A stretch of DNA of 64,000 nucleotides from NCBI GenBank assembly GCA_027625145.1, contig JAQBXK010000001.1:62001-126000 (forward strand), written 5' to 3'. Position 1 is the stretch's first letter. Each line of letters starts with the position of its first letter. This document shows, piece by piece, positions 1 through 64,000 of this stretch. This DNA comes from Pseudomonadota bacterium. Lineage in GTDB: Bacteria; Pseudomonadota; Alphaproteobacteria; Puniceispirillales; Marisalimonadaceae. The translations under genes and the position numbers were made by a program. The notes below the pieces were generated by a model that searched no databases, had not been told where the DNA came from, and was given only the letters and a program-made list of their open reading frames with translations.

Positions 1-2
1 GA

Positions 3-665
3 TTAGTTGTATTAGACGATCCTACTTCTATATTAAGATGTTGTAATAAAGTGTATCTTCATGATGCTTTTAGTTATCAAAACATATCTTGCCTAAAAAC
101 TAAAGTAATAGCAGACAAATCTTCTGAAACAATATCTAACCTTGAAAAAACATTTACTTATCCCATGGTTTTAAAAATGCCTGAAGGTTCTTTTTCTGAT
201 GGAGTATTTAAAGTTGATAACAAAAAAGATTTAATTGTCCGTTTAATTGAAATATTTAAAACTAGTGCATTAGTTTTAGTGCAAGAATATTTATTTACTG
301 ATTATGATTGGAGAATTGGGGTGTTAAATGGAAGAGCAATTTTTGCTTGTAAATATAAAATGGCAAATAACCATTGGCAAATTTATAACCATAATGCCAA
401 ACGTTTTTTTTCAGGTGGCTTTGAAACATTGCCTACATTTGAAGTTCCAAAAATTGTTTTAGAAACGGCTTTAAAATCGTGTAAAATTATTGGGAATGGC
501 CTTTATGGTGTTGATATAAAACAAGTATCAAACCAAGCTTACGTACTTGAGGTAAATGATAATCCAAATTTAGATAACAAAGTTGAAGATGCTTATCTAG
601 GAGATGAATTATATATGCAAATAATGGCTGAATTTTGTCGTCGTCTAGAGCTTAGAGGACGTTAG
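3..665 (+). CDS. RimK-like ATP-grasp ligase, 5' end cut by window edge
   Basis: The reading frame is open to the left edge, so only the C-terminal part (about 220 residues) is present. The first visible segment, a DDP-x-SILRCxNKVYLHD-type stretch before the first possible start codon, is the usual opening of the ATP-grasp domain in RimK-family proteins, so the internal GTG at 51 is not the true start. Later parts look like the ATP-grasp core: a lysine in the MVLKMPEG segment, 'VQEYL', and an EVNDNPN motif that supplies Mg/ATP ligands. RimK relatives join glutamate or another amino acid to a carboxylate using ATP; the substrate here is unknown. The stop overlaps the AGGAG ribosome site of the next gene, so the two are probably co-transcribed. 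Confidence 0.8.
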   Translation, partial: LVVLDDPTSILRCCNKVYLHDAFSYQNISCLKTKVIADKSSETISNLEKTFTYPMVLKMPEGSFSDGVFKVDNKKDLIVRLIEIFKTSALVLVQEYLFTDYDWRIGVLNGRAIFACKYKMANNHWQIYNHNAKRFFSGGFETLPTFEVPKIVLETALKSCKIIGNGLYGVDIKQVSNQAYVLEVNDNPNLDNKVEDAYLGDELYMQIMAEFCRRLELRGR

Positions 666-669
666 GAGA

Positions 670-1122
670 ATGACTGTAAAAATAAGAAATGCCTCAACTA
701 AAGACATTTCTTCAATATTATTTATTGAAAATAATTGTTTTTTAAGTGAAAAAATATCCCAAAGACAATTAATTTATTTGTTAACAAAAGGTAAATGTAT
801 TGTGCTTGTTGGTGAAAAGTATTCGAAAATTGTGAGCTATTGTATATACTTAAAACCTACGCTTCCGAAACCTGCTAGATTATATTCAATTGCTGTATTG
901 GAAAATTTTAGAGGTAAGGGCATTGCTAAGCAATTAATTACTTATGGTTTAAAAAACATAATTTTACTTGGTTATAATCGTATACGTTTGGAAGTTAGAT
1001 CATCTGAATTGAATGTTCAAAAAATTTATACTCAAATGGGATTTGAAGTTATTTGTAAATTACCAAGTTATTATGAAAACAGTAAAGAAGGCCTGAGAAT
1101 GGAGCTAAATTTAAAAAAATAA
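670..1122 (+). CDS. GNAT-family N-acetyltransferase
   Basis: This 150-residue protein has the GNAT fold pattern. The core strand 'LYSIAVLENFRGKGIAKQL' carries the acetyl-CoA pyrophosphate loop (R-G-K-G-I-A) at about residues 81-88, followed by 'LEVRSSELNVQKIYTQMGF', the usual last helix and strand. It would transfer an acetyl group from acetyl-CoA to an amine, as RimI-type enzymes do. AGGAG overlaps the preceding stop and fixes the ATG start. RimK-like ATP-grasp plus GNAT pairs are known from proteobacteria, often with a peptidase C39 domain on the GNAT partner, which this protein lacks. The acceptor is unknown. Confidence 0.85.
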   Translation: MTVKIRNASTKDISSILFIENNCFLSEKISQRQLIYLLTKGKCIVLVGEKYSKIVSYCIYLKPTLPKPARLYSIAVLENFRGKGIAKQLITYGLKNIILLGYNRIRLEVRSSELNVQKIYTQMGFEVICKLPSYYENSKEGLRMELNLKK

Positions 1123-1147
1123 TTTTTTTAACATATTTTAATACAAT

Positions 1148-1603
1148 TTAATTTGATTGTTGATTAGATGTTTTTTCATTTTTATATTTATTGATTGCTT
1201 TGTTAAATGCATCAAATGGCATGGTAACACATGTATGTCTGTTCGTAATTTCTCTAATTGGTTCAAATACATCTATTTCTATCGGAAATTTTTCTGGTAT
1301 TTTTTGATCTAAATTATTTAACCAATGCCTAAATATTTCTAAAAAGTTTGTATCAGGCAAATCCTTATTTGAAAAAGTTTGTACAACTAAACCAGCTGAT
1401 GCTTCACATAAAGCACATCCTCTAACTATAGCTGAAATTGTTTCTATTTTATTTTGTAAAATCTTTATTCTTACTTTTACCTCATCACCGCACATCGGAT
1501 TTTTCATGTCGTAAGAGCAATTAAAATCTTTAATAGGGGTAGTGATTTTATTTTGATTTGCAAGAGCTAAAATTTTTTCTTGGTATATAGATAGATTGTT
1601 CAA
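1148..1603 (-). CDS. SufU/NifU-like iron-sulfur cluster scaffold
   Basis: The 151-residue protein has the NifU_N/SufU pattern: Cys38-Gly-Asp40, a central R-G-C-A-L-C-E-A-S segment (Cys63, Cys66) and a C-terminal H-T-C-V-T-M-P block (Cys125). Cys38, Asp40, Cys66 and Cys125 fit the three cysteines plus aspartate that bind zinc or a nascent cluster in SufU. The expected role is to receive sulfur and iron and pass on a cluster; Cys63 makes an extra CxxC. The start appears to be TTG directly after the TAG stop of the upstream small gene, since later ATGs would delete the first cysteine. No sufS or sufBCD gene is nearby, so it may be a solitary accessory scaffold. Confidence 0.75.
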   Translation of the reverse strand: MNNLSIYQEKILALANQNKITTPIKDFNCSYDMKNPMCGDEVKVRIKILQNKIETISAIVRGCALCEASAGLVVQTFSNKDLPDTNFLEIFRHWLNNLDQKIPEKFPIEIDVFEPIREITNRHTCVTMPFDAFNKAINKYKNEKTSNQQSN

Positions 1604-1735
1604 CTATTGATTTACCAATAAAAGAATAACACTTCCAACAGCAATAGCGTAAAAAACATAAATCATTATATGAGTATTATCATAAACGTTTTCTTCCGGT
1701 ATTCCATCAGGTAAATTTCTTTTTTCTTTTTTCAT
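1604..1735 (-). CDS. small single-helix membrane protein
   Basis: A 43-residue protein: a charged N-terminal half (about 25 residues) then one hydrophobic segment, 'MIYVFYAIAVGSVILLLV', that would span the membrane with a very short tail. I use the ATG at 1735 instead of the longer alternative at 1786 because AAGGA lies about seven bases upstream and the extra residues are lysine-rich and non-conserved in look. It lies between the CoxG-like gene and the SufU-like gene on the same strand and ends exactly where the latter begins. No family is recognised. Confidence 0.55.
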   Translation of the reverse strand: MKKEKRNLPDGIPEENVYDNTHIMIYVFYAIAVGSVILLLVNQ

Positions 1736-1760
1736 TTTATTATCCTTTTTTATTAATAAA

Positions 1761-2219
1761 TTAAATTTTTTCTTCAATTTTTTCAAATATTTTTACAAAA
1801 TTATCAAAAAACTTTCCTGCTAATTTTTTAGAAGTTGAATCAATTAACCTTGATCCAAGTTGAGCTAACTTGCCACCTATCTTTGCATCTACTTCATAAC
1901 GTAATACTGTATTATTTTCGTCTATTTCTTCTAGCTTTACGTTTGCGCCACCTTTTGCAAAACCTGCTGCACCATCTTTCCCTTCTCCGTAAATCCTATA
2001 GCTTTGAGGTTCTATAATATCACTTAACTCAACCTCACCTTTAAATTTAGCAGATACAGGCCCAATTTTAAGGGCTATAGTTGCTTTTAAATGTTGAGAA
2101 TCTATAGCTTCTAATTCAGTACAACCAGGGATACACTTTTTAAGTATGTCTGGGTTATTTAATGCTTTCCAAACTTCAGATATTTTTGCAGGAATTTGAT
2201 GTTCTCCAGTCATCTCCAT
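1761..2219 (-). CDS. CoxG-like SRPBCC family protein
   Basis: The 152-residue sequence has the signature of the carbon monoxide dehydrogenase subunit G family (SRPBCC/START-like fold): 'GEHQIPAKISEVWKALNNP' at the start, 'CIPGCTELE' near residue 30, and 'AKIGGKLAQLGSRLI' near the C terminus, the last being very typical. CoxG is a membrane-associated factor linked to molybdenum hydroxylases such as CO dehydrogenase. No molybdenum hydroxylase genes are visible in this window, so its client lies elsewhere or it has another ligand-binding role. It heads a short minus-strand group with the small membrane protein and the SufU-like scaffold. Confidence 0.85.
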   Translation of the reverse strand: MEMTGEHQIPAKISEVWKALNNPDILKKCIPGCTELEAIDSQHLKATIALKIGPVSAKFKGEVELSDIIEPQSYRIYGEGKDGAAGFAKGGANVKLEEIDENNTVLRYEVDAKIGGKLAQLGSRLIDSTSKKLAGKFFDNFVKIFEKIEEKI

Positions 2220-2244
2220 TTAATTTATATCTCCATTTAATAAA

Positions 2245-3951
2245 TTATCTTGTAAAGCTAGTATAATGCAAAAAAAACAAAAATATTAAAAAAATAGCAA
2301 AAACTTGGATGATAATCAAAGTGTCCTGACCAACTTCTCTATCAAAAACTTTATTCTTAATCATATAGTTCGCAAAAAATATTTTTATTCTTAATAAAAC
2401 TAAGTAAAAAAATATTTTTATTTCATTAGTTATTTTTTTACTAAAATTTATACAAGGTATTATAAAAAGTGGGATCATTCTTCTATATATCCAGTCACTA
2501 TTTAAAACAGTAGAATTTAGTTCTGGTGGATATATCTTAAAATGCCATAAACAAATAAAAGCCAAGGCTGCAAACATTAATAACTGAAGTTGTCCTACGA
2601 CATGGCTAAAATCATATGGTTGATAAGATATCTCGTATGGTAGAATTTGATAAAAAACAGAAGGAAAAATTCCAATAGCTATACAAAGTATTGAAGCTAT
2701 AACCATTGCTATTATCATGTTTATAGGTGCTTCTTTAGTTTTAATTTTACTTTCATGAGCAAAAAATGCAAAAAATGGTATCTTGATTCCAGAGTGATGT
2801 AAAACGCCAGCTGATGCAAATAAAAGCATAAAGTAGATAAATACTAAACCTTCTTTACCTAATGCTGACATAATTAATGACTTTGCTACAAATCCACTAA
2901 ATAACGGAAAGGCAGAGATAGATATTGCTCCAATGATTGTACAAACAGCCGTAATAGGCATGTATTTAAACAAACCACCTAGTTCAGATGCCTTGCATGT
3001 TCCAACTCTATATAAAACGGCTCCCATTCCCATAAAAAGTAATCCTTTATATAAAATATGAGCAAAAGCATGAGCTACAGCGCCATTTATAGCTAACTCA
3101 CTTCCTATTCCAATTGCAACTATCATGAAACCTAATTGGTTGTTAAGACTATATGTTAGCACTCTTCTCAAGTCATTTTCTATAACCGCAAAGAAAATTG
3201 GATAAAACGTCATTAAGGCACCAATGAAAATTAGAATTTCAACACCTGCAAAGCATTTAGCAAAGCAGAAAATAGATAATTTAGTTGTAAAAGTGGATAA
3301 TGCTACTGTTCCAATTGCAGTTGATTCAGGGTAGGCATCTTGTAACCATCCATTTAACAGAGGAAATGCCGCTTTAATACCAAATGCAATAAAAATTAAT
3401 TGCCCATATAACGAGTTAATATCAAATTTAGTAAGGATAGCGCTTCCATCATTTACTAATAAAATAATGGCACCTGCTAATAAAAACATTCCTGAAGTAA
3501 CTTGAATTAAAATGTATCTAATTGCAGCTTTATAAGATCTATTTGTATTGCCAGCGAGAATTAAAAAAACAGATGTGAATGCTGTAGCTTCCCACCAAAC
3601 AAATAATGTAAGAAGGTCTCCAGCGTGAATTGCAGCAATTGCTGCTCCACTATAACTCATTATTGCAACATGTTGTTTCCAATCTTTTTCATGAGCTCCA
3701 TAGATAACATTTAAAGCTGCAGCTATATGGAATATGATAGCAAATGGAAAAGTTAGATTGTCAGCTTGAAATAAAATAAATTCAAATTCCATTATATTAA
3801 TAACTGAGTGAATTCCAAATCCTAGAGTTAATCCATATGCTGATATTAAAATTAAAATCATCATATAAATTTGTTTAATAATGTGTGGTAAAAATGGAAT
3901 TAATAAAGCACCTAAAACCATTACAAAGCCTGGAGGAAAATTATCTATCAT
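2245..3951 (-). CDS. MnhD/NuoN-like antiporter subunit (D'')
   Basis: A polytopic membrane protein of about 568 residues from the proton-conducting transporter family (PF00361), last gene of the Mrp-type operon. Glu121 in 'FVWWEAT' and a lysine near 193 in 'GIKAAF' match the two conserved charges of the ion pathway. The histidine of the usual P-x-H-x-W-L-P motif is replaced: here it reads P-L-L-N-G-W-L-Q. The C-terminal 130 residues add further helices and a charged stretch. I use the ATG at 3951 because GAGG lies six bases before it; ATG at 3963 is the alternative. The gene overlaps the previous one by 11 bases. It probably is one of three antiporter-like pumping subunits in the complex. Confidence 0.8.
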   Translation of the reverse strand: MIDNFPPGFVMVLGALLIPFLPHIIKQIYMMILILISAYGLTLGFGIHSVINIMEFEFILFQADNLTFPFAIIFHIAAALNVIYGAHEKDWKQHVAIMSYSGAAIAAIHAGDLLTLFVWWEATAFTSVFLILAGNTNRSYKAAIRYILIQVTSGMFLLAGAIILLVNDGSAILTKFDINSLYGQLIFIAFGIKAAFPLLNGWLQDAYPESTAIGTVALSTFTTKLSIFCFAKCFAGVEILIFIGALMTFYPIFFAVIENDLRRVLTYSLNNQLGFMIVAIGIGSELAINGAVAHAFAHILYKGLLFMGMGAVLYRVGTCKASELGGLFKYMPITAVCTIIGAISISAFPLFSGFVAKSLIMSALGKEGLVFIYFMLLFASAGVLHHSGIKIPFFAFFAHESKIKTKEAPINMIIAMVIASILCIAIGIFPSVFYQILPYEISYQPYDFSHVVGQLQLLMFAALAFICLWHFKIYPPELNSTVLNSDWIYRRMIPLFIIPCINFSKKITNEIKIFFYLVLLRIKIFFANYMIKNKVFDREVGQDTLIIIQVFAIFLIFLFFLHYTSFTR

Positions 3952-4168
3952 AATAATCCTCATCCTTCATAAGAAATGATCTCAGGCTAACACCTATTTT
4001 AAAAATTATTATACAAGATAAAAAGCCAAAAAATGCAGGAAAAAACATTAAATCTTCTATATCAGTTTCACCATGTCTATGTCCTATTAGCTCTAGAACT
4101 AAAAGCAGAAAGCATAAAAAAAGAACAAAAGAATTAATTTTCCCAAATTTTTTTATAATTGATGTCAT
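3941..4168 (-). CDS. small two-helix membrane protein of the Mrp operon
   Basis: This 75-residue protein has two predicted membrane helices ('INSFVLFLCFLLLVLEL' and 'FFPAFFGFLSCIIIFKIGV') joined by a short loop with H-R-H-G-E-T-D. Its start overlaps the stop of the upstream MnhD-like gene and its 3' end overlaps the downstream one, so it is translationally coupled inside the antiporter operon. No named family is recognised; position and size suggest a small structural subunit that bridges antiporter-like subunits, which is inference. Confidence 0.7.
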   Translation of the reverse strand: MTSIIKKFGKINSFVLFLCFLLLVLELIGHRHGETDIEDLMFFPAFFGFLSCIIIFKIGVSLRSFLMKDEDYYDR

Positions 4169-5622
4169 TATTTACCTACCATCAACAAAGTTAAATTTTT
4201 AAAAGGCTCAATATAAAAAAATAAAATTATTGTAAAAAGACATGTAATCATTGTTGGTATAATCATTAAGTTAGGTATTTTTACATCTATATTTTTAATT
4301 TTTTTTGTAAAGAATGCTCTGGCAGGTATCTCCATTAAGTAATACACATTCATTATAGTTGAAATACATAAAACAATTATAACGAATAAATAATCGCTCT
4401 CAACTGCACCCATCATTAAAAAAAGTTTGCTCCAAGAACCACCCATTGGAGGAACTCCAATAATAGATAAAGAAGCAATAAAAAATGCCAGAAAAATAAA
4501 AGGCATTGATTTACCTTGTCCATTTAATTCTGATATTTTAGAAATGTTTGCTCCAACATAAATAGCACCGGCTACAAAAAACAATGTAATTTTCCCCGCT
4601 GCATGAGTTACTATATGAAGTGCCGCTCCTTGTGCAGCATATGATGATGCTAAAGCTCCGCCTAACGTAATATATGAAAGTTGACTTATAGTTGAGTATG
4701 CAAGTCTAGCTTTTAAATCATCTTTATATATTGCTATGATACTAGTTGATATTAGAGTAATGCACGCCAACCCAATTAACCATTTAGAAGATCCTGTATC
4801 TGCTAGGTATTGAATGCCAAAGACATTTGTTAATATAATCAACATTGTAAACACACCTGCCTTAACAACAGCTACTGCGTGTAATAGTGCTGACACAGGT
4901 GTGGGTGCAACCATTGCAGCTGGCAGCCAACTGTGAAGAGGAATTAACGCAGCTTTACCTATTCCAAAAACAAACATCATAAGTAAATATGGAGCATATT
5001 TCGGATCAAGCTTTCCACTTAAAATACCATTTTGAGACATTTCAAGCGTCCCTGTTGTAACCCAAACCCATATAATAGCAGGTAATAGGAATAATATTGA
5101 TGAACCAACTAAAATGGTCATGTATATACGACCAGATTTTTTAGCAACTTCATCTTGTTTATGAGTTATAAGTGGATATGTAGAAAAAGTTAAAATCTCA
5201 TAGAAAATAAATAATGTTAACAAATTTCCTGAGTAAGCTATACATAAAGCTGCGTGTATAGCTGCTGCATAAAAAGCGAAAAACCTAGTTTGGTTTTTTT
5301 CTTTCTTACCTCTCATATACCCAACAGAATAGATAGCAGCAAAAACCCATAGAAATGAAGCAACTATCCCAAATATTGCTCCCAAAGGACTAATGTTGAA
5401 ACTAATTGTTAAACCTTCAGCAATTTCAAAAATTTCAATTGTTGGCTGTTCTCCATTTAGAACAGATCTTGTAATTTCTATAGCTCCCCAAGAGCTAAAA
5501 ACACCACCTACGGGACCGATTGTATCTCTTAAAAATATATTATTTGATAAAAAGGGAGTTAGAATACAAACCAATAAAGGGCTAATAATTGTTAATAAAA
5601 TGTAATTTTCTATAGAGATCAT
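4168..5622 (-). CDS. MnhD-like cation/proton antiporter subunit (D')
   Basis: The 484-residue polytopic protein belongs to the proton-conducting transporter family. It shows Glu142 ('FIFYEIL'), Lys223 in 'GIGKAALIPLHSWLPAA' with His230, and the conserved 'AAMVAPTPVSALLHA' segment of NuoL/NuoM/MrpA/MrpD subunits. These residues form the proton or sodium path in the family. The ATG overlaps the stop of the preceding MnhD gene by four bases (ATGA). Because no full-length MrpA is present, this or the other extra D-like subunit may stand in for the NuoL-like part of MrpA; sequence alone does not say which. Confidence 0.88.
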   Translation of the reverse strand: MISIENYILLTIISPLLVCILTPFLSNNIFLRDTIGPVGGVFSSWGAIEITRSVLNGEQPTIEIFEIAEGLTISFNISPLGAIFGIVASFLWVFAAIYSVGYMRGKKEKNQTRFFAFYAAAIHAALCIAYSGNLLTLFIFYEILTFSTYPLITHKQDEVAKKSGRIYMTILVGSSILFLLPAIIWVWVTTGTLEMSQNGILSGKLDPKYAPYLLMMFVFGIGKAALIPLHSWLPAAMVAPTPVSALLHAVAVVKAGVFTMLIILTNVFGIQYLADTGSSKWLIGLACITLISTSIIAIYKDDLKARLAYSTISQLSYITLGGALASSYAAQGAALHIVTHAAGKITLFFVAGAIYVGANISKISELNGQGKSMPFIFLAFFIASLSIIGVPPMGGSWSKLFLMMGAVESDYLFVIIVLCISTIMNVYYLMEIPARAFFTKKIKNIDVKIPNLMIIPTMITCLFTIILFFYIEPFKNLTLLMVGK

Positions 5623-7115
5623 TTATTTATCCCCAAGAGCAAATTAGATGCATTAAAACTACTATTAACTATCAGGCTGGCATCTAATCCAAAATAAATA
5701 TTTAAAAAAGTTATCAATAATAATGAGCTATATATAACTGGCTTTTCTTTAATTTTAATATCTTTTTTATTTAATGGACTTAACCACAAAGTCTCAATCA
5801 TTTTCCATAAGTATATTAAAGATAAAGCGGAACTAAATAATATCATGAAACTTAACCACAAGCCTTCAGAAGATATTGCTGATTTAATTAGGTACAACTT
5901 TGAAATAAAACCTGCAGTTAAGGGAAGTCCTGCCAAACTAAGAGAACAAATAATAAAGCAACAAAAAGTAATTGGCATTGCTTTTCCTAGTCCTGATAAA
6001 TTTTCAATAGTAACTCTCTTTTGGATATAATAACTAATTGAGGTTATGGCCATAAACAAACCACCTTTAATTAAAGCATGATTTGACATATGAATAAAAC
6101 CAGCCGCAACACTTGATTTCGTGCCTATGGAAAATGCAAGGGTAATATAACCAATTTGAGCTATTGATGAATGAGCTAATAATCTTTTTATATCTTTTTC
6201 GTAAATTGCCATTATTGTTCCCCCAAACATAGCAAATACTGATAAAGGTAGTATTATATATGTAAGGGTAAAACTGACTATATTTTCTGAGGGTAAAAAA
6301 ACAGAAAACAAAATACGAGCAAGAATGTAAAGAGAGGCTTTAGTTGCTGTTGCTGCAAGAAGTATAGACACAGCCGAAGGGGCATAAGCATATGCCCTGG
6401 GAAGCCAAATATGCAAAGGAAATACTGCAGCCTTTACCATTATGCCAACAACCATAAAGCCAAAACCGGCAATTAGAGCTCTATTATCTTCCATTAGAGC
6501 TAGTTTGCTGGTGATGTCAGCCAAATTTAATGTACCTGTTATTGCGTATATTAAACCAACACCAATTACATAAAAAGTTGCTCCAACTGCACCAATTATC
6601 AAATAATTATAAGCAGCTATTAATGCTTGCCTATCTTGTTTAGCTCCCATTGCCACTAGGGCAACTGAAGCTAATGAAGATATTTCTAAGAATACAAAAA
6701 GATTAAATGCATCACCGGTTGTGACTAATCCAATAAGACCAGAAATAGCTAGAAGCCATAAACCATAAGTTTTAGAAATTGAACTATCACTTAACTCTGA
6801 AGGCATAATTTTATAAGCAAACAAAGTAGCTAAAAAGCCAATTCCACTAATAATTATAATTGGGATGATAGAAACGTGATCAATAATATACTCAATTCCT
6901 AATGGTGGCAACCAATTACCTAATGCATAGGATATTGAAGAATAACTTTGAACCTCTTGATAAAGAAGAATAGCAATTAAAAAGGTGATAAAAGTTGTAG
7001 CTAGCGTTAACAAAAAGCTTAGATAGCTATTTGTAACAAGAACAACAAATAAAGACATCATTAAAGGTACAGTAACAATTAAAATAGGTAGATTGTTTAT
7101 AAAAATATCTATCAT
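5619..7115 (-). CDS. mnhD: MnhD/MrpD monovalent cation/proton antiporter subunit
   Basis: The 498-residue protein fits MrpD in length and motifs: Glu144 in 'FVFLEISS', Lys228 and His235 in 'GIMVKAAVFPLHIWLPRAY', then 'AYAPSAVSILLAA'. About 14 hydrophobic segments are visible. MrpD is one of the two large antiporter subunits of the Mrp complex, which exchanges cytoplasmic sodium or other cations for protons. It follows MnhC with a four-base ATGA overlap, the normal B-C-D order, which makes it the best candidate for the canonical D subunit among the three MnhD-like genes. Confidence 0.92.
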   Translation of the reverse strand: MIDIFINNLPILIVTVPLMMSLFVVLVTNSYLSFLLTLATTFITFLIAILLYQEVQSYSSISYALGNWLPPLGIEYIIDHVSIIPIIIISGIGFLATLFAYKIMPSELSDSSISKTYGLWLLAISGLIGLVTTGDAFNLFVFLEISSLASVALVAMGAKQDRQALIAAYNYLIIGAVGATFYVIGVGLIYAITGTLNLADITSKLALMEDNRALIAGFGFMVVGIMVKAAVFPLHIWLPRAYAYAPSAVSILLAATATKASLYILARILFSVFLPSENIVSFTLTYIILPLSVFAMFGGTIMAIYEKDIKRLLAHSSIAQIGYITLAFSIGTKSSVAAGFIHMSNHALIKGGLFMAITSISYYIQKRVTIENLSGLGKAMPITFCCFIICSLSLAGLPLTAGFISKLYLIKSAISSEGLWLSFMILFSSALSLIYLWKMIETLWLSPLNKKDIKIKEKPVIYSSLLLITFLNIYFGLDASLIVNSSFNASNLLLGINK

Positions 7116-7525
7116 TTACTATTCTGCAATATTGATTTTTTGAGAGTATTATTTTGATCATGATAGTCAATTAAATCATGCGCAGATATATCATCCTCTT
7201 CAATACTTCCATAGATTGAATTAATTCTGACAACAAGAGCCAAAGCAAGTGCCGTTGTTGCAACTCCTACAACAATAGCAGTAAGTATTAAAACATGAGG
7301 CAATGGGTTAGAATAAATAGTTGAAGAGTTTTCAGTCAATATTGGAGCTGTCCCTCCTGTAATTTTTCCCAATGTTATATAAAGTAAAAACACAGAAGTT
7401 TGAAAGATTGTTAATCCAACTATTTTCTTAAGAAGGTTTTTTCTACCTATAACAATGAATAGTCCTATCATCATTAATATAAAAACAATCCAATAATTCC
7501 AAATACCCATGGCTGAAGTAATCAT
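7112..7525 (-). CDS. mnhC: MnhC/MrpC (NuoK-like) antiporter subunit
   Basis: A three-helix NuoK-like subunit of about 137 residues. 'MIGLFIVIGRKNLLKKIVGLTIFQTSVFLLYI' and 'PLPHVLILTAIVVGVATTALALALVVRI' are typical of MrpC. The start is taken at the ATG at 7525, two bases after the MnhB stop with AAGG upstream; a longer frame from 7576 would put a 17-residue extension inside MnhB. MrpC lies in the membrane between the small subunits and MrpD. The last 25 residues are acidic and cytoplasmic. Confidence 0.9.
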   Translation of the reverse strand: MITSAMGIWNYWIVFILMMIGLFIVIGRKNLLKKIVGLTIFQTSVFLLYITLGKITGGTAPILTENSSTIYSNPLPHVLILTAIVVGVATTALALALVVRINSIYGSIEEDDISAHDLIDYHDQNNTLKKSILQNSK

Positions 7526-7526
7526 T

Positions 7527-7955
7527 TCATGAACCTTGATTCGGCTGATAGCCAGAAAATGAATTAAAAAGTGCAATCATTACGTTACACACCGTTAAGC
7601 CAACTCCAAACTCTATAATTAAAATTCCAAGATGTTGTCCAGCTTGATAGTTTTCTCCTAGTACATTATACGATAAAAAAGGTTCACCCATTAACATTGT
7701 TATAAAACCAACTGCGCCATATAGAAATGCTCCAAAGGCTAAAAGAACCAAATTAACTTTAGGTGGCAGAAGCTTTTGACCTTCATTTAATCCAAAAACT
7801 ATCGAGTAAAGAATAAAAGCACTAGCTACGATTACACCTGCCTGAAAACCTCCTCCTGGACCATAATCACCATGAAATTGAACGTATAAACCAAAGAGAA
7901 TAATTGGGGCAAATAGTATTTTTGTACAAACTCTTAGGATTGGATTTTTATACAT
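7527..7955 (-). CDS. mnhB: MnhB/MrpB antiporter subunit
   Basis: The 142-residue protein has four hydrophobic segments and the family hallmark H-G-D-Y-G-P-G-G-G-F-Q-A-G near residues 28-40. MrpB is an essential membrane subunit of the Mrp antiporter. Its first eight bases overlap the 3' end of the MbhD/MbhE-like gene, so translation is likely coupled. The final residues (Y-Q-P-N-Q-G-S) run straight into the MnhC start. Confidence 0.92.
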   Translation of the reverse strand: MYKNPILRVCTKILFAPIILFGLYVQFHGDYGPGGGFQAGVIVASAFILYSIVFGLNEGQKLLPPKVNLVLLAFGAFLYGAVGFITMLMGEPFLSYNVLGENYQAGQHLGILIIEFGVGLTVCNVMIALFNSFSGYQPNQGS

Positions 7956-8517
7956 TTTTAATAACTTTTTTCTTTATTTTCTTTTTGTCTTTTTTTACGT
8001 TTTGTAACAAAGTGAGCACAGCTATTCCAGCAGTAAATATGACAATGACTTCACCGAAAGTATCGTACCCTCTATAACTAGCTAATATTGAAGTTACAAC
8101 ATTGGGAATACCAATGTCATTCTTTGATCCAATTATATAATCAGGTGCTAGATGAAGATGAATTGGCGATGATGCTAACCCTATTTCAGGTAAATCAAAG
8201 CTACACCAAATTAATATTGCTCCTAAAACAATGCATGATAATGCAGGTATAAGCTGACTATTTATTCTTTTTTCTTCTTCTCTTGGTAAATATGCCATTG
8301 CTGCTAAAAATAATATTGTAGATATTCCAGCTCCTACAGCAGCTTCTGTAAAGGCAACATCAACGGCATCAAGAGTTATAAACATTAGAGCAGCTATAAG
8401 AGAATACGCGCTTGTTAAAATAACAGTAAAAATAACACTTCTAGTCCTTAGAAGAGACATTGCAATGCCTAACATTAAAGTTACTAAAAAAGCATTTATT
8501 ATTAATTCTATATTCAT
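7948..8517 (-). CDS. MbhD-MbhE-like subunit, equivalent to the MrpA C-terminus
   Basis: This 189-residue protein joins an MbhD-type domain ('LDAVDVAFTEAAVGAGISTILF', residues about 49-70; DUF4040) to an MbhE-like segment ('VTSILASYRGYDTFGEVIVIF', about 141-161). In ordinary Mrp systems both are fused to the C-terminal end of the large MrpA. Here they form a separate gene between MnhG and MnhB, so MrpA is split as in Mbh-type hydrogenase and related complexes. The lysine-rich tail is probably cytoplasmic. The ATG overlaps the MnhG region side by four bases. Confidence 0.85.
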   Translation of the reverse strand: MNIELIINAFLVTLMLGIAMSLLRTRSVIFTVILTSAYSLIAALMFITLDAVDVAFTEAAVGAGISTILFLAAMAYLPREEEKRINSQLIPALSCIVLGAILIWCSFDLPEIGLASSPIHLHLAPDYIIGSKNDIGIPNVVTSILASYRGYDTFGEVIVIFTAGIAVLTLLQNVKKDKKKIKKKVIKNV

Positions 8518-8834
8518 AGAAGCTTTCCAATCTTTCTTCCAAAAGGAATTATTTTTTTTTGACGAGCTAAGTTGACGATTACGTGACTTGAAACAGGGCT
8601 AGTAAAAAAAATGAAAACGCCCACTAACAATAATTTAACTGTAATGAGAGACCATCCAGTTTGAATAATCATGCCAAGTAAGAAGAATGCTGTTCCGCCT
8701 GTATCAATCATTCCAGCAGCATGAACTCTTGAAAAAACGTCAGGAAATTTTATTAATCCACATGCTCCAATAATAATGGATAAAGATCCAATAAAAAAAC
8801 AAATGCCTGTTATTATATCTTTAATTAAGTCCAT
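8514..8834 (-). CDS. mnhG: MnhG/MrpG antiporter subunit
   Basis: The 106-residue three-helix protein shows the MrpG pattern 'IIGACGLIKFPDVFSRVHAAGMIDT' (residues about 21-45) and 'FFTSPVSSHVIVNLARQ' near the end. MrpG is a small subunit of the Mrp cation/proton antiporter. It shares one base with MnhF and four with the next gene, so the operon is tightly packed and co-translated. Confidence 0.92.
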   Translation of the reverse strand: MDLIKDIITGICFFIGSLSIIIGACGLIKFPDVFSRVHAAGMIDTGGTAFFLLGMIIQTGWSLITVKLLLVGVFIFFTSPVSSHVIVNLARQKKIIPFGRKIGKLL

Positions 8835-9100
8835 TATTTTTTAAAACTCCCTAATGAACCTGAACTAAAAAGCTTTAATACAGCAATAGTTCCTATGAAA
8901 TTTATTAATGCGTAAACGATAGCTATATCAATAAATTCTGGTCTATCCATATAAAAACCATGCAACGCAATCCCTATAACAATTATAGTGCCTAAGCTAT
9001 TTAAAGCTAGCACCCTATCAAAAGTCGTTTTTCCTAAAATAGCTCTTATTAGAATTAAAATACTTGAAAATGCACAAGCTATAAGGGCTGCCAAAAACAT
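8834..9100 (-). CDS. mnhF: MnhF/MrpF antiporter subunit
   Basis: An 88-residue, three-helix protein with the MrpF pattern 'GKTTFDRVLALNSLGTIIVI' (residues about 23-42) and 'DIAIVYALINFIGTIAVLK'. It is a small membrane subunit of the antiporter. Its start codon shares a base with the stop of MnhE. Confidence 0.92.
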   Translation of the reverse strand: MFLAALIACAFSSILILIRAILGKTTFDRVLALNSLGTIIVIGIALHGFYMDRPEFIDIAIVYALINFIGTIAVLKLFSSGSLGSFKK

Positions 9101-9567
9101 TATTTTTTACCCTCTAGCCATAAAACTTTTTTATCCATTTCTCCATTTCTTACATCATCGCCAAAATCTGAATTTAGAGCATGAACTTCAAATATGTCAT
9201 CTTTTATTTGAGTTGCAACTGTTCCTGGAGTTAATGTAATTGAGTTTGCATAAGTAACTTTTCCTACCTCACTTTTTTGCGAAGATTTAATAGTAAATAT
9301 TTCAGGATCAATTTTGCCATTTATTATAGTTTTAGCGGTACTATAATTTGAGATAATTATTTCTTTAAATAGCCACAGTAAGTAACTTATTATTCTTGGA
9401 AAAAAAGATACAGGAAGGCCCTCATCATCAATAAGATTAGCTCTTTTGGCTAAAAAAACACATAAAAGGCAAGAAGCAATCCCAAGGCTAGTAATAAGAA
9501 AAGTATAGTGACCAGACATTAAAAGCCAAAGAATAAACAATATAATAAACAGTGCCAATGATTTCAT
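9100..9567 (-). CDS. mnhE: MnhE/MrpE antiporter subunit, first gene of the Mrp operon
   Basis: About 155 residues. It starts with a hydrophobic hairpin ('LALFIILFILWLLMSG') and has the conserved C-terminal cytoplasmic domain 'SITLTPGTVATQIKDDIFEVHAL' (motif given in part: TLTPGT). I use the ATG at 9567 because the upstream 22 residues of the longer frame are not MrpE-like. MrpE supports assembly or activity of the complex. The gene begins 85 bases after ThiY on the same strand; readthrough from the thiamine operon is possible, but no strong terminator or promoter was recognised between them. Confidence 0.88.
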   Translation of the reverse strand: MKSLALFIILFILWLLMSGHYTFLITSLGIASCLLCVFLAKRANLIDDEGLPVSFFPRIISYLLWLFKEIIISNYSTAKTIINGKIDPEIFTIKSSQKSEVGKVTYANSITLTPGTVATQIKDDIFEVHALNSDFGDDVRNGEMDKKVLWLEGKK

Positions 9568-9652
9568 TATATTTAAACCTAACTTAATATTTAAAATATA
9601 ATAATTTTTAACTAAAGTTAGGTTTAATATCAATAGAAGTTTTCAAAACTAT

Positions 9653-10591
9653 TTAAGGCTTTGCATATGTATCAACTTTTATACTTTTTTTAATGATACC
9701 TTTATCTTTTAAAAAGCTTGCAAATTCCTTATATGTTTTTAAATCATGAGCTTGAGGCCTAAGGGCAAAACGGCTTATGGTATCTTTAAAAGCTCTTTTG
9801 TTTAGCTCATCGTCAAGTCCTTTTCTATATGAAGAAAAGTCCTGCCAAGAAGAAATTGGATCATTAATCATTGTTAAAGTTGCTTTTTGAATAGCTTTAA
9901 AGAATTTATCAAAAATAGGATTGTTCCTATTATTTATGTTTGAAATATAAATTAGCTCTTCATATATTGGAACACCATGCTCTTCAGGGTAGAATGCTCT
10001 TCCAGGATGCCCAACTATATCCATTTGATTAAGTTCAAAATTTCTGAATGCACCAATAACAGCATCTACTTTTTTTGCAATTAAAGCAGGTGATAATGAA
10101 AAGTTAATATTTATTAACTCTATATCAGACATTTTTAAATTATATTTTTCAAGCATTCCAGAGAGTAAGGCTTCTTCAAATCCGCCGACTGAGAACCCTA
10201 CTTTTTTACCCTTTAGATCAGCTATTGATTTAATTGGTCCATTTTTTAAAACAACTAAGGCATTGAGGGGGACGCTTACAAGGGTACCAACTCTTACCAC
10301 TGGTAAACCTTGATCAACTTGAATATGAAGTTGAGGCTGATAAGATATTGCTAAATCTAACTTTCCTGCGGCAACTAATTTTGGAGGGTCATTTGGGTCT
10401 GCTGGTTCTATCATTTCAACCTCTAGACCCATTTCTTTAAAATATCCTCTTTTTTCAGCTATTATAAGAGGAGCGTGGTCTGGGTTAATAAACCAATCAA
10501 GTCCAATTGTTAATTGTTCAGTTTTTGCATAAGCAAAATTTAGTGAAAATGTTAAGAAAGTTGTTAGTATTAATTGAAATATTATATGCAT
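9653..10591 (-). CDS. thiY: ThiY-like pyrimidine-precursor binding protein (NMT1/THI5 family)
   Basis: A 312-residue periplasmic protein. A signal peptide (cleavage after 'NFAYA', about residue 22) precedes an NMT1/THI5-like domain starting 'LTIGLDWFINPDHAPLIIAEKRGYF', which is typical of substrate-binding proteins for thiamine pyrimidine precursors such as formylaminopyrimidine. Other landmarks are 'LKGKKVGFSVGG' and 'SWQDFSSYRKGLDDELN'. It would deliver substrate to the ThiX permease. The gene sits directly behind a TPP riboswitch whose last conserved bases include its Shine-Dalgarno sequence, so high TPP should block translation. The ATPase (ThiZ) is not found nearby. Confidence 0.9.
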   Translation of the reverse strand: MHIIFQLILTTFLTFSLNFAYAKTEQLTIGLDWFINPDHAPLIIAEKRGYFKEMGLEVEMIEPADPNDPPKLVAAGKLDLAISYQPQLHIQVDQGLPVVRVGTLVSVPLNALVVLKNGPIKSIADLKGKKVGFSVGGFEEALLSGMLEKYNLKMSDIELININFSLSPALIAKKVDAVIGAFRNFELNQMDIVGHPGRAFYPEEHGVPIYEELIYISNINNRNNPIFDKFFKAIQKATLTMINDPISSWQDFSSYRKGLDDELNKRAFKDTISRFALRPQAHDLKTYKEFASFLKDKGIIKKSIKVDTYAKP

Positions 10592-10598
10592 ATTGCAT

Positions 10599-10682
10599 CT
10601 CCCTACGCTGGTTCTAGCCAGATCAGGTTATAAGGGTTAAATTCTCAGCAAGACGACCGTCGTGCACCCCCGGCAAAGGCCA
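10599..10682 (-). promoter_or_regulatory. TPP riboswitch (THI element) controlling thiY
   Basis: Read on the minus strand, the conserved THI-box blocks appear in order: GGGGTGC, a small hairpin (ACGAC/GTCGT), GCTGAGA (plus positions 10643-10649), ACCTGATCTGG (plus 10618-10628) and CCAGCGTAGGGA. Together they give the TPP aptamer. The terminal AGGGAG is seven bases from the thiY ATG and acts as its ribosome binding site, so ligand-stabilised pairing should hide it. This is a translational off-switch typical of Gram-negative bacteria. The ThiX permease gene lies upstream of the switch and would not be controlled by it unless another element exists. Confidence 0.93.
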
Positions 10683-10722
10683 TTTTTAACAATATAAAAA
10701 AAAAATCAACAATTATTTTAAA

Positions 10723-11448
10723 TTATTTCCACCAAACGTACTTACTAAGTATTTTATCTGTAATTCTATAAAGGGTTATAGTTATAAAAATTAAAATTAA
10801 TAAAGCAGCAAACATATTATCAGTTTGAAGTCTTGCATTACTATAAATCATAAATGAACCTAAGCCTGTGCTTCCTCCAATCCATTCACCTACTACTGCT
10901 CCTATAGGAGCAAAGCACGCTCCAACTCTTATGCCGGAACATAAACCTGGCAAAGAAGCAGGTATTTTAATTTTCCAAAAAATCTTAGATTTATTAAATC
11001 CTATAGTCTTGCCTGCATCAATTAATTCTTGAGGCACTTTGTTTAATGCGTCAGTAAAGTTAGATGTTATTGGAAAAAATACAATTAAAACACCAATGAC
11101 TATTTTGCTAATCATTCCATAACCAAGCCATAATATTAATAAAGGAGCTAACGCAAAAACAGGGATAGATTGACTTGCTAACAATATTGGCATTATCCAT
11201 AGCTTTAGTTTAGCAGAAGAGGATATTATTAACGCAGTGGCTATACCAATAAATGAACCTATGAAAAGAGATGCTAAAATTTCAATTAATGTGTAGGAAG
11301 CATGCTTTAGCAATTCTTCCCAATTATTATATATTGAGAGCATCACCTTTGAAGGTGGAGGTAGCATGAAAGGAGGGATTTTAAATATTGAACAGCTTAT
11401 TTCCCAAATAAGAAAGATAATTGCCGTTATAAATAAACCTCTTAACAT
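10723..11448 (-). CDS. thiX: ThiX-like ABC transporter permease
   Basis: The 241-residue integral membrane protein has six predicted helices and the EAA loop of binding-protein-dependent permeases ('VPQELIDAGKTIGFNKSKIFWKIKIPASLPG', given in part: DAGKTIG). It resembles SsuC/TauC/ThiX permeases; N-terminal 'PPFMLPPPSKV' is also typical. Beside ThiY it most likely forms the channel for a thiamine pyrimidine precursor. It precedes the riboswitch-thiY unit on the same strand, an order in which only thiY receives riboswitch control at translation. No ATP-binding subunit is encoded next to it. Confidence 0.85.
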   Translation of the reverse strand: MLRGLFITAIIFLIWEISCSIFKIPPFMLPPPSKVMLSIYNNWEELLKHASYTLIEILASLFIGSFIGIATALIISSSAKLKLWIMPILLASQSIPVFALAPLLILWLGYGMISKIVIGVLIVFFPITSNFTDALNKVPQELIDAGKTIGFNKSKIFWKIKIPASLPGLCSGIRVGACFAPIGAVVGEWIGGSTGLGSFMIYSNARLQTDNMFAALLILIFITITLYRITDKILSKYVWWK

Positions 11449-11505
11449 ATTAATCCGTAAATAATTAAGTTGATATTATAAATATATATATTAGAAAAAA
11501 GTACA

Positions 11506-12630
11506 ATGCAGAATTATATATTTACTAGTGATATTTTTAAAGGTTCTCGATATGAAAAAGGTCATCCTTTGGATATGGATAGAGTTTGGCCAAGTGTAGA
11601 GCTTTTAAAGCTAACGGGTTGGGTGAATGATAATCAAATCATTAAAAATGGAGCTGCTAGTATTGAAGAGCTAATCCTTTATCATGATAAAGACTACGTT
11701 GAAGCTTTGCAAGAAGCAGAGATAAATCAATATCTTCCTGATATTTATAAAAAAAAATATAATATTGGTGTTGGAAATAACCCTATATTTAAAGAGGTTT
11801 TTTCTAGGCCAGCTTCTGCAGCTAAAGCTAGTATTAAGGCTATAGAAATGTTGGCAAACAATGATGCAAAGAGAATATTGAACTTTTCAGGGGGAACACA
11901 TCATGGAAGAAAATCTGAAGCTTATGGATTTTGTTTCTTAAATGACTGTGTTCTGGCTATTTTAAAGGCGATAGAGCTAGGTTTTTCAAATATTTTATAT
12001 GTAGATATTGACGCTCATCATTGTGATGGTGTTCAAGATGTATTTGTTGAACATGAAAATGTCACAGTGGTTTCTATTCATGAGAAAGATAGATGGCCTA
12101 AAACTGGTTTGGTTGAAGATTGTAAAACACATAATATAATGTGTTTTCCTGTTCCTGAAGGTTTCAATGATGATGAAATAAGTATTATTATTAAAAATGC
12201 TATTCTTCCATTAGGAAATTCTATTAAACCTGATCTTTTAATTATTCAGGCAGGTGCGGATATGCTTGACGGGGATCCGCAGTCTAGATTGTCTCTGACC
12301 AATAACGGTTATTGGAAAACTATAAGTGATTTATTAACCATCTGTAATACGTCTCTTACTTTAGGTGGAGGAGGGTATAATCCTTATTTAACAGCTAAAG
12401 CTTGGGCTGGGAATTGGGCTTTGTTAAATAACCATATTGAATGGCTTGATGATGAGATGCCTTTATCTTGTCAGAACTTATTAAAAAACCTTAAATGGAA
12501 TAATAGCAGAGTTAGAGATGGCATCCCGGATCATTGGCTTAAGTCATGGAGAGACCCTGTTTCTAAATTTATTGTTAGAGATGAAGTTTTATTTCTTCTG
12601 GATGAAGTTTTGAAAATTAAAAAAATATAA
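11506..12630 (+). CDS. histone deacetylase-like (AcuC-type) amidohydrolase
   Basis: A 374-residue zinc hydrolase of the HDAC/AcuC superfamily. Catalytic landmarks are H132-H133 in 'GGTHHGR', 'YGFCFLNDC' (140-148), zinc ligands Asp169 and His171 in 'DIDAHHCDG', the third ligand aspartate in 'GADMLDGDP', and 'LGGGGYN'. The family removes acetyl or other acyl groups from lysines or small amides; AcuC regulates acetyl-CoA synthetase. The length matches AcuC. It is transcribed divergently from thiX, and its stop codon overlaps the ATG of the DUF192 gene. Confidence 0.88.
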   Translation: MQNYIFTSDIFKGSRYEKGHPLDMDRVWPSVELLKLTGWVNDNQIIKNGAASIEELILYHDKDYVEALQEAEINQYLPDIYKKKYNIGVGNNPIFKEVFSRPASAAKASIKAIEMLANNDAKRILNFSGGTHHGRKSEAYGFCFLNDCVLAILKAIELGFSNILYVDIDAHHCDGVQDVFVEHENVTVVSIHEKDRWPKTGLVEDCKTHNIMCFPVPEGFNDDEISIIIKNAILPLGNSIKPDLLIIQAGADMLDGDPQSRLSLTNNGYWKTISDLLTICNTSLTLGGGGYNPYLTAKAWAGNWALLNNHIEWLDDEMPLSCQNLLKNLKWNNSRVRDGIPDHWLKSWRDPVSKFIVRDEVLFLLDEVLKIKKI

Positions 12631-13094
12631 TGTTTAAATATCAAATACAAAAAATCAAATATTTATTAGGAGTTTTCCTAATATTATACAGTTTTGAATC
12701 TTTAGCAGATATTGATGGATCAAATTTAAAAAATATAGTCTGTAAAATGCATGTAAAAAATAATAAAAATATTACATTAAGTTTAGATATCGCTGATACC
12801 AAAGAAAAAAAATCAATTGGACTAATGCATAGAAATAAAATTAAGAATAATCATGGAATGCTTTTTTTATGGCCAGATAGTCAAACTAGAATTTTTTGGA
12901 TGCATAATACTTTTATTAATCTTGATTTATTTTTTATGAATCAAGAAGGAGTAATTATTGAAATATATAGGAATGCTATAGCTTTAGATAAATTTAATAT
13001 TCAAAGTAAAGTTAAAGCTAGATCAGTTTTAGAATTAAATGCTGGAGAATTTAAAGGAAATCTTGGAGATAAGTTAGTTTGTCCTTCCCTTTAA
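12630..13094 (+). CDS. DUF192 family exported protein
   Basis: The 154-residue protein begins with a hydrophobic signal segment ending at 'SFESLAD' (about residue 27), then a DUF192 domain: 'IGLMHRNKIKNNHGMLFLWP', 'FWMHNTFINLDLFFM' and 'VLELNAGEF'. These motifs (LMxR near residue 68, W-M-x-N-T near 97) are standard. The family is a small beta-rich fold of unknown function, usually periplasmic. The start overlaps the HDAC stop (TAATG), so the pair is translationally coupled. Confidence 0.88.
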   Translation: MFKYQIQKIKYLLGVFLILYSFESLADIDGSNLKNIVCKMHVKNNKNITLSLDIADTKEKKSIGLMHRNKIKNNHGMLFLWPDSQTRIFWMHNTFINLDLFFMNQEGVIIEIYRNAIALDKFNIQSKVKARSVLELNAGEFKGNLGDKLVCPSL

Positions 13095-13184
13095 TTATAA
13101 ATTAAATATCTAAGAAAATATATTTTGATCTAAGTTAAACATTTGCTTGCTTTTACTAAATTCTAAAGTATAAATCGTATTGTT

Positions 13185-13261
<77 letters not shown>

Positions 13262-13361
13262 ATTTAAGTGTTTGTTTTCATTAAACATTTATAGTTCTTA
13301 TCTTTCTACTTCATATCAAATGTAACCACTTGATCCACTATTGATCCAGTGAGGTTTAACT

Positions 13362-14331
13362 ATGGCGTCTATAATTAAGCGCAATGACAAGTGGTTTGTT
13401 CGAGTTAGAAAGCATGGACAGCCATCTCAATCTAAAACATTTACCATAAAGACGCTCAAAGATGGACTGTTATGCAAGAGCGGCAAATAGATCAAGGCCT
13501 TGTTGGGTGCGTTGATAAGTCTGTAACCTTAGTTGATTTACTTAAACGATACTTAAAAGAGGTAACCCCTCATAAAAAGAGCTGTGATAAAGAGACTTGG
13601 AGGATTAAGGCTTTGCTTAAGAGGTCTATATCAGGAGTTGGACTATCTAATTTAACCTCCACAATCATATTGAATTTTAAAACCTTAAGGCTTGTTGATG
13701 GCGCAAGAACCACAAGGTATCACTTGGCTTTAATAAGACATTGCCTTGAGTTTGCACGATTGGAGTGGGGTATTATCTACCTACTAACCCAGTAGATATG
13801 GTAGCCAAGCCAAAGCTTAATAAACCAAGAGATAGAAGGGTATCTGCAGACGATATTGACACATTAATGCATGCCCTTAGAGAAACTAAAGTTAGTTACT
13901 TAAAGCCGTTGATCTTAATTGCATTAGAAACAGGTCTTAGGCAGGGTGAGTTGATAAAGTTGTTGTGGGAAGATGTCGATTTAGATAGTAGGTTACTAAA
14001 GGTTAGAGACACTAAGAATGGAGAGGATAGGGTCATTCCCTTGTCAAACAAGTCTCTATCAATTCTTCAATCATTACCAAGGTTAAGAGAATCTGTGTTT
14101 AACGCAAGTCACTCGTCACTTCAAAACGCATGGAAGAGGCTAATAAAGAGATCGGATTTAGACGACCTCTACTTCCACGACCTAAGGCATGAGGCAATAT
14201 CAAGGTTTATTGAGCGAGGATTAACCATACCAGAATCTGCATCTATTAGCGGACATAAGGCTCAGTCTATGTTGCTTAGGTATGCACATCCTAATTTAGA
14301 TATAGTTAAGCAAAAGGTAGGTAATTTTTAG
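13362..14331 (+). pseudogene. tyrosine recombinase/integrase with two frameshifts
   Basis: Three frames must be joined to rebuild one integrase of about 320 residues. The N-terminal part starts at ATG 13362 (MASIIKRNDKWFVRVRKHG) and breaks after 'TFTIKT' near 13450; the middle (DAQRWTVMQERQ... to LEWG) runs to about 13770; the C-terminal catalytic part ends at 14331. The catalytic set is intact in the last piece: Arg in 'GLRQGEL', Lys in 'DTKNGED', H-D-L-R-H, G-H-K-A and the nucleophile in 'LLRYAHP'. It lies just downstream of tRNA-Pro, the usual place for a tRNA-targeting integrase. Two one- or few-base indels make a functional product unlikely unless they are sequencing errors. Confidence 0.85.
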
Positions 14332-14424
14332 GTACCATATTCTGGAATTTGATACCCCATGGGATTGATGAAATAGATCATTTCAAAAAATGGTTAAAGA
14401 CTTGTTGTTATTGTTGTTATTTTA
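14199..14424 (+). repeat. direct repeat copy 1: integrase 3' end plus tail
   Basis: The final 130 bases of the integrase gene and about 95 bases of following noncoding sequence recur at 17205-17431 in the same orientation, with only scattered substitutions and one single-base indel in a run of A. The coding part differs at a few residues (I to V, S to A), so the copies look like ends of two related integrases and not a recent exact duplication. The two copies bracket the DUF1800/DUF1501 pair. Confidence 0.9.
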
Positions 14425-15564
14425 GGTTTTAAAAAGCTTTTCAGTTAGGTCGGGAAGTTGTTCATTCCAAAATGCATGCTTTCTCATATAATTGAAATCA
14501 ACATCGAAACATGCCGCCATAGCAGAGCAGTAGACTGCTCTAGCGTCGATTGTAGCGTTGAGATACTGCCCTTCAAACAAAGCCTTTTTGGACAGACCAG
14601 GCCAGTCAGTATAAACCTGTGATTTCTTTACAAGGCCACCCGCCATTAAGATAGCAGTACCATACCCATGCTCGGTTCCATACCCACCGTTTTCTTCAAC
14701 TTTTCTTCCAAACTCAGTTAGAGTAACGATTAAAGTATCATCAAAGGTTTTACCTAAATTGTCTTTAAGCACCTTAACAATACCATCATACTTACTTAGT
14801 TTCTCACCATGTTCGCCATCAGTTCCTCCTTGAGCCGAGTGAGTGTCAAACCCATCCAAATCAAAAACTGCAATACGAGGGCCATCATTTGCCTTAAGTT
14901 GTTCAGCCGCAGTCTTTGCTAGTTTTAGAGGCTCTCTATCTTTCCAATTCGCTCTCAGCATTTCACGTGGTCGTGCATTAATTGACATCATTGCTTCATG
15001 AAGCGGAGTGCCTTCAACAAATGAGGATGTAACTTTTTCAAAAATCTTAGACGAAGGAAGACCCAAGGTCGTTGGAAAATAGTTGTCTGCCGTGATTTTA
15101 CCACGCAATAGAAGTGGCATTTGCAACGAAATTGCTAAACCATTAAGTTCAGCAGTATCAATGCCTCTTCCTAACCATCCGGTAGCCTCTGTGTAAGGGG
15201 TTGTGGCACCGGTTTCCATTTGATTTTGTCCTTCAAAATGGGATCTTTTTGTGTAAGGAATGTTGCTGCCATGGACAACAGTAGCTTGTCCAGTCTTCCA
15301 TAATGAAGCAAAAGTTTTAAGCCTCGGGTGAAGAGAAAAATTCCCATCAAGATCGATGGTCTTATTCACAAGGATGTTTGGTCTCAAAGAATTTAAAAGT
15401 CTATCTTTTACTGGTACAGCAGTTAATCCATCCATGCCTCCGCGGAGCATGATGATAACAAGGTTCTTCTTTTTTTGAGTTGCTGCACGTGCATTCCAAA
15501 TTGGATGACCAAGAAGACTAAGACTTGTCCCACCAAGGATGAAGAAACGTCTGGATAAAATCAT
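14422..15564 (-). CDS. DUF1501 family exported protein (sulfatase-like fold)
   Basis: About 380 residues. The N terminus 'SRRFFILGGTSLSLLG' with the twin arginine and a hydrophobic stretch suggests a Tat signal. 'VIIMLRGGMDGLTAV' (about residue 35), 'FDLDGFDTHSAQGG' and 'LTEFGRKVEENGGYGTEHGYG' are the DUF1501 hallmarks; the family resembles alkaline phosphatase/sulfatase folds. The start is ATG 15564, in an ATGA overlap with the DUF1800 stop. DUF1800-DUF1501 pairs are common and of unknown role, possibly cell-surface or secreted. The base composition is richer in G+C than the core genes, and the pair is bracketed by integrase remnants. Confidence 0.88.
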   Translation of the reverse strand: MILSRRFFILGGTSLSLLGHPIWNARAATQKKKNLVIIMLRGGMDGLTAVPVKDRLLNSLRPNILVNKTIDLDGNFSLHPRLKTFASLWKTGQATVVHGSNIPYTKRSHFEGQNQMETGATTPYTEATGWLGRGIDTAELNGLAISLQMPLLLRGKITADNYFPTTLGLPSSKIFEKVTSSFVEGTPLHEAMMSINARPREMLRANWKDREPLKLAKTAAEQLKANDGPRIAVFDLDGFDTHSAQGGTDGEHGEKLSKYDGIVKVLKDNLGKTFDDTLIVTLTEFGRKVEENGGYGTEHGYGTAILMAGGLVKKSQVYTDWPGLSKKALFEGQYLNATIDARAVYCSAMAACFDVDFNYMRKHAFWNEQLPDLTEKLFKT

Positions 15565-17048
15565 GCTGACACCATCCAATTACTTGGGAAAAGAGTTTGG
15601 ATTACGTTATATGGATGAAGTTCTTTGGCTTTAGGATCTTGTTGCCATCTATCTTTATCTAATGACAAATAATCGAGGACACGGTCCAGGTTATCAAAAT
15701 TTGATTGGAGCATATGTACAGGGGACCAATTTTGTGGGCCATGGCCACTACCACTCGATGAGAATTTCTTTGCAAAAACTATTCTCCTCAAAAGCAGTTC
15801 AGGTGATATCCAGTCAGCTGACAAATCTGACCAGCCATTAGGTTGAGTAGGGCGATAAGGGGACAGACCAATTTCCTTCAAATCCCATTTGACCCTATTC
15901 ATATGTTTTCTAGGCTTGGTAGAGAAATCGTGAATCATGTCCACGCTGGACAATGGCCAGTTTAGGTCGGCCATGGTTGCCATTTGCATAAGCCAAACTT
16001 CTGGATTTTGAAACTTATCAAACATACCTGTATATTCATAAGTCACTTCAAGCAAAGCTTTGTGGATTGTTGGCAAATCACCACCACTCTCATTCCAAGC
16101 TTTTAGAATTGGCTTCATCATTTCTTCAGTTGGGTGATCACAAATGAAGTGACGACAAAGCTTATGCGTGATGAAATTACTACAGGATGGATGTTCTGCA
16201 AGGTCATTAATAACATCAATAAGCTTGTTCTTTGGGGTTACCCCTTTCTGTTTATAAGCTTTGCCAAAAACTTTGTGTTCGCCTGGCTCGTGCTTATTTT
16301 GGTTGAACTTAACTTGGTTAGCATCGTGTCGCTTTTTTGTCCAAGGACATTCCCAGCCAGCCATAATATAAGACAATTCAATAACGTCTTTTTGAGAATA
16401 ACCAGCAGCAGGCCCTACGCTATGAAGTTCTAGTAATTCGCGAGCATGATTTTCATTTACCGATACTGGTTTCCCTTTTTTCTTTCGCCATTGACCATTT
16501 TTAGAATTCGGCCCAACACTGTCACTGTTATCAAGGTTCTTTATCATTGCAAAAGAGATTGTAGCGGACTTAAGTAAATTAGTGAAGTTTCCACAAAGAT
16601 TCTCACGAATTATTTCTCGTTGAAAAGCGCCTGTATTGAATGACGGCAATGAGCTCTTATCCAAAATTGCAAAGTGATTGGACCAAAACCACCAAAGCCT
16701 CTCAAACACTGGCGTTCCGCTATTTCGTGCTGCATGATGACGTATGTTGAGTTCAAGGCTCTCAAAATACTGCTCTCCTGTTGTGTATCTGAGTTTTTTT
16801 TCAGCCTGTTTTAAAGCTTGCCTATCATTCTTATAACGCTCTCGGATTTCATCTTCACCAAATCTATATTCTGCTCGCTTGTCTAATAAAAATTTTTCAG
16901 AAAACAAAGGGCCATCCCATGCCAATTTTGGCACAGAGTTGACCTGAGCTTGTGCCCAAGCAACAGGATCGCTGGGAACATCAGTATTAGGGCCTAGGCC
17001 AAAAGCAATTTTCCTGAAGTAATTTTTCTTGATCAAATTGGCACTCAC
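15561..17048 (-). CDS. DUF1800 family protein
   Basis: The 495-residue protein matches the DUF1800 family: an early 'AFGLGPNTD', then 'LWWFWSNHFAI' (about residue 118), 'FQREIIRENLCGNFTNLL', 'NENHARELLELHSVGP' (about residues 205-220, the strongest marker), 'FITHKLCRHFICD' and 'NPEVWLMQMA'. Function is unknown; the family is nearly always followed by DUF1501, as here, with the stop and next start overlapping. No clear signal peptide is seen at this start. It and its partner form the full cargo between the two integrase 3'-end repeats. Confidence 0.88.
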   Translation of the reverse strand: MSANLIKKNYFRKIAFGLGPNTDVPSDPVAWAQAQVNSVPKLAWDGPLFSEKFLLDKRAEYRFGEDEIRERYKNDRQALKQAEKKLRYTTGEQYFESLELNIRHHAARNSGTPVFERLWWFWSNHFAILDKSSLPSFNTGAFQREIIRENLCGNFTNLLKSATISFAMIKNLDNSDSVGPNSKNGQWRKKKGKPVSVNENHARELLELHSVGPAAGYSQKDVIELSYIMAGWECPWTKKRHDANQVKFNQNKHEPGEHKVFGKAYKQKGVTPKNKLIDVINDLAEHPSCSNFITHKLCRHFICDHPTEEMMKPILKAWNESGGDLPTIHKALLEVTYEYTGMFDKFQNPEVWLMQMATMADLNWPLSSVDMIHDFSTKPRKHMNRVKWDLKEIGLSPYRPTQPNGWSDLSADWISPELLLRRIVFAKKFSSSGSGHGPQNWSPVHMLQSNFDNLDRVLDYLSLDKDRWQQDPKAKELHPYNVIQTLFPSNWMVSA

Positions 17049-17204
17049 TATAATTTAACTCTAGCAATAAAATTAAATATCATTTTTTTTAAAAAGATTC
17101 AATTTTCTTATACTGGATAATGGTTAGGTTGAGAAAAACTTTTATTCATACAATATGCATCATTTGCAACTGAATTTTAGCAATAGCAACATTTAATGTA
17201 CCCC

Positions 17205-17431
17205 ATCAAGGTTTGTTGAGAGAGGATTAACCATACCGGAAGCTGCTTCTATTAGCGGACATAAGGCTCAGTCTATGTTGCTTAGGTATGCACATCCTAA
17301 TTTAGATATAGTTAAGCAAAAGGTAGGTAATTTTTAGGTACCATATTCTGGAATTTGATACCCCATGGGATTGATGAAATAGATCATTTCAAAAAAAGGG
17401 TTAAAGAGTTGTTGTTATTGACGTTATTTTA
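17205..17431 (+). repeat. direct repeat copy 2: orphan integrase 3' end
   Basis: This stretch encodes the last 43 or so integrase codons in frame (from S-R-F-V-E-R-G to K-V-G-N-F-stop at about 17337) with no upstream coding sequence, followed by the same noncoding tail seen after copy 1. It contains the G-H-K-A and L-L-R-Y-A-H-P motifs, including the catalytic tyrosine. It is the stump of a second integrase gene. The rest of the 17049-17568 interval holds only AT-rich sequence and the promoter side of the SDR gene. Confidence 0.9.
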
Positions 17432-17568
17432 TTTTAACATTTAATTAACACATTAAAGATATTGTTCAGGCTTTATATGAAATGGAATAATATAAATCGT
17501 AATTTGTTACCTATCGAATTAGAGTACGTGAATTTTTATGACAATAATCTATTGAAGGAATAAGAAGT

Positions 17569-18351
17569 ATGAGTATTTTGGGCGTCGAATTATTTAAAGG
17601 AGAACGGGCACTGGTTACCGGTGCTGCATCAAATATTGGGCGCTCGATTGCTGTAAGGCTTGCAGGCGAGGGGGCGGAAGTGACAATTACCGACGTTGAT
17701 AGTAGACGTCTTTCGCAGGTTGCTGATGAGGTGGCTAAAGTTGGTATGGTACCCCGCACACTTGTTGCAGACCTTTCGGACAAAGTGGGCTGGCGCACAG
17801 TTTGGGAGTTTGTAGAAGCCAATCCGCCTGCAATTTTTGTTCACTCTGCATGTCCACCACGACATGAAAAAGATACTCCGTTAAGTGTTTCTGAAGATAC
17901 CTTTGATGCCATGTTGAATACTAACTTACGATCTGGCTTTCTTTTAGGGCGTGAAGTTGCATCCGCCATGCGCCAAGATAAAGTAGCTGGACGAATTCTT
18001 TATGTAACATCGTTGCATGCGACTGAACCGAGAAATCTACCACACTACTCCGCGTCAAAAGCTGGTATGACAATGATGCTGAAAGAGCTTGCACGTGAAC
18101 TTGGGCCGTCAGGTGTTCGGGTAAATGGAATAGCGCCGGGCGCAATTCCAGGTGGAGGATTCTCCACTAGCGAGGATACGTTTCAGCCAAAACGGAAAAT
18201 TCCATTAGGAAGGTTTGGAAACGCAGATGATATTGCACGCTCAGCAATGGCAATTCTTTCAAATGATTTGATGGGCTATGTGACAGGGACAACATTAGTC
18301 GTCGATGGCGGGTTGCAGTTGTTTAACTGGATTGATTTGCCAAGTACCTAA
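17569..18351 (+). CDS. SDR-family oxidoreductase
   Basis: A 260-residue classical short-chain dehydrogenase: cofactor loop G-A-A-S-N-I-G (18-24), Ser148 in 'VTSLHA', Tyr160 and Lys164 in 'YSASK', and the C-terminal 'GTTLVVDGG'. The usual N-N-A-G after beta-4 is replaced by 'VHSACPP'. It would oxidise or reduce a hydroxyl/keto group with NAD(P). GAAGGA upstream supports the ATG. Codon use is more GC-rich than the flanking chromosomal genes, which fits transfer with the accessory region. The substrate is unknown. Confidence 0.88.
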   Translation: MSILGVELFKGERALVTGAASNIGRSIAVRLAGEGAEVTITDVDSRRLSQVADEVAKVGMVPRTLVADLSDKVGWRTVWEFVEANPPAIFVHSACPPRHEKDTPLSVSEDTFDAMLNTNLRSGFLLGREVASAMRQDKVAGRILYVTSLHATEPRNLPHYSASKAGMTMMLKELARELGPSGVRVNGIAPGAIPGGGFSTSEDTFQPKRKIPLGRFGNADDIARSAMAILSNDLMGYVTGTTLVVDGGLQLFNWIDLPST

Positions 18352-18563
18352 AGTGCTAGATTTTTTTTAGTCAAAGTATTGATTTTCAACCTAAGTCTTA
18401 TGACTTCTGCAAATAAAACAAGACTGGCGATAGGCCAGATTACTACAAATAGACATACATTTATCTCCTCGTAAGTAATACCTATTAATCCGCCAACATC
18501 GTATAAAAGCCTTACGCAAAAGTTAAATGTAATATCAATCCACTCTATTCCGCTATTAGCCAT
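18348..18563 (-). CDS. small two-helix membrane protein
   Basis: A 71-residue protein with hydrophobic stretches around 'FNFCVRLLYDVGGLIGI' and 'EINVCLFVVIWPIASLVLFAEVI', and a basic C-terminal tail. It converges with the SDR gene, sharing four bases at the stops. No family is recognised; the second segment looks like a real membrane helix, and GGAGAAAA lies upstream of the ATG. It is probably a true small gene. Confidence 0.5.
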   Translation of the reverse strand: MANSGIEWIDITFNFCVRLLYDVGGLIGITYEEINVCLFVVIWPIASLVLFAEVIRLRLKINTLTKKNLAL

Positions 18564-18606
18564 TTATTTTTCTCCAAATTTGATTTAAGTTTGTATTATA
18601 ATTATG

Positions 18607-18629
18607 ACTAAATCTTGTTATGATTTAGT
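18607..18629. repeat. perfect 8-bp inverted repeat with 7-base loop
   Basis: ACTAAATC and GATTTAGT flank TTGTTAT. It lies upstream of the small membrane protein in a stretch (18564-18843) with no convincing gene. It could be an operator, or the end of a transcript, because it is followed by AGTTTAAAC; there is no strong T run. Confidence 0.35.
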
Positions 18630-18843
18630 TTAAACAGATTATTGTTCTTATTACTCGTCTATATCAGGGAAAGCATTACTTCACCATTAATGAATAGGGC
18701 TAAAATAGCTTGCTTTAGAGCAAAAAAATCTTGTAAAAGTCTTGTAAATTTTTTGACAGCTTCTCCTCACAATAAAAACAACCTTCTGGTTGCAATCTGG
18801 TTGGAAAAGTACTTTTTTATTTTTTCACCATCAAGGCACTAGA

Positions 18844-19725
18844 TTAGCTCTTTTCAAGAAGGTCAATTAATTTTCTGACTTTCAGGGGCATAAACTTTTT
18901 GTCTGGGTAAACGACATAAACACCGCGCTCAGGGGCTGCAGGATATCCGGGCAAGATATGTATTAGATCGCCATCTTTGATCTCAGTTCTACAGCAGAAT
19001 TGAGGCAGAAGGGAAAGGCCGACCCCTTTTATACAGGCTTCTTTCATCATGCTGGCGCTATTTGCGTAGAGAGCTGGAGAAAGATTCAGCGATGCTCCTT
19101 TGCCATCCTGATCTGTGTATGACCATAGAGATGGGTTGGCAGCATTCGAATAACAGATAAAAGGCCAATTAGACAGGTCTTTTGGGTTAGATGGTTCACC
19201 TAATTTCTCAATTAGCCTTGGCGATGCGCACATCAGTAAGGGAAAATCAGAAATACGTTTGGCTATAAGCCCTGAGTCTTCGAGTATGCCAATCCTAACT
19301 ACCAGATCATAACCTTCTTCGATTAGGTGAACACGCTTATCGTCAAAATCGACATCGAGAATTACATCTGGATAGAGCGCAGCAAATTTTGCCATCGGTT
19401 TAGCCAGAAACAACTCGCCATAGGACATCGGGACATTGATCTTTAATCTACCTTTCGGCGTGGACTGTTCATTATCTAGTTCCTCGAGCACTTCATTGAG
19501 ATGCTCCTCACTTTGTTTCACTTCAGCATTTATCTTTAGTGCAGCATTTGTAGGGGTGACCGTCCTCGTTGTGCGATGAAATAGGCGCAGTTTCATCTTT
19601 CTTTCAAGCATCTTGACATGCTTACCCACTGCAGCGCCTGACATATCTAATTTTCGTGCAGCCTTAGTGAAACTGCCCTCCTGAATAATTACTTTAAGGA
19701 CATGAAAGGATGGATGAACAAACAT
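18844..19725 (-). CDS. LysR-family transcriptional regulator
   Basis: The 293-residue protein has an N-terminal winged helix-turn-helix (residues about 1-60; 'VIIQEGSFTKAARKLDMSGAAVGKHVKMLE') followed by a LysR substrate-binding domain ('GRLKINVPMSYGELFLAKPM', 'YDLVVRIGILEDSGLIAKRI', 'GVGLSLLPQF'). It is divergent from the DoxX-azoreductase-pirin genes with a 100-base intergenic region, the standard arrangement for a LysR activator of the neighbouring genes. The likely signal is a quinone or electrophile, by analogy with similar clusters; this is inference. Confidence 0.92.
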   Translation of the reverse strand: MFVHPSFHVLKVIIQEGSFTKAARKLDMSGAAVGKHVKMLERKMKLRLFHRTTRTVTPTNAALKINAEVKQSEEHLNEVLEELDNEQSTPKGRLKINVPMSYGELFLAKPMAKFAALYPDVILDVDFDDKRVHLIEEGYDLVVRIGILEDSGLIAKRISDFPLLMCASPRLIEKLGEPSNPKDLSNWPFICYSNAANPSLWSYTDQDGKGASLNLSPALYANSASMMKEACIKGVGLSLLPQFCCRTEIKDGDLIHILPGYPAAPERGVYVVYPDKKFMPLKVRKLIDLLEKS

Positions 19726-19826
19726 ATTATAAACTAAAAATTTATTATCATTAAACTTAAGTGATCTTTATAAAAATATTAATTACATTATATTCTCTAT
19801 TAGTCAACACACTAATGGAGAAACCA

Positions 19827-20270
19827 ATGTCAAATTCAACATCATATTCAATTGAGCAATCATGGGGGCTTAGCCTCTTGCGTATTCATCTTGGTGTCAT
19901 TCTGCTTGCTCATGGATGGCTAAAAATTTCTGTTTTCACAATAGCTGGAACTGTTGGATATTTTGCTAGCCTCGGCCTACCCAGCATTTTTGCTTATCTC
20001 ATTATTTTTGGAGAAGTTGCAGGCGGCATCGCCCTGATCCTTGGAATACAGACACGCCTTGCCGCGTTCTTTTCAGTGCCGGTCTTACTTGGAGCAACTT
20101 TTTTTCACTTGGATAATGGCTGGCTATTTTCTGCTGATGGAGGTGGCTGGGAGTTTCCAGCATCGCTGACCATCATTGCAATTGCTGTTGCTTTAATGGG
20201 CTCGGGGAAAAGGCTTCAAGTAAATTTCAATCCCTTAGATACTTATCTGCCTAAGCAAATGCGGGGCTGA
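19827..20270 (+). CDS. DoxX-family membrane protein
   Basis: About 147 residues with four membrane helices. DoxX markers: 'SLLRIHLGVILLAHGWLKI' at the N terminus, 'FGEVAGGIALILGIQTRLAAF' in the middle and a 'DGGGWEF' loop. I place the start at ATG 19827 because GGAG lies six bases before it; longer frames start at 19815 or 19761. DoxX proteins often accompany azoreductase or pirin genes in oxidative/quinone stress clusters. It is divergent from the LysR gene. Confidence 0.88.
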   Translation: MSNSTSYSIEQSWGLSLLRIHLGVILLAHGWLKISVFTIAGTVGYFASLGLPSIFAYLIIFGEVAGGIALILGIQTRLAAFFSVPVLLGATFFHLDNGWLFSADGGGWEFPASLTIIAIAVALMGSGKRLQVNFNPLDTYLPKQMRG

Positions 20271-20346
20271 GCCTTAACACATAATTTGGGACGGGTTTCG
20301 TTCATATCCCTCCATATCCAGTCATTCTAAATAGGAGTATAAAACA

Positions 20347-20988
20347 ATGACCAATCTACTTATTCTTGAAACATCTGCACGCAGTTCTTCAATCTCAACA
20401 GCGCTCGCTCATGAATTTATTGAAAAACTTGCCTTGAATGCTGTTGAGCTAAATCTCAAGACTCGTAATCTTAATTCTGATCAATTACAAAACCTTGATG
20501 AAGAGATGACAACTGCCCTCCGTGCTGGTGTAAAAAATCCGACATAATTACAAGCTAAAACCATAGCGCAATCTGATGCAATGATTGGTGAGATTGACGC
20601 TGCAGACATAGTCCTCATAGCTGCTCCCATGCATAATTTTACCATTTCCGCCCAGTTGCGTACATATATCGACTACATCACCCGACCCGGAAAAACTTTT
20701 GGTTACACAGAAGCAGGCCCGAAAGGTCTTCTTGTTGATAGGCCTGTTTATATCATCTCGACGCGTGGCGGCCAGTATGGTGATGGGGCACCTGACAAAC
20801 CTAACCCTTACGATTTTCAGTCTAGTTATCTTCGCCACATCCTTAGTTTCATCGGCCTCACATCGGTTGAAGTCATTGCCGCTAATGGGATGGATATGGG
20901 AGATAAGCCTCAGGCTGAAGGTCTTGCTGCGGCCCGCACAAAGATTGATGCTATTGTTAAAGCCAAAGTAACTGAACTAGCAGCTTAA
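20347..20988 (+). pseudogene. FMN-dependent NADH azoreductase (AcpD-like) with in-frame stop
   Basis: The frame from ATG 20347 to 20988 reads through as a normal azoreductase of about 213 residues apart from one TAA at 20545-20547 (codon 67). Before the stop: 'LLILETSARSSSISTALAHEF', the flavodoxin-like FMN loop. After it: 'ADIVLIAAPMHNFTISAQLRTYIDYI' and 'ISTRGGQYG', typical of AcpD/AzoR. A single C-to-T change (CAA to TAA) would explain the lesion. A downstream ATG at 20581 could start a C-terminal fragment, but this would lack the FMN phosphate loop. Its neighbours are DoxX and pirin. Confidence 0.85.
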
Positions 20989-21011
20989 TTTAAGATTATA
21001 GGAGATAAATC

Positions 21012-21716
21012 ATGATTACACGTTACGCATTTGCAGACCTTGGTGGTGCTAATCACGGATGGCTTAATGCCAAGCATCATTTTAGCTTTGCTAATTACTA
21101 TGATCCACAGAAGCTCAGCTATGGTGAATTAATGGTTATAAATGATGATATAATCGCACCTCATACAGGTTTTGATACACACTCTCATAGTGATATGGAA
21201 ATCATAACTTATGTGCGTAAAGGAGCAATTACACATAAAGATAATAAAGGGAATGAAGGTAGAACTACTGCTGGAAATATTCAGGTTATGAGTGCTGGGA
21301 CTGGAATATTACATTCTGAATATAATTTAGAAGATGAAGAAACAAATATTTACCAAATTTGGATAAAACCAAAAACAACAGGCATTAAACCTGACTGGGA
21401 TATGGCTGAATTTCCAAAAAAACCAGTTACAAAATATTTGCCACTACTAGTATCTGGAGATAAAAAAGCGCCATTAAATATCAATCAAGATGCTAGAATT
21501 TATGCTGGACGAATTAATAAAGGAGATGAGATAACTCACAATATTATTGGTAAAGCATATTTATTAATTGCTGAGGGAGAAGCAATGGTCAATCACCTTC
21601 ATGCAAAAAAGGGTGACGGCATAGCAATAACTGATGAGGTCGCTATAACTTTAAAGGCAAAGACTGAGGCTGAATTACTGATTATTGAAGTTCCAGGCAT
21701 TTCAGATGCCAGATAA
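21012..21716 (+). CDS. pirin-family protein (quercetinase-like cupin)
   Basis: The 234-residue protein carries the pirin N-terminal cupin: His57 and His59 ('FDTHSHSDMEI'), His101 and Glu103 ('GTGILHSEYN'), the metal site of YhaK-type pirins, with 'EGRTTAGNIQVMSAGTG' before it. The family includes quercetin dioxygenases and redox sensors. It follows the azoreductase gene with a GGAGA ribosome site, and a hairpin terminator stands after the stop. The first 100 bases are richer in G+C than the remainder, which looks like the AT-rich host genes. Confidence 0.92.
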   Translation: MITRYAFADLGGANHGWLNAKHHFSFANYYDPQKLSYGELMVINDDIIAPHTGFDTHSHSDMEIITYVRKGAITHKDNKGNEGRTTAGNIQVMSAGTGILHSEYNLEDEETNIYQIWIKPKTTGIKPDWDMAEFPKKPVTKYLPLLVSGDKKAPLNINQDARIYAGRINKGDEITHNIIGKAYLLIAEGEAMVNHLHAKKGDGIAITDEVAITLKAKTEAELLIIEVPGISDAR

Positions 21717-21754
21717 ATCTCAATTCAAGGAATTCAGACAATTAGCCATGACCT

Positions 21755-21778
21755 AAGGATGGCTCTTTCATCCTTTTT
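21755..21778 (+). terminator. intrinsic terminator after pirin gene
   Basis: AAGGATG pairs with CATCCTT around a seven-base GCTCTTT loop, followed by TTT. It lies 39 bases after the pirin stop. The hairpin can also serve the convergent minus-strand gene ending at 21780. Confidence 0.7.
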
Positions 21779-21779
21779 A

Positions 21780-22035
21780 TTATTTTTTGATAATTGACCC
21801 TTCTTGGATAGATACCTTAGCCATTGCTTGCTCACTAAGTCCTTGCATGGCTTTCATAGTTTCTATTTTTTTCCCTGCAATTGTTATATTGTCAAAAAAT
21901 TCAATAATGAAACTACTATTATCGCCTGTTTTAAATAATGTTCTTTTGTCTTTTTCTTCATCAACATTCGAGCCAATAGCCTCAACTACAGCCCATAGAG
22001 AGGGCGCTAACAAAGTAAAAGTATATTTCTTCCAT
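21780..22035 (-). pseudogene. short unknown gene with one-base frameshift at its start
   Basis: The downstream frame (about 80 residues: 'LLAPSLWAVVEAIGSN', 'NSSFIIEFFDNITIAGKK', 'MQGLSEQAMAKVSI') has no ordinary start near its ribosome site. An AGGAGG lies correctly before an ATG at 22033-22035, but the following G puts that ATG one base out of frame; without it the reading would be M-K-K-Y-T-F-T-L-L-A-P. A weak TTG at 22013 could still start a shortened protein. It lies seven bases after the GYD-like gene on the same strand. No family is recognised. Confidence 0.5.
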
Positions 22036-22041
22036 ACAAAA

Positions 22042-22392
22042 TTATTCCTCCTGTGCTTTTTGTTTTGCGGATATGTAAGTTGCCATATTGTCAGAGGCTA
22101 ATTGAAAAACATCTTTCCATTCTTCTGCCTCAAATGCTCTAAACCAATTAAAACTAGAAAAAGCACCACTTGCATAAATTAAATTTGTAATAGCCGCCAT
22201 ATCTTTGTCATTTTTAGCTTTTACAATACACATAAAGTCAAAATCAGAATGATTTAGATATAAAAATTCAATAAACTTTGCTCCAAAAGCTTCAGCTAAT
22301 GGTTCGGTTATGATTCTTCTATTTTGAGGTTTATTTAGCATTGAAGCAGCAGTTTCTTGAGAAGTCTTCCCAAAAATTATGTATTTCTACAT
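22042..22392 (-). pseudogene. GYD-like small protein with stop at codon 2
   Basis: The frame would begin at ATG 22392, which has AAGG eight bases upstream, but codon 2 is TAG (22387-22389). From codon 3 on the product is clean for 114 residues: K-Y-I-I-F-G-K-T-S-Q-E-T-A-A, 'AEAFGAKFIEFLYLNHSDFDFMCIV' and 'AITNLIYASGAFSSFNWFRAF'. Length and pattern recall the GYD family (ferredoxin-like alpha/beta fold). An internal ATG at 22341 would give a truncated 99-residue product lacking the first strand. The downstream partner also has a lesion at its start. Confidence 0.55.
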
Positions 22393-22494
22393 ATCATTAT
22401 CCTTTGATTGATTAATTTATAGAAAATCATAAATAAATTAAATTTTATTAAAACTTAAATTTTAATATTTTTAGCTAAATATTAAAAATTTTTA

Positions 22495-23271
22495 TTATTC
22501 CCAGTTTGGTTTTCTTTTTTCTAAAAAAGCTTTAAGTCCTTCTTGTGCATCTGGTGTCATTGCTACATTGCAAAAATCTTCGACTGCATTTGCAACTCCT
22601 CTTCTATAATCAAGATCGTTAGTGCGCATAAAGGCAGCTCTTCCTAATCTAATAGCAGTAGGAGATTTTTTAGAAAATACACCAGCGACTTTTCTTGCTT
22701 CGTCTAACACATTAGCTTTTGGAACCTTCTTATTAATTAAACCCATTGATAATGCTTCATCTGCATCAAATGTACGACCACTAAAAAGTAAATCAAAAGC
22801 ACGATAGCGACCAATGATTTTTGGTAAATGATTAAAATGAATTGCAGGTAGTAAGCCTAAATCAATTTCAGGATATCCAAATGAAGCTTTGTCAGAAGCA
22901 ATAATAATATCGCATGAAATTGCTAATGTCATTCCTCCACCACGTGCAGCGCCATCTATAACAGCAATTGTAGGTTTATCCATCTTATATTGCGTGTCCC
23001 AAAGTTCTATATATAGCAATTCAAGAAATTTTCTAACTTCTAATATTGGTTTGTTTATCAAAATATCTAGATCCAGACCGGCACAAAATATATTTGGTAT
23101 AGAGCTACTTATCATTACAGCTAGCACATCTTTTTTATTATTTACTTCTTTTAAAGTAATTAAAATTTCATTGAGAAAATCTACGCTGAAAGCATTTATT
23201 GGTGAACGTTTTAAACGAATATCAGCTATTGAATTTTCAATGGCAAGATCTATGTATTTCTTTTTATTCAT
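22495..23271 (-). CDS. enoyl-CoA hydratase/isomerase family protein
   Basis: A 258-residue crotonase-fold protein: 'IRLKRSPINAFSVDFLNEI' (about 18-36), 'FCAGLDLDILINKP' (oxyanion-hole loop near residue 60), 'KPTIAVIDGAARGGGMTLAISCDIIIAS' (second oxyanion loop, about 98-125) and 'PEIDLGLLP'. It probably hydrates or isomerises an enoyl-CoA or related thioester. It lies on the opposite strand to the thiolase, ligase and second hydratase genes but in the same neighbourhood. The exact reaction in this broad family cannot be named. Confidence 0.88.
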   Translation of the reverse strand: MNKKKYIDLAIENSIADIRLKRSPINAFSVDFLNEILITLKEVNNKKDVLAVMISSSIPNIFCAGLDLDILINKPILEVRKFLELLYIELWDTQYKMDKPTIAVIDGAARGGGMTLAISCDIIIASDKASFGYPEIDLGLLPAIHFNHLPKIIGRYRAFDLLFSGRTFDADEALSMGLINKKVPKANVLDEARKVAGVFSKKSPTAIRLGRAAFMRTNDLDYRRGVANAVEDFCNVAMTPDAQEGLKAFLEKRKPNWE

Positions 23272-23457
23272 TTTAATCTCATTTATGTTTATTTTGTTAT
23301 AATAATATTATAGTTGATTCCAAAGGTCTTGATTTAAAATAAACATCTCAGTTACAGTCTTATTAGTGACTTCAGCTTGAAGTTTATTACTAAAACATTC
23401 AAGAGAAAAATGTTGATTTTAGCCTGTTAATTTTACTTCTTTAAAAGAGTTTTAAGA

Positions 23458-24105
23458 TCAAAATTTTCCATACTTCAAATAAGCTTGCTCTGGATCCATA
23501 CCGTCTAATATTGCTGAACGCATTTCATTTTCTGTTAACATTACCTTTTCTGTTTTATCCACTACTTCTTTAATAACTTCTTGAGGCACAATTACTGCGC
23601 CATCCATATCGGCAATAATATAATCTCCAGAACGAATTGTAACTGTACCAATAGTTATTGGATTTCCAAGTGAGTTATATTTCCACCTTTCAACAATATC
23701 AGCTGCTGTAGTAAGTCTGCAAAAAACTGGAAAACCAGCATTGATTATTTCTTCAACATCTCTACAGTGCCCATCCATTAAATACCCTTTTGTACCTTTA
23801 ACCATTAAGGCACGTGCAGATAATTCTCCCATAAGAGCAACAGCATGTGTATTGGGTTGACATACAAGAACCTTCCCACCTGGAACTTTTGATAAAACTT
23901 GAGACCATAAAAGCAAAGAATCATGGCGAGATAGAGTTTGGTCAATACAACCAGAAATAGTGTATATTTCACCAGCTAATTTTTGACCTCGCTCAAGCGC
24001 TTGGATCTCTGGAGGAAGTACACAGTTTCCATACCCCATTTCCCTAAGAACATCGTGAACAGCGCTAGCGTAACACTTTGAAAGACGAACACTTAGATCA
24101 ATCAT
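23458..24105 (-). CDS. RraA-like protein (HMG/CHA aldolase family)
   Basis: The 215-residue protein has the RraA fold signature 'ALMVKGTKGYLMDGHCRDVEEI', with Asp111, Arg115 and Asp116 as the metal and substrate residues of the aldolase class, and 'GELSARAL' before it. Members include 4-hydroxy-4-methyl-2-oxoglutarate/oxaloacetate lyases and the RNase E inhibitor RraA. Given the catabolic neighbours, an aldolase or decarboxylase role is more likely than RNase regulation. AGGAGGA before the ATG supports the start. Confidence 0.85.
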   Translation of the reverse strand: MIDLSVRLSKCYASAVHDVLREMGYGNCVLPPEIQALERGQKLAGEIYTISGCIDQTLSRHDSLLLWSQVLSKVPGGKVLVCQPNTHAVALMGELSARALMVKGTKGYLMDGHCRDVEEIINAGFPVFCRLTTAADIVERWKYNSLGNPITIGTVTIRSGDYIIADMDGAVIVPQEVIKEVVDKTEKVMLTENEMRSAILDGMDPEQAYLKYGKF

Positions 24106-24457
24106 TAAAATCCTCCTAATATATAAATATTATAAGGTTATGTAATTATCAAAAAAACTCAAATACAAATATTTTTTATATTAAAATCATAATTATTTTA
24201 ATCTTATAAAAAAAATTTAATTCTCTTGCTACTTTCTCATCTCTTCCATAATTTTTGTTTATGCCTTGTGAAATGGATGTTCTAAATCCTTGTTTAACTA
24301 GAAATATTTTACAACATAAATAATCATATTTTTTTACAACATAATATAGATATTCCTTGTTTTTATATCTAACGTATTAAATGAGAAAACTATGTTTAAT
24401 ATAAAAATAAAGTTCCTAAGTATGCTTAGATTTTTTTAAAGTATGGGAGGATAAAAA
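24106..24457. other. divergent intergenic region
   Basis: 352 bases between the divergent RraA-like and thiolase-like genes. It is very AT-rich with A/T runs and contains no convincing gene. It must hold the promoters of both genes; candidate AT-rich -10 boxes are too many to choose from. A strong GGGAGG site precedes the thiolase-like ATG. Confidence 0.6.
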
Positions 24458-25993
24458 ATGGATGAAACAAGAATACCAATATTGGTAGGAACCGGACAGG
24501 TAACTCAACGTGAACCAGATCCAGCCTTGGCTCTTTCCCCAATGGATTTGACTGCCGCATCGGGACGAAAGGCAGCTGAAGATAGCGGTGCAGGAGCCGC
24601 TCTTTTAAAGTCTTTAGATACTATCGTTTTACTCCGTTCCTTTTCTGATACGAGTTGGAGGTTTATCTGCCCATTTGGAAAATATGCTAATCCACCGCGT
24701 TCGTTAGCTAATCGTCTTGGCTTAGAAAACTCTACCCGTCTTATTTATACACACCCTGGTGGAAATATGCCTCAGTGGTGTGTCAATCGTATGTTTGAGA
24801 TGATAACGCGTGGAGAAATGGAAGCTGGAATGATTGCAGGCGGGGAAGCATTAGCAACCCAGAAGAATGCCCAACGAGGGGGCCTTAAACTTGACTGGAA
24901 TGAAGATCCTGGAGGCAGCTTTGAAGAATGGGGTGTAGATAAACGAGGATGGTCAGATATTGAAGATCGCCATCGTATGGCAGGTGCTATATTTGCCTAT
25001 CCAATGTTTGAGAATTCTATTCGCGGCGATAAAGGTCGTTCAATATCAGAGCATTCTCTTGAAATGGGCAGGCTGTTTTCTAATTTTGCTTCAGTTGCGG
25101 CTAATAACCCACTAGCAGATAGGAGACAAGGTTTTACAGCAAAGCAGATTGCAACAGTTAGCTCCTATAACCCGTATATAGGGTTCCCTTATACTAAGCT
25201 CATGAACTCCAATGCGTTTATTGATCAGTCTGCTGCAATTATTTTAACATCAGTTGCCAAAGCAAAAGAATTAGGTATCCTCAAGGAAAAATGGGTTTAT
25301 CTGCATGGGTGTGCTGATGCCTATGATCACTGGTATTTAAGTGATCGTATAAACTTTCATTCGTCGCCTGCAATGTCAAAAGTTGCTCAGGAGGCATTTG
25401 TAATGGCTGATTGCACATTAGCTGATATCGACGCGCTTGATTTATATAGTTGTTTTCCTTCGGCAGTGCAGATTGCGTGCGATGAAATGGGTGTGTCTCT
25501 AGATGATCCAAGAGGTCTTACAATTACTGGAGGGTTGCCTTATTTTGGTGGGCCAGGCAATAATTATGTTACGCACTCAATTGCTGAGATGATTAATAAG
25601 GTAAGAGCTCAGCCTGGTATTAAAGGACTAGTTACGGCTAATGGAAATTATGTAACGAAGCAGTCAGCTGGTATTTACTCTGCCGAACCAGCAGAGAAAC
25701 CATTCGCTCCAAAAGATCCGAGTATTTATCAGGCTGAAATTAATTCTCAAAAGGGGCCGTCTGTAACAGAGTTTGCAAATGGTGATGCGTCAATAGAAAC
25801 CTATACAATTATGCATGATCGTAAAGGACCTTCATTTGGAATTTTGTTTGGACGGCTTTCTGATGGAAGTCGCTTTATAGCAAATACGCCTGATGATGTT
25901 GAGTTAATGTTGAGTATGACATTGGAAGATTATTTGGGTGTCTCAGGGAAAGTAAAATGCGTTGAAGGTGTAAACGTCTTCAAGCCAAATTAA
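24458..25993 (+). CDS. acetyl-CoA acetyltransferase-like (SCP-x type thiolase fold)
   Basis: A 511-residue thiolase-superfamily protein. N-terminal 'PILVGTGQVTQREP', then 'LIYTHPGGNMPQWCVNRMFEMI' (given in part: HPGGNMPQ) where thiolases place the acyl-binding cysteine; a Cys is not at the usual spot. 'DALDLYSCFPSAVQIAC' and 'TITGGLPYFGGPGNNY' are standard for this subgroup. The last 100 residues form a small extra domain ('IMHDRKGPSFGILFGRL') as in DitF-like proteins. It probably acts on CoA thioesters in a degradation pathway with the ligase and hydratase downstream; thiolytic activity is uncertain without the cysteine. Confidence 0.82.
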   Translation: MDETRIPILVGTGQVTQREPDPALALSPMDLTAASGRKAAEDSGAGAALLKSLDTIVLLRSFSDTSWRFICPFGKYANPPRSLANRLGLENSTRLIYTHPGGNMPQWCVNRMFEMITRGEMEAGMIAGGEALATQKNAQRGGLKLDWNEDPGGSFEEWGVDKRGWSDIEDRHRMAGAIFAYPMFENSIRGDKGRSISEHSLEMGRLFSNFASVAANNPLADRRQGFTAKQIATVSSYNPYIGFPYTKLMNSNAFIDQSAAIILTSVAKAKELGILKEKWVYLHGCADAYDHWYLSDRINFHSSPAMSKVAQEAFVMADCTLADIDALDLYSCFPSAVQIACDEMGVSLDDPRGLTITGGLPYFGGPGNNYVTHSIAEMINKVRAQPGIKGLVTANGNYVTKQSAGIYSAEPAEKPFAPKDPSIYQAEINSQKGPSVTEFANGDASIETYTIMHDRKGPSFGILFGRLSDGSRFIANTPDDVELMLSMTLEDYLGVSGKVKCVEGVNVFKPN

Positions 25994-26015
25994 GATTCTG
26001 TTATTTTAATGTAAT

Positions 26016-26076
26016 GTCAAATTTAATTCTTTGATCCAATATTGATATAGTGAATTTTAACTATAGAATAGATAAT
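26016..26076 (+). repeat. degenerate copy of the integrase upstream region
   Basis: About 60 bases align without gaps to 13315-13375, the start region of the integrase gene, with roughly three quarters identical. Shared blocks include TTGATCCA, TATTGAT, AGTGA and TTTAACTAT. The integrase ATG is replaced by ATA and no integrase coding sequence follows. It looks like a decayed left end of another related element. The rest of 25994-26235 shows nothing else clear. Confidence 0.5.
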
Positions 26077-26235
26077 GTTCACAATCTTTACTTATGATAA
26101 AGGCCCTCTGATTATCAAATATATAAGCATTAGTATTAGTAATATAACTTAAAAGTTGACGGTTAGTATAGCAAATAATAGATTGTTACACATAATCTTC
26201 AAATAATTTTAGTTTAAACGCTTATGGAGGATCTG

Positions 26236-27717
26236 GTGGCTAAAAATCTAGGTAACCTCCTTAGACATTCGCTTGTTAAACACACTCAAAGACATGCATT
26301 AATTGGTTTAATTGATGATGTTACCTACAAAAAATTGTATCTAAAGGTGCTGGAAATTGCCGAGAAGTTAATAAAACATGGATCTAAACCTCATGACCCT
26401 ATTCTTGTATTAGTTTCAAATCAACCATCGGATATTGCAGCAATACTTGGCATATGGCAAGCTGAAGGAGTTATTGTTCCAATCAGCAGGACTTCTCCAA
26501 AGGAAGTGTATCTCAAAATTCAGAAAAAAACTAATGCTAAGCTTTTGATAGATTATCAATCTTTTGATAAAGAAATTAAGATAGTAAATCTTTCTTCAAA
26601 TCAGTTTTCTGATTTAGAAATTATCAGAGGCGCTGCATTTATTATTTTTACTTCTGGAAGTACTGGTGAGCCCAAGGGGGTTGTAGTTTCTCATCAAGCT
26701 TTTATTGATAAGATTTATGAAATAGATAAGATATTGCAATTTAATGAACAAGATCGTGTTCTTCTAGTTCTTAATATTAATTTTGTATTTGGCCTTTGGC
26801 TTGCATTGTTAACTCTACTTAGAGGTGGAGCGATTTATATACATGAAAAATTTAATGCTGAAGAATTTATTTCTACATTAGCTAAAAACGAAATAACACG
26901 TGTTGGTGTTGTGCCAACAATGATGAGAGTTATTTTCTCCAAGCTTGAATTAATAGATCAAATCGAGAAAAAGGTTAATACTGGATGTTTGAAGCAAATT
27001 TTGATTGGTGGAGAATCTTTAGGAAGATCTTTGGCGGTGACAGTTAGAAAAGAATTTTCTAAAACTGATTTAATTGACATTTATGGTTCAACTGAAACCG
27101 CTAGTTGCGATTTTTTCTCATTTCCTGATACTTTTTCTAAGTATCCAGGGTCTATTGGCAAGCCATCTGGAGGTGTAACTTACAGAATTGTTGATTTAAA
27201 CAACAAGCCAGTTCGATTAGGTGAAGAAGGAGAGTTGCAGATTTTTAGTCCATATTTAATGAATGGTTATTTGAATGAGGCTGAATTAACCCAAAAATCA
27301 TTTTCTGGAAAATGGTTTAAAACCGGTGACATTGTAAAGGAAGTTGGTCCATTAGTTTTAGAATTAATGGGACGTAGTAAAGAATTGATTAGCCGTGGTG
27401 GAAATAAGATTTCTCCTGGTGAAATTGAGCAGGCTATTTGTTCACATCGATCTGTTATTGCTGCAATGGCAGTGGGGATTGCAGATGATATCCTTGGAGA
27501 ACGTATACACGTACTAATTATTCCCAACTCTTTAAATAAAATTAGTGTATTTGAAGTAAAAACACACTTAAAAAAATGTTTAGAAAAATACAAAATACCA
27601 GATGTGTTTTATTTTGGAATTGCTTTGCCTGTTGGGGGAACGGGCAAAGCTGACAGATCTTATTTTAAGAGACAAATTCTTTCTGGAGAATTAACTCCAT
27701 CCTCTCAACAAACCTAG
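26236..27717 (+). CDS. AMP-dependent acyl-CoA synthetase/ligase
   Basis: About 493 residues of the ANL superfamily. The P-loop motif is 'FTSGSTGEPKGVVVSH' (about residues 140-155), then 'DIYGSTETAS' (A5-like), 'WFKTGDIV' (A7), 'ELMGRSKELISRGGNKISPGEIE' with the hinge, and the terminal lysine in 'GGTGKADRSYFKR' (A10). It should activate a carboxylic acid to its CoA thioester. GGAGG lies five bases before GTG 26236, whereas no ribosome site precedes ATG 26224, so I prefer the GTG start. It is followed by a hydratase gene 12 bases downstream; the two form an operon. Confidence 0.9.
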   Translation: MAKNLGNLLRHSLVKHTQRHALIGLIDDVTYKKLYLKVLEIAEKLIKHGSKPHDPILVLVSNQPSDIAAILGIWQAEGVIVPISRTSPKEVYLKIQKKTNAKLLIDYQSFDKEIKIVNLSSNQFSDLEIIRGAAFIIFTSGSTGEPKGVVVSHQAFIDKIYEIDKILQFNEQDRVLLVLNINFVFGLWLALLTLLRGGAIYIHEKFNAEEFISTLAKNEITRVGVVPTMMRVIFSKLELIDQIEKKVNTGCLKQILIGGESLGRSLAVTVRKEFSKTDLIDIYGSTETASCDFFSFPDTFSKYPGSIGKPSGGVTYRIVDLNNKPVRLGEEGELQIFSPYLMNGYLNEAELTQKSFSGKWFKTGDIVKEVGPLVLELMGRSKELISRGGNKISPGEIEQAICSHRSVIAAMAVGIADDILGERIHVLIIPNSLNKISVFEVKTHLKKCLEKYKIPDVFYFGIALPVGGTGKADRSYFKRQILSGELTPSSQQT

Positions 27718-27729
27718 TAAGGATAAAAA

Positions 27730-28551
27730 ATGACTTTTAATTCAATTTTATATGAAGTAGACGGGAATGTAGCGCAAATTATTCTTAATAAACCAGATAG
27801 ACTTAATGCTCTTGATAAGCAGACATTGATCGAAATAAATGAGGCGATGGACTCTGCAGAATCTAACTCTATGGTTAGAGCAATTGTGATTAGTGGGGCA
27901 GGTCGAGCATTTTCTTCAGGATTTGATCTGAAGGCGCAGATGGAAACTAATCCATCGGGGAAAAAGATTTGGCGTGAAATTCTAGATTTAGATTTTGATA
28001 GTACAATGCGTTTTTGGAATAGTCCAAAGCCAACTATTGCAGCAGTACATGGCGCCTGTATGGCGGGTGCTTTTGAAATTGCATTGGCTTGCGATATTAC
28101 AGTAGCTGCAGAGGATGCAATATTTGGTGAGCCTGAACTTAAGTTTGGAGCAGGGATTGTAACGCTTTTATTGCCTTGGGTTACAAGCCCTAAACGCGCT
28201 AAAGACATTATATTGACTGGCCAAGATAGAATTGATGCAAATACAGCTTTAAGCGCAGGAATAGTTAGTCGAGTAGTTGAAACGGGTAAGCACTTAGAAG
28301 TGGCATTAAGTATCGCCAAGGGAATAGCCTTGGTTGATCCAGTAGTTGTTACCTCTACTAAAAGGGCTTTGAATGAGACTTATAAAATTCAAGGGATGAA
28401 AAAGGCGTTAAAAAATGCCCTTGATATAGATCATGCAATTGAGTCTGTAGGATCGCCTGATAAAAAAGCATTTATGGATATTGCTCGTGAACATGGAATG
28501 CGAGATGCTATTGCTTGGAGAGACGCTCGCTTTGCTAAGGCGCAAGAGTAA
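27730..28551 (+). CDS. enoyl-CoA hydratase family protein
   Basis: The 273-residue crotonase-fold protein shows 'NKPDRLNALDKQTLIEI' (about 21-37), 'RAFSSGFDLKAQ' (oxyanion loop 1), 'KPTIAAVHGACMAGAFEIALACDITVA' (loop 2, about 99-125) and 'EPELKFGAG'. It probably hydrates the unsaturated CoA thioester made after activation by the upstream ligase. AAGGA precedes the ATG. It differs clearly from the hydratase at 22495-23271 and is not a recent duplicate. Confidence 0.9.
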   Translation: MTFNSILYEVDGNVAQIILNKPDRLNALDKQTLIEINEAMDSAESNSMVRAIVISGAGRAFSSGFDLKAQMETNPSGKKIWREILDLDFDSTMRFWNSPKPTIAAVHGACMAGAFEIALACDITVAAEDAIFGEPELKFGAGIVTLLLPWVTSPKRAKDIILTGQDRIDANTALSAGIVSRVVETGKHLEVALSIAKGIALVDPVVVTSTKRALNETYKIQGMKKALKNALDIDHAIESVGSPDKKAFMDIAREHGMRDAIAWRDARFAKAQE

Positions 28552-28676
28552 TTCAGAACAATTTTTTGAAGTTGATTTCTTGAAAAATAAATTATAATTA
28601 GCTTTCTTAATCACATATTATCATTTATTTTAATTAAATTAATTAAGTTTCAAGTAATTTGTAGAAGAGGTATATT

Positions 28677-28751
28677 ATGAATTTCGCAGCTATCAATGGA
28701 ATTTCTGTTCATTATAGATACATTAATAATAGCATCACCCTTAAACCTTAA
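28677..28751 (+). pseudogene. N-terminal stub of an alpha/beta hydrolase (enol-lactonase-like)
   Basis: A ribosome site (AGAAGAGG) and ATG start a 24-residue frame M-N-F-A-A-I-N-G-I-S-V-H-Y-R-Y that resembles the start of 3-oxoadipate enol-lactonase type hydrolases, then loses similarity and stops. Directly after it begins a GC-rich sbcD fragment. It is best seen as a gene start cut off at a recombination junction. The family call rests on a short motif. Confidence 0.45.
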
Positions 28752-28765
28752 ACTTGTACCCACCC

Positions 28766-29686
28766 ATGACGATCAAATTCCTCCACACTGCAGATTGGCA
28801 TTTAGGTCGAGTTTTCTTCCAGATGTCACTTTTGGAGGAGCAGCGGCATGCTTTGAAGCAAATTATTGCCATCGCTGTTGAACAGCAGGTGCAAGCTGTG
28901 CTCATTGCGGGTGATGTATTTGACAGGTCAATTGCGCCGGTGGAAGCGGTTCAATTGCTTGATGAAATTATGACCTCGCTTATCTGCGAGCACGGCATAG
29001 CGGTTGTCATGGTGGCTGGCAATCACGACAGTGAGCAGAGGCTCGCTTATGGTGGGCGCATCACTGAGCTCAATGGGCTGCATGTGCGCGGCCCGCTTGG
29101 GCGTTTTACCCCAATTCCTTTTGAACATGGCGGCGTGCGCGTGCTGCTTCACCCCTTGCCCTACCTGGAGCCAGCCATGCTGCGCAACTTGCCAGGCGGC
29201 GATTCGATCAACACACATGAAGAGGCCATGCGATATGCGTTGTCGCAACTCGGTCCATTGCAGTCAGGTGCGCAGCGCCATATATTGCTTGGTCACGCCT
29301 TTGTTGCTGGGTCTGCTGAGTGCGAATCTGAACGATCTATTTCTGTAGGTGGCACAGGCGCTGTTCCCAGCAGCGTGTTTGATGGTTTTGATGTAGTGGC
29401 CCTTGGACATCTTCACAGGCCGCAAACTGCTGGCGCTGAGCACATTCGTTATTCGGGTTCCTTGCTCAAGTATTCATTCAGTGAAGAAGCGCATACCAAG
29501 AGCGTGAATATCATTACTCTGGCCGCAAAGGGTGCGCCGCAGTTTGAGCAGATTCCGCTCCAAGCTTTGCATGATGTGCGCAGTATTTCAGGCTGCTTTG
29601 TCGAACTCTTGCAAGCCCAAGTGGACGTTGATGCTTCGATGGACTACATACAAATCAGTAACAAAAAGGTTATATACCCTTCCTAA
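28766..29686 (+). pseudogene. sbcD: truncated SbcD nuclease subunit, GC-rich
   Basis: The protein begins M-T-I-K-F-L-H-T-A-D-W-H-L-G and contains all metallophosphoesterase motifs: D-W-H (about 10-12), 'GDVFDRS', 'GNHDSEQR', 'GHAFVAG' and 'GHLHRPQ'. These are the Mre11/SbcD nuclease core. Similarity stops near residue 290, before the C-terminal capping part, and the last 15 residues are out-of-frame sequence of the next fragment. The segment is conspicuously GC-rich against AT-rich flanks, and no sbcC is adjacent. It looks like a horizontally acquired piece fused at a junction near 29640-29660. Confidence 0.85.
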
Positions 29687-29960
29687 TCATACAAGGGTGT
29701 TTGTTGGTCACGATTACTTACCAAAAGAAAGAGAAGTTAAATATGAAACTACAATTGGTAAAGAAAAAAAACTGAACCCACAATTAAATGAAAATACCTC
29801 AAAAGAAGAATTTATAAAAAATAGAGACGCTCGAGATAAAATACTAAAATCTCCAAAGTTATTATTACAGAGTTTACAAGTAAATATTGATGCAGGATTT
29901 TTGCCTAAAAAAGAAGATAATGATCAACAGTATTTAAAAATACCCATTAGAAGAGGTTAA
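29655..29960 (+). pseudogene. C-terminal fragment of an MBL-fold (ETHE1/Blh-like) hydrolase
   Basis: The last 100 residues of a metallo-beta-lactamase-fold enzyme are readable: 'RLYTLPNHTRVFVGHDYLP' with the metal-binding G-H-D-Y, 'EVKYETTIGKEKK', 'LQSLQVNIDAGFLP' and 'LKIPIRR'. This is the C-terminal end of persulfide-dioxygenase/Blh-type proteins. The N-terminal two thirds with the H-x-H-x-D-H motif is missing and replaced by the sbcD fragment in another frame. Composition returns to the AT-rich host style at the junction. Confidence 0.8.
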
Positions 29961-30325
29961 TTTTAGGTAAGCTAAATAATAATTTCAGGATCTTAATTGA
30001 TTGACTTAAGATGACTTGTTATTTCAATTTAAATAAAATTACTATCATATCCTACCTCTTCATTATGGATAAGCTATAGCGTTAATATCTCTGAATAGAG
30101 TGTTAGAATTAGTATAACTAATTACAAATGGTCTTCTAAGAGATTTAAATGCAATAGATATTTATGGTATTAACTGGAATCAGTTATAATTCCAGAAGAT
30201 AGACTTTCTATATTGAAAGGATCTAAATATCATATAAATAAAAAAGAAAAACATTTAATTGACCTTGCTTAAAAACCAGACTTTAATATTAAAAAAGATA
30301 ATAATGAAGAATAGAAGGGAAAATA
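29961..30325. other. intergenic region without a clear gene
   Basis: 365 bases of AT-rich sequence between the hydrolase fragment and the PhyH gene. It contains short interrupted frames (for example a 30-codon stretch ending near 30270) that may be decayed coding sequence, and a small inverted repeat CTGGAAT/ATTCCAG at about 30175-30206. No gene, RNA or terminator can be supported. Confidence 0.5.
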
Positions 30326-31141
30326 ATGTTTGATATTCACCCTGAAATTAGAAGATTAACAAGCAAAGAAAAGCAGCAGTATTCAAAAGAAGGCTATGTT
30401 ACTGGTTTGCCAGTTTTTTCAGAAAATGCAGTTAAAGATCTTCATAATTGGTATGATGAGCTAAGTTCAAAGTTACCAAATGATATTGATATAAATAAAA
30501 CTAATATGTGGCATAAAGCTAGCAAAAATTTTTATGATCTTTGCCGAACGCCAGTTATTTTAGATTATGTCGAAGATCTTTTAGGTCCAAACTTTGTTCA
30601 GTGGGGAGGTCAATTTTTTAGCAAAGAGCCTAAAGATGGATCTGTTGTGCCGTGGCATCAAGACGCACAATATTGGCCATTAAGCCCTGCAAATGCTGTT
30701 ACTGTTTGGTTAGCTGTTTTTGATACCGACGAAGATAATGGTGCTATGAAAGTTGTTTCAGGAAGTCATAAATTAGGAAAATTTATACATAAAAAAAATA
30801 ATGCTAAAAATTTAGTTTTAGATCAAGAAGTCTCTTTTGATCAAATTGATGAAGATAAAGTTGTATCTTTAAACTTAAAAGCAGGAGAAATATCATTGCA
30901 CAATGATGCTTTACTTCATGGCTCAGGATCTAATAATTCCAACAGAAGAAGATGTGGTGTTACAATGAGGTTTTCTCCAACAAACGTTAAGGGTGATTTA
31001 ACAGTTTGGCCTTTTTTTGAAACTCAATTAGCTAGAGGTAAAGACGAATTTAGACTAAATCCAACTGCCGAAATACCAAGAGGAGAATCTACTCCTTTAA
31101 AAATGTTTTCTTTTTCAAAAGACTTTGTCAAAGATTGGTAA
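30326..31141 (+). CDS. PhyH-family Fe(II)/2-oxoglutarate dioxygenase (copy 1)
   Basis: The 271-residue protein is a phytanoyl-CoA dioxygenase relative. Iron ligands are His111 and Asp113 in 'PWHQDAQYWPLSP' and His198 in 'ALLHGSGSNNS'; the arginine that binds 2-oxoglutarate follows in 'RRRCGVTMRF'. 'NTWLAVFDTDEDNGAM'-type core strands lie between. The enzyme hydroxylates an organic substrate with O2 and 2-oxoglutarate. It is a gap-free homolog of the gene at 52073-52888 (about 70% identical by eye). GAAGGG precedes the ATG. The substrate is unknown. Confidence 0.9.
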   Translation: MFDIHPEIRRLTSKEKQQYSKEGYVTGLPVFSENAVKDLHNWYDELSSKLPNDIDINKTNMWHKASKNFYDLCRTPVILDYVEDLLGPNFVQWGGQFFSKEPKDGSVVPWHQDAQYWPLSPANAVTVWLAVFDTDEDNGAMKVVSGSHKLGKFIHKKNNAKNLVLDQEVSFDQIDEDKVVSLNLKAGEISLHNDALLHGSGSNNSNRRRCGVTMRFSPTNVKGDLTVWPFFETQLARGKDEFRLNPTAEIPRGESTPLKMFSFSKDFVKDW

Positions 31142-31259
31142 TTCAAGACATGCTCTTAGTTTTATTTCATAGAATTTAAAAAAAGAATGTTTTGCTATAA
31201 TCTTTATTTAATATATTTTAATGTAATTACTTTCAATTAACTTAAGAAATAAAAACTCT

Positions 31260-32309
31260 ATGAATGTAATCAAAAAGAACTTTTTTGGAATTTTTTTTCT
31301 TACTTCTATAGTAATTATTTCAATCATAATTAATAAATTTTTATCTATAAACAATATACTTATTTCTTCAGCTTTCATATGTATAGTAATAGGTTTGTTG
31401 ATTGGTAACAGCTTTAAGCTAAATAAGGAAGTTCAGTGGTTTACTAATTTTTCTTTAAAAAAAATATTAAGAATTGGAATTGCTTTACTGGGTTTTAGTC
31501 TAAGTCTTACAGAGCTATTTAATTATGGCTCAATTTCTTTTCTTTTAGTTATCTTTAATATTATGATTGCTTTTATAATTTTATACTATTTATGTAAGGT
31601 TTTTCGAATACCTAATAGTCTAGGATATTTAATAACAATGGGAACTTGCATATGCGGTGTTACAGCTGTGATAGCGACATCTTCAATTATTAAATCTAGC
31701 AAGGATGAAACTAGCTATGCAGTTGGCATAGTTACATTATTTGGAATGATAGCTGTGTTTACATATCCTTATCTAGCTCATTATCTTTTTGGATCAACTC
31801 CAGAATTAGCAGGTATCTTTTTGGGTACATCTATTCATGATACGGCTCAAGTAAGTGCTTCTGGTGTCATTTATTCAGAAATGTACAATAGTGAGATAGC
31901 TCTTAATTCTGCAATGACAACAAAGTTATTAAGAAACTCATTTTTAATATTGTTAATTCCATTAATTTCTTACCTTTATAGTAAAAATGAAAATGTTGAA
32001 ATTAAAAGTTCAATAAAAAGCTTTTTCCCTTTTTTCGTTGTAGGATTTATTGTTTTTTCCTTCTTTAGAACAATTGGTGATGAGTTAATTGTAAATTCAA
32101 ATATAATTTATTATTGGGATTATTTTTTAATATTTATTAAAGATATTTCAAAATATTGTATCTTACTTGCGATGGTTGCATTAGGTCTGCAAACTAATCT
32201 TAAAAGCATGTCAAAGCTTGGATTAAAGCCTTTAGCGATAGGTTTTATAGCTTCTGTTTCAGTTGGAATGTTCAGTATCTTATTTTTACAATATTTTTAT
32301 AGCTATTAG
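31260..32309 (+). CDS. YeiH-family putative sulfate/sulfite exporter
   Basis: A 349-residue protein with about ten hydrophobic segments and the UPF0324/PSE family motifs: 'LRIGIALLGFSLSLTEL' (about 70-86), 'TMGTCICGVTAVIATS' (126-141) and 'GTSIHDTAQVSASG' (about 190-203). The family is described as putative sulfate or sulfite exporters. In this region of TauD-type dioxygenases, which release sulfite from sulfonates, an export role would make sense, but the substrate is inferred only from the family label. Confidence 0.85.
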   Translation: MNVIKKNFFGIFFLTSIVIISIIINKFLSINNILISSAFICIVIGLLIGNSFKLNKEVQWFTNFSLKKILRIGIALLGFSLSLTELFNYGSISFLLVIFNIMIAFIILYYLCKVFRIPNSLGYLITMGTCICGVTAVIATSSIIKSSKDETSYAVGIVTLFGMIAVFTYPYLAHYLFGSTPELAGIFLGTSIHDTAQVSASGVIYSEMYNSEIALNSAMTTKLLRNSFLILLIPLISYLYSKNENVEIKSSIKSFFPFFVVGFIVFSFFRTIGDELIVNSNIIYYWDYFLIFIKDISKYCILLAMVALGLQTNLKSMSKLGLKPLAIGFIASVSVGMFSILFLQYFYSY

Positions 32310-32332
32310 TTATAAAATAAAAATTTAAACAC

Positions 32333-34288
32333 TTATTTATTTTTTAAAATTAATAACAATATTGCTGGCAAAGCTAAAATTAATGCAGTTATATTGATTT
32401 CAAAATTTGAATAACCAACTATTTCACCACCTGGGAGAGCCATTAGAATACCAGACAATCCTAGCATTGCTCTTAAAGGCCATTCCATATGTTTAAGTTT
32501 ATTTAAATTTCCTAATCCAATCAAGTATCCTTGAAGAGAGCTCGCAATTAAAACAATGCCTATGACTGCTGATATAAAAACTATTATTATATCGGTTAAT
32601 TCACCTCTTCCAATTAAAGCAGGGTTTAGAACAAAGAAAAATGGAATGAAGTATATGACGCTTCCTAATTTCATAGCCTGTAAACCAGTCTTAATTCCAT
32701 TTGCACCTGCAATTGACGCCGCAGCAAAAGCCCCAATGGCAACAGGTGGCGTAATAAATGATATCATGCCCCAATATAGCATAAAAAGGTGCACAGCAAC
32801 CTTATCTAACCCACTACTCGTTAACGCAGGGGCAAGTGTTACTGCCAAAAATAAATAAGCAGCTGTAACTGTCATGCCTATTCCAAGAACAAAACTAGTA
32901 AGGGCTCCCATAACCAAAAGTATTAGAACATTATCTCCTGCAAAATTTACCAATTCATAGGTTATTGTTCCAACTTTTCCTGTAAATGTTAGTGATCCAA
33001 TTATTAAACCTATGGCAGCTAAAATTCCTGCTAGTTCAGCAAAAAGGGATCCCACACCTTGGATAAACTCTAATAATCTTTTAAAATCCCATCGATGTAT
33101 TTTTACAATTTGATTTATAATTAAAAGAGTGCCAGTTGCATAATAAGGTGCTTGAGCTTCTCTTTGCATATATAGTAACATAACTATCAACATCGTAAAT
33201 ACAAAGATAAAATACCATCCTTCTTTGATGACTTTTCCTATTTTAGGTATTTCATTATCAGGTAACCCTTTTAAATTATTTCTAGCTGCATAAGAATCTA
33301 TTTGAATAAATAAACCAAAATAATAAAGGATTGATGGAAAAGCCGCTGCAATAACAATTTCTGAATAAGGTAGTTCTAAAAAAGTAGCCATAACAAAAGC
33401 TGTTGCTCCCATTACAGGAGGCATTAAAACTCCACCTGTTGATGCACAAGCTTCTACGCCTCCAGCATAACTTGGTGAAAATCCAGTTTTTTTCATTGCT
33501 GGTATGGACATGACCCCAGTAGTTAAAACATTTGTAATAACGCTGCCACTCATTGATCCCATTAAACCAGAAGCAAAAATGGCTACTTTAGCTGGACCAC
33601 CACGTTTTTTTCCTAAAAGAGCAAAGGCTAAATTTAGAAAGAAAGAACCTCCACCAGTATATTGAAGAGCTACGCCAAAGATTAAAAACCCAACCACTAA
33701 ATTTGAAAAGGCAGTCATAGGAATGCCCATTATGCTCTCTGTTCCAAATATATGAAAAGTAGCTGTTGTATCCCAGGCTTGAGATGGAGCATTTAAAAAA
33801 CCAGGAGCAAAGGTTGAAATTGCTGGGTAAGCAGAAATTAATAAGCAAATTAAAAATATAGCATTACCTCCAGCTCTTCTGCTGGCTTCAAGAATTAATG
33901 CCCAAAGTACAAAAGCCATTACCTTTGCATAGTAAGGCGCCATATATTCCCAACCTTCAGTGAGAATTAAAGATCCACTAAAACAGAAATATCCAGCAAT
34001 AACAAAAGTTAATAGAGAGAGAATTAAGTCGTACCATGGAATTTTTGATCCAGATCTTGGAGTAGGATGATATAAAAGAAAAGGAAGTGGTAAAAGGAGT
34101 GCAATCATTGCATACATATATTCAGTATCTAATAAAACATAGGAATTTAAAAAATTCCCTACTCCAAATAACATATAAATAGATAGTAATGTTGAAAGTA
34201 TTGCAGAGATGCTAATAATTGTTTTTGATAATGAAGTAGCTGTTCTATTTCGAATTTCTACAATATTATTTTTTTCTAAATTTTCCAT
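32333..34288 (-). CDS. TRAP transporter fused 4TM/12TM permease (TAXI type)
   Basis: The 651-residue membrane protein fuses small and large TRAP permease domains, as in TAXI-associated systems. Typical blocks are 'GGGSFFLNLAFALLGKKRGGPAKVAIFASGLMGSMSGSVITNV' (given in part: SGLMGSMSGS), 'SIPAMKKTGFSPSYAGGVEACASTGG', 'MPPVMGATAFVMA' and 'FITPPVAIGAFAAASIAG'. It uses a sodium or proton gradient to import the ligand caught by the TAXI protein encoded just upstream. It is the last gene of a six-gene minus-strand run (TauD, enolase-like, GGT, MFS, TAXI, permease). Confidence 0.93.
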   Translation of the reverse strand: MENLEKNNIVEIRNRTATSLSKTIISISAILSTLLSIYMLFGVGNFLNSYVLLDTEYMYAMIALLLPLPFLLYHPTPRSGSKIPWYDLILSLLTFVIAGYFCFSGSLILTEGWEYMAPYYAKVMAFVLWALILEASRRAGGNAIFLICLLISAYPAISTFAPGFLNAPSQAWDTTATFHIFGTESIMGIPMTAFSNLVVGFLIFGVALQYTGGGSFFLNLAFALLGKKRGGPAKVAIFASGLMGSMSGSVITNVLTTGVMSIPAMKKTGFSPSYAGGVEACASTGGVLMPPVMGATAFVMATFLELPYSEIVIAAAFPSILYYFGLFIQIDSYAARNNLKGLPDNEIPKIGKVIKEGWYFIFVFTMLIVMLLYMQREAQAPYYATGTLLIINQIVKIHRWDFKRLLEFIQGVGSLFAELAGILAAIGLIIGSLTFTGKVGTITYELVNFAGDNVLILLVMGALTSFVLGIGMTVTAAYLFLAVTLAPALTSSGLDKVAVHLFMLYWGMISFITPPVAIGAFAAASIAGANGIKTGLQAMKLGSVIYFIPFFFVLNPALIGRGELTDIIIVFISAVIGIVLIASSLQGYLIGLGNLNKLKHMEWPLRAMLGLSGILMALPGGEIVGYSNFEINITALILALPAILLLILKNK

Positions 34289-34310
34289 TAAATCCCTTAC
34301 TAAATATTTA

Positions 34311-34332
34311 AGTAGGGCCGTTAAGCCCTACT
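34311..34332 (-). promoter_or_regulatory. intercistronic hairpin between TAXI and permease genes
   Basis: A perfect 8-bp stem, AGTAGGGC/GCCCTACT, with a six-base loop. In the direction of transcription it follows the TAXI stop and is not followed by a T run, so it would stabilise the upstream mRNA or reduce readthrough. It could work as an intrinsic terminator only on the plus strand (ATTTTTTT follows). Confidence 0.7.
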
Positions 34333-34346
34333 ATTTTTTTAATAAA

Positions 34347-35495
34347 TTAATTAAATGGCACAGCCATTCCAGCTGCTTTTAGAGCTGAAGCTCTGTTTTT
34401 TAACCATTTAGAATTAAATCCATCATCAGAAAGATTTTCCTTTAAAGTATTAGCCCAAGCGTTAGCTAAAACATCTTGTCTTTTTAGTAATCCTTTATTA
34501 TGTGCATCTTGTTTTGCAGTCCAAACACCTTTTTCTTTATATAGTTTTACTGCTCCAGGATGATATGGAAAAACCCAATTAAGGTTTTGATTAGATAATT
34601 GATAACCATCCATTCCAGGTCCAGCATCTTTAAAATTATCATAGTTGTTCATCACAGCTTTTGTTAATTCGTATGTTAAGCTACTTGATGTTTTCTCTAA
34701 TGTTACAAAAATAGGATATGGATAGTTGTTTCCTTCAAATGATTTCTTTTTGTCATTTGATCCAATAAAATTTGTAATTTTTGTTTTATTAAAATGCGGA
34801 GCTGTAGCTAAAGCTCTTGTCCAGCTTTTATCATCACTATGCGGCATAGATGGAAAAAAAAGACCTCTTGGAGATGCATTTAATTTATTATAAATACTTC
34901 CTACTGTTGATCCCATAGTAGCGTCGGCTTGACCATTTATAACGGCGTTAGCAGAGGCTCCCCAACCAGATGTTTCTACTTTTTTTACATCATTCCATGT
35001 TAGTCCTCCAAAAGCTAGAAAACCAGCAGTGTTTCCATTAAGAGCTGGAGATCCTTTTACCCAAGTTACTCTTTTGCCTTTAAGATCAGCCATGGTTTTA
35101 ATATTAGCATCAGCTGCTGTAGCTAACATTTGACCATTTCTTCCAATATTATTGAAAATATTATAAAGCTTCATAGGTCCCCATTTTTTTTCTCCAAACA
35201 TATATATGCCTTCTTGTGCAAAATAACTTGCTATGCCGCATGAACATATTTCAGCTTGTCCAGCTTTGAGAGGAACCATTCTGGAAACGTCATTTTTTCC
35301 AGGAATTATTCTTAAATCAACATCATAGTGTTTTTTTAGCATTTGACCAAGACCAACAGATTGCGCATATCCAGATGATGTTGTTCCGTAAGCAGTCCAT
35401 GCTATATTTTTAGGTAGTTTATCAGCTAATGTATTTGTTATGTTTATAGAAAGAACAAACATTAAAGATAAAAAAGATATAAAGATTTTTTTCAT
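34347..35495 (-). CDS. TAXI-family TRAP solute-binding protein
   Basis: The 382-residue periplasmic protein begins with a signal peptide (cleavage near 'TNTLA', residues about 20-24). 'IAWTAYGTTSSGYAQSVGLGQMLKK' and 'LRIIPGKNDVSRMVPLKAGQAEICSCG' are typical of TAXI receptors, as are 'DLKGKRVTWVKGSPALNG' and 'GWGASANAVINGQADA'. It captures a small carboxylate, amino acid or similar ligand for the downstream permease. A strong hairpin behind its stop should keep it more abundant than the permease. The ligand cannot be read from sequence. Confidence 0.92.
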   Translation of the reverse strand: MKKIFISFLSLMFVLSINITNTLADKLPKNIAWTAYGTTSSGYAQSVGLGQMLKKHYDVDLRIIPGKNDVSRMVPLKAGQAEICSCGIASYFAQEGIYMFGEKKWGPMKLYNIFNNIGRNGQMLATAADANIKTMADLKGKRVTWVKGSPALNGNTAGFLAFGGLTWNDVKKVETSGWGASANAVINGQADATMGSTVGSIYNKLNASPRGLFFPSMPHSDDKSWTRALATAPHFNKTKITNFIGSNDKKKSFEGNNYPYPIFVTLEKTSSSLTYELTKAVMNNYDNFKDAGPGMDGYQLSNQNLNWVFPYHPGAVKLYKEKGVWTAKQDAHNKGLLKRQDVLANAWANTLKENLSDDGFNSKWLKNRASALKAAGMAVPFN

Positions 35496-35577
35496 TAATT
35501 TTCCCCATTTGATTAATTATAATTATAATTAATCATGATACAGTATAATTAACATATCAATCGTTATTTTCTTATTA

Positions 35578-37161
35578 TCAATATGAGATCAATTTCATTT
35601 TTCTAATTATATAAGTTGTTAATATAGGTATTATTAAAGTTAAAAGAGTTACAATAATTAATAGAGTGCCAAGATCAGAATAATCAGCTTGTATTTTAAT
35701 TTCACCTATTTCATTTCTAACTTCACGAGTAACTATAAAAAACTGATTTAAATACTTTGTTCCTAAATTACTCGCCGATAAAGCTAGATTTGTAAAACTG
35801 GCTAGTACAGCAAAAAAAGTTGCCTTTAAATGGTTTGGAGCAGATTGAGCTATCCAAGCTAGTATAGGTATCATAGAGACTTGGCCTAAAGGGCTTTCTA
35901 TAGCTGTATTAAAAACAGCTATAAATCTGGCATCTATTAATCCATTTGTTAATGTAGAAGTGTAATTGTGAAATCCATAAAACATAGCTATGGAAGGCAA
36001 AATAAAGAGAGCACCAGTTATAGACAAAATAATGATTAATTTTGTCATTGACGCTTTTTCCATTAATGGCCTTAATACAAAAATACCTATAATTGTTAAA
36101 GTAGAAGCAATAAGGCCTAGTAATGATAAAAACTCTTGATCAAATTTTAAAATGTCTATTTCAAACCAACTCCCACTTTGCCCAACACCAGGAATTGCTC
36201 TAAAAACAAAAATAACAATGGCTGTTCCAATTAACATTTTTTTTGAGTTTATGTCTAATTCGTTAGACAATTTAAATAACAAAAATAATATTATTAAAAA
36301 AGATCCTAAAAATACAATTTCTTGTGAAAATTTTAAATTAGATGTTCCAATTGTTAATGTAAAAAATACAAAAATTATTGAACCTATTATTATTAATAAA
36401 TTTGGTTTTATAATTTCAGGAATTGGAAAAACTATTTTTTTTGCTTTTTCAATATTAACTCCATTCTTAATAAGAGATTTGTATTTGTTTTTTTTATTTA
36501 AATAAGCAATAAAAATTCCAGAAATTGATATTAAAGGTACAATTAATGAATACAGATATATTTTACTATAGGCTTGAATTTTATCTAATTCATTCATTTC
36601 TGATGAATCTGAAAATACTATTAAATTCACAAATGAAACTAATAATGTTCCTAATATAATAGCAATTCTTCCAAGCATTTGCATTGAAATATTCATAGCT
36701 TTAAGAAGTTTTAAATCAACATAATTTCCTTTTTCATCAACGCTTGGAACAGCCTCAACAGTCATCGCGTCTGCAACTACATCTTGTAAGACAAACCCAA
36801 TTGGTGCCAATAATGAAGATAAAACAAACCATTGTTCAGCATTTAAAATATTTAGCATTCCAGATTTATGTTGAATCAAGCAATACATGATTATACTACT
36901 TGAAGCCATAACAAGGGCTCCTAACAAGACAATTACTGATTTAAATTTCCATAAGATATCTACTAAATGTCCTAAAGGTATTTTAAGCACCCAAGGAAGT
37001 CCTGCCCAAAAACCTAATCCAGCAAGAAAAACTGCAGATAAATCTAGATATTCTTTAACAAAAAATAATCCAACTATATTAGTAATCCCAGATATACCTG
37101 CAGCAAGATAAATCATTAATGGTGGAATAAAAGAAAGTTTAAAAGATCCAAAAATTTTCAT
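35578..37161 (-). CDS. MFS transporter, folate-biopterin (BT1/FBT)-like
   Basis: A 527-residue carrier with about twelve helices. 'WAGLPWVLKIPLGHLVDILWKFKS' is the MFS loop 2-3 signature, and 'GFVLQDVVADAMTVEAVP' (about 122-139) fits the D-x-x-x-D-A-x-x-V-E motif of folate-biopterin type transporters. Expected substrates are pteridines, folates or other organic anions; this is a family-level guess. It lies between the gamma-glutamyltransferase and TAXI genes on the same strand with 80-base gaps. No signal for specific regulation is visible. Confidence 0.75.
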   Translation of the reverse strand: MKIFGSFKLSFIPPLMIYLAAGISGITNIVGLFFVKEYLDLSAVFLAGLGFWAGLPWVLKIPLGHLVDILWKFKSVIVLLGALVMASSSIIMYCLIQHKSGMLNILNAEQWFVLSSLLAPIGFVLQDVVADAMTVEAVPSVDEKGNYVDLKLLKAMNISMQMLGRIAIILGTLLVSFVNLIVFSDSSEMNELDKIQAYSKIYLYSLIVPLISISGIFIAYLNKKNKYKSLIKNGVNIEKAKKIVFPIPEIIKPNLLIIIGSIIFVFFTLTIGTSNLKFSQEIVFLGSFLIILFLLFKLSNELDINSKKMLIGTAIVIFVFRAIPGVGQSGSWFEIDILKFDQEFLSLLGLIASTLTIIGIFVLRPLMEKASMTKLIIILSITGALFILPSIAMFYGFHNYTSTLTNGLIDARFIAVFNTAIESPLGQVSMIPILAWIAQSAPNHLKATFFAVLASFTNLALSASNLGTKYLNQFFIVTREVRNEIGEIKIQADYSDLGTLLIIVTLLTLIIPILTTYIIRKMKLISY

Positions 37162-37242
37162 AATATTAATTATAGATTAAGAATTAGTTTGGTAAAAATA
37201 AAATCTTTGTGTAACTGGTTTTAAATTTTAAAATTTATTGAT

Positions 37243-39033
37243 CTAATTACCAATAGCTATACCTTCACGCCTATGGTCTGAGCCTCCATATAATTTATTA
37301 TTAATTTCAATTATATTTAATCCAGAAAAAAATTTTTTTAAATTAACTTTATAACCCATCTGTTCAAGAGGAATTTTCAGCTCAGCTATTGACGTACCTA
37401 ATTCCAAATCATAAGTTCCAAACCTATTTATAGCATGAGGCATTGAACTTGCTGCTTGAACATTCATTTTCCAGTCAATTAAAGCAATAATTGTATTAAC
37501 TACGTAGCCTATTATTTGACTTCCTCCTGGACTACCAATTATATATATAGGTTTATTATCTTTAAATATTATAGTTGGAGACATAGACGATCGAGGTCTT
37601 TTTCCTGGTTCTATACTATTAGCTATTTTCTTTCCTTCATTATGAGTTTTAAAAGAAAAATCAGTCAGCTGATTATTTAGTAAAAAACCACTTTTTGTCA
37701 TTAATCTTGAGCCAAATCCATTTTCAATTGTTGTTGTCATAGATAAGGCGTTTCCATAGATGTCAACTATAGAAATATGAGAAGTAGATGGAAGTTCAAT
37801 AGAAATATCTTTGGCATAATTTAAAGAGTTTTTGTTATATAGTTTACCTGCTTCTATCACTTCAATTTTTTTCTTGGTTTCAAGTTGTTTAGCTCTTTTA
37901 AGTAGATATTTTTTATTTATTAATTGATCAATTGGAACATTAACAAAATCTTTGTCTGCCATATATAATGATCTGTCGGCAAAGGCTAATCTTGAAGCAT
38001 CTCCTATTATCCTCCAAGTTTCAGGATTTTTGGGACCAAGTTTAGAGAGATCATATTTTTCAATCATGCCAAGTATTTGACTAATGGTTAATGCGCCTGA
38101 AGAAGGTGGCCCCATACCACAAACTTTAAAATCTCTATATAATGAACAAACTGGTTTTCTTTCTATTACTTTATAGAAAAGCAAATCTTCTATCGATAAC
38201 ACACCAGGATTATGAGATGATTTTTGAACTGTATAAATTATATCTTTAGCAATTTTACCAGAGTAAAAAACTTTAGACCCGTGCTGAGAAAATTGTTTTA
38301 GTGTTTTTGCATATTCTTTATTTAATAATATTTGATCAGGTTCAATTGGTATATTTTGCGGAAAAAAATATTCTTTATTTTTTTTAAATTTAATAAGTGA
38401 CTCCTTATTTTTTTTAACTGATGAACTTAATTTTTTAGAAACTACAAAACCGTCATCAGCTAATTTAATACCATCTTCAAAAAGCAAAGACCATTTAGTT
38501 TTCCCCCATTTTAGGTAAGATTTTTCAAGTAAAGCAGGCACTCCAGGCACCCCAACTGACTTTCCACCAATTACAGCGTCAAAAAATTTAATGGGGTTAC
38601 CCTTATTATCTTGGAACATAACAGGAGAAACCTTTTTTGGAGCTGTTTCTCTGCCATCGAGCGTAGTAACCTCTTTTTTTACATTATCATAATATACTAA
38701 AAATGCTCCTCCACCCAGCCCCGAAGATTCTGGTTCAACTAAACCTAAAACTATTTGTGCTGAAATCATTGCGTCGACAGCTGTACCTCCTTTCTCTAGG
38801 ATTTTTGCAGCAGCTTTGGAGGCTTGAAAATTTGCTGTTACCACCATCCAATCATCTGAAATAACAGGTTTCCCTTCTTTTTTTATATTTAGAAATCCAT
38901 CTAAATATAAAGACTTATATTTTTGATTGTTGATTGAGTATTTCTCAGGGTTTTTTATATCTGATTGTTGTTGGCCTATGGAAACGAATGAAAAAGTAGA
39001 CATTAGGATTATGAGAACTAAATTTATTTTCAT
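37243..39033 (-). CDS. ggt: gamma-glutamyltransferase
   Basis: The 596-residue precursor has a signal peptide (about 20 residues, ending near 'FVSIGQ'). The autocatalytic cleavage site is before Thr417 in 'LPSTSHISIVD', the expected nucleophile of the small subunit. Other family blocks are 'GGTAVDAMISAQIVLGLVEP', 'SSGLGGGAFLVYY', 'RETAP' and 'GSPGGSQIIGYVVNTI'. In the periplasm it hydrolyses glutathione or other gamma-glutamyl compounds, freeing glutamate and amines. The surrounding genes for uptake and oxidation suggest nutrient use and not redox housekeeping. Confidence 0.93.
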   Translation of the reverse strand: MKINLVLIILMSTFSFVSIGQQQSDIKNPEKYSINNQKYKSLYLDGFLNIKKEGKPVISDDWMVVTANFQASKAAAKILEKGGTAVDAMISAQIVLGLVEPESSGLGGGAFLVYYDNVKKEVTTLDGRETAPKKVSPVMFQDNKGNPIKFFDAVIGGKSVGVPGVPALLEKSYLKWGKTKWSLLFEDGIKLADDGFVVSKKLSSSVKKNKESLIKFKKNKEYFFPQNIPIEPDQILLNKEYAKTLKQFSQHGSKVFYSGKIAKDIIYTVQKSSHNPGVLSIEDLLFYKVIERKPVCSLYRDFKVCGMGPPSSGALTISQILGMIEKYDLSKLGPKNPETWRIIGDASRLAFADRSLYMADKDFVNVPIDQLINKKYLLKRAKQLETKKKIEVIEAGKLYNKNSLNYAKDISIELPSTSHISIVDIYGNALSMTTTIENGFGSRLMTKSGFLLNNQLTDFSFKTHNEGKKIANSIEPGKRPRSSMSPTIIFKDNKPIYIIGSPGGSQIIGYVVNTIIALIDWKMNVQAASSMPHAINRFGTYDLELGTSIAELKIPLEQMGYKVNLKKFFSGLNIIEINNKLYGGSDHRREGIAIGN

Positions 39034-39101
39034 ATAAAATTTTCTCCAATTCCGATAATATCTCTATAAAGTTGTTTAATCATATTTTATTCAATTTTCC
39101 T

Positions 39102-40172
39102 TTATCCTGATAGTATTTCTGGTTTAAAGTCCATCCCATGGCCTGGACGATCTGGAGGCGTCATCATACCATTAATGGGTATAATAGGTTCAATCCATAG
39201 ATGATCAAACCATCCCATATATTCTAACCATGAAGAATTTGTAATTGAAGCTAATAAATGTATAGATAATTCAGGAAATAAGTGAGGTGCAATTTTTATA
39301 TTAGATGCTTCTGCCAGTTTAGACGTTTGCATTAAGTTTGTGAAACCACCCCTCATTATATCAGGTTGAAGTATTGGAATTTTTTTACTTTTAAAGAAAT
39401 GTTTAAAGTCGTGATGAGTAAAGTTATTTTCTCCTGTAACAACAGGTATTGAAATTGAATCACAAATTTTATCATATCCTTCAAAATCATCAGCCATTAT
39501 AGGTTCCTCTAACCATTCAGGATTATATTTTTCAATAGCAAGACCTACCTTTATTGCTTCATCTATTTCCCAACCTTGGTTTACATCAATCATAATTCCA
39601 ATTTCATCTTTTAGAGTTTCACGCATATCTCTAACATTTGCTATATCTTCATCATTAGTAAAACAATGAGATACTTGCATTTTTATAGATTTAAAGCCTT
39701 GTTTTACATATTTTTCAGCTTTTTCAATCATTCCGTCATGACCTAAGCCTCTCCAGCAACCTGAGCCATATGTTTGAATGGGATTATTATTTCCATTCCA
39801 CATTTTCCATAATGGTTGATTTAATGTTCTACCTAAGCAATCCCATAATGCAATATCAATAGCGGACATGGCCATTACAGTTATTCCCATTCTTCCTTGA
39901 ATAAAGGTAGATTTCCACATTTTTAACCAAAGATACTCTATGTTTTTTATTGTTTCTCCGATTAACAAAGGTTTCAACATTTCATTAATGCACATTTCAA
40001 TAGTCAAAAGTCCACCTGCTATTGGTTGCAGATGTCCTGTGCCAATAAAACCTTCAGTAGTTTCTATTTCAACTATTAGCAAATCTATTGTTTGAAGAGG
40101 TAAAAATGATATTTTTGGAGGATCTAGGAATGGCACTGAAATTATTTTGGTTCTTATTTCTTTAATTTTCAT
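39102..40172 (-). CDS. enolase-superfamily enzyme (mandelate racemase/muconate lactonizing type)
   Basis: The 356-residue barrel enzyme has the expected catalytic set: K-x-K in 'FKSIKMQV' (about 165-172), metal ligands Asp in 'MIDVNQGW', Glu in 'WLEEPIMADD' and Glu in 'VVTGENN', and His in 'IAPHLFPE'. Such enzymes abstract a proton next to a carboxylate to racemise, dehydrate or isomerise hydroxy or amino acids. It lies 21 bases after the TauD gene and ahead of ggt. It is clearly different from the second enolase-type gene at 42309-43406. Confidence 0.88.
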   Translation of the reverse strand: MKIKEIRTKIISVPFLDPPKISFLPLQTIDLLIVEIETTEGFIGTGHLQPIAGGLLTIEMCINEMLKPLLIGETIKNIEYLWLKMWKSTFIQGRMGITVMAMSAIDIALWDCLGRTLNQPLWKMWNGNNNPIQTYGSGCWRGLGHDGMIEKAEKYVKQGFKSIKMQVSHCFTNDEDIANVRDMRETLKDEIGIMIDVNQGWEIDEAIKVGLAIEKYNPEWLEEPIMADDFEGYDKICDSISIPVVTGENNFTHHDFKHFFKSKKIPILQPDIMRGGFTNLMQTSKLAEASNIKIAPHLFPELSIHLLASITNSSWLEYMGWFDHLWIEPIIPINGMMTPPDRPGHGMDFKPEILSG

Positions 40173-40193
40173 AATATAATCCTCTAAAGTTAA

Positions 40194-41102
40194 TTATAGC
40201 TTATTTCTAATTGTATTAGAAAAAGGGCCTGCAACAGGCTCCTTTCCTTCAACTGTTCCTCTTATCATTGCTCTTCTATATCTACTATAATCATATGGAA
40301 TAACTCGATGGAGCAAAACTCTGTTGTCCCACATAACTAAATCATTTAAATCCCAATAATGTGTATAACAAAACTCTGGATTACTAATGTAATCTACTAA
40401 CCATTTATGAAGATCTCTTCCTTCATCAAGACTCATTCCACCAATTTCTAGGCTAGTATTAGAAGTAAAAAAGAGAGATTTTTTATAGTTTCTATCTGGA
40501 TGAACTCTAATAAGAGGATGTGTTACTGGAGGAAAATTAGATTTTTCACTTTGGGTTAATTCGGGTAAGCCAGGCTCTAATCTTCTTATATCATTATATG
40601 AGTGAACTTGGTGAAGTGGCTCTAAAAGTAATTTTTTATCATCAGAAAGTTTTTCATAAGCCATTAACATATTTGAAAATTGAGTTTGCCCGCCAATGGC
40701 TTCTGGAGGCAATGTTTCTTGACCATATAGCATTGAAAAAACAGCTGGATAATATCTATACGAACTATCAGTATGCCATCTTGAATTATTTTTTTGAAGG
40801 AGAACTCTTTGATCATCTGCTGGTAAGTGTTCACCATCCTCTGAAACATTTGAAACATTAAAAATTTCAATTTTACCTTTTGTTTTATCTTTCTCTGGAT
40901 AAGCTTCTAATTCACCAAAATTTTTTGTGAATTGAGCTAATGTTTCTCCATTTAATTTTTGATTTTTAAAACATATAAAATGATTTTCTTGTATAGAATT
41001 TCTAATAAACTCAACTTCAGAAGTATCTAATTTCTTAGAGCAATCAAAATCATCAATTTGAACTCCTATATGTGATAATAATTTTTTAGAACTTAACCCC
41101 AT
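40194..41102 (-). CDS. TauD/TfdA-family dioxygenase (A)
   Basis: About 302 residues. The iron site is His and Asp in 'SRWHTDSSYR' (near residue 110) plus the distal His in 'MWDNRVLLHRV'; the 2-oxoglutarate arginine follows in 'YRRAMIRGTVEG'. I use the ATG at 41102 because GGAG lies six bases before it; ATG at 41114 is the alternative. Family members open sulfonates, phenoxyacids, carnitine precursors and others by hydroxylation. It begins a six-gene run with enolase-like, GGT and transporter genes. Confidence 0.9.
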   Translation of the reverse strand: MGLSSKKLLSHIGVQIDDFDCSKKLDTSEVEFIRNSIQENHFICFKNQKLNGETLAQFTKNFGELEAYPEKDKTKGKIEIFNVSNVSEDGEHLPADDQRVLLQKNNSRWHTDSSYRYYPAVFSMLYGQETLPPEAIGGQTQFSNMLMAYEKLSDDKKLLLEPLHQVHSYNDIRRLEPGLPELTQSEKSNFPPVTHPLIRVHPDRNYKKSLFFTSNTSLEIGGMSLDEGRDLHKWLVDYISNPEFCYTHYWDLNDLVMWDNRVLLHRVIPYDYSRYRRAMIRGTVEGKEPVAGPFSNTIRNKL

Positions 41103-41238
41103 TTTATTCTCCATAATTTTTATTATTAGATCTTATGAATTAAAAAACATTTTGTAAATATTTACGATGTTAACTATTTGTTGACTGAAGATATTTTTGA
41201 TCCTTATAATTATTTTTTATCCATTATTGAGGCCTTAA

Positions 41239-42021
41239 ATGTTAAAAAAAAATAAAACTGTATGCATTACTGGAGCTGGGAACGGAATTGGTCGTGCTAT
41301 TTCAATAGCAATGGGTAATGAAGGTTATAATGTAGTTTGCGCAGATATAAATAGTGATCATGCAAATGAAACGCTAAATATCATTAAAAAAAATGATGGT
41401 TTAGGAATAGTAATAAAAACAGATGTAACTAATTTGTTAGATATTAAAGAAATGGTTAGTAATACTATTGACAGTTTTGGTAGTATAGATGTCCTGGTTA
41501 ATAATGCAGGCGTTACTAGAACATCTGGTATAATGGATCTAACAGAAGAAGATTGGCATTGGATAAATAATGTAAATGCAAAAGGCACTTTTTTTTGTTT
41601 GCAAGAAACGGCAAGGCAAATGATTAAACAAAAAAAGGGTGGTAGAATAATTAATATGGCTTCTATTGGTGGCAAAGGTTTTGTAGATGTATCAAATGCA
41701 ATTTATGCTGCTAGTAAGGGAGCTGTAATTAGTTTAACTAAAACAGCGGCTCAAGAGCTTGGCAAATATGAAATTACTGTAAATTCTATATGTCCAGGTA
41801 TCACACATACAAATATTTTATCTAATATAGTTAAAAGTAGAGCTCTTGAGCAAAATAAAACTAAAGAAGAAATTATGAAGCATTATGCTAGAGATATTCC
41901 ATTGGGAAGACCTAATCAACCTGAAGATATAGCTGCAATGGTTGTATTCTTATCTTCTGATGGTGCAAAAAACATATCTGGCCAATCATATAATATAGAT
42001 GGCGGGTTAATACCAAGTTAA
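41239..42021 (+). CDS. SDR-family oxidoreductase
   Basis: A textbook 260-residue short-chain dehydrogenase: G-A-G-N-G-I-G (12-18), N-N-A-G (88-91), Ser142 in 'NMASIGG', Tyr156 and Lys160 in 'YAASK', and the terminal 'GQSYNIDGG'. It likely oxidises an alcohol or reduces a ketone with NAD(P). It is divergent from the TauD gene and heads a plus-strand run with DUF2842 and the second enolase-like gene, so it may act on the same metabolite as that enzyme. Confidence 0.92.
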   Translation: MLKKNKTVCITGAGNGIGRAISIAMGNEGYNVVCADINSDHANETLNIIKKNDGLGIVIKTDVTNLLDIKEMVSNTIDSFGSIDVLVNNAGVTRTSGIMDLTEEDWHWINNVNAKGTFFCLQETARQMIKQKKGGRIINMASIGGKGFVDVSNAIYAASKGAVISLTKTAAQELGKYEITVNSICPGITHTNILSNIVKSRALEQNKTKEEIMKHYARDIPLGRPNQPEDIAAMVVFLSSDGAKNISGQSYNIDGGLIPS

Positions 42022-42069
42022 GTAATTTAAATTAAATTTATTAATAATTTTATAATTAAAGGAAATAAA

Positions 42070-42273
42070 TTGAAAAGGTGGCGTCACTTTATTGTAGTTA
42101 TTGGAACTATTCCTTCTTTGCTGGTCTATATAATTCTATGTATGGTTTTATTTGAATATGTAACTGGATTTTATTGGTTATTAGATTGGCTGATTTATAT
42201 AATCTCAGGACTTGTATGGATTTATCCTGCTGCAAAAATCATTAAATGGCTTGCGGACAATGAAGCTCATTAA
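42070..42273 (+). CDS. DUF2842 small membrane protein
   Basis: A 67-residue, two-helix protein: 'IVVIGTIPSLLVYIILCMVLF' and 'LIYIISGLVWIYPAAKIIKWL'. The second helix with the G-L-x-W-x-x-P-A pattern is characteristic of DUF2842, an alphaproteobacterial family of unknown role. The start is TTG 42070 with AAAGGA six bases upstream. It is probably a bystander inside the SDR/enolase-like run. Confidence 0.75.
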   Translation: MKRWRHFIVVIGTIPSLLVYIILCMVLFEYVTGFYWLLDWLIYIISGLVWIYPAAKIIKWLADNEAH

Positions 42274-42308
42274 TCATAATTAAAATGCTAATAAAAGGAG
42301 GGGGTATT

Positions 42309-43406
42309 ATGAAAATAACTGGTGTAGAGGTTTACGAATTACAAATACCTTTTAGCAGAGGTGTATCAAAACAATCACCTTCTAGTTTTTTAAAAGCAGA
42401 TGCTTTAGATTTTTGTATTATTAAAATAGAAACTGATGAAGGAATAGTTGGTTGGGGTGACGCATTTTCTTTCCATTGCAGAAAATCTGTTGCAGAAGCC
42501 ATAAAGCATATGATCAAACCTAGATTACTTGGAAAAAATCCATTAGATGTAAAAAAAATTAATTTTGATCTTCAAAAAGAATTACATCTTTTTGGTCGTT
42601 ATGGAATTACTATGTTCGCTATTAGTGGAGTGGATATAGCTTTGTGGGATATAGTAAGTAAGTATAGTAATTTACCTTTATACAGTCTTTTAGGTTCTTC
42701 AGGGAACAAAGAGATGCCAGCTTATGCTAGCTTATGGCGATATGAAGACGTAGATTCAGTTAAAGATAGGTGTGCTCAGGCAATAAATCTTGGTTATAAA
42801 TATATAAAGCTTCATGAAATTTATACCTCTGAAGTCAAAGCTGCCAGAGAAGTTGTAGGTGAAAAAATTCCTATTATGTTAGATACTAATTGTCCTTGGA
42901 CAAGACAAGAAGCAAAAAGAATGTTGATGGAATTAAAAGAGTTTAATTTATATTGGGTAGAAGAGCCTATTAATCCTCCTGAAGATTTTGAGGGACTTTC
43001 AAATTTAAGAAAAGAGACTCAAACTCCAATTGCAGCAGGTGAGAACGCTTGTACATCTTTTGAATTCAAAAAAATGTTTGAAGCTCAAGCTGTGGACTAT
43101 GCACAACCAAGTGTGACAAAAGTTGGAGGAATTACAGAGTTTAATAAAGTGGTAAGTTTAGCTGAGTCTTACGGTGTTCAAATCATGCCACATTCACCTT
43201 ATTTTGGTCCAGGGTTTCTTGCAACACTTCATTTAGCTCAATCTATTCCAAACGCTGGTTTGTTGGAAAGGTTTTTTATAGATTTTGATGCTTACCTATA
43301 CCCTGAAGAAATATTTAATCCTAAAAATGGTGTGTTTCAAGCTCCGACTAATCCTGGGTTAGGGTTTGATCCAGATTTAAATGTTATAAAAGATTATAGA
43401 GTTTAA
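42309..43406 (+). CDS. enolase-superfamily dehydratase/racemase
   Basis: About 365 residues. The barrel motifs are 'YKYIKLHE' (K-x-H in place of K-x-K), metal ligands Asp in 'IMLDTNCPW', Glu in 'WVEEPINPPEDF' and Glu in 'IAAGENAC', and His in 'QIMPHSPYFGPG'. The start is ATG 42309 because AAGGAGGGGG lies just before it. Reaction type is one of the mandelate racemase subgroup; the substrate is unknown. Low similarity to the enzyme at 39102-40172 indicates a different substrate. Confidence 0.88.
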   Translation: MKITGVEVYELQIPFSRGVSKQSPSSFLKADALDFCIIKIETDEGIVGWGDAFSFHCRKSVAEAIKHMIKPRLLGKNPLDVKKINFDLQKELHLFGRYGITMFAISGVDIALWDIVSKYSNLPLYSLLGSSGNKEMPAYASLWRYEDVDSVKDRCAQAINLGYKYIKLHEIYTSEVKAAREVVGEKIPIMLDTNCPWTRQEAKRMLMELKEFNLYWVEEPINPPEDFEGLSNLRKETQTPIAAGENACTSFEFKKMFEAQAVDYAQPSVTKVGGITEFNKVVSLAESYGVQIMPHSPYFGPGFLATLHLAQSIPNAGLLERFFIDFDAYLYPEEIFNPKNGVFQAPTNPGLGFDPDLNVIKDYRV

Positions 43407-43417
43407 AATAATAGTTC

Positions 43418-44041
43418 TTAGTATCCAGCGCCGCTAATTCTAGACTTATTGCTCTCAGGTACATAAGTTTTAAAAGCCATAGCTTTCAATTTTTCCCAAC
43501 ATTTTTTATTAACCATTGGAATTATGGGGATATTTGAAATGTCTATTTTAATAAGATTTTTATAACTTTTATTTTTATTAAAACTTAAATAAACAAAACC
43601 TGATAATGGAATATTACTTTTAAAATCAAAAAATAATTCTTTATTTTGAGTGTAAGCAATTAATTTATGATTTTTATCTTTTAATTCTAATTCAACTTGT
43701 TGCTCATATGAAATGATGCCCATAGCAGCAACTAGATATATAGGATTATCTATATAACCTTTCCATATTAATTGATTTTCACATACATATTCAACTAATA
43801 AGATACCCATTAAAGTTGTCGACAAAGGTTTTTTATTATTATTAGAAAGTATATTTAGTGATAGTTGTTTATTAGAAATCAACTCTAATGATTTTAGAAG
43901 TGATCCAAGAAAAGAAATCTCATGATGGGCTAACCACCTAGATAATATGGCGGTATCATGAGCTGTTCCCCAGTCAATATTTACACTTCTTACTGCTTTT
44001 TTAGTTTCAGAAAAAATTTCATTAAGCGATATTGGGATCAT
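43418..44041 (-). CDS. DUF3726 family protein
   Basis: The 207-residue protein starts 'ISLNEIFSETKKAVRSVNIDWGTAHDTA' and ends 'LKAMAFKTYVPESNKSRISGAG', both typical of DUF3726, an alphaproteobacterial family of unknown function. It is coupled to the upstream 570-residue protein by an ATGA overlap, so the two very likely act together. No catalytic motif is recognised and no membrane segment is seen. It converges with the enolase-type gene 11 bases away. Confidence 0.78.
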   Translation of the reverse strand: MIPISLNEIFSETKKAVRSVNIDWGTAHDTAILSRWLAHHEISFLGSLLKSLELISNKQLSLNILSNNNKKPLSTTLMGILLVEYVCENQLIWKGYIDNPIYLVAAMGIISYEQQVELELKDKNHKLIAYTQNKELFFDFKSNIPLSGFVYLSFNKNKSYKNLIKIDISNIPIIPMVNKKCWEKLKAMAFKTYVPESNKSRISGAGY

Positions 44042-45750
44042 TTCTCATCTAACTTTAAAATTGGGAAAAGCCAGTCACAGGATCTTTTTTTATTGATTTG
44101 ATGAGGTAATGGAGCTCCTTGAAACAAAGTAATTCTTGTCCATAAATTAGATTTTGGGTCGTATTTTGATGCTCCAAAAAAACTTAATTTACATCTTAAC
44201 ATGTCTTTTGGTTTAGTGAGTGATCCAATTAAATTATCTTGAATTTCACTATAAGGGTAGTTCTCCTTTATAAGGATTCTTCTTATAATTAACCTTATTT
44301 CTGGATGATTAATAATCGCCTCAGAGACGCTCATTTCTTTAGGCAAAGTAATTAATATTTTTAAACATTTTTGAATTTGATGAGGAATGTCAAATGGCAA
44401 TTCTTTTTCAACACCTTCATCGACAAACCTATTACCTAATCTGGGTTCTGATTTTGTTTCAGAAGTATACCAAAAGAAAAAATTTTCACTATCCTTAGTT
44501 AAATCAAGTCTAAGAGCCCAACTGTATTTTAGTTTAATAATTTTTATAATATTATGAATACTTGTATTGATAGGAAGGGTAATTGTTTCTTCACAATTCA
44601 TATCATCTACTAAGTCGTCAACAATTTTAGAAAATGGTTCAATTAATATTGAATTAAGTAATTCTTGTGTTTCAATACTGATTTTTTTTTCATTATATTT
44701 AATTAATTTTTTTAGAGGATAAGTATCTTTTAATATTAAATTTGTGTCTTTGTTTTTAATAATTTTTTTAAGATTAAGTCTTATTTCATTAATTCTTTTC
44801 ATCTGAATTTTATTGTCAACTTTCCATTGAAGAGAATATTCATGTGCTTGTTTTATTAATGTAATAATTTTTAATTGTTCAGATGGTTTTAATTTTTTTA
44901 ATGAGATAACCTTTGCTATGGCTTTTTCTCTAGCATTAATCCATTTATGTAAAAGTTCTTGATGGTTTATAATAAAGGGAGCCATCCCTAAGCCAGTTGC
45001 ATTACCTACACCAATGTGTCTGGAAAGTGTATTATTGAGTTTTACTGCTTTAGATCCACCTTTTATCTTGGCAAGGTAATTGATGATTTCAATTGAGAAA
45101 TATCTTATTAAATAAACAGTCAACATCTCTGCTTGGAAAGGTTTTTTTAAAAATGATTTATTTTGTATTTCAGAATAGTCACCTATGCCAAATTTACCAT
45201 TGCCATAAACTGCTGTAGTTCTAATTAAATATCCAATATCATTAATTAAATTATGATCAGGCTGTTTCCCATTAGAAAGGCATTCTAAAACAGTTGCAAA
45301 AATTCTAACTGATTTATTAGCTCTGCTTAAGGTAAGTTGTTTGTTTAAGTGACGTCCTAATTCTTGGATTTTTAAATTCTTAGACATGTATGATATTTCA
45401 TCTTCAGTTGGCTCACCATCAAATAATGAAAAAGTCATATCCCATTTTTCTGCTATTACTCTATCACTTCTTTCTTCATCTTTTATAGAATGACAAAATA
45501 CAATTAATGAAAAAACATTTATATCAGTAATTGCTTTTATTACAGCATTACCTACTCCTTCTTCGTTGAAGTTCCATTCTGATATATTAAAGGTCCATTT
45601 TTTTTTATACATTTCATTGATTAACTGTCTATTGAAGGATAGACGGGTCTGATGAAAGCTACCTAAACGATTTAAACGCATTACTTTTGATGGAAGTCTC
45701 ATTGGAAGTGAGTTTGATGCATTTAATTGGATGGAATTTTTTAAATGCAT
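44038..45750 (-). CDS. large uncharacterised protein, partner of DUF3726
   Basis: I do not recognise this 570-residue soluble protein. It starts 'MRLPSKVMRLNRLGSFHQTRLSF' (given from Met17, which may be the true start), followed by an alpha/beta region, a helical basic middle (about 280-380; 'LKPSEQLKIITLIKQAHEYSLQWK') and a conserved-looking 'NATGLGMAPFIINHQELLHKWINARE' near residue 260. No signal peptide or nucleotide-binding loop is seen. It lies 15 bases after the M19 peptidase gene and overlaps DUF3726, so an M19-X-DUF3726 operon acting on one compound is the most likely setting. Confidence 0.75.
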   Translation of the reverse strand: MHLKNSIQLNASNSLPMRLPSKVMRLNRLGSFHQTRLSFNRQLINEMYKKKWTFNISEWNFNEEGVGNAVIKAITDINVFSLIVFCHSIKDEERSDRVIAEKWDMTFSLFDGEPTEDEISYMSKNLKIQELGRHLNKQLTLSRANKSVRIFATVLECLSNGKQPDHNLINDIGYLIRTTAVYGNGKFGIGDYSEIQNKSFLKKPFQAEMLTVYLIRYFSIEIINYLAKIKGGSKAVKLNNTLSRHIGVGNATGLGMAPFIINHQELLHKWINAREKAIAKVISLKKLKPSEQLKIITLIKQAHEYSLQWKVDNKIQMKRINEIRLNLKKIIKNKDTNLILKDTYPLKKLIKYNEKKISIETQELLNSILIEPFSKIVDDLVDDMNCEETITLPINTSIHNIIKIIKLKYSWALRLDLTKDSENFFFWYTSETKSEPRLGNRFVDEGVEKELPFDIPHQIQKCLKILITLPKEMSVSEAIINHPEIRLIIRRILIKENYPYSEIQDNLIGSLTKPKDMLRCKLSFFGASKYDPKSNLWTRITLFQGAPLPHQINKKRSCDWLFPILKLDEK

Positions 45751-45764
45751 GCAATTACATTTTT

Positions 45765-46736
45765 TTAATTAGGTTTAAAAGATTTTTGAAAAAAATTTAA
45801 CCAATTTTGACCTTTTATTTTATTAATCTCATCTTGAGAAAAGCCGAAGTCATTTAATCCAGTCAAAATTTTATTCCAATCACGATTGTCTCTAAACCAT
45901 TCAGGCATATCAGGAAAGCCAGGATTAGAAGCAGAGCCTTCTCCATAATCTATTTGCTTTGTCCATTTGCCAACCCTCATCCATTCCACTATACTATCAG
46001 GCTGATCTTGACAAAGATCGGAGCCAAATCCGATGTTATCAACTCCTATTAAGTCAGCTGTTTTAGCTATCATTTCACAGAAATCTTCGATAGAGCAATT
46101 ACTTCCATTTTTTAAATGATGAGGATAAAGAGAAAATCCTAACATGCCTTTGTTTTTAGACAATTTTTTTAAGATATCATTTGATTTATTTCGTTTAGCT
46201 GAATGCCAAAAAACCGGATTAGCGTGACTTATAACAATTGGTCTTGATGAAATTTCAATGGCTTCAAATGTAGATTTTTCTGATGAATGAGACATGTCTA
46301 CTACCATACCAACTCTATTCATTTCTTTTATTACTTCTTTTCCCATTCTAGTTATACCAGGGTCATTTTCTTCATAACAGCCTGTAGCTAATAATGATTG
46401 ATTATTATAAGAAAGCTGCATAAACCTTCCACCTAGTCTATGTAAAATTTCGACAAGTCCTATATCATCTTCAATTGGTGAAGGGTTTTGAAAACCAAAT
46501 ATTACTGCTGTTTTATTTTCTTTTTTTGCTAATTCAACATCTTCAGAAAAATAGGCTGGCATAATTAAAGATGGATACTGCTCAAACCAAGAGTTCCATT
46601 GTTAAAAGTTAGAGACAGTTTCTCTAAATTGTTTATGGTATGATATTGTAACGTGCACTGCTGTTAGATTGGCTTCACGCCATTGTTTAAAAATTTTTTC
46701 AGACCAATTACAATATTGTAGGCAATCTATAAACAT
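45765..46736 (-). pseudogene. membrane dipeptidase (peptidase M19) with in-frame stop
   Basis: The frame is continuous from ATG 46736 to 45765 (about 324 codons) except for one TAA at 46602-46604. Upstream of it: F-I-D-C-L-Q-Y-C-N-W and 'TAVHVTISYHK'. After it: 'VVDMSHSSEKST', 'PIVISHANPVFW', 'IGFGSDLCQDQP' and 'GQNWLNFF', the zinc-peptidase core and C-terminal end of renal-dipeptidase-like enzymes. Restarting at ATG 46562 would give a 265-residue product lacking the first barrel strand. A CAA-to-TAA change would suffice. The family cleaves dipeptides or small amides. Confidence 0.8.
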
Positions 46737-46791
46737 AAATAATAACCATTATATATTTGTTAGCATATAAATATTAACTATATTTAAAATT

Positions 46792-47178
46792 TTAGTCATC
46801 AATTTTATTTCTATATTTTTCAGGAGGCCTAGTTCTAATGATTAAACAAGCTAAAGCTACTAAAACAATCGCCCCGGCTTCATATAGAAGATCACTTGGC
46901 TCTTTACCTTGTAATATTATCATTCTAGACAAAGCAGTAATGGCAATGAATAATGGTAACGTTACAGGAATACGATTACTTCTATAAAAGGCAGCAACCA
47001 TTCCCAATACCTCTGTGTATATAAATAATAATAGCAAATCAGCTAATAGAACTCTTTGTATTTTAATTAATTCAATAATTTCTTGAATTGTGGCACATAA
47101 TGTTGCGAAAGCTATAAAAATTAATAATGCTTTTTCAGCAATATGAATACACTTACTAATAAGTTTATCATTCATCAA
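46792..47178 (-). CDS. PsiE-family membrane protein
   Basis: The 128-residue protein has four hydrophobic segments and the PsiE pattern 'LLLFIYTEVLGMVAAFYRSNRIPVTLPLFIAITALSRMII' (given in part: FIYTEVLGM). PsiE is named for phosphate-starvation induction in E. coli; its role is not known. The gene is alone on the minus strand between the M19 gene and the divergent TauD gene. Confidence 0.85.
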   Translation of the reverse strand: MMNDKLISKCIHIAEKALLIFIAFATLCATIQEIIELIKIQRVLLADLLLLFIYTEVLGMVAAFYRSNRIPVTLPLFIAITALSRMIILQGKEPSDLLYEAGAIVLVALACLIIRTRPPEKYRNKIDD

Positions 47179-47333
47179 TTAAACTCCAATTTATAAGATT
47201 AATACTTTGACGTAATAATTTTTTAATACAATGGAAAATTATTAACTGGTTAATTAGTTAAAGTATTGCTAATTTAAAAATTAATATTAAATTTATTTAT
47301 ATCTATTATTAAATATAACATGGGGGTGTTATT

Positions 47334-48170
47334 ATGAAATTAAATATAAAGCCATTATCAAAGGTAATGGGAGCTGAAATTATAGGAATCGACTTAAAGG
47401 ATAAGCTAGATGAAGCTACAAAAAAAGAGCTTTGTAAGGCCGTAACAGATTATTTAGTTGTATGCATTAGAAATCAAGACTTAAAACCTAAAGAACTTGC
47501 TAATGTTTCAAGAATTTTTGGAACTCCTAAAAAGTACTTCATAAAAGATGCAACTGTTGACAATGTTCCTGAAGTTATTGTCGTCTCAAATAGATCTAAA
47601 GAAGCAAATAATAAACCTAAAGTTAAAGCTAGTCATTGGCATACTGATGATTCTTATATGGCAAAACCAGCCACTTTAACATTTATATATCCAGAGACAC
47701 TTCCAGAAAATGGAGGAGCAACAGATTTTATAAATTGTTATAATGTTTTCCAAGATCTTCCAGAGACTTTAAAAAATAAAATTTGTGATCTTAAAGCTGT
47801 ACATAAATGGTTAAGTAGACGCAATGTTTCTGAAGTATTAACTTTATCAGAAGATGAAGAAAAACTTACCCCAGATGTTGAACATACTTTTATAAGAACA
47901 CATCCAATCTCTAAACAAAAATCTCTTTATATAAACCCTAATAGGATAGATCATATTGCAGGTTTTGATGAACAAGAAAGTGATAGACTTCTTGATGAAC
48001 TTTACAATTTCTCATTCCAATCAAAATTTCAATATAGTCATAATTACCAAAAAGGTGATTTAGTTATTTGGGATAATCGCTGCACAATGCATAGAGCTAA
48101 TTCTGAATATGATATAAATCAATTACGAATTATGCACAGGGTAATGCTCGAAGGTGAAGCCGTGAGTTAA
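47334..48170 (+). CDS. TauD/TfdA-family dioxygenase (B)
   Basis: A 278-residue protein with His103 and Asp105 in 'SHWHTDDSYMAKPA', the distal His in 'WDNRCTMHRA' and 'QLRIMHRVML' with the 2-oxoglutarate arginine. The opening 'LSKVMGAEIIGIDL' is typical of the family. A strong GGGGGTG region precedes the ATG. It is the first gene of a plus-strand run with the flavin monooxygenase. Substrate class (sulfonate, amine, carboxylate) is undetermined. Confidence 0.92.
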   Translation: MKLNIKPLSKVMGAEIIGIDLKDKLDEATKKELCKAVTDYLVVCIRNQDLKPKELANVSRIFGTPKKYFIKDATVDNVPEVIVVSNRSKEANNKPKVKASHWHTDDSYMAKPATLTFIYPETLPENGGATDFINCYNVFQDLPETLKNKICDLKAVHKWLSRRNVSEVLTLSEDEEKLTPDVEHTFIRTHPISKQKSLYINPNRIDHIAGFDEQESDRLLDELYNFSFQSKFQYSHNYQKGDLVIWDNRCTMHRANSEYDINQLRIMHRVMLEGEAVS

Positions 48171-48255
48171 AATAGTTATAGTTTTTTTTAGAAAAAATAT
48201 TATTTCTAAAATAATTTATCAATAACTTACTAATTCAAAATTTCTTGAGATACTT

Positions 48256-50043
48256 ATGACTAGTAAAATAAATGTTAATAATCAATTTTCTGTTGAACGC
48301 CTTGCTCAACAATGGACAGAAAAATTTAATGCGGCAATAGAAAAACAGGATGTTAGAGAACTAGGAGATATATTTATAGAAGATTGCCATTGGCGGGATC
48401 TTTTGGCATTGACGTGGAGAATTGAAACACATAGTGGATGGGAATCGTTGAAAGAAAAAATTATTATCTCAGCAAAAATCCATGGTATGAAAAATTTTAA
48501 GCTTGATAAACGTCGAAGTGCTCCGAAACTTATTGAACGTGCAGGACAAAGTTGTATAGAGGCGTTTGGATGTTTTGACACGAATATAGGCAAATGCGTC
48601 TCTGTTTTTCGACTTTCAACTGATGGAAATTCAGCTTGGACTTTTATGTCTGCCTTAGAAGAAGTTTTTGATAGCAAGAAAAATGAAAACGATGATATTC
48701 CAGATGTAGGAACGGATATCTCTGCACCAAATTGGTTAGACCTTCGTATTGCAACTAAAGATTTTTCAAATAGAGACCCTAAGGTTTTAATAGTGGGTGG
48801 AGGTCATGCTGGTTGCACATCAGCTGCTGAGCTTGGAAGGCTTGGAGTAGACACGCTAGTTGTGGATAATGAAAAACGTATAGGTGATAATTGGAGACTA
48901 CGTTATCATAGTTTAAAACTTCATAACCGAACTCCAATCAATCATTTTCCTCATATGCCATTTCCAGATACTTTCCCCGGTTATATTCCAAAGGATAAAT
49001 TAGCTAACTGGATAGAAACTTATGTTGATGCTATGGAAATTAATTTCTGGACAGAAACAAAATTTGAGGGTGCTAAATATGATCCTGTCTCAGGACATTG
49101 GTTAGCTGAATTGACACTTGATGATGGATCAAAACTAACTCTAAAACCGAAACATATTATCATGGCAACAAGTGTAAGTGGCACTCCCAATATACCTCGT
49201 ATACCAACTTTAGATAATTTTTTGGGGAAAGTTATTCATTCTAGTAAATACAAAAATGGTAAAGAATGGCAAGGTAAAGAAACATTAGTTATTGGAACTG
49301 GAACAAGCGCTCATGATATCTGTCAAAATTTGCATGCTAATGGCGCTAAAGTTACTATGATACAAAGAAGTCCAACTATGGTTGTCAACGTTGATCCTAG
49401 CGCTCAATTATATGATGGTTTGTATCTTCAAGCTGATGGAAAAACAAAAGCAGAAGATTCTTTGTTGGAATTAGACCAAATAAATTCTTCATTTCCTATG
49501 GCTTTAACTAGACGTGCTCATCAAATTATAACTCGTAAAGTAAAAGAAATAGATGCCCCACTATTAAGTGCTCTTGAAGAAGCCGGTTTCAGATTAGAGT
49601 TTGGTGAAGACGATACAGGTTGGCCTCTGAAATATAGACAAAGAGGAGGTGGGTATTATTTTAATGCTGGGTGTTCAGATCTTATCGCAGCTCGTGAAAT
49701 AGATCTTCTTCAATATGATGATATTCAAACTTTTAAAGAAGATGGATTGCTTAACAAAAATGGTGATACTTTAACAGCACAGCTGATAGTGTTAGCTACC
49801 GGCTATAAAGGTCAAGATTATCTCACAAAACAATTATTTGGAGAAAAAGTTGCTACCAAAGTAGGTAAAGTTTGGGGAGTTAATCCTGATACACAAGAAC
49901 TCAATAATATGTGGAGTTCAACAGGTCAAGAAGGCTTATGGTATACAGCAGGATCACTTTCTCAATGCCGTATTTATTCCAAATATTTGGCGATGCAAAT
50001 TAAAGCTTTAGAAATTGGATATAAACTTAATAAACCTTATTAA
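48256..50043 (+). CDS. flavin-containing monooxygenase with N-terminal NTF2-like domain
   Basis: The 595-residue protein has two parts. Residues about 10-140 look like an NTF2/SnoaL-like domain ('WTEKFNAAIEKQDVRELGDIF', 'DCHWRDLLALTWRIET'). The remainder is an FMO: FAD loop G-G-G-H-A-G (181-186), 'DNWRLRYHSLKLH', the FMO fingerprint around 'FLGKVIHSSKYKNGKEW', and the NADPH loop in 'LVIGTGTSAHDIC'. FMOs oxygenate nitrogen or sulfur atoms or perform Baeyer-Villiger reactions with NADPH. It precedes the TIM-barrel and two PhyH genes on the same strand. Confidence 0.9.
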   Translation: MTSKINVNNQFSVERLAQQWTEKFNAAIEKQDVRELGDIFIEDCHWRDLLALTWRIETHSGWESLKEKIIISAKIHGMKNFKLDKRRSAPKLIERAGQSCIEAFGCFDTNIGKCVSVFRLSTDGNSAWTFMSALEEVFDSKKNENDDIPDVGTDISAPNWLDLRIATKDFSNRDPKVLIVGGGHAGCTSAAELGRLGVDTLVVDNEKRIGDNWRLRYHSLKLHNRTPINHFPHMPFPDTFPGYIPKDKLANWIETYVDAMEINFWTETKFEGAKYDPVSGHWLAELTLDDGSKLTLKPKHIIMATSVSGTPNIPRIPTLDNFLGKVIHSSKYKNGKEWQGKETLVIGTGTSAHDICQNLHANGAKVTMIQRSPTMVVNVDPSAQLYDGLYLQADGKTKAEDSLLELDQINSSFPMALTRRAHQIITRKVKEIDAPLLSALEEAGFRLEFGEDDTGWPLKYRQRGGGYYFNAGCSDLIAAREIDLLQYDDIQTFKEDGLLNKNGDTLTAQLIVLATGYKGQDYLTKQLFGEKVATKVGKVWGVNPDTQELNNMWSSTGQEGLWYTAGSLSQCRIYSKYLAMQIKALEIGYKLNKPY

Positions 50044-50224
50044 ATTGTAAAACAATCTTTAAAATTAACATACCTTTAAAGTGGAATATTCTTGAATTAT
50101 AAAAAAACCTTATTTATAAAAGCATAGAAAACGTACAAATAAAATTTCCATAATAAAAAATAACAATTGTATTCTTTATTTAATATCAATATCGTTAATT
50201 AATATGAAATTAATGAGACTTTAG

Positions 50225-51232
50225 TTGGATAATTTTTTAAATAATGATCTTAAGTTTGGTATTCAAACTAATGGAATTAAACATACACATTTAGACCAAA
50301 TGCCAAGTGTTAATAGTAGATTTCAGATGGCACATGATGCTATGGTTTTTGACTATGTTGATAAAACCCCTGAATTTAGTGAGATAGAAGAATTTAAAGC
50401 ATCTAGTTTAAAATATGGTCTTCCTATTAGAGCAGGTGGATGGTTTTATCAAATTGGAAATCATAAAGATTTACTAATAAAAAACTTGAAAATAGCAAGA
50501 GATCTTGGCTCTATAGTTCACAATACTCAAATTCAATCACACAAAGAAAATGGTCAACTAGTCACTGACGAAGAGGTTAGAGACCTTTATCTAGAATCAT
50601 ATGATATCGGATTAAAGTATGGCGTAACTCCATGTTTTGAAATTCATGTTAATATGTGGAGCGAAGACTTTTTAAGGGTATCACATGTTGGTAAGTTAGT
50701 TGAAGACAAAGGAGTCGAATTCAATATTACTTTAGACCATAGTCATGTTATTTTTAAAATAAACAATCCTAAAGAACAAAATATTTTTAATATTGATAAA
50801 CAAATTATTTCAGGTGAGCTAATCTTAGATCCTTTTATTACAGGAAATGTAGTTGAGGAATGGATTAATTTTGGATGGGTTAAACATTGTCATGCGAGAG
50901 CAGTTATTCCAAATAACCCATTAAATATTAATGGAAAGCATCCAGATGGATCTATAGGAAGAGGGATTCAATATCCATTTAAAAAACCCAAAAAAGATCA
51001 ATACCATGTTGAATGGAAAGAAGATCTTTTAGAGCCCTGGAAAGAATGTATTAGAATTTTAATGAGATATCATAAAGCAGATCAAAAGTCTAAATTAGGT
51101 CAGATTTCTACTGAATTTATACCTAATACAGATTATGGTGAGGGATGTAAATATTCTCTTTTTGAACAAGCTGTAGAATGTACTAAATGGATGAGAAGAA
51201 CATGGGAAGATATTAAAAATGAAAATATATAA
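50225..51232 (+). CDS. TIM-barrel sugar isomerase/epimerase-like protein
   Basis: The 335-residue sequence resembles the AP-endonuclease family 2/xylose-isomerase-like barrels: 'FEIHVNMWSEDFLRVSHV', 'NITLDHSHVIFKI', 'WVKHCHARAVIP' and 'ISTEFIPNTDYG' supply Glu, Asp, His and Glu in metal-binding positions. The start appears to be TTG 50225 with GAGAC upstream, as no ATG occurs before residue 26. A 29-base gap separates it from the PhyH gene, so they form an operon. The substrate is probably a polyhydroxy or keto compound; this is inference. Confidence 0.72.
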   Translation: MDNFLNNDLKFGIQTNGIKHTHLDQMPSVNSRFQMAHDAMVFDYVDKTPEFSEIEEFKASSLKYGLPIRAGGWFYQIGNHKDLLIKNLKIARDLGSIVHNTQIQSHKENGQLVTDEEVRDLYLESYDIGLKYGVTPCFEIHVNMWSEDFLRVSHVGKLVEDKGVEFNITLDHSHVIFKINNPKEQNIFNIDKQIISGELILDPFITGNVVEEWINFGWVKHCHARAVIPNNPLNINGKHPDGSIGRGIQYPFKKPKKDQYHVEWKEDLLEPWKECIRILMRYHKADQKSKLGQISTEFIPNTDYGEGCKYSLFEQAVECTKWMRRTWEDIKNENI

Positions 51233-51261
51233 TTATTAAACAATTTTATTGGGGGAAAGAA

Positions 51262-52023
51262 ATGTTAACGGAATCTCAAATTAATGAATATAAACAAAAT
51301 GGTTTTGTAATACCCGACTTTGTTATGCCTGAAAACATCTTACTTAAAATTGAAGAAAGACATAATAAACTATTAAAAACTCATCCTGAATTTAAAAATT
51401 ATTGTCCTGCAGTATTATCGTATGATGAAGGTTTTTTAGATTTCTGTAAAAATGAAATTATACTAAATTTTGTTGAACAACTTATTGGACCTAATTTTGC
51501 TTTATGGAACTCTAGTTTTTTTGCAAAACCAGCAATTGATGGTCATGCAACGCCTTGGCACCAAGATGGACAATATTGGCCTATAAGACCTTTAGCTACT
51601 TGCACAGTTTGGTTGGCTATAGATGACGCTACTATTGAAAACGGATGTTTACGTTTTATTAAAGGCTCGCATATTGATCAAAAATTAAAAGCTCATAATA
51701 TTAATAATGATAAAAATTTAACATTAAATCAAGAGCTCGTAAAAGAAGAATATGATGAAAAAAAAGCAGTTAATTTAATTCTAAAAAGAGGACAAATTTC
51801 ACTTCATGATGTTTATTTGGTCCATGGTTCAGAAGCCAATAATTCTCCAAAAGCAAGACGTGCTATAACAATGAGATTTATGCCTACTTCTAGTCAATTT
51901 GATCATAAATTAGCTAGAGATAATCAGCTTTTCAGCAAATTAAATGTTAATAAATATTCTGATAGAAAAGTTTATCATATCAGAGGAGTAGATGTTTCAA
52001 AAAAAAATAACCTGACTTACTAG
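51262..52023 (+). CDS. PhyH-family Fe(II)/2-oxoglutarate dioxygenase (divergent copy)
   Basis: The 253-residue protein has His100 and Asp102 in 'PWHQDGQYWPIRP' and the distal His in 'YLVHGSEANNS', followed by 'ARRAITMRFMP' for 2-oxoglutarate binding. It is related to, but clearly different from, the two 271-residue copies in this window; it has its own N-terminal 'TESQINEYKQNGFVIPDFV'. GGGGAAAG precedes the ATG. It sits between the TIM-barrel gene and the second 271-residue PhyH gene in one plus-strand operon. Confidence 0.9.
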   Translation: MLTESQINEYKQNGFVIPDFVMPENILLKIEERHNKLLKTHPEFKNYCPAVLSYDEGFLDFCKNEIILNFVEQLIGPNFALWNSSFFAKPAIDGHATPWHQDGQYWPIRPLATCTVWLAIDDATIENGCLRFIKGSHIDQKLKAHNINNDKNLTLNQELVKEEYDEKKAVNLILKRGQISLHDVYLVHGSEANNSPKARRAITMRFMPTSSQFDHKLARDNQLFSKLNVNKYSDRKVYHIRGVDVSKKNNLTY

Positions 52024-52072
52024 TGATATTAATTCATTTGTTTATTCAAAGGTTGTTTTATGGGAGGAAAAA

Positions 52073-52888
52073 ATGTTTAAGACTAGCAGTAATGTAAGAA
52101 GACTTTCAGAAAATGAAAAAACACAATATAAAAGCGATGGATACATAACTGGGTTACCAGTTTTTGCTAATGAAGCGAGAGATGATTTAAACGAATTTTT
52201 TACTTCTCTTAATTCTCGTTTGAGCAGTGATATAGATATTAATCAAACTAATATGTGGCACAAAGCAAGTTTAAATTTTTATAATCTATGTAGAACACCA
52301 GCTATACTTGACTATGTTGAGGACTTATTAGGACCTAACTTTTTTCAATGGGGGGGACAATTTTTTCTTAAAGAACCAAATGATGGATCAGTTGTTCCAT
52401 GGCATCAAGACTCACAGTATTGGCCTTTATCGCCAGCAAAATCAGTTACAGTTTGGTTAGCGTTATACGATACAGATGAAGAAAATGCAGCAATGAAGAT
52501 TGTAAAAAAAAGTCATAACCAAGGTATGTTTAATCATATAACGAATAAAGCTACTAACCTTGTTTTGGATCAAGAAGTATCAAAGGATCAGATTAAAGAA
52601 GAGAATATTGTATCTTTAAATTTAAAGGCTGGTGAAATGTCACTGCATGATGACGGATTACTTCATGGATCAGAAGCAAATTTTTCAAGTAGACGAAGAT
52701 GCGGTGTTACAATGAGATTTGCACCTGTCAATGTGAAAGCTGATTTATCAATATGGCCTCATTTTGAAACGCAATTGGCTAGAGGTACAGATAATTTTAA
52801 AAACAATCCTACAGCGGAAATTCCAAGAGGTGAGGGGACACCAATAAAAAAATTTCAATACTCTAAGGAGTTTGTAAATCAATGGTAA
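52073..52888 (+). CDS. PhyH-family Fe(II)/2-oxoglutarate dioxygenase (copy 2)
   Basis: A 271-residue protein that aligns end to end without gaps with the gene at 30326-31141. Iron ligands are His111, Asp113 ('PWHQDSQYWPLSP') and His198 ('LLHGSEANF'), with 'RRRCGVTMRFAP' following. Both copies share 'NMWHKAS', 'LCRTP', 'EDLLGPNF' and the C-terminal 'NPTAEIPRGE'. GGGAGGA precedes the ATG. It follows the divergent PhyH gene after 49 bases. Two similar enzymes 21 kb apart suggest duplication followed by specialisation. Confidence 0.92.
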   Translation: MFKTSSNVRRLSENEKTQYKSDGYITGLPVFANEARDDLNEFFTSLNSRLSSDIDINQTNMWHKASLNFYNLCRTPAILDYVEDLLGPNFFQWGGQFFLKEPNDGSVVPWHQDSQYWPLSPAKSVTVWLALYDTDEENAAMKIVKKSHNQGMFNHITNKATNLVLDQEVSKDQIKEENIVSLNLKAGEMSLHDDGLLHGSEANFSSRRRCGVTMRFAPVNVKADLSIWPHFETQLARGTDNFKNNPTAEIPRGEGTPIKKFQYSKEFVNQW

Positions 52889-52933
52889 TTTTATTATATT
52901 AAATAGGAGATATATTTAAATTTATTAGTTTTA

Positions 52934-53686
52934 TTATTCATAATATTTATTATTGCATCTCTTTAAAATAATAGAATTTGGATTACCTTGGATAGTTTGT
53001 ATTTTTTTTGCTCTTTTACATTCCCAATTATCAATTGGATCTTCTTTATCCCATTTGATAATTAGTGTTTTTAATTTATTATTAAATTTTATATATTTAG
53101 GGTAATTAAGCTCCATATACATATAAGTTCTAGCAATATCTCCCCGAATTTTTTCATTAGGTTCAACTTTATTATTTTTAATTTCTATATCACATTCCCC
53201 AAACTCTCTATTCTCACCATTAATAATAGCGATCTGGTAATTACTCCTAAGCAAATTTACTTCACCAATAACCGGTTGCAAGTTATACAAGTCAGCTTGC
53301 ATTTTCCTGAATTTAATATTTACTTTTTCTGTACATTTTCTACCTTTATATTTTTTACCTTTTTTACTTGTGCAAGAAGGATGACCTAAATTCCAGGAGT
53401 CAAATTTGGTTCCAAAATATGAAGCAGGTAATACATGTTCCCATTCTATTCTTGATGCTCTTTTTTTATTATTTTTAGGAGCAAACCCGCAACTTTCCCA
53501 AATGGGTTTATTGTTATCATATTTACATTGGCAATAAAGTGTTACGGGATTTTCTTTATGTATTTCTCTTAAAATTTGTTTTGATTTATAAAAATGCTGA
53601 ATAGTAATATTTCCTGTATTTGCTGACGCATTATTAAATAAAAATATCGTAATAAGGATTATATAAAAAATATTTAAAAAACTCAT
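52934..53686 (-). CDS. endonuclease I-family secreted DNase
   Basis: The 250-residue protein starts with a signal peptide ('LNIFYIILITIFLFNNASA', about 22 residues). 'RIEWEHVLPASYFG' (about residues 79-92) is the catalytic beta-beta-metal motif of the endonuclease I/Vvn family, supported by 'MQADLYNLQPVIGEVNLLRSNY' and 'GDIARTYMYMELNYP'. Cysteine pairs in 'CQCKYDNNKPIWESCGF' fit periplasmic disulfides. It would cut DNA outside the cytoplasm for nutrient use or to limit uptake. It is a single gene convergent with the PhyH operon. Confidence 0.9.
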   Translation of the reverse strand: MSFLNIFYIILITIFLFNNASANTGNITIQHFYKSKQILREIHKENPVTLYCQCKYDNNKPIWESCGFAPKNNKKRASRIEWEHVLPASYFGTKFDSWNLGHPSCTSKKGKKYKGRKCTEKVNIKFRKMQADLYNLQPVIGEVNLLRSNYQIAIINGENREFGECDIEIKNNKVEPNEKIRGDIARTYMYMELNYPKYIKFNNKLKTLIIKWDKEDPIDNWECKRAKKIQTIQGNPNSIILKRCNNKYYE

Positions 53687-53768
53687 AAATTTAATACTTA
53701 AAAATTATTAATATATTTAAATTACAAAAATTTCACTATCTTTTCCATTATTAATTTGAAGTTAATTA

Positions 53769-54251
53769 ATGATGAGTAACAAAATGAAAAAAATAATCTT
53801 TGCGACAATAATATTTGTAATTACAAATATATCAATTTCTTTTGCTGAACAATTCAGATCTAAATGGGGTGTTGTCATGAGTGTAACGCCTGTAACAGTA
53901 ACATCAAACTATTCTGAACCTTATACTAAAGTGTATTGTAAAAAATCTTATCGTAAACAAACCACTAATTTTACTGATATTGCAGTTGGAGGTCTGATTG
54001 GAAGCGTTATTGGTAACACATTAAGTGATGCACATGGTGCTGGGACAGTAGGAGCCTTGTTTGGTTCTATGCTTGCTGTTGATAATTCAAATAGGAGTCT
54101 ATCTGAAACTTGTTATGAAAAAACATATTATTCAAATAAGAAAATTTCAAAATTTTCTCATTATAACATTCAAGTAAGGACTAAAAGAAGGATTACAAAT
54201 ATCCAGTCTACAACTCCTTATAATGTTCATGATGTAATTTATTTAAATTAA
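53769..54251 (+). CDS. glycine-zipper envelope protein
   Basis: The roughly 160-residue protein has a signal peptide (cleavage near 'SISFAE', about residue 27) and a glycine zipper 'GGLIGSVIGNTLSDAHGAGTVGALFGSMLA' (given in part: GGLIGSVIGN) at about 75-105, as in Rickettsia 17-kDa antigen or SlyB-like outer-membrane proteins. No lipobox is seen. Start choice is uncertain: three ATGs lie within 18 bases. It precedes a lipoprotein gene by 17 bases, with a ribosome site AAAGAG between. Confidence 0.72.
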   Translation: MMSNKMKKIIFATIIFVITNISISFAEQFRSKWGVVMSVTPVTVTSNYSEPYTKVYCKKSYRKQTTNFTDIAVGGLIGSVIGNTLSDAHGAGTVGALFGSMLAVDNSNRSLSETCYEKTYYSNKKISKFSHYNIQVRTKRRITNIQSTTPYNVHDVIYLN

Positions 54252-54268
54252 TTAAAAGAGAGTATAAA

Positions 54269-54703
54269 ATGAATATAAAATATAAAAACCTAATGTTAAT
54301 AACGCTTTCAAGCTTAGCTTTAGTAAGTTGTAATATTTTAAGTGATAATAAGAGTGCGAGGATTGAAACAACTATTAAAAATGTAAAAATAAGTAGTTCT
54401 CTTAGATCATATAATAATTGCATAGAAGATGGAAAAAGTTTTGATACTCTTGCTGCAACTAAAGGAGAAGAGGCAGACAGTTTATATAATAAAAGTGCTA
54501 AAATTTTAGCTGACTGTGATTATTTAATTATAGATAATCCCTATATGGTTAATGAAAATGAGAGAATGAAAAACTCTGCTTTAAGTATTCAAAATTATAT
54601 TAAAGCAGGAAATTTGATCAAAGCATCTATAAATTTTAAAGATTTTCAAAATACTTTCAATAAAGATTTAATTTATATTAGCTATTGCTCATATATTTCA
54701 TGA
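54269..54703 (+). CDS. small lipoprotein of unknown function
   Basis: A 144-residue lipoprotein: 'LITLSSLALVSCNI' ends in the lipobox L-V-S-C at about residue 21. The mature part is helical and polar ('CIEDGKSFDTLAATKGEEADSLYNKSAKILADC') with two more cysteines. No family is recognised. Its TGA stop overlaps an ATG (ATGA) that would start the next, frameshifted gene, so the two look like a coupled pair. Confidence 0.7.
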   Translation: MNIKYKNLMLITLSSLALVSCNILSDNKSARIETTIKNVKISSSLRSYNNCIEDGKSFDTLAATKGEEADSLYNKSAKILADCDYLIIDNPYMVNENERMKNSALSIQNYIKAGNLIKASINFKDFQNTFNKDLIYISYCSYIS

Positions 54704-55760
54704 TAATAATTTTTTAAGTTTTTCTACTAATGAAAACTTAGTTTATAATAATAAACACACTATAATTTGGGCTAGTGGCACTATTAACTCAAATTTAGAT
54801 GTAAAAGCTATCAGTTATCTTGATCAAAAAATCAAAAACTCAATTAATTTCTTCAAACAATGTATAGAAAAAAACATTACAGTTGAAATTGTTTTAAGTT
54901 ATGAAAACAAGATTCATTTTAACAATATACTTGAAACGAATAAATTTTTAAAAGAAGCTATTACTAAAAAACAAATTAAACTTATTTTTATTAAAAATTT
55001 AAAAGATTTTTTTGATAACATTTCCTTAAAAAATGTTTTTAATTTAAAAAAAAAGTCACCATTTTTATTATTAAAAATTAAAAAATATATAATGCCAATT
55101 ATTTTTTCTTGTATAATTTTGTTAATTGTTTTTTCAACTTATAATATCTGGCAAGTTATTACTCCTCTGAATAAGCTTAAAAGTAATAACAATTACAGAG
55201 TCTTACTTACTAGTTTAAGTTCCTACAGACAAGGTGGCTTTTCACAAAGAGTAAGCGCATATCTTTTTGATTACTTTCAGAGTGTTGAAACTAGTAAATT
55301 AAATAAACAGATTACATTAAATTTTTTGCCATACTCTAACCAAAAGAAATCACAAGAAATATGTGTAAAAATAGAAAAAACATATAATATTATGTGTAAA
55401 TTAAATATTGAAGCGACTAATGTTGGAGATACTAGGATTTTTCTGTGGATGTTGAGTATATCAGATGATGGTTTATTAAAATCAAAAAAGAAAACAAATA
55501 TAAACGGTAATTCAAAAATAATAAATGGTATGATTTCAAGTAAAGAGACTATATCAATTGATATTAAAGAAAGTGCGAAGCCAACAATTTTATTGTTTGT
55601 TTATGGTAAAAGTTTTGATATTAAGATTAGGAATTGGCTTGTGAATTTGAGTAAAAGAAACTCACTTTTAAAATCTACCGTTAAAAGAATAAAGTCCCTT
55701 GGTTATGGATATATAATAAAGAAAATAAATAATGTTAGTGTTATTGAAGATGTTTTATGA
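54700..55760 (+). pseudogene. unknown membrane-anchored protein, frameshifted in a six-T run
   Basis: From 54717 to 55760 one frame stays open for about 350 codons yet has no ATG, GTG or TTG before 55092. An ATG at 54700, in ATGA overlap with the lipoprotein stop, would start it if the six T at 54710-54715 were seven: M-I-I-I-F-L-S-F-S-T-N-E-N. The rebuilt protein has a soluble N-terminal region of about 130 residues, one membrane helix ('MPIIFSCIILLIVFSTY') and a C-terminal domain of about 200 residues. No family is recognised. A shortened product could begin at ATG 55092. Confidence 0.6.
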
Positions 55761-55816
55761 ATTAGGATAAAAATTATGCTGTTGCCTAAATCTAAATTTA
55801 TTATAGGAGTATGTTT

Positions 55817-56665
55817 GTGAATGAAATTAAAAGTCTAGATAATAAAATAATTGTTAAACCACACTCTCCAAATTTAGGAGCTGTAGTTACTGGTATAAAT
55901 TTATCACACCCATTATCAAGTAATGATCTTATTTGTATTAAAAATATGTTTAATAAATTTCAGGTTTTATTTTTTCAAGAACAATCAGAAATTTCTCCAG
56001 AAAACCATGTTGCGCTAGGTAAAGATTTTGGTCCATTGCATGTTCATCCTGCTGCTCCAAAAATGAAAGGTTATCCTGAGATTTTTGAAATACACACTGA
56101 CAAAAACAGTAAATTTTCTAATGGAGCTGAAGATTTTCATTCTGATGTATCGTGTGATTTAGAACCACCTTTAGGAACAATGCTTCAACTTCATATTCTT
56201 CCTGAATATGGAGGTGATACAATGTTTGCCAATATGTATATGGCTTATGAAGCATTGAGTAAACCAATGCAAATTTTTCTAGAGGGTTTAAATGCCTTTC
56301 ATGAATCCGAGCATTTTTACAAAGGAAGATATACTGATGGAGATAAAGTTGATAAAAATTTACAATATCCGTCTGCGCTTCACCCTATTATTAGAACGCA
56401 TCCTGAAACAAAAAAGAAAGCAATATATGTAAATCGTTTCTTTACGACTAGAATTGATGGTCTTAATCAACAAGAAAGTAAATTAATTTTAGACTACCTA
56501 TTTAATCATTGTGAAAATATTGATTTTCAAATTCGTTATAGATGGAATAAAAATGACATGGCTTTTTGGGATAATAGATGCACACTACATAAAGCAATAT
56601 GGGATTATCATCCAATGGAAAGAAAAGGAAGAAGAGTTACAATAAAGGGAACTAAGCCTTATTAA
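55817..56665 (+). CDS. TauD/TfdA-family dioxygenase (C)
   Basis: About 282 residues. Iron ligands are in 'EDFHSDVSCDLEPP' (H-x-D) and the distal His in 'WDNRCTLHKAI'; 'RRVTIKGT' carries the 2-oxoglutarate arginine. 'NLGAVVTGINLSHPLSS' is the typical TauD opening. The start is GTG 55817, seven bases after AGGAG; ATG 55811 lies only one base from it. It converges with a TSUP-family exporter gene 16 bases away, an association expected for taurine/sulfonate use (TauD with TauE). Confidence 0.9.
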   Translation: MNEIKSLDNKIIVKPHSPNLGAVVTGINLSHPLSSNDLICIKNMFNKFQVLFFQEQSEISPENHVALGKDFGPLHVHPAAPKMKGYPEIFEIHTDKNSKFSNGAEDFHSDVSCDLEPPLGTMLQLHILPEYGGDTMFANMYMAYEALSKPMQIFLEGLNAFHESEHFYKGRYTDGDKVDKNLQYPSALHPIIRTHPETKKKAIYVNRFFTTRIDGLNQQESKLILDYLFNHCENIDFQIRYRWNKNDMAFWDNRCTLHKAIWDYHPMERKGRRVTIKGTKPY

Positions 56666-56681
56666 CTTTTTTCTTAAAGAG

Positions 56682-57425
56682 TTACCAATTTTTATAAACA
56701 ACTAAAAATCCAATTATAATTAACATAAATAAGATTATTTTTTTGAATGTTTCCTGAGGTATAATTTTTCTAACTTTAAACCCCAAAAATTGCATTGTAA
56801 TAGCAGGAATTGCAAAAAGAGCACTTATTATAAAATCATTAAAAGTAATAGGTTGATAAATAAAAAACATTCCATATATTGGTATAAGACATGAAAAAAT
56901 AGTTAATGAAATTAATTCACTGAACTCTTCTTTCTTTAAATTTAAACTAACTAAATATATAGCAATTAATGGCCCTACAAGAGTTGTTATTCCTCCAATA
57001 AAACCAGAACATAGTCCATAAAAAAAAGAGAAAAATTTATTTAATAATAAATTAGAACTGATTTTGAAACCAGTATAGTTAATCAATGCCGACAATATTA
57101 TTGTCATACCAATAATTTGACTAATGAATTCATTTTCAATTTTATGAAAAATTATACTACCCATTAAAACACCTAAAAAAAGACCTGTTGATAATGGAAT
57201 AGTTTTGCTGTAATTTTTAATGTTTTTAATTTTTATTTCTCTAATATTTACTGCTATTACAGAAAAAAATAATAATAAAATAGCCTGTTTAGGATTTAAT
57301 GTTAATGATAAGATTGGAAGTGCTATAAGAGGAAGACCAAAACTAATAACACCTTTTAAAAAGCCACCAACTGACAATGCGAATAACATTATTAATATTG
57401 AATATAAATCTAGATTTTGTAACAT
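56682..57425 (-). CDS. TSUP (TauE/SafE)-family membrane transporter
   Basis: The 247-residue protein has seven or eight hydrophobic segments with 'GGFLKGVISFGLPLIALPIL' near the N terminus and 'YGLCSGFIGGITTLVGPLIAIYLV' in the middle, the duplicated TSUP signature. Members export sulfite, sulfoacetate or related anions in sulfonate degraders. Its convergent neighbour is a TauD-type dioxygenase. Substrate is an inference from family and context. Confidence 0.87.
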   Translation of the reverse strand: MLQNLDLYSILIMLFALSVGGFLKGVISFGLPLIALPILSLTLNPKQAILLLFFSVIAVNIREIKIKNIKNYSKTIPLSTGLFLGVLMGSIIFHKIENEFISQIIGMTIILSALINYTGFKISSNLLLNKFFSFFYGLCSGFIGGITTLVGPLIAIYLVSLNLKKEEFSELISLTIFSCLIPIYGMFFIYQPITFNDFIISALFAIPAITMQFLGFKVRKIIPQETFKKIILFMLIIIGFLVVYKNW

Positions 57426-57636
57426 TTAAAGAATGTTTCATAAAACTTAAATTATTACAATAATGTATTTAATCTGTTAAATATAATTTACAAATTAAGC
57501 TTAATAAAATATTTTTAGGATATGAATAATTATTTTTATTTCATTAAATTTTTAATCTTTAAAATTTTCTAAAACATTTTTTTGAGTGCTAAATGTAACC
57601 ATAGACAATCAATCATATAAAAAGGTAAAATAAATA

Positions 57637-58077
57637 ATGATTAATTGGTTTTTTGAAATTTCATGGAATTGTATACATACTTGGAAAAAATCAAGTGTAA
57701 ATACTCTTTGGTGTTTGATTGGTTGCTCGATTGGTGATTTTGGTACTATAGGGTTTTTTCAATATTTTAATATTGATTTTCCTGTTTTGTATATAATGAT
57801 ACTTGCGATTTTAAATGGTTTAATTACTTCGATAATTCTTGAAACTATCATTTTATTAAAAGATATGAGTTTAAACTCAGCATTAAAAACTGCATTAGGG
57901 ATGTCTTTGATTTCCATGATTTCAATGGAAGTTGCAATGAATATTGTTGATTACTTATATACTGGTGGCGCCAAATTGAATTTAATCGTCTTACCATTAA
58001 TGTTAATAGCAGGGTTTTTAACTCCTCTACCTTATAATTATTGGAGATTAAAAAAGTACGGCAAAGCTTGTCATTAA
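57637..58077 (+). CDS. DUF4396 membrane protein
   Basis: A 146-residue protein with four hydrophobic segments. 'TLWCLIGCSIGDFG' (about 23-36), 'MISMEVAMNIVDY' and the C-terminal 'PLPYNYWRLKKYGKACH' match DUF4396, where a C-L-x-G-C-x-I-G motif and a final histidine are conserved. Function is unknown; the cysteines and histidines suggest metal contact. AGGTAAAATAA precedes the ATG. It is flanked by the TSUP and a TauD gene. The 210-base gap upstream shows nothing else. Confidence 0.72.
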   Translation: MINWFFEISWNCIHTWKKSSVNTLWCLIGCSIGDFGTIGFFQYFNIDFPVLYIMILAILNGLITSIILETIILLKDMSLNSALKTALGMSLISMISMEVAMNIVDYLYTGGAKLNLIVLPLMLIAGFLTPLPYNYWRLKKYGKACH

Positions 58078-58151
58078 AAATAATATTTGATTTTTGATTA
58101 TTTTAAATCAATGATTAGAAATGATTATAATTTTTGTGGGGGATAAAAATT

Positions 58152-59042
58152 ATGAGAATTGACATTCTTAATAAAAAAATAGTTTTTGGCGGCATTGTTT
58201 CTAACATTGATCTTACTAAAGATCTTGATCAAAATATTATCAAAAAAATAGATGATGAGTTAAATAATCTATGTGTTTTAGTATTTAAGAACCAAAAAGT
58301 TAATGATGAACAACAGCTTAAATTTTCTAAATATTTTGGTGAAATTGAAGGAGCAGGTAAAAATACAACTATTAGAAAGTCAAATGAACGACGTTTATCA
58401 GATTCATTTGGAGATGTTTCAAACCTGGATGTAAATAATAAACCTTTTAAAAAAACAGATAACAAACGTTATTTTGCCCTGGGCAATAGATTATGGCATA
58501 CAGATGCTTCCTTTAAAAAAGTGCCTGCTAAATATTCATTACTATCAGGTAGAAAAGTAGCTAAAGTTGGTGGGGAAACTCAATTTTCAGATATGCGATC
58601 GGCTTATGACAAACTTCCTGAAAGCAAAAAGAAACAAATTGAAACAATGGTGTGTTACCATTCATTGATTTACTCTAGACATAGACTTGGCATAGATATG
58701 CATAAAATGATGTCGAAAGAAGAAATTAAAAACTTTGAACCAGTGAAACAGCCTTTGGTTAGAGAGAATAGTTTAACAAAAAGAAAATCTATTTTTTTAG
58801 CATCACATATTGGTGAAATTGAAGGTATGGAAAAACCTGACACTATTTTATTTGTAAATGATTTAATGGAACACTGCACAAAAGATATGTTCTTATACAC
58901 TCATCAGTGGGATGAAAATGATCTTGTTATTTGGGATAACAGACAATCTATGCATAGAGGTCTTTATTATGATGATCAAAATGAAATTCGTGATGTACGA
59001 AGAACCACTATTTCAGGTTCAGAAATGCTTATAGCCCAATAA
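58152..59042 (+). CDS. TauD/TfdA-family dioxygenase (D)
   Basis: About 296 residues. The iron site is His/Asp in 'RLWHTDASFKKVPA' and the distal His in 'WDNRQSMHRG', with 'VRRTTISG' for 2-oxoglutarate. 'VVFKNQKV'-type strands precede. GGGGGA lies before ATG 58152, which I use; a GTG at 58134 would fall inside that ribosome site. It is one of four divergent TauD-type genes here and not a close copy of any other. The substrate is unknown. Confidence 0.9.
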   Translation: MRIDILNKKIVFGGIVSNIDLTKDLDQNIIKKIDDELNNLCVLVFKNQKVNDEQQLKFSKYFGEIEGAGKNTTIRKSNERRLSDSFGDVSNLDVNNKPFKKTDNKRYFALGNRLWHTDASFKKVPAKYSLLSGRKVAKVGGETQFSDMRSAYDKLPESKKKQIETMVCYHSLIYSRHRLGIDMHKMMSKEEIKNFEPVKQPLVRENSLTKRKSIFLASHIGEIEGMEKPDTILFVNDLMEHCTKDMFLYTHQWDENDLVIWDNRQSMHRGLYYDDQNEIRDVRRTTISGSEMLIAQ

Positions 59043-59419
59043 TATTTTTTATTAGAATAATCCATGCAATTACCTGATTTTATTCTTAGATTTAAACCTT
59101 CTCCTATTCCAATTATTCATCCAGTTCTAGAATATTTGTCTATAGAAGAATTAACTACTGCTTAGATCAAATTAAAAACGTTTTTTGTCTTTTTAATTGG
59201 TTTTTACCAGGTTAGTTATGTAAGTAGCATTCTTTAGAGCTCAATTGAATAATATAGAAAAATAATAAAATATAATAACTGAATTATTCATTACACGTAT
59301 AACTAAACCCATTATAGTTTATATCTCACTTAAAATTGATATATTGCTTAGTTTCAATATAAAGATATAAGACTAATAAAGTTTTTATTAATTAAACTTT
59401 CTCATAGAAAGATACCATT
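59043..59419. other. intergenic region with a short possible gene remnant
   Basis: 377 bases before the helicase gene. At 59064-59165 a 33-codon frame (M-Q-L-P-D-F-I-L-R-F-K-P) could be a cut-off gene start, but no family is assured. At 59170-59198 AATTAAAAA and TTTTTAATT form an AT-only inverted repeat followed by GGTTTTT, a weak terminator candidate. The rest is AT-rich and must contain the helicase promoter. Confidence 0.4.
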
Positions 59420-60748
59420 GTGACTAATCTACGTTTTGAAGATTTAAATATCAAAGCTCCTTTTTTAAAAGCCTTAAATGAAGAAGGTTATACGTCTCCA
59501 ACACCTATTCAACATGAGACAATACCTTTGGTTTTAAAAGGTTTAGATGTTTTAGGAATGGCACAGACGGGAACTGGTAAAACTGCTGCCTTTACTTTGC
59601 CAATATTGCAAAAGTTAAATTCCTCTCAGTCAACTGAGAAAGCTCGTGATCCAAGGGCTCTTATTCTTGCTCCGACCAGAGAGCTGGCTATACAGATCAA
59701 TGAATCAATAAGAAAATATGGTCAATATATAGCTATTAAACATACTGTTATTTTTGGTGGTGTTAAACAAGGACCTCAAGTTAAATCATTAGAACGCGGA
59801 ATGGATATAATTGTAGCCACTCCTGGTAGATTGTTAGACCTTATAAATCAAGGGTTTTGTTCATTAGATAAGATCGAGTTTTTTGTTTTAGATGAAGCTG
59901 ACAGAATGTTAGATATGGGTTTTATTCGAGATGTAGTTAAGATTGTTAAAATGCTTCCTAAAAAAAGACAAACCTTATTTTTTTCTGCAACTATGCCTGA
60001 TTCAGTTATTAAATTAGCCAACACTATTTTAACATCACCTAAGCAGGTTAAAGTTAAATCTACATTGACACCTGTTGAGAGAATTGCCCAATCTGTGATT
60101 GTGGTAGAGCCTAAAGATAAAGTTCTTCAATTGATTACTTTATTAAAAGATAAAGTATTTAAATCAGTTATAGTTTTTACTAAAACGAAACATAAAGCAA
60201 ATCGTATATCTCAAAAATTAACTGCTGTTGGCATAGATTCTGAAGCTATTCATAGTAACAAATCTCAAGCAGCTAGGCAGAAAGCTTTGAATGGGTTTAA
60301 AGATGGAACTATTAAAATTTTAATTGCAACTGATATAGCTGCTAGAGGAATTGATGTTGAAGCTGTTTCTCATATTATTAACTTTGATATGCCTTCAACC
60401 CCAGAAGATTACGTCCATAGAATTGGAAGAACTGCAAGAGCAGGAGCTTCTGGTATAGCGGTGTCTTTTTGTGAACCAAGTGAAAGATTAAAATTATTTA
60501 GAATAGAAAAACTAATAGATTTAAAGTTAGAGGTAGTTCAAAGTAATCTTCTTAATCCAGACAATCTTATTGGCTATAATGAAGAAGCTAGCAGTTCTTT
60601 GCAAAATAAAAAACGTGATTATAATCAATTTGAAAATACAAAATATAACTCTAAAAAGATGGCAACTACAAAGGGTAAATCTGGCCTTAAAAGAAATGCC
60701 AAAAAGACCAAATTATTACAAAACAAGAAAAAAGAGAATAAGAGTTAA
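59420..60748 (+). CDS. DEAD-box RNA helicase (RhlE-like)
   Basis: The 442-residue protein has all DEAD-box motifs: Q motif 'YTSPTPIQHETIP', 'AQTGTGKTAA' (I), 'PTRELA' (Ia), 'DEADRMLDMGF' (II), 'FSATMP' (III), 'DIAARGIDV' and 'HRIGRTARAG' (VI). A lysine-rich tail of about 60 residues, as in RhlE or CsdA relatives, would bind RNA. The start is GTG 59420. It unwinds RNA in ribosome assembly or decay, often at low temperature. It is a stand-alone gene. Confidence 0.95.
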   Translation: MTNLRFEDLNIKAPFLKALNEEGYTSPTPIQHETIPLVLKGLDVLGMAQTGTGKTAAFTLPILQKLNSSQSTEKARDPRALILAPTRELAIQINESIRKYGQYIAIKHTVIFGGVKQGPQVKSLERGMDIIVATPGRLLDLINQGFCSLDKIEFFVLDEADRMLDMGFIRDVVKIVKMLPKKRQTLFFSATMPDSVIKLANTILTSPKQVKVKSTLTPVERIAQSVIVVEPKDKVLQLITLLKDKVFKSVIVFTKTKHKANRISQKLTAVGIDSEAIHSNKSQAARQKALNGFKDGTIKILIATDIAARGIDVEAVSHIINFDMPSTPEDYVHRIGRTARAGASGIAVSFCEPSERLKLFRIEKLIDLKLEVVQSNLLNPDNLIGYNEEASSSLQNKKRDYNQFENTKYNSKKMATTKGKSGLKRNAKKTKLLQNKKKENKS

Positions 60749-60830
60749 TTTTTTATTTTTCATATAAATTTTAATCCTTATGATTATAATCATATTTTAA
60801 ATATTAACTTTACTGGATATTGGATTTTTT

Positions 60831-61532
60831 ATGAGTTTGCTTGGTAGTGCTGTTTTAGTTAATTGGGGTGGAATAGTAGAATCTAAAGAAGCTGAATATA
60901 ATTCATGGCATAGTAAAGAACATATGCCAGAAAGAATTGCTCTTCCTGGTTTTTTAAGAGGTTGTAGAGCAATAGGGATTCCTGAAACTAATGTAAACCA
61001 TAAATATTTTATGATGTATGAGGCAGAAAGAAAAGACGTTTTTGTTTCAAGAAAATATTTAGAAAGATTAAACAATCCTTCTAAATGGACTAAAAATATT
61101 TTATCTAATTATATTTCTCCTTCTAGGACGATTTGCAGTGTTATAACAAGTAAATCAGTTGGCTTTGGAGGATGGATTGGTACTGTCAGATTTTTAAACA
61201 AAGATATAGAACCTGAAAATCATGTAGAAAAGTTGAAATTATCCGTTCCCCAGACAATTAAACTAGAAGGCATTACAGGTATGCATGTTCTTTTAGGAGA
61301 GAAGGCTTATGGACAAATGGAGACACAAGAAAAATCATTTAGATCTAATCAAGGTTTACACGATCAAATTATTACGCAAGCTATCATAATTGAAGGTTTA
61401 AACTATTTTTCGCTTGAAAAAGCTATGTTGGCATTAAAACAAGAATATTCACTAGAAGAAAGTGATCATTTGATAATTAATTATTATCAAACCCAACATA
61501 TTTTAACAAAACAAGATTTAATAGGTATATGA
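60831..61532 (+). CDS. EthD-like dimeric alpha/beta-barrel protein
   Basis: The 233-residue sequence appears to hold two ferredoxin-like halves. The first contains 'EAEYNSWHSKEHMPERIALPGFLRG', where the W-H-x-x-E-H-M-P pattern is typical of EthD/YciI-type dimeric barrels; the second lacks this motif ('KLEGITGMHVLLGEKAYG'). Function is not known. The stop overlaps the ATG of the FAD enzyme (ATGA), so the two should be made together; the protein may handle the substrate or product of that enzyme. Confidence 0.6.
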   Translation: MSLLGSAVLVNWGGIVESKEAEYNSWHSKEHMPERIALPGFLRGCRAIGIPETNVNHKYFMMYEAERKDVFVSRKYLERLNNPSKWTKNILSNYISPSRTICSVITSKSVGFGGWIGTVRFLNKDIEPENHVEKLKLSVPQTIKLEGITGMHVLLGEKAYGQMETQEKSFRSNQGLHDQIITQAIIIEGLNYFSLEKAMLALKQEYSLEESDHLIINYYQTQHILTKQDLIGI

Positions 61533-62785
61533 AAGATATTTTAGTTATTGGTTCTGGTATTGTGGGTATATGTACAGGAATTGAATTAATTGAAAGAGGG
61601 CATTTGGTAACTTTGATTGATCCCAATGATCCAGGATCACAAACATCATATGGAAATGCTGGTGTTATAACAGATTCATCTCTTATAATTATAAATAATC
61701 CTCAGCTTTTGAAGTCTTTATTTTCTCTTGTGTTCAAAAAAAAAACTGCATTTAGATATTCAAAATTATTTGTCATTTTACGATTTTTTTGGATTATACG
61801 ATTTTTATTATTCAGTAATCAAAAACATATGGAAAAAGCTGCAAAAGCTTATAAAGATTTACAAACTTTATCATTAAATTCACATAAGGAATTAATCAAA
61901 AAAACTCATTCAAAAAGTAATGTTTTAAAACCTGGTTGGTTAAAGTTATTTAAAACAGAAGAAAGCTTTAAAAAACATTCTTCTGAAATTGAAATATTAA
62001 ATAAAAATAATGTTGAATATACAGTTTTAAATACATTTGAAATTGCTGAATTAGTGCCTGAATTAAATGTAAAATTTTCGAAAGGTATTTTATTTAAAAA
62101 TTCAATAAGAGTTAATTCACCACTTGAATTATCAAAGAAGTATTTCGAATATTTTATTAAAAAAAAAGGTACATTTATTAATGATAAATGTCACAATTTA
62201 AAATATATTTCTAGTCAATGGAATGTTTTGACAGAAAAAAATAAAGAATATAAATTTGATGAGATTGTTGTTTCAACTGGCCCTTGGTCTAAAAGCTTTT
62301 TATCTAATTTGGGTTATAATATTCCTCTTGCTTGGGAAAGAGGTTATCATCATCATTTTTCAACAAAAAATAAGATTTCTATTATTCCAGTTATTCATGA
62401 TGTTGAAGGTGGTTTTGTATATAGCTCTATTGGAAACGAGATAAGAATTACTTCTGGTGTTGAATTAAATTTTTTTGAGGCGTCTCCAAATGAAAACCAA
62501 ATTGATGAAGCTGCAAAAAAATTATCTAAGATATTGCCTTTAGATAAAAAGTTAACACCTAAAGCTTGGTTAGGTTCAAGGCCAACTATTGTTGATAGTA
62601 TGCCTATGATTGGTATGGCTTCAAAGCATAAACAACTATGGTTTAACTTTGGTCATAACCATATTGGTCTTTCTACTTCTGCTGGCTCAGCTAAAATAAT
62701 AGCTGACTTAATCGAAAAGAAGAAAATGACAATTAATATATTACCTTTTTGTCCAAGTAGATTTGATTTTAAAATATTTAAATAA
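61529..62785 (+). CDS. DadA-like FAD-dependent amino acid dehydrogenase/oxidase
   Basis: A 418-residue protein of the DAO family. The FAD loop is 'ILVIGSGIVGICTGIELIERGHLVTLID' (given in part: IGSGIVG) at the N terminus, followed by 'TSYGNAGVI', a DadA hallmark, and 'WLGSRPTIVDSMPMIG' with 'FNFGHNHIGLSTSAGSAKIIADLI' near the end. It oxidises an amino acid or amine, feeding electrons to quinone or O2. It is translationally coupled to the EthD-like gene and converges with an SDR gene, overlapping eight bases. Confidence 0.9.
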   Translation: MKDILVIGSGIVGICTGIELIERGHLVTLIDPNDPGSQTSYGNAGVITDSSLIIINNPQLLKSLFSLVFKKKTAFRYSKLFVILRFFWIIRFLLFSNQKHMEKAAKAYKDLQTLSLNSHKELIKKTHSKSNVLKPGWLKLFKTEESFKKHSSEIEILNKNNVEYTVLNTFEIAELVPELNVKFSKGILFKNSIRVNSPLELSKKYFEYFIKKKGTFINDKCHNLKYISSQWNVLTEKNKEYKFDEIVVSTGPWSKSFLSNLGYNIPLAWERGYHHHFSTKNKISIIPVIHDVEGGFVYSSIGNEIRITSGVELNFFEASPNENQIDEAAKKLSKILPLDKKLTPKAWLGSRPTIVDSMPMIGMASKHKQLWFNFGHNHIGLSTSAGSAKIIADLIEKKKMTINILPFCPSRFDFKIFK

Positions 62786-63524
62786 GAGATAATCCACCAT
62801 CTATTTTAATTATTTGTCCAGTAATATAAGAAGCTTCATCGGATAATAAAAAGGAAATTAAATTAGCAGAGTCTTCAGGTTTAGCAAGTCTGTTTAAAGG
62901 TATTTTTTTTATAATTTCTTCCCATTCTTGATCGGTTAATGCAGAATGTTTCCCATCCTTTTTTGTGTAGCCTGGAGACACAGAATTAACTGTAACTTGA
63001 TATTCAGCCAGTTGAAATGCTAATGTTTTAGTTAAGGCTTCTAACGCACTTTTTGCAGCAGCAGTTGTTGGAAATATATTGTTATTTAATCCTATATTTT
63101 TATTTACAAAAGAACTTACACTTACAATTCTTCCACAACTAGAATTTTTAAAATCATCTATGCATATATTTATAATCTCAGAAAATGATAGAGCCATTGT
63201 TTCAATAGATTTTATTAAATCAGAACAAGTAAATTCTCCAAATTTTTTTTTCTCAGCATATCCTGCATTTGATACAAATTGATCAATTGAACCAGTATGT
63301 TTTCTTGCTAAAATAATTAAATCTTTAATGAATTCTTTATTAGATAAATCTCCACTAAGAAAACTTACTATTGATCCTTTTTGTTTGGCATATTCAACAA
63401 CTTCTTCAAGTCCTTTATTATTAGATTTAGTTGTTAAAGTTAAATACATATTTTGCGAAGCTATTTTTTTAACTATTGCCGCACCTATACCTGATGCAGC
63501 ACCAGTAATAAGTATTGATTTCAT
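62778..63524 (-). CDS. SDR-family protein lacking the catalytic tyrosine
   Basis: The 248-residue SDR has the cofactor loop G-A-A-S-G-I-G (8-14), 'SNAGYAEK', 'VSVSSFVNKN' and 'GQIIKIDGG'. The Y-x-x-x-K motif reads T-A-A-A-K, so the usual proton donor is replaced by threonine. It may bind NAD(P) without normal catalysis, or use another residue. The ATG at 63524 has AAAAAAGTTAA upstream, a weak ribosome site. It is convergent with the DadA-like gene and follows the LysR gene on the same strand. Confidence 0.85.
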   Translation of the reverse strand: MKSILITGAASGIGAAIVKKIASQNMYLTLTTKSNNKGLEEVVEYAKQKGSIVSFLSGDLSNKEFIKDLIILARKHTGSIDQFVSNAGYAEKKKFGEFTCSDLIKSIETMALSFSEIINICIDDFKNSSCGRIVSVSSFVNKNIGLNNNIFPTTAAAKSALEALTKTLAFQLAEYQVTVNSVSPGYTKKDGKHSALTDQEWEEIIKKIPLNRLAKPEDSANLISFLLSDEASYITGQIIKIDGGLSLI

Positions 63525-63607
63525 TTAACTTTTTTCATAATGTTTACCTTTAATTTATAATAACATTATTATTAAATTATAAATTAATTTCAATCATTTT
63601 TATATAT

Positions 63608-64000
63608 TTATGCTTCTATTCTATTATAGAGAGCCTCCATAATATTATTGTAAACCTGAAGCGTCATATTGTTTTTTGGTTGCTTTCTTGTGGCAAGGTA
63701 AACATCAGATCTAACCCATCCAGGTAATTGTATTTCTTTAAAAGTAACATTTTTCGGAGCATGTTTTTTTGTGGTGCTTGCTAAGAGCGCTACTCCCATA
63801 GAAGCTCTGACTAGTCCTAAAAAAACTAAAGGTTGACTAACATATTGAACAAAATTAGGCTTTACACCAGCATTTAAAAATAATGAAGAAAGTAATTCAA
63901 AACTATATCGTCCTATAACGGCATCATACATAATAAAATCAATATTATGTAAATCATAAACTGTAATATTTTCTTTTTTAGATAACTCATGATCATCGTT
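63608..64000 (-). CDS. LysR-family regulator, 5' part beyond window
   Basis: The frame is open to the right edge, so only the last 130 residues are present, all from the substrate-binding domain: 'DLHNIDFIMYDAVIGRYSFELL', 'VQYVSQPLVFLGLVRASMGVALLAS' and 'LQVYNNIMEAL'. This is the effector-domain pattern of LysR regulators. The helix-turn-helix lies outside the window. It may regulate the downstream SDR gene, 84 bases away. Confidence 0.8.
   Translation of the reverse strand, partial: NDDHELSKKENITVYDLHNIDFIMYDAVIGRYSFELLSSLFLNAGVKPNFVQYVSQPLVFLGLVRASMGVALLASTTKKHAPKNVTFKEIQLPGWVRSDVYLATRKQPKNNMTLQVYNNIMEALYNRIEA

Follow-up and report, generated by a model that had tools for sequence, protein, structure and literature searches.

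In tRNA islands of the SAR116 order, the border between the integration module and the cargo is marked by a recombining segment, made up of the 3' end of the tyrosine integrase gene int A and the noncoding tail that follows it. This conclusion is drawn because the bracketing of cargo by two such ends recurs, the same graft is shared by two loci, the stumps and tails are mosaic and the two copies found in one island share a 143-nt identical run. The starting point is a window of 64,000 nt, meaning the whole stretch of DNA analysed (contig JAQBXK010000001.1, positions 62,001-126,000 of the forward strand, assembly GCA_027625145.1). Its genome, G000 in locus names, is in 83 contigs and its host is treated as a SAR116-type alphaproteobacterium. 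The comparison set comprised 136 genomes of the order, mostly incomplete metagenome or single-cell assemblies.

The SAR116 lineage is abundant in the ocean and has small genomes, and little has been described of how it acquires accessory genes. Should integrase ends and their tails recur as junctions between modules and cargo, they would offer a handle for locating cargo slots when ocean genomes are fragmentary. They would also account for the orphan integrase stumps that are usually discarded in annotation.

A repeated integrase end behind tRNA-Pro

The features of the window island are as follows.

13185-13261, plus strand: tRNA-Pro(TGG), the island anchor (ARAGORN), with 97-100% identical tRNA-Pro in relatives
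13321-13354, plus strand: arm-like repeats TTGATCCA between the tRNA and the integrase start, presumed integrase binding sites
13363-14331, plus strand: int A, frameshifted tyrosine integrase pseudogene (Pfam Phage_integrase, E 2e-27)
14199-14424, plus strand: repeat copy 1, 3' end of int A (coding part up to 14331) and tail
14332-14424, plus strand: noncoding tail of copy 1, its distal 44 nt (14381-14424) being the most conserved part
14422-15579, minus strand: DUF1501 protein gene, cargo (PF07394, E 1e-24)
15561-17048, minus strand: DUF1800 protein gene, cargo (PF08811, E 1e-76)
17205-17431, plus strand: repeat copy 2, 5'-truncated int A stump (17205-17337) and tail (17338-17431); by comparison with relatives the tail extends ~30 nt further, to ~17460
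17569-21716: older cargo behind copy 2, namely an SDR, a LysR regulator, a small ORF, a flavodoxin-fold protein and a pirin (Pfam)
22495-23271, minus strand: enoyl-CoA hydratase, right limit of the foreign segment

Relatives have conserved genes left of tRNA-Pro, and in them the enoyl-CoA hydratase gene is syntenic and lies ~1-5 kb after the tRNA. Owing to this synteny, and in agreement with GC content, the foreign segment is bounded at ~13.26-22.4 kb of the window. Most of its ORFs have a GC content of 0.38-0.47, and most of those in the older cargo 0.44-0.47 (pirin 0.35), versus ~0.30 for the host. As in tRNA-targeted islands, foreign composition is combined with an integrase directly behind the tRNA, int A starting 100 bp behind it. 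The reading frame of int A is split over ORFs 13472-13795 and 13765-14331. The arm-like repeats in front of it, whose role as integrase binding sites is presumed, are conserved in genomes G044 and G017 and partly in G040. The tRNA-Pro is the only one in the window (ARAGORN), and no att duplicate of its 3' end was found between the layers, downstream or elsewhere in the 64 kb. Since the far border lacks a duplicated tRNA 3' end, the island is decayed or unusual.

The two repeat copies (226 nt, spacing 3006) are 96% identical and have the same orientation. A search of the window genome with this repeat retrieved copy 1 at 100% and copy 2 at 96% identity (E 1e-100), much more than chance would give, as well as a third, more distant copy on contig C45, beside a tRNA-Gly. 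A first-pass annotation had described such a direct repeat of about 226 bases, with slightly different encoded residues, and had proposed that it encloses exactly the DUF1501/DUF1800 pair. All of this was confirmed, ORFs and Pfam revealing nothing else between the copies, and the view that the copies are ends of related integrases is supported. The stop codon of the DUF1501 gene consists of the last three bases of copy 1. The stump in copy 2 amounts to ~43 codons and no integrase lies upstream of this copy. According to a Pfam scan, the cargo holds no recombinase gene. A composite transposon or IS, whose flanking repeats would be complete mobile elements with inverted ends and a target duplication, was rejected: the flanking repeats are 226-nt gene ends, and the inverted-repeat search listed no inverted repeats at the borders.

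The same annotation had named in advance the finding that would speak against a unit of this form, namely relatives carrying the DUF genes without the repeats. For DUF1800 this was found: homologues of 31-57% identity are present in 55 other genomes of the order, and the four repeat-holding genomes are not among them. A DUF-specific unit is thus rejected and, because DUF1800 homologues are widespread in the order without the repeat, the DUF pair is ordinary passenger cargo.

Copies of the border in other islands

The order-wide search revealed eight repeat copies in four genomes, the window copies included, in islands at tRNA-Pro, tRNA-Gly and tRNA-Val. This is a small sample in which some copies may be of shared descent (L009 and L056, for example, may go back to a single event). 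In all eight, across the three different tRNAs, the cargo starts at the tail, and the suggestion that the noncoding tail could be a cargo boundary thus holds in relatives. The cargo behind the border is unrelated from genome to genome and from tRNA to tRNA, and the module before the border is variable: int A at tRNA-Pro, another integrase (int B) at tRNA-Val and no intact int A at tRNA-Gly. For example, G044 has at the same tRNA-Pro (contig C29) an intact int A of 324 aa and the tail, followed by a gene whose short product has a twin-arginine-like N-terminus, so that this locus holds other cargo. Beside tRNA-Gly, on C45 of the window genome and C7 of G025, a stump and tail occur with arm-like repeats and the full int A is absent.

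A trace of modular exchange is found behind a tRNA-Val-like gene in G044 (C86) and G096 (C55). Both loci carry int B, which is intact, differs from int A and is 95% identical between the two genomes. In both, its last codons are replaced by the int A end and tail. They share this graft but not their cargo: one locus carries metal-resistance-like cargo, the other an enoyl-CoA hydratase. At tRNA-Val, orthodox int B relatives have a different 3' end, without the tail. One of them, L140, is a complete tRNA island with a 67-nt att repeat. The int B elements of this integrase family are ordinary tRNA islands. The graft at the two tRNA-Val loci is a module swap.

The bracket seen in the window also recurs. 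In L090 of G096, a genome with 5% contamination whose contig may be mis-binned, tRNA-Val, int B and tail are followed by a single enoyl-CoA hydratase gene, an int A stump with its tail and further cargo. The two copies around this gene are far more diverged than the window pair.

Two sequence types, P and Q, are distinguished among the eight copies, and the stumps and tails of the two tRNA-Val loci are recombinant between loci. The coding end of L055 is closer to Q (56/62 positions, versus 38/62 for P), whereas its proximal tail is closer to P (51/52, versus 35/51 for Q). In the same way, L090a changes from P to Q inside the tail. The border segment is thus mosaic between loci. Furthermore, the 10 differences between the window copies all fall outside one 143-nt identical run (P=0.0003 under random placement), whose flanks diverge by about 11%.

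Conservation along the segment is uneven, with a mean pairwise identity among copies of 90% in the distal ~45 nt of the tail, versus 74% in the coding end and 75% in the proximal tail. The stump 5' ends vary by locus, from about residue 232 to 301 of 324. Cargo borders cluster at two positions: three copies end at TTATTTTA, the other five ~30 nt further on. In the three shorter copies the first gene behind the tail points towards the tail, in the five longer ones away from it (8/8, the first gene in L055 being a truncated MerR-like frame read by eye). With n=8 copies, this correlation of border position with gene orientation is suggestive only.

Probable stacking of two layers

The reading that we favour, and hold to be probable, is a two-layer tRNA-Pro island in which each layer opens with an int A-type 3' end and conserved tail, forming the border between module and cargo. 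The integration module would comprise the tRNA core, the arm sites and the integrase, the tail being its border to the cargo. A related element carrying the DUF pair may have been added in front of an older element, from which deletion would have removed the attachment site and the 5' part of the integrase. Within the ~100-225 bp integrase-end/tail segment, homologous recombination could then stack cargo, leaving direct repeats around the newcomer, or replace it; such exchange may have made the stack or homogenised it later. Modules before the tail and cargo behind it change independently, by crossovers in the shared segment. The window integrase being dead, the DUF layer would now be fixed, barring RecA-mediated loop-out between the repeats.

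The exact order of these events is one that we infer, since no att duplicate survives and the accretion step itself was unseen. Stepwise insertion of related elements at tRNA-Pro, which the first-pass annotation had suggested beside a cassette-like unit bounded by the integrase tail, agrees with the related integrase ends and the tandem traces. It must have been followed by deletion, because the window has no tRNA-Pro att repeat. The missing tRNA-Pro 3'-end duplicate, between the layers as well as downstream, counts against two-layer accretion, and so do the uniformly short stumps (always <30% of the gene), which do not fit well with random deletion. As for serial site-specific insertion being the chief route, this part did not stand: the segment is recombinant between loci, and homologous recombination matters at least as much for the exchange of cargo.

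Homologous recombination may even account for everything, without any serial site-specific insertion at tRNA-Pro. In that case, one crossover in the int A end or tail would have brought in a circle or fragment with stump, tail and DUF pair. The recombinant stumps and tails, the homogenised 143-nt tract and the lack of any remaining att repeat agree with such an entry. However, it needs a donor in which the truncated stump already lay beside the end of the cargo, and no circular donor, phage or plasmid with the segment was found; searches for viral or plasmid carriers of int A, its tail or the 105-bp block described below yielded one 34%-identical integrase, in IMG/VR, and nothing else. We therefore consider this route unlikely, while giving it some weight. 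Lower still is the probability of a site-specific cassette system, in which the tail would be the recombination site and units of tail and cargo would be captured and expressed by the integrase in integron fashion. The well-conserved distal tail and the two clustered border positions, with their correlated gene orientation, could be expected of it, but the stump starts vary, so that the units lack a fixed left end, the integrase in the window is broken and no excised form was seen. In addition, a scan of the tail for a sigma-70 promoter or an intrinsic terminator stayed near the shuffled background.

Two further explanations are very improbable. Prophage e14 inserts into icd by supplying a replacement gene end, and an element bearing its own integrase 3' end could likewise have entered a resident integrase gene, the stump being the displaced original end. 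The geometry fits, with a completed gene on the left and a displaced 3' fragment on the right. Such insertion is nevertheless disfavoured by stump starts that differ between loci, by the divergence of the window copies at their 5' start, where a shared core would make them identical, and by cargo without a recombinase. It is just as hard to believe that two loci of the draft assembly were wrongly joined through the repeat. Although 143 nt of perfect identity comes close to common k-mer limits and the assembly is fragmented, the diverged flanks of this run, the same architecture in L090 with its far more diverged copies and an even GC content across the segment all argue against an artefact.

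Known systems and other repeated borders

The first-pass annotation knew of no described unit of this form, which is too strong. Tandem accretion of ICEs, IMEs and CIMEs at the 3' end of tRNA or other genes, with loss of the older integrase, has been described (PMC5704250), as have multiple Dehalococcoides islands at one RNA gene (ssrA), with separate integration and cargo modules (PMC3146451). Tandem accretion combined with modular exchange of tRNA genomic islands is the closest known process. Shared features are elements stacked at one tRNA, a decayed older layer without integrase and cargo borders near the integration module; two related integrase traces stand in tandem at one locus both in the window (copies 1 and 2) and in L090. 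However, a CIME-type stack retains att sites between its layers and none remains in the window, where the layers are parted by an integrase 3' end and tail. The differences are thus that this end and its conserved tail, in place of an att repeat, form the surviving border, and that the border itself recombines.

Integrons also have an integrase beside cargo units parted by a repeat, but int A is a phage-type tRNA integrase (Pfam Phage_integrase scan), and the repeat includes coding sequence whose left ends vary by locus, unlike a site of fixed extent per cassette; no attC site was demonstrated.

Tycheposons, reportedly introduced by Hackl et al. in 2023, have a complete tRNA gene at one end and a partial tRNA at the other. 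Common points are the tRNA anchor, the tyrosine recombinase, the variable cargo and the streamlined marine host, and the C45 island of the window genome has a full-length tRNA-Gly at both ends. The window differs from this definition in having no duplicated tRNA. The tycheposon concept has been applied to Methylophilaceae, and additive flexible genomic islands with repeated tRNA tails are known as well (PMC10872708). The latter also display serial cargo units parted by short direct repeats beside a tRNA, but in the window the repeat is an integrase end and tail, not a tRNA 3' end.

Other repeated borders were observed. In the window genome, the 3' end and tail of a primase-like gene are repeated (70% over 314 nt) around transporter/regulator cargo. 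Isolated stumps of an integrase int C that start at one residue were considered as a fixed boundary and rejected: they share a common upstream block and probably go back to one ancestral junction.

A conserved block of 105 bp follows tRNA-Ser in several genomes as same-strand arrays and also occurs in tRNA-Met and tRNA-Arg islands; 54 of the 136 genomes matched a query made of block and stump. This block has no Rfam match, and a conserved RNA structure was rejected, with one compensatory pair in 28. Similarity between the int A tail and the end of the block is not claimed (Smith-Waterman score 29 versus 19.9 +/- 3.5 in shuffles, P about 0.03 post hoc). It is conceivable, but doubtful, that the tail, and its distal ~45 nt in particular, is a putative working cis-element (a recombination, packaging or expression site) and the integrase end a dedicated cargo slot, one of several in SAR116 tRNA islands beside the 105-bp block at tRNA-Ser, tRNA-Met and tRNA-Arg. 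Gene groups running from block to block are ~90-99.8% identical between genomes and between tRNA islands, and their homology borders lie at the blocks. As a delimiter of shared cassettes, the 105-bp block looks a stronger lead than the integrase-tail repeat, and its arrays would be a testable cassette-like system.

A 105-bp block and its gene groups

A conserved noncoding block of about 105 bp (GGGGTTACTGCACCCTTTTCCTAATCAAC...TTGACC...GGGTTCAATGATGGG) is located behind tRNA-Ser and is repeated, in constant orientation, between groups of one to seven genes. These blocks and gene groups are cassette-like arrays. Groups running from block to block turn up in near-identical form (about 90-99.8%) in different genomes and at tRNA-Ser, tRNA-Met and tRNA-Arg islands. 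The block has no match in Rfam, and covariation gives no support to an RNA fold.

Loci carrying the 105-bp block
L122, L171-L179, L182, L185, L187
In the source genome of the window: L173, 10757-10861 and 12337-12441; also L174

Integrase C and integrase B

Isolated 3' stumps of another integrase, integrase C, of about 46 codons and beginning near one common residue (282-284 of 329), lie immediately behind the block.

Integrase C stumps
L122, 4316-4453
L122, 14614-14751
L123, 9941-10078
L124, 8954-9085
L180, 3558-3701

The stop-codon region of integrase C, AGGTTATGAGCCTGAC (L131, L133 and L183), is the reverse complement of a tRNA-Met anticodon arm, which suggests that its attachment core overlaps the 3' end of the integrase gene. 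At tRNA-Val, an apparently complete island of 6.4 kb encoding a different integrase, integrase B, is flanked by a 67-nt att direct repeat (L140, G007:C8, 4910-11396).

The tRNA-Gly island and a riboswitch-like sequence

In the tRNA-Gly island of the source genome (L009, G000:C45), both ends of which carry full tRNA-Gly copies, the 3' end of a primase-like (D5) gene and its noncoding tail are present as a same-strand repeat (70% over 314 nt), enclosing ABC transporter, TetR and SDR genes.

Primase-like gene and 3'-end repeat in L009
11160-11443
15680-17343

The window itself holds a TPP-riboswitch-like sequence (10600-10700) upstream of thiamine-precursor transporter genes. G044, a relative with an intact integrase at the tRNA-Pro that it shares with the window, has a TPP match in Rfam at the orthologous position.
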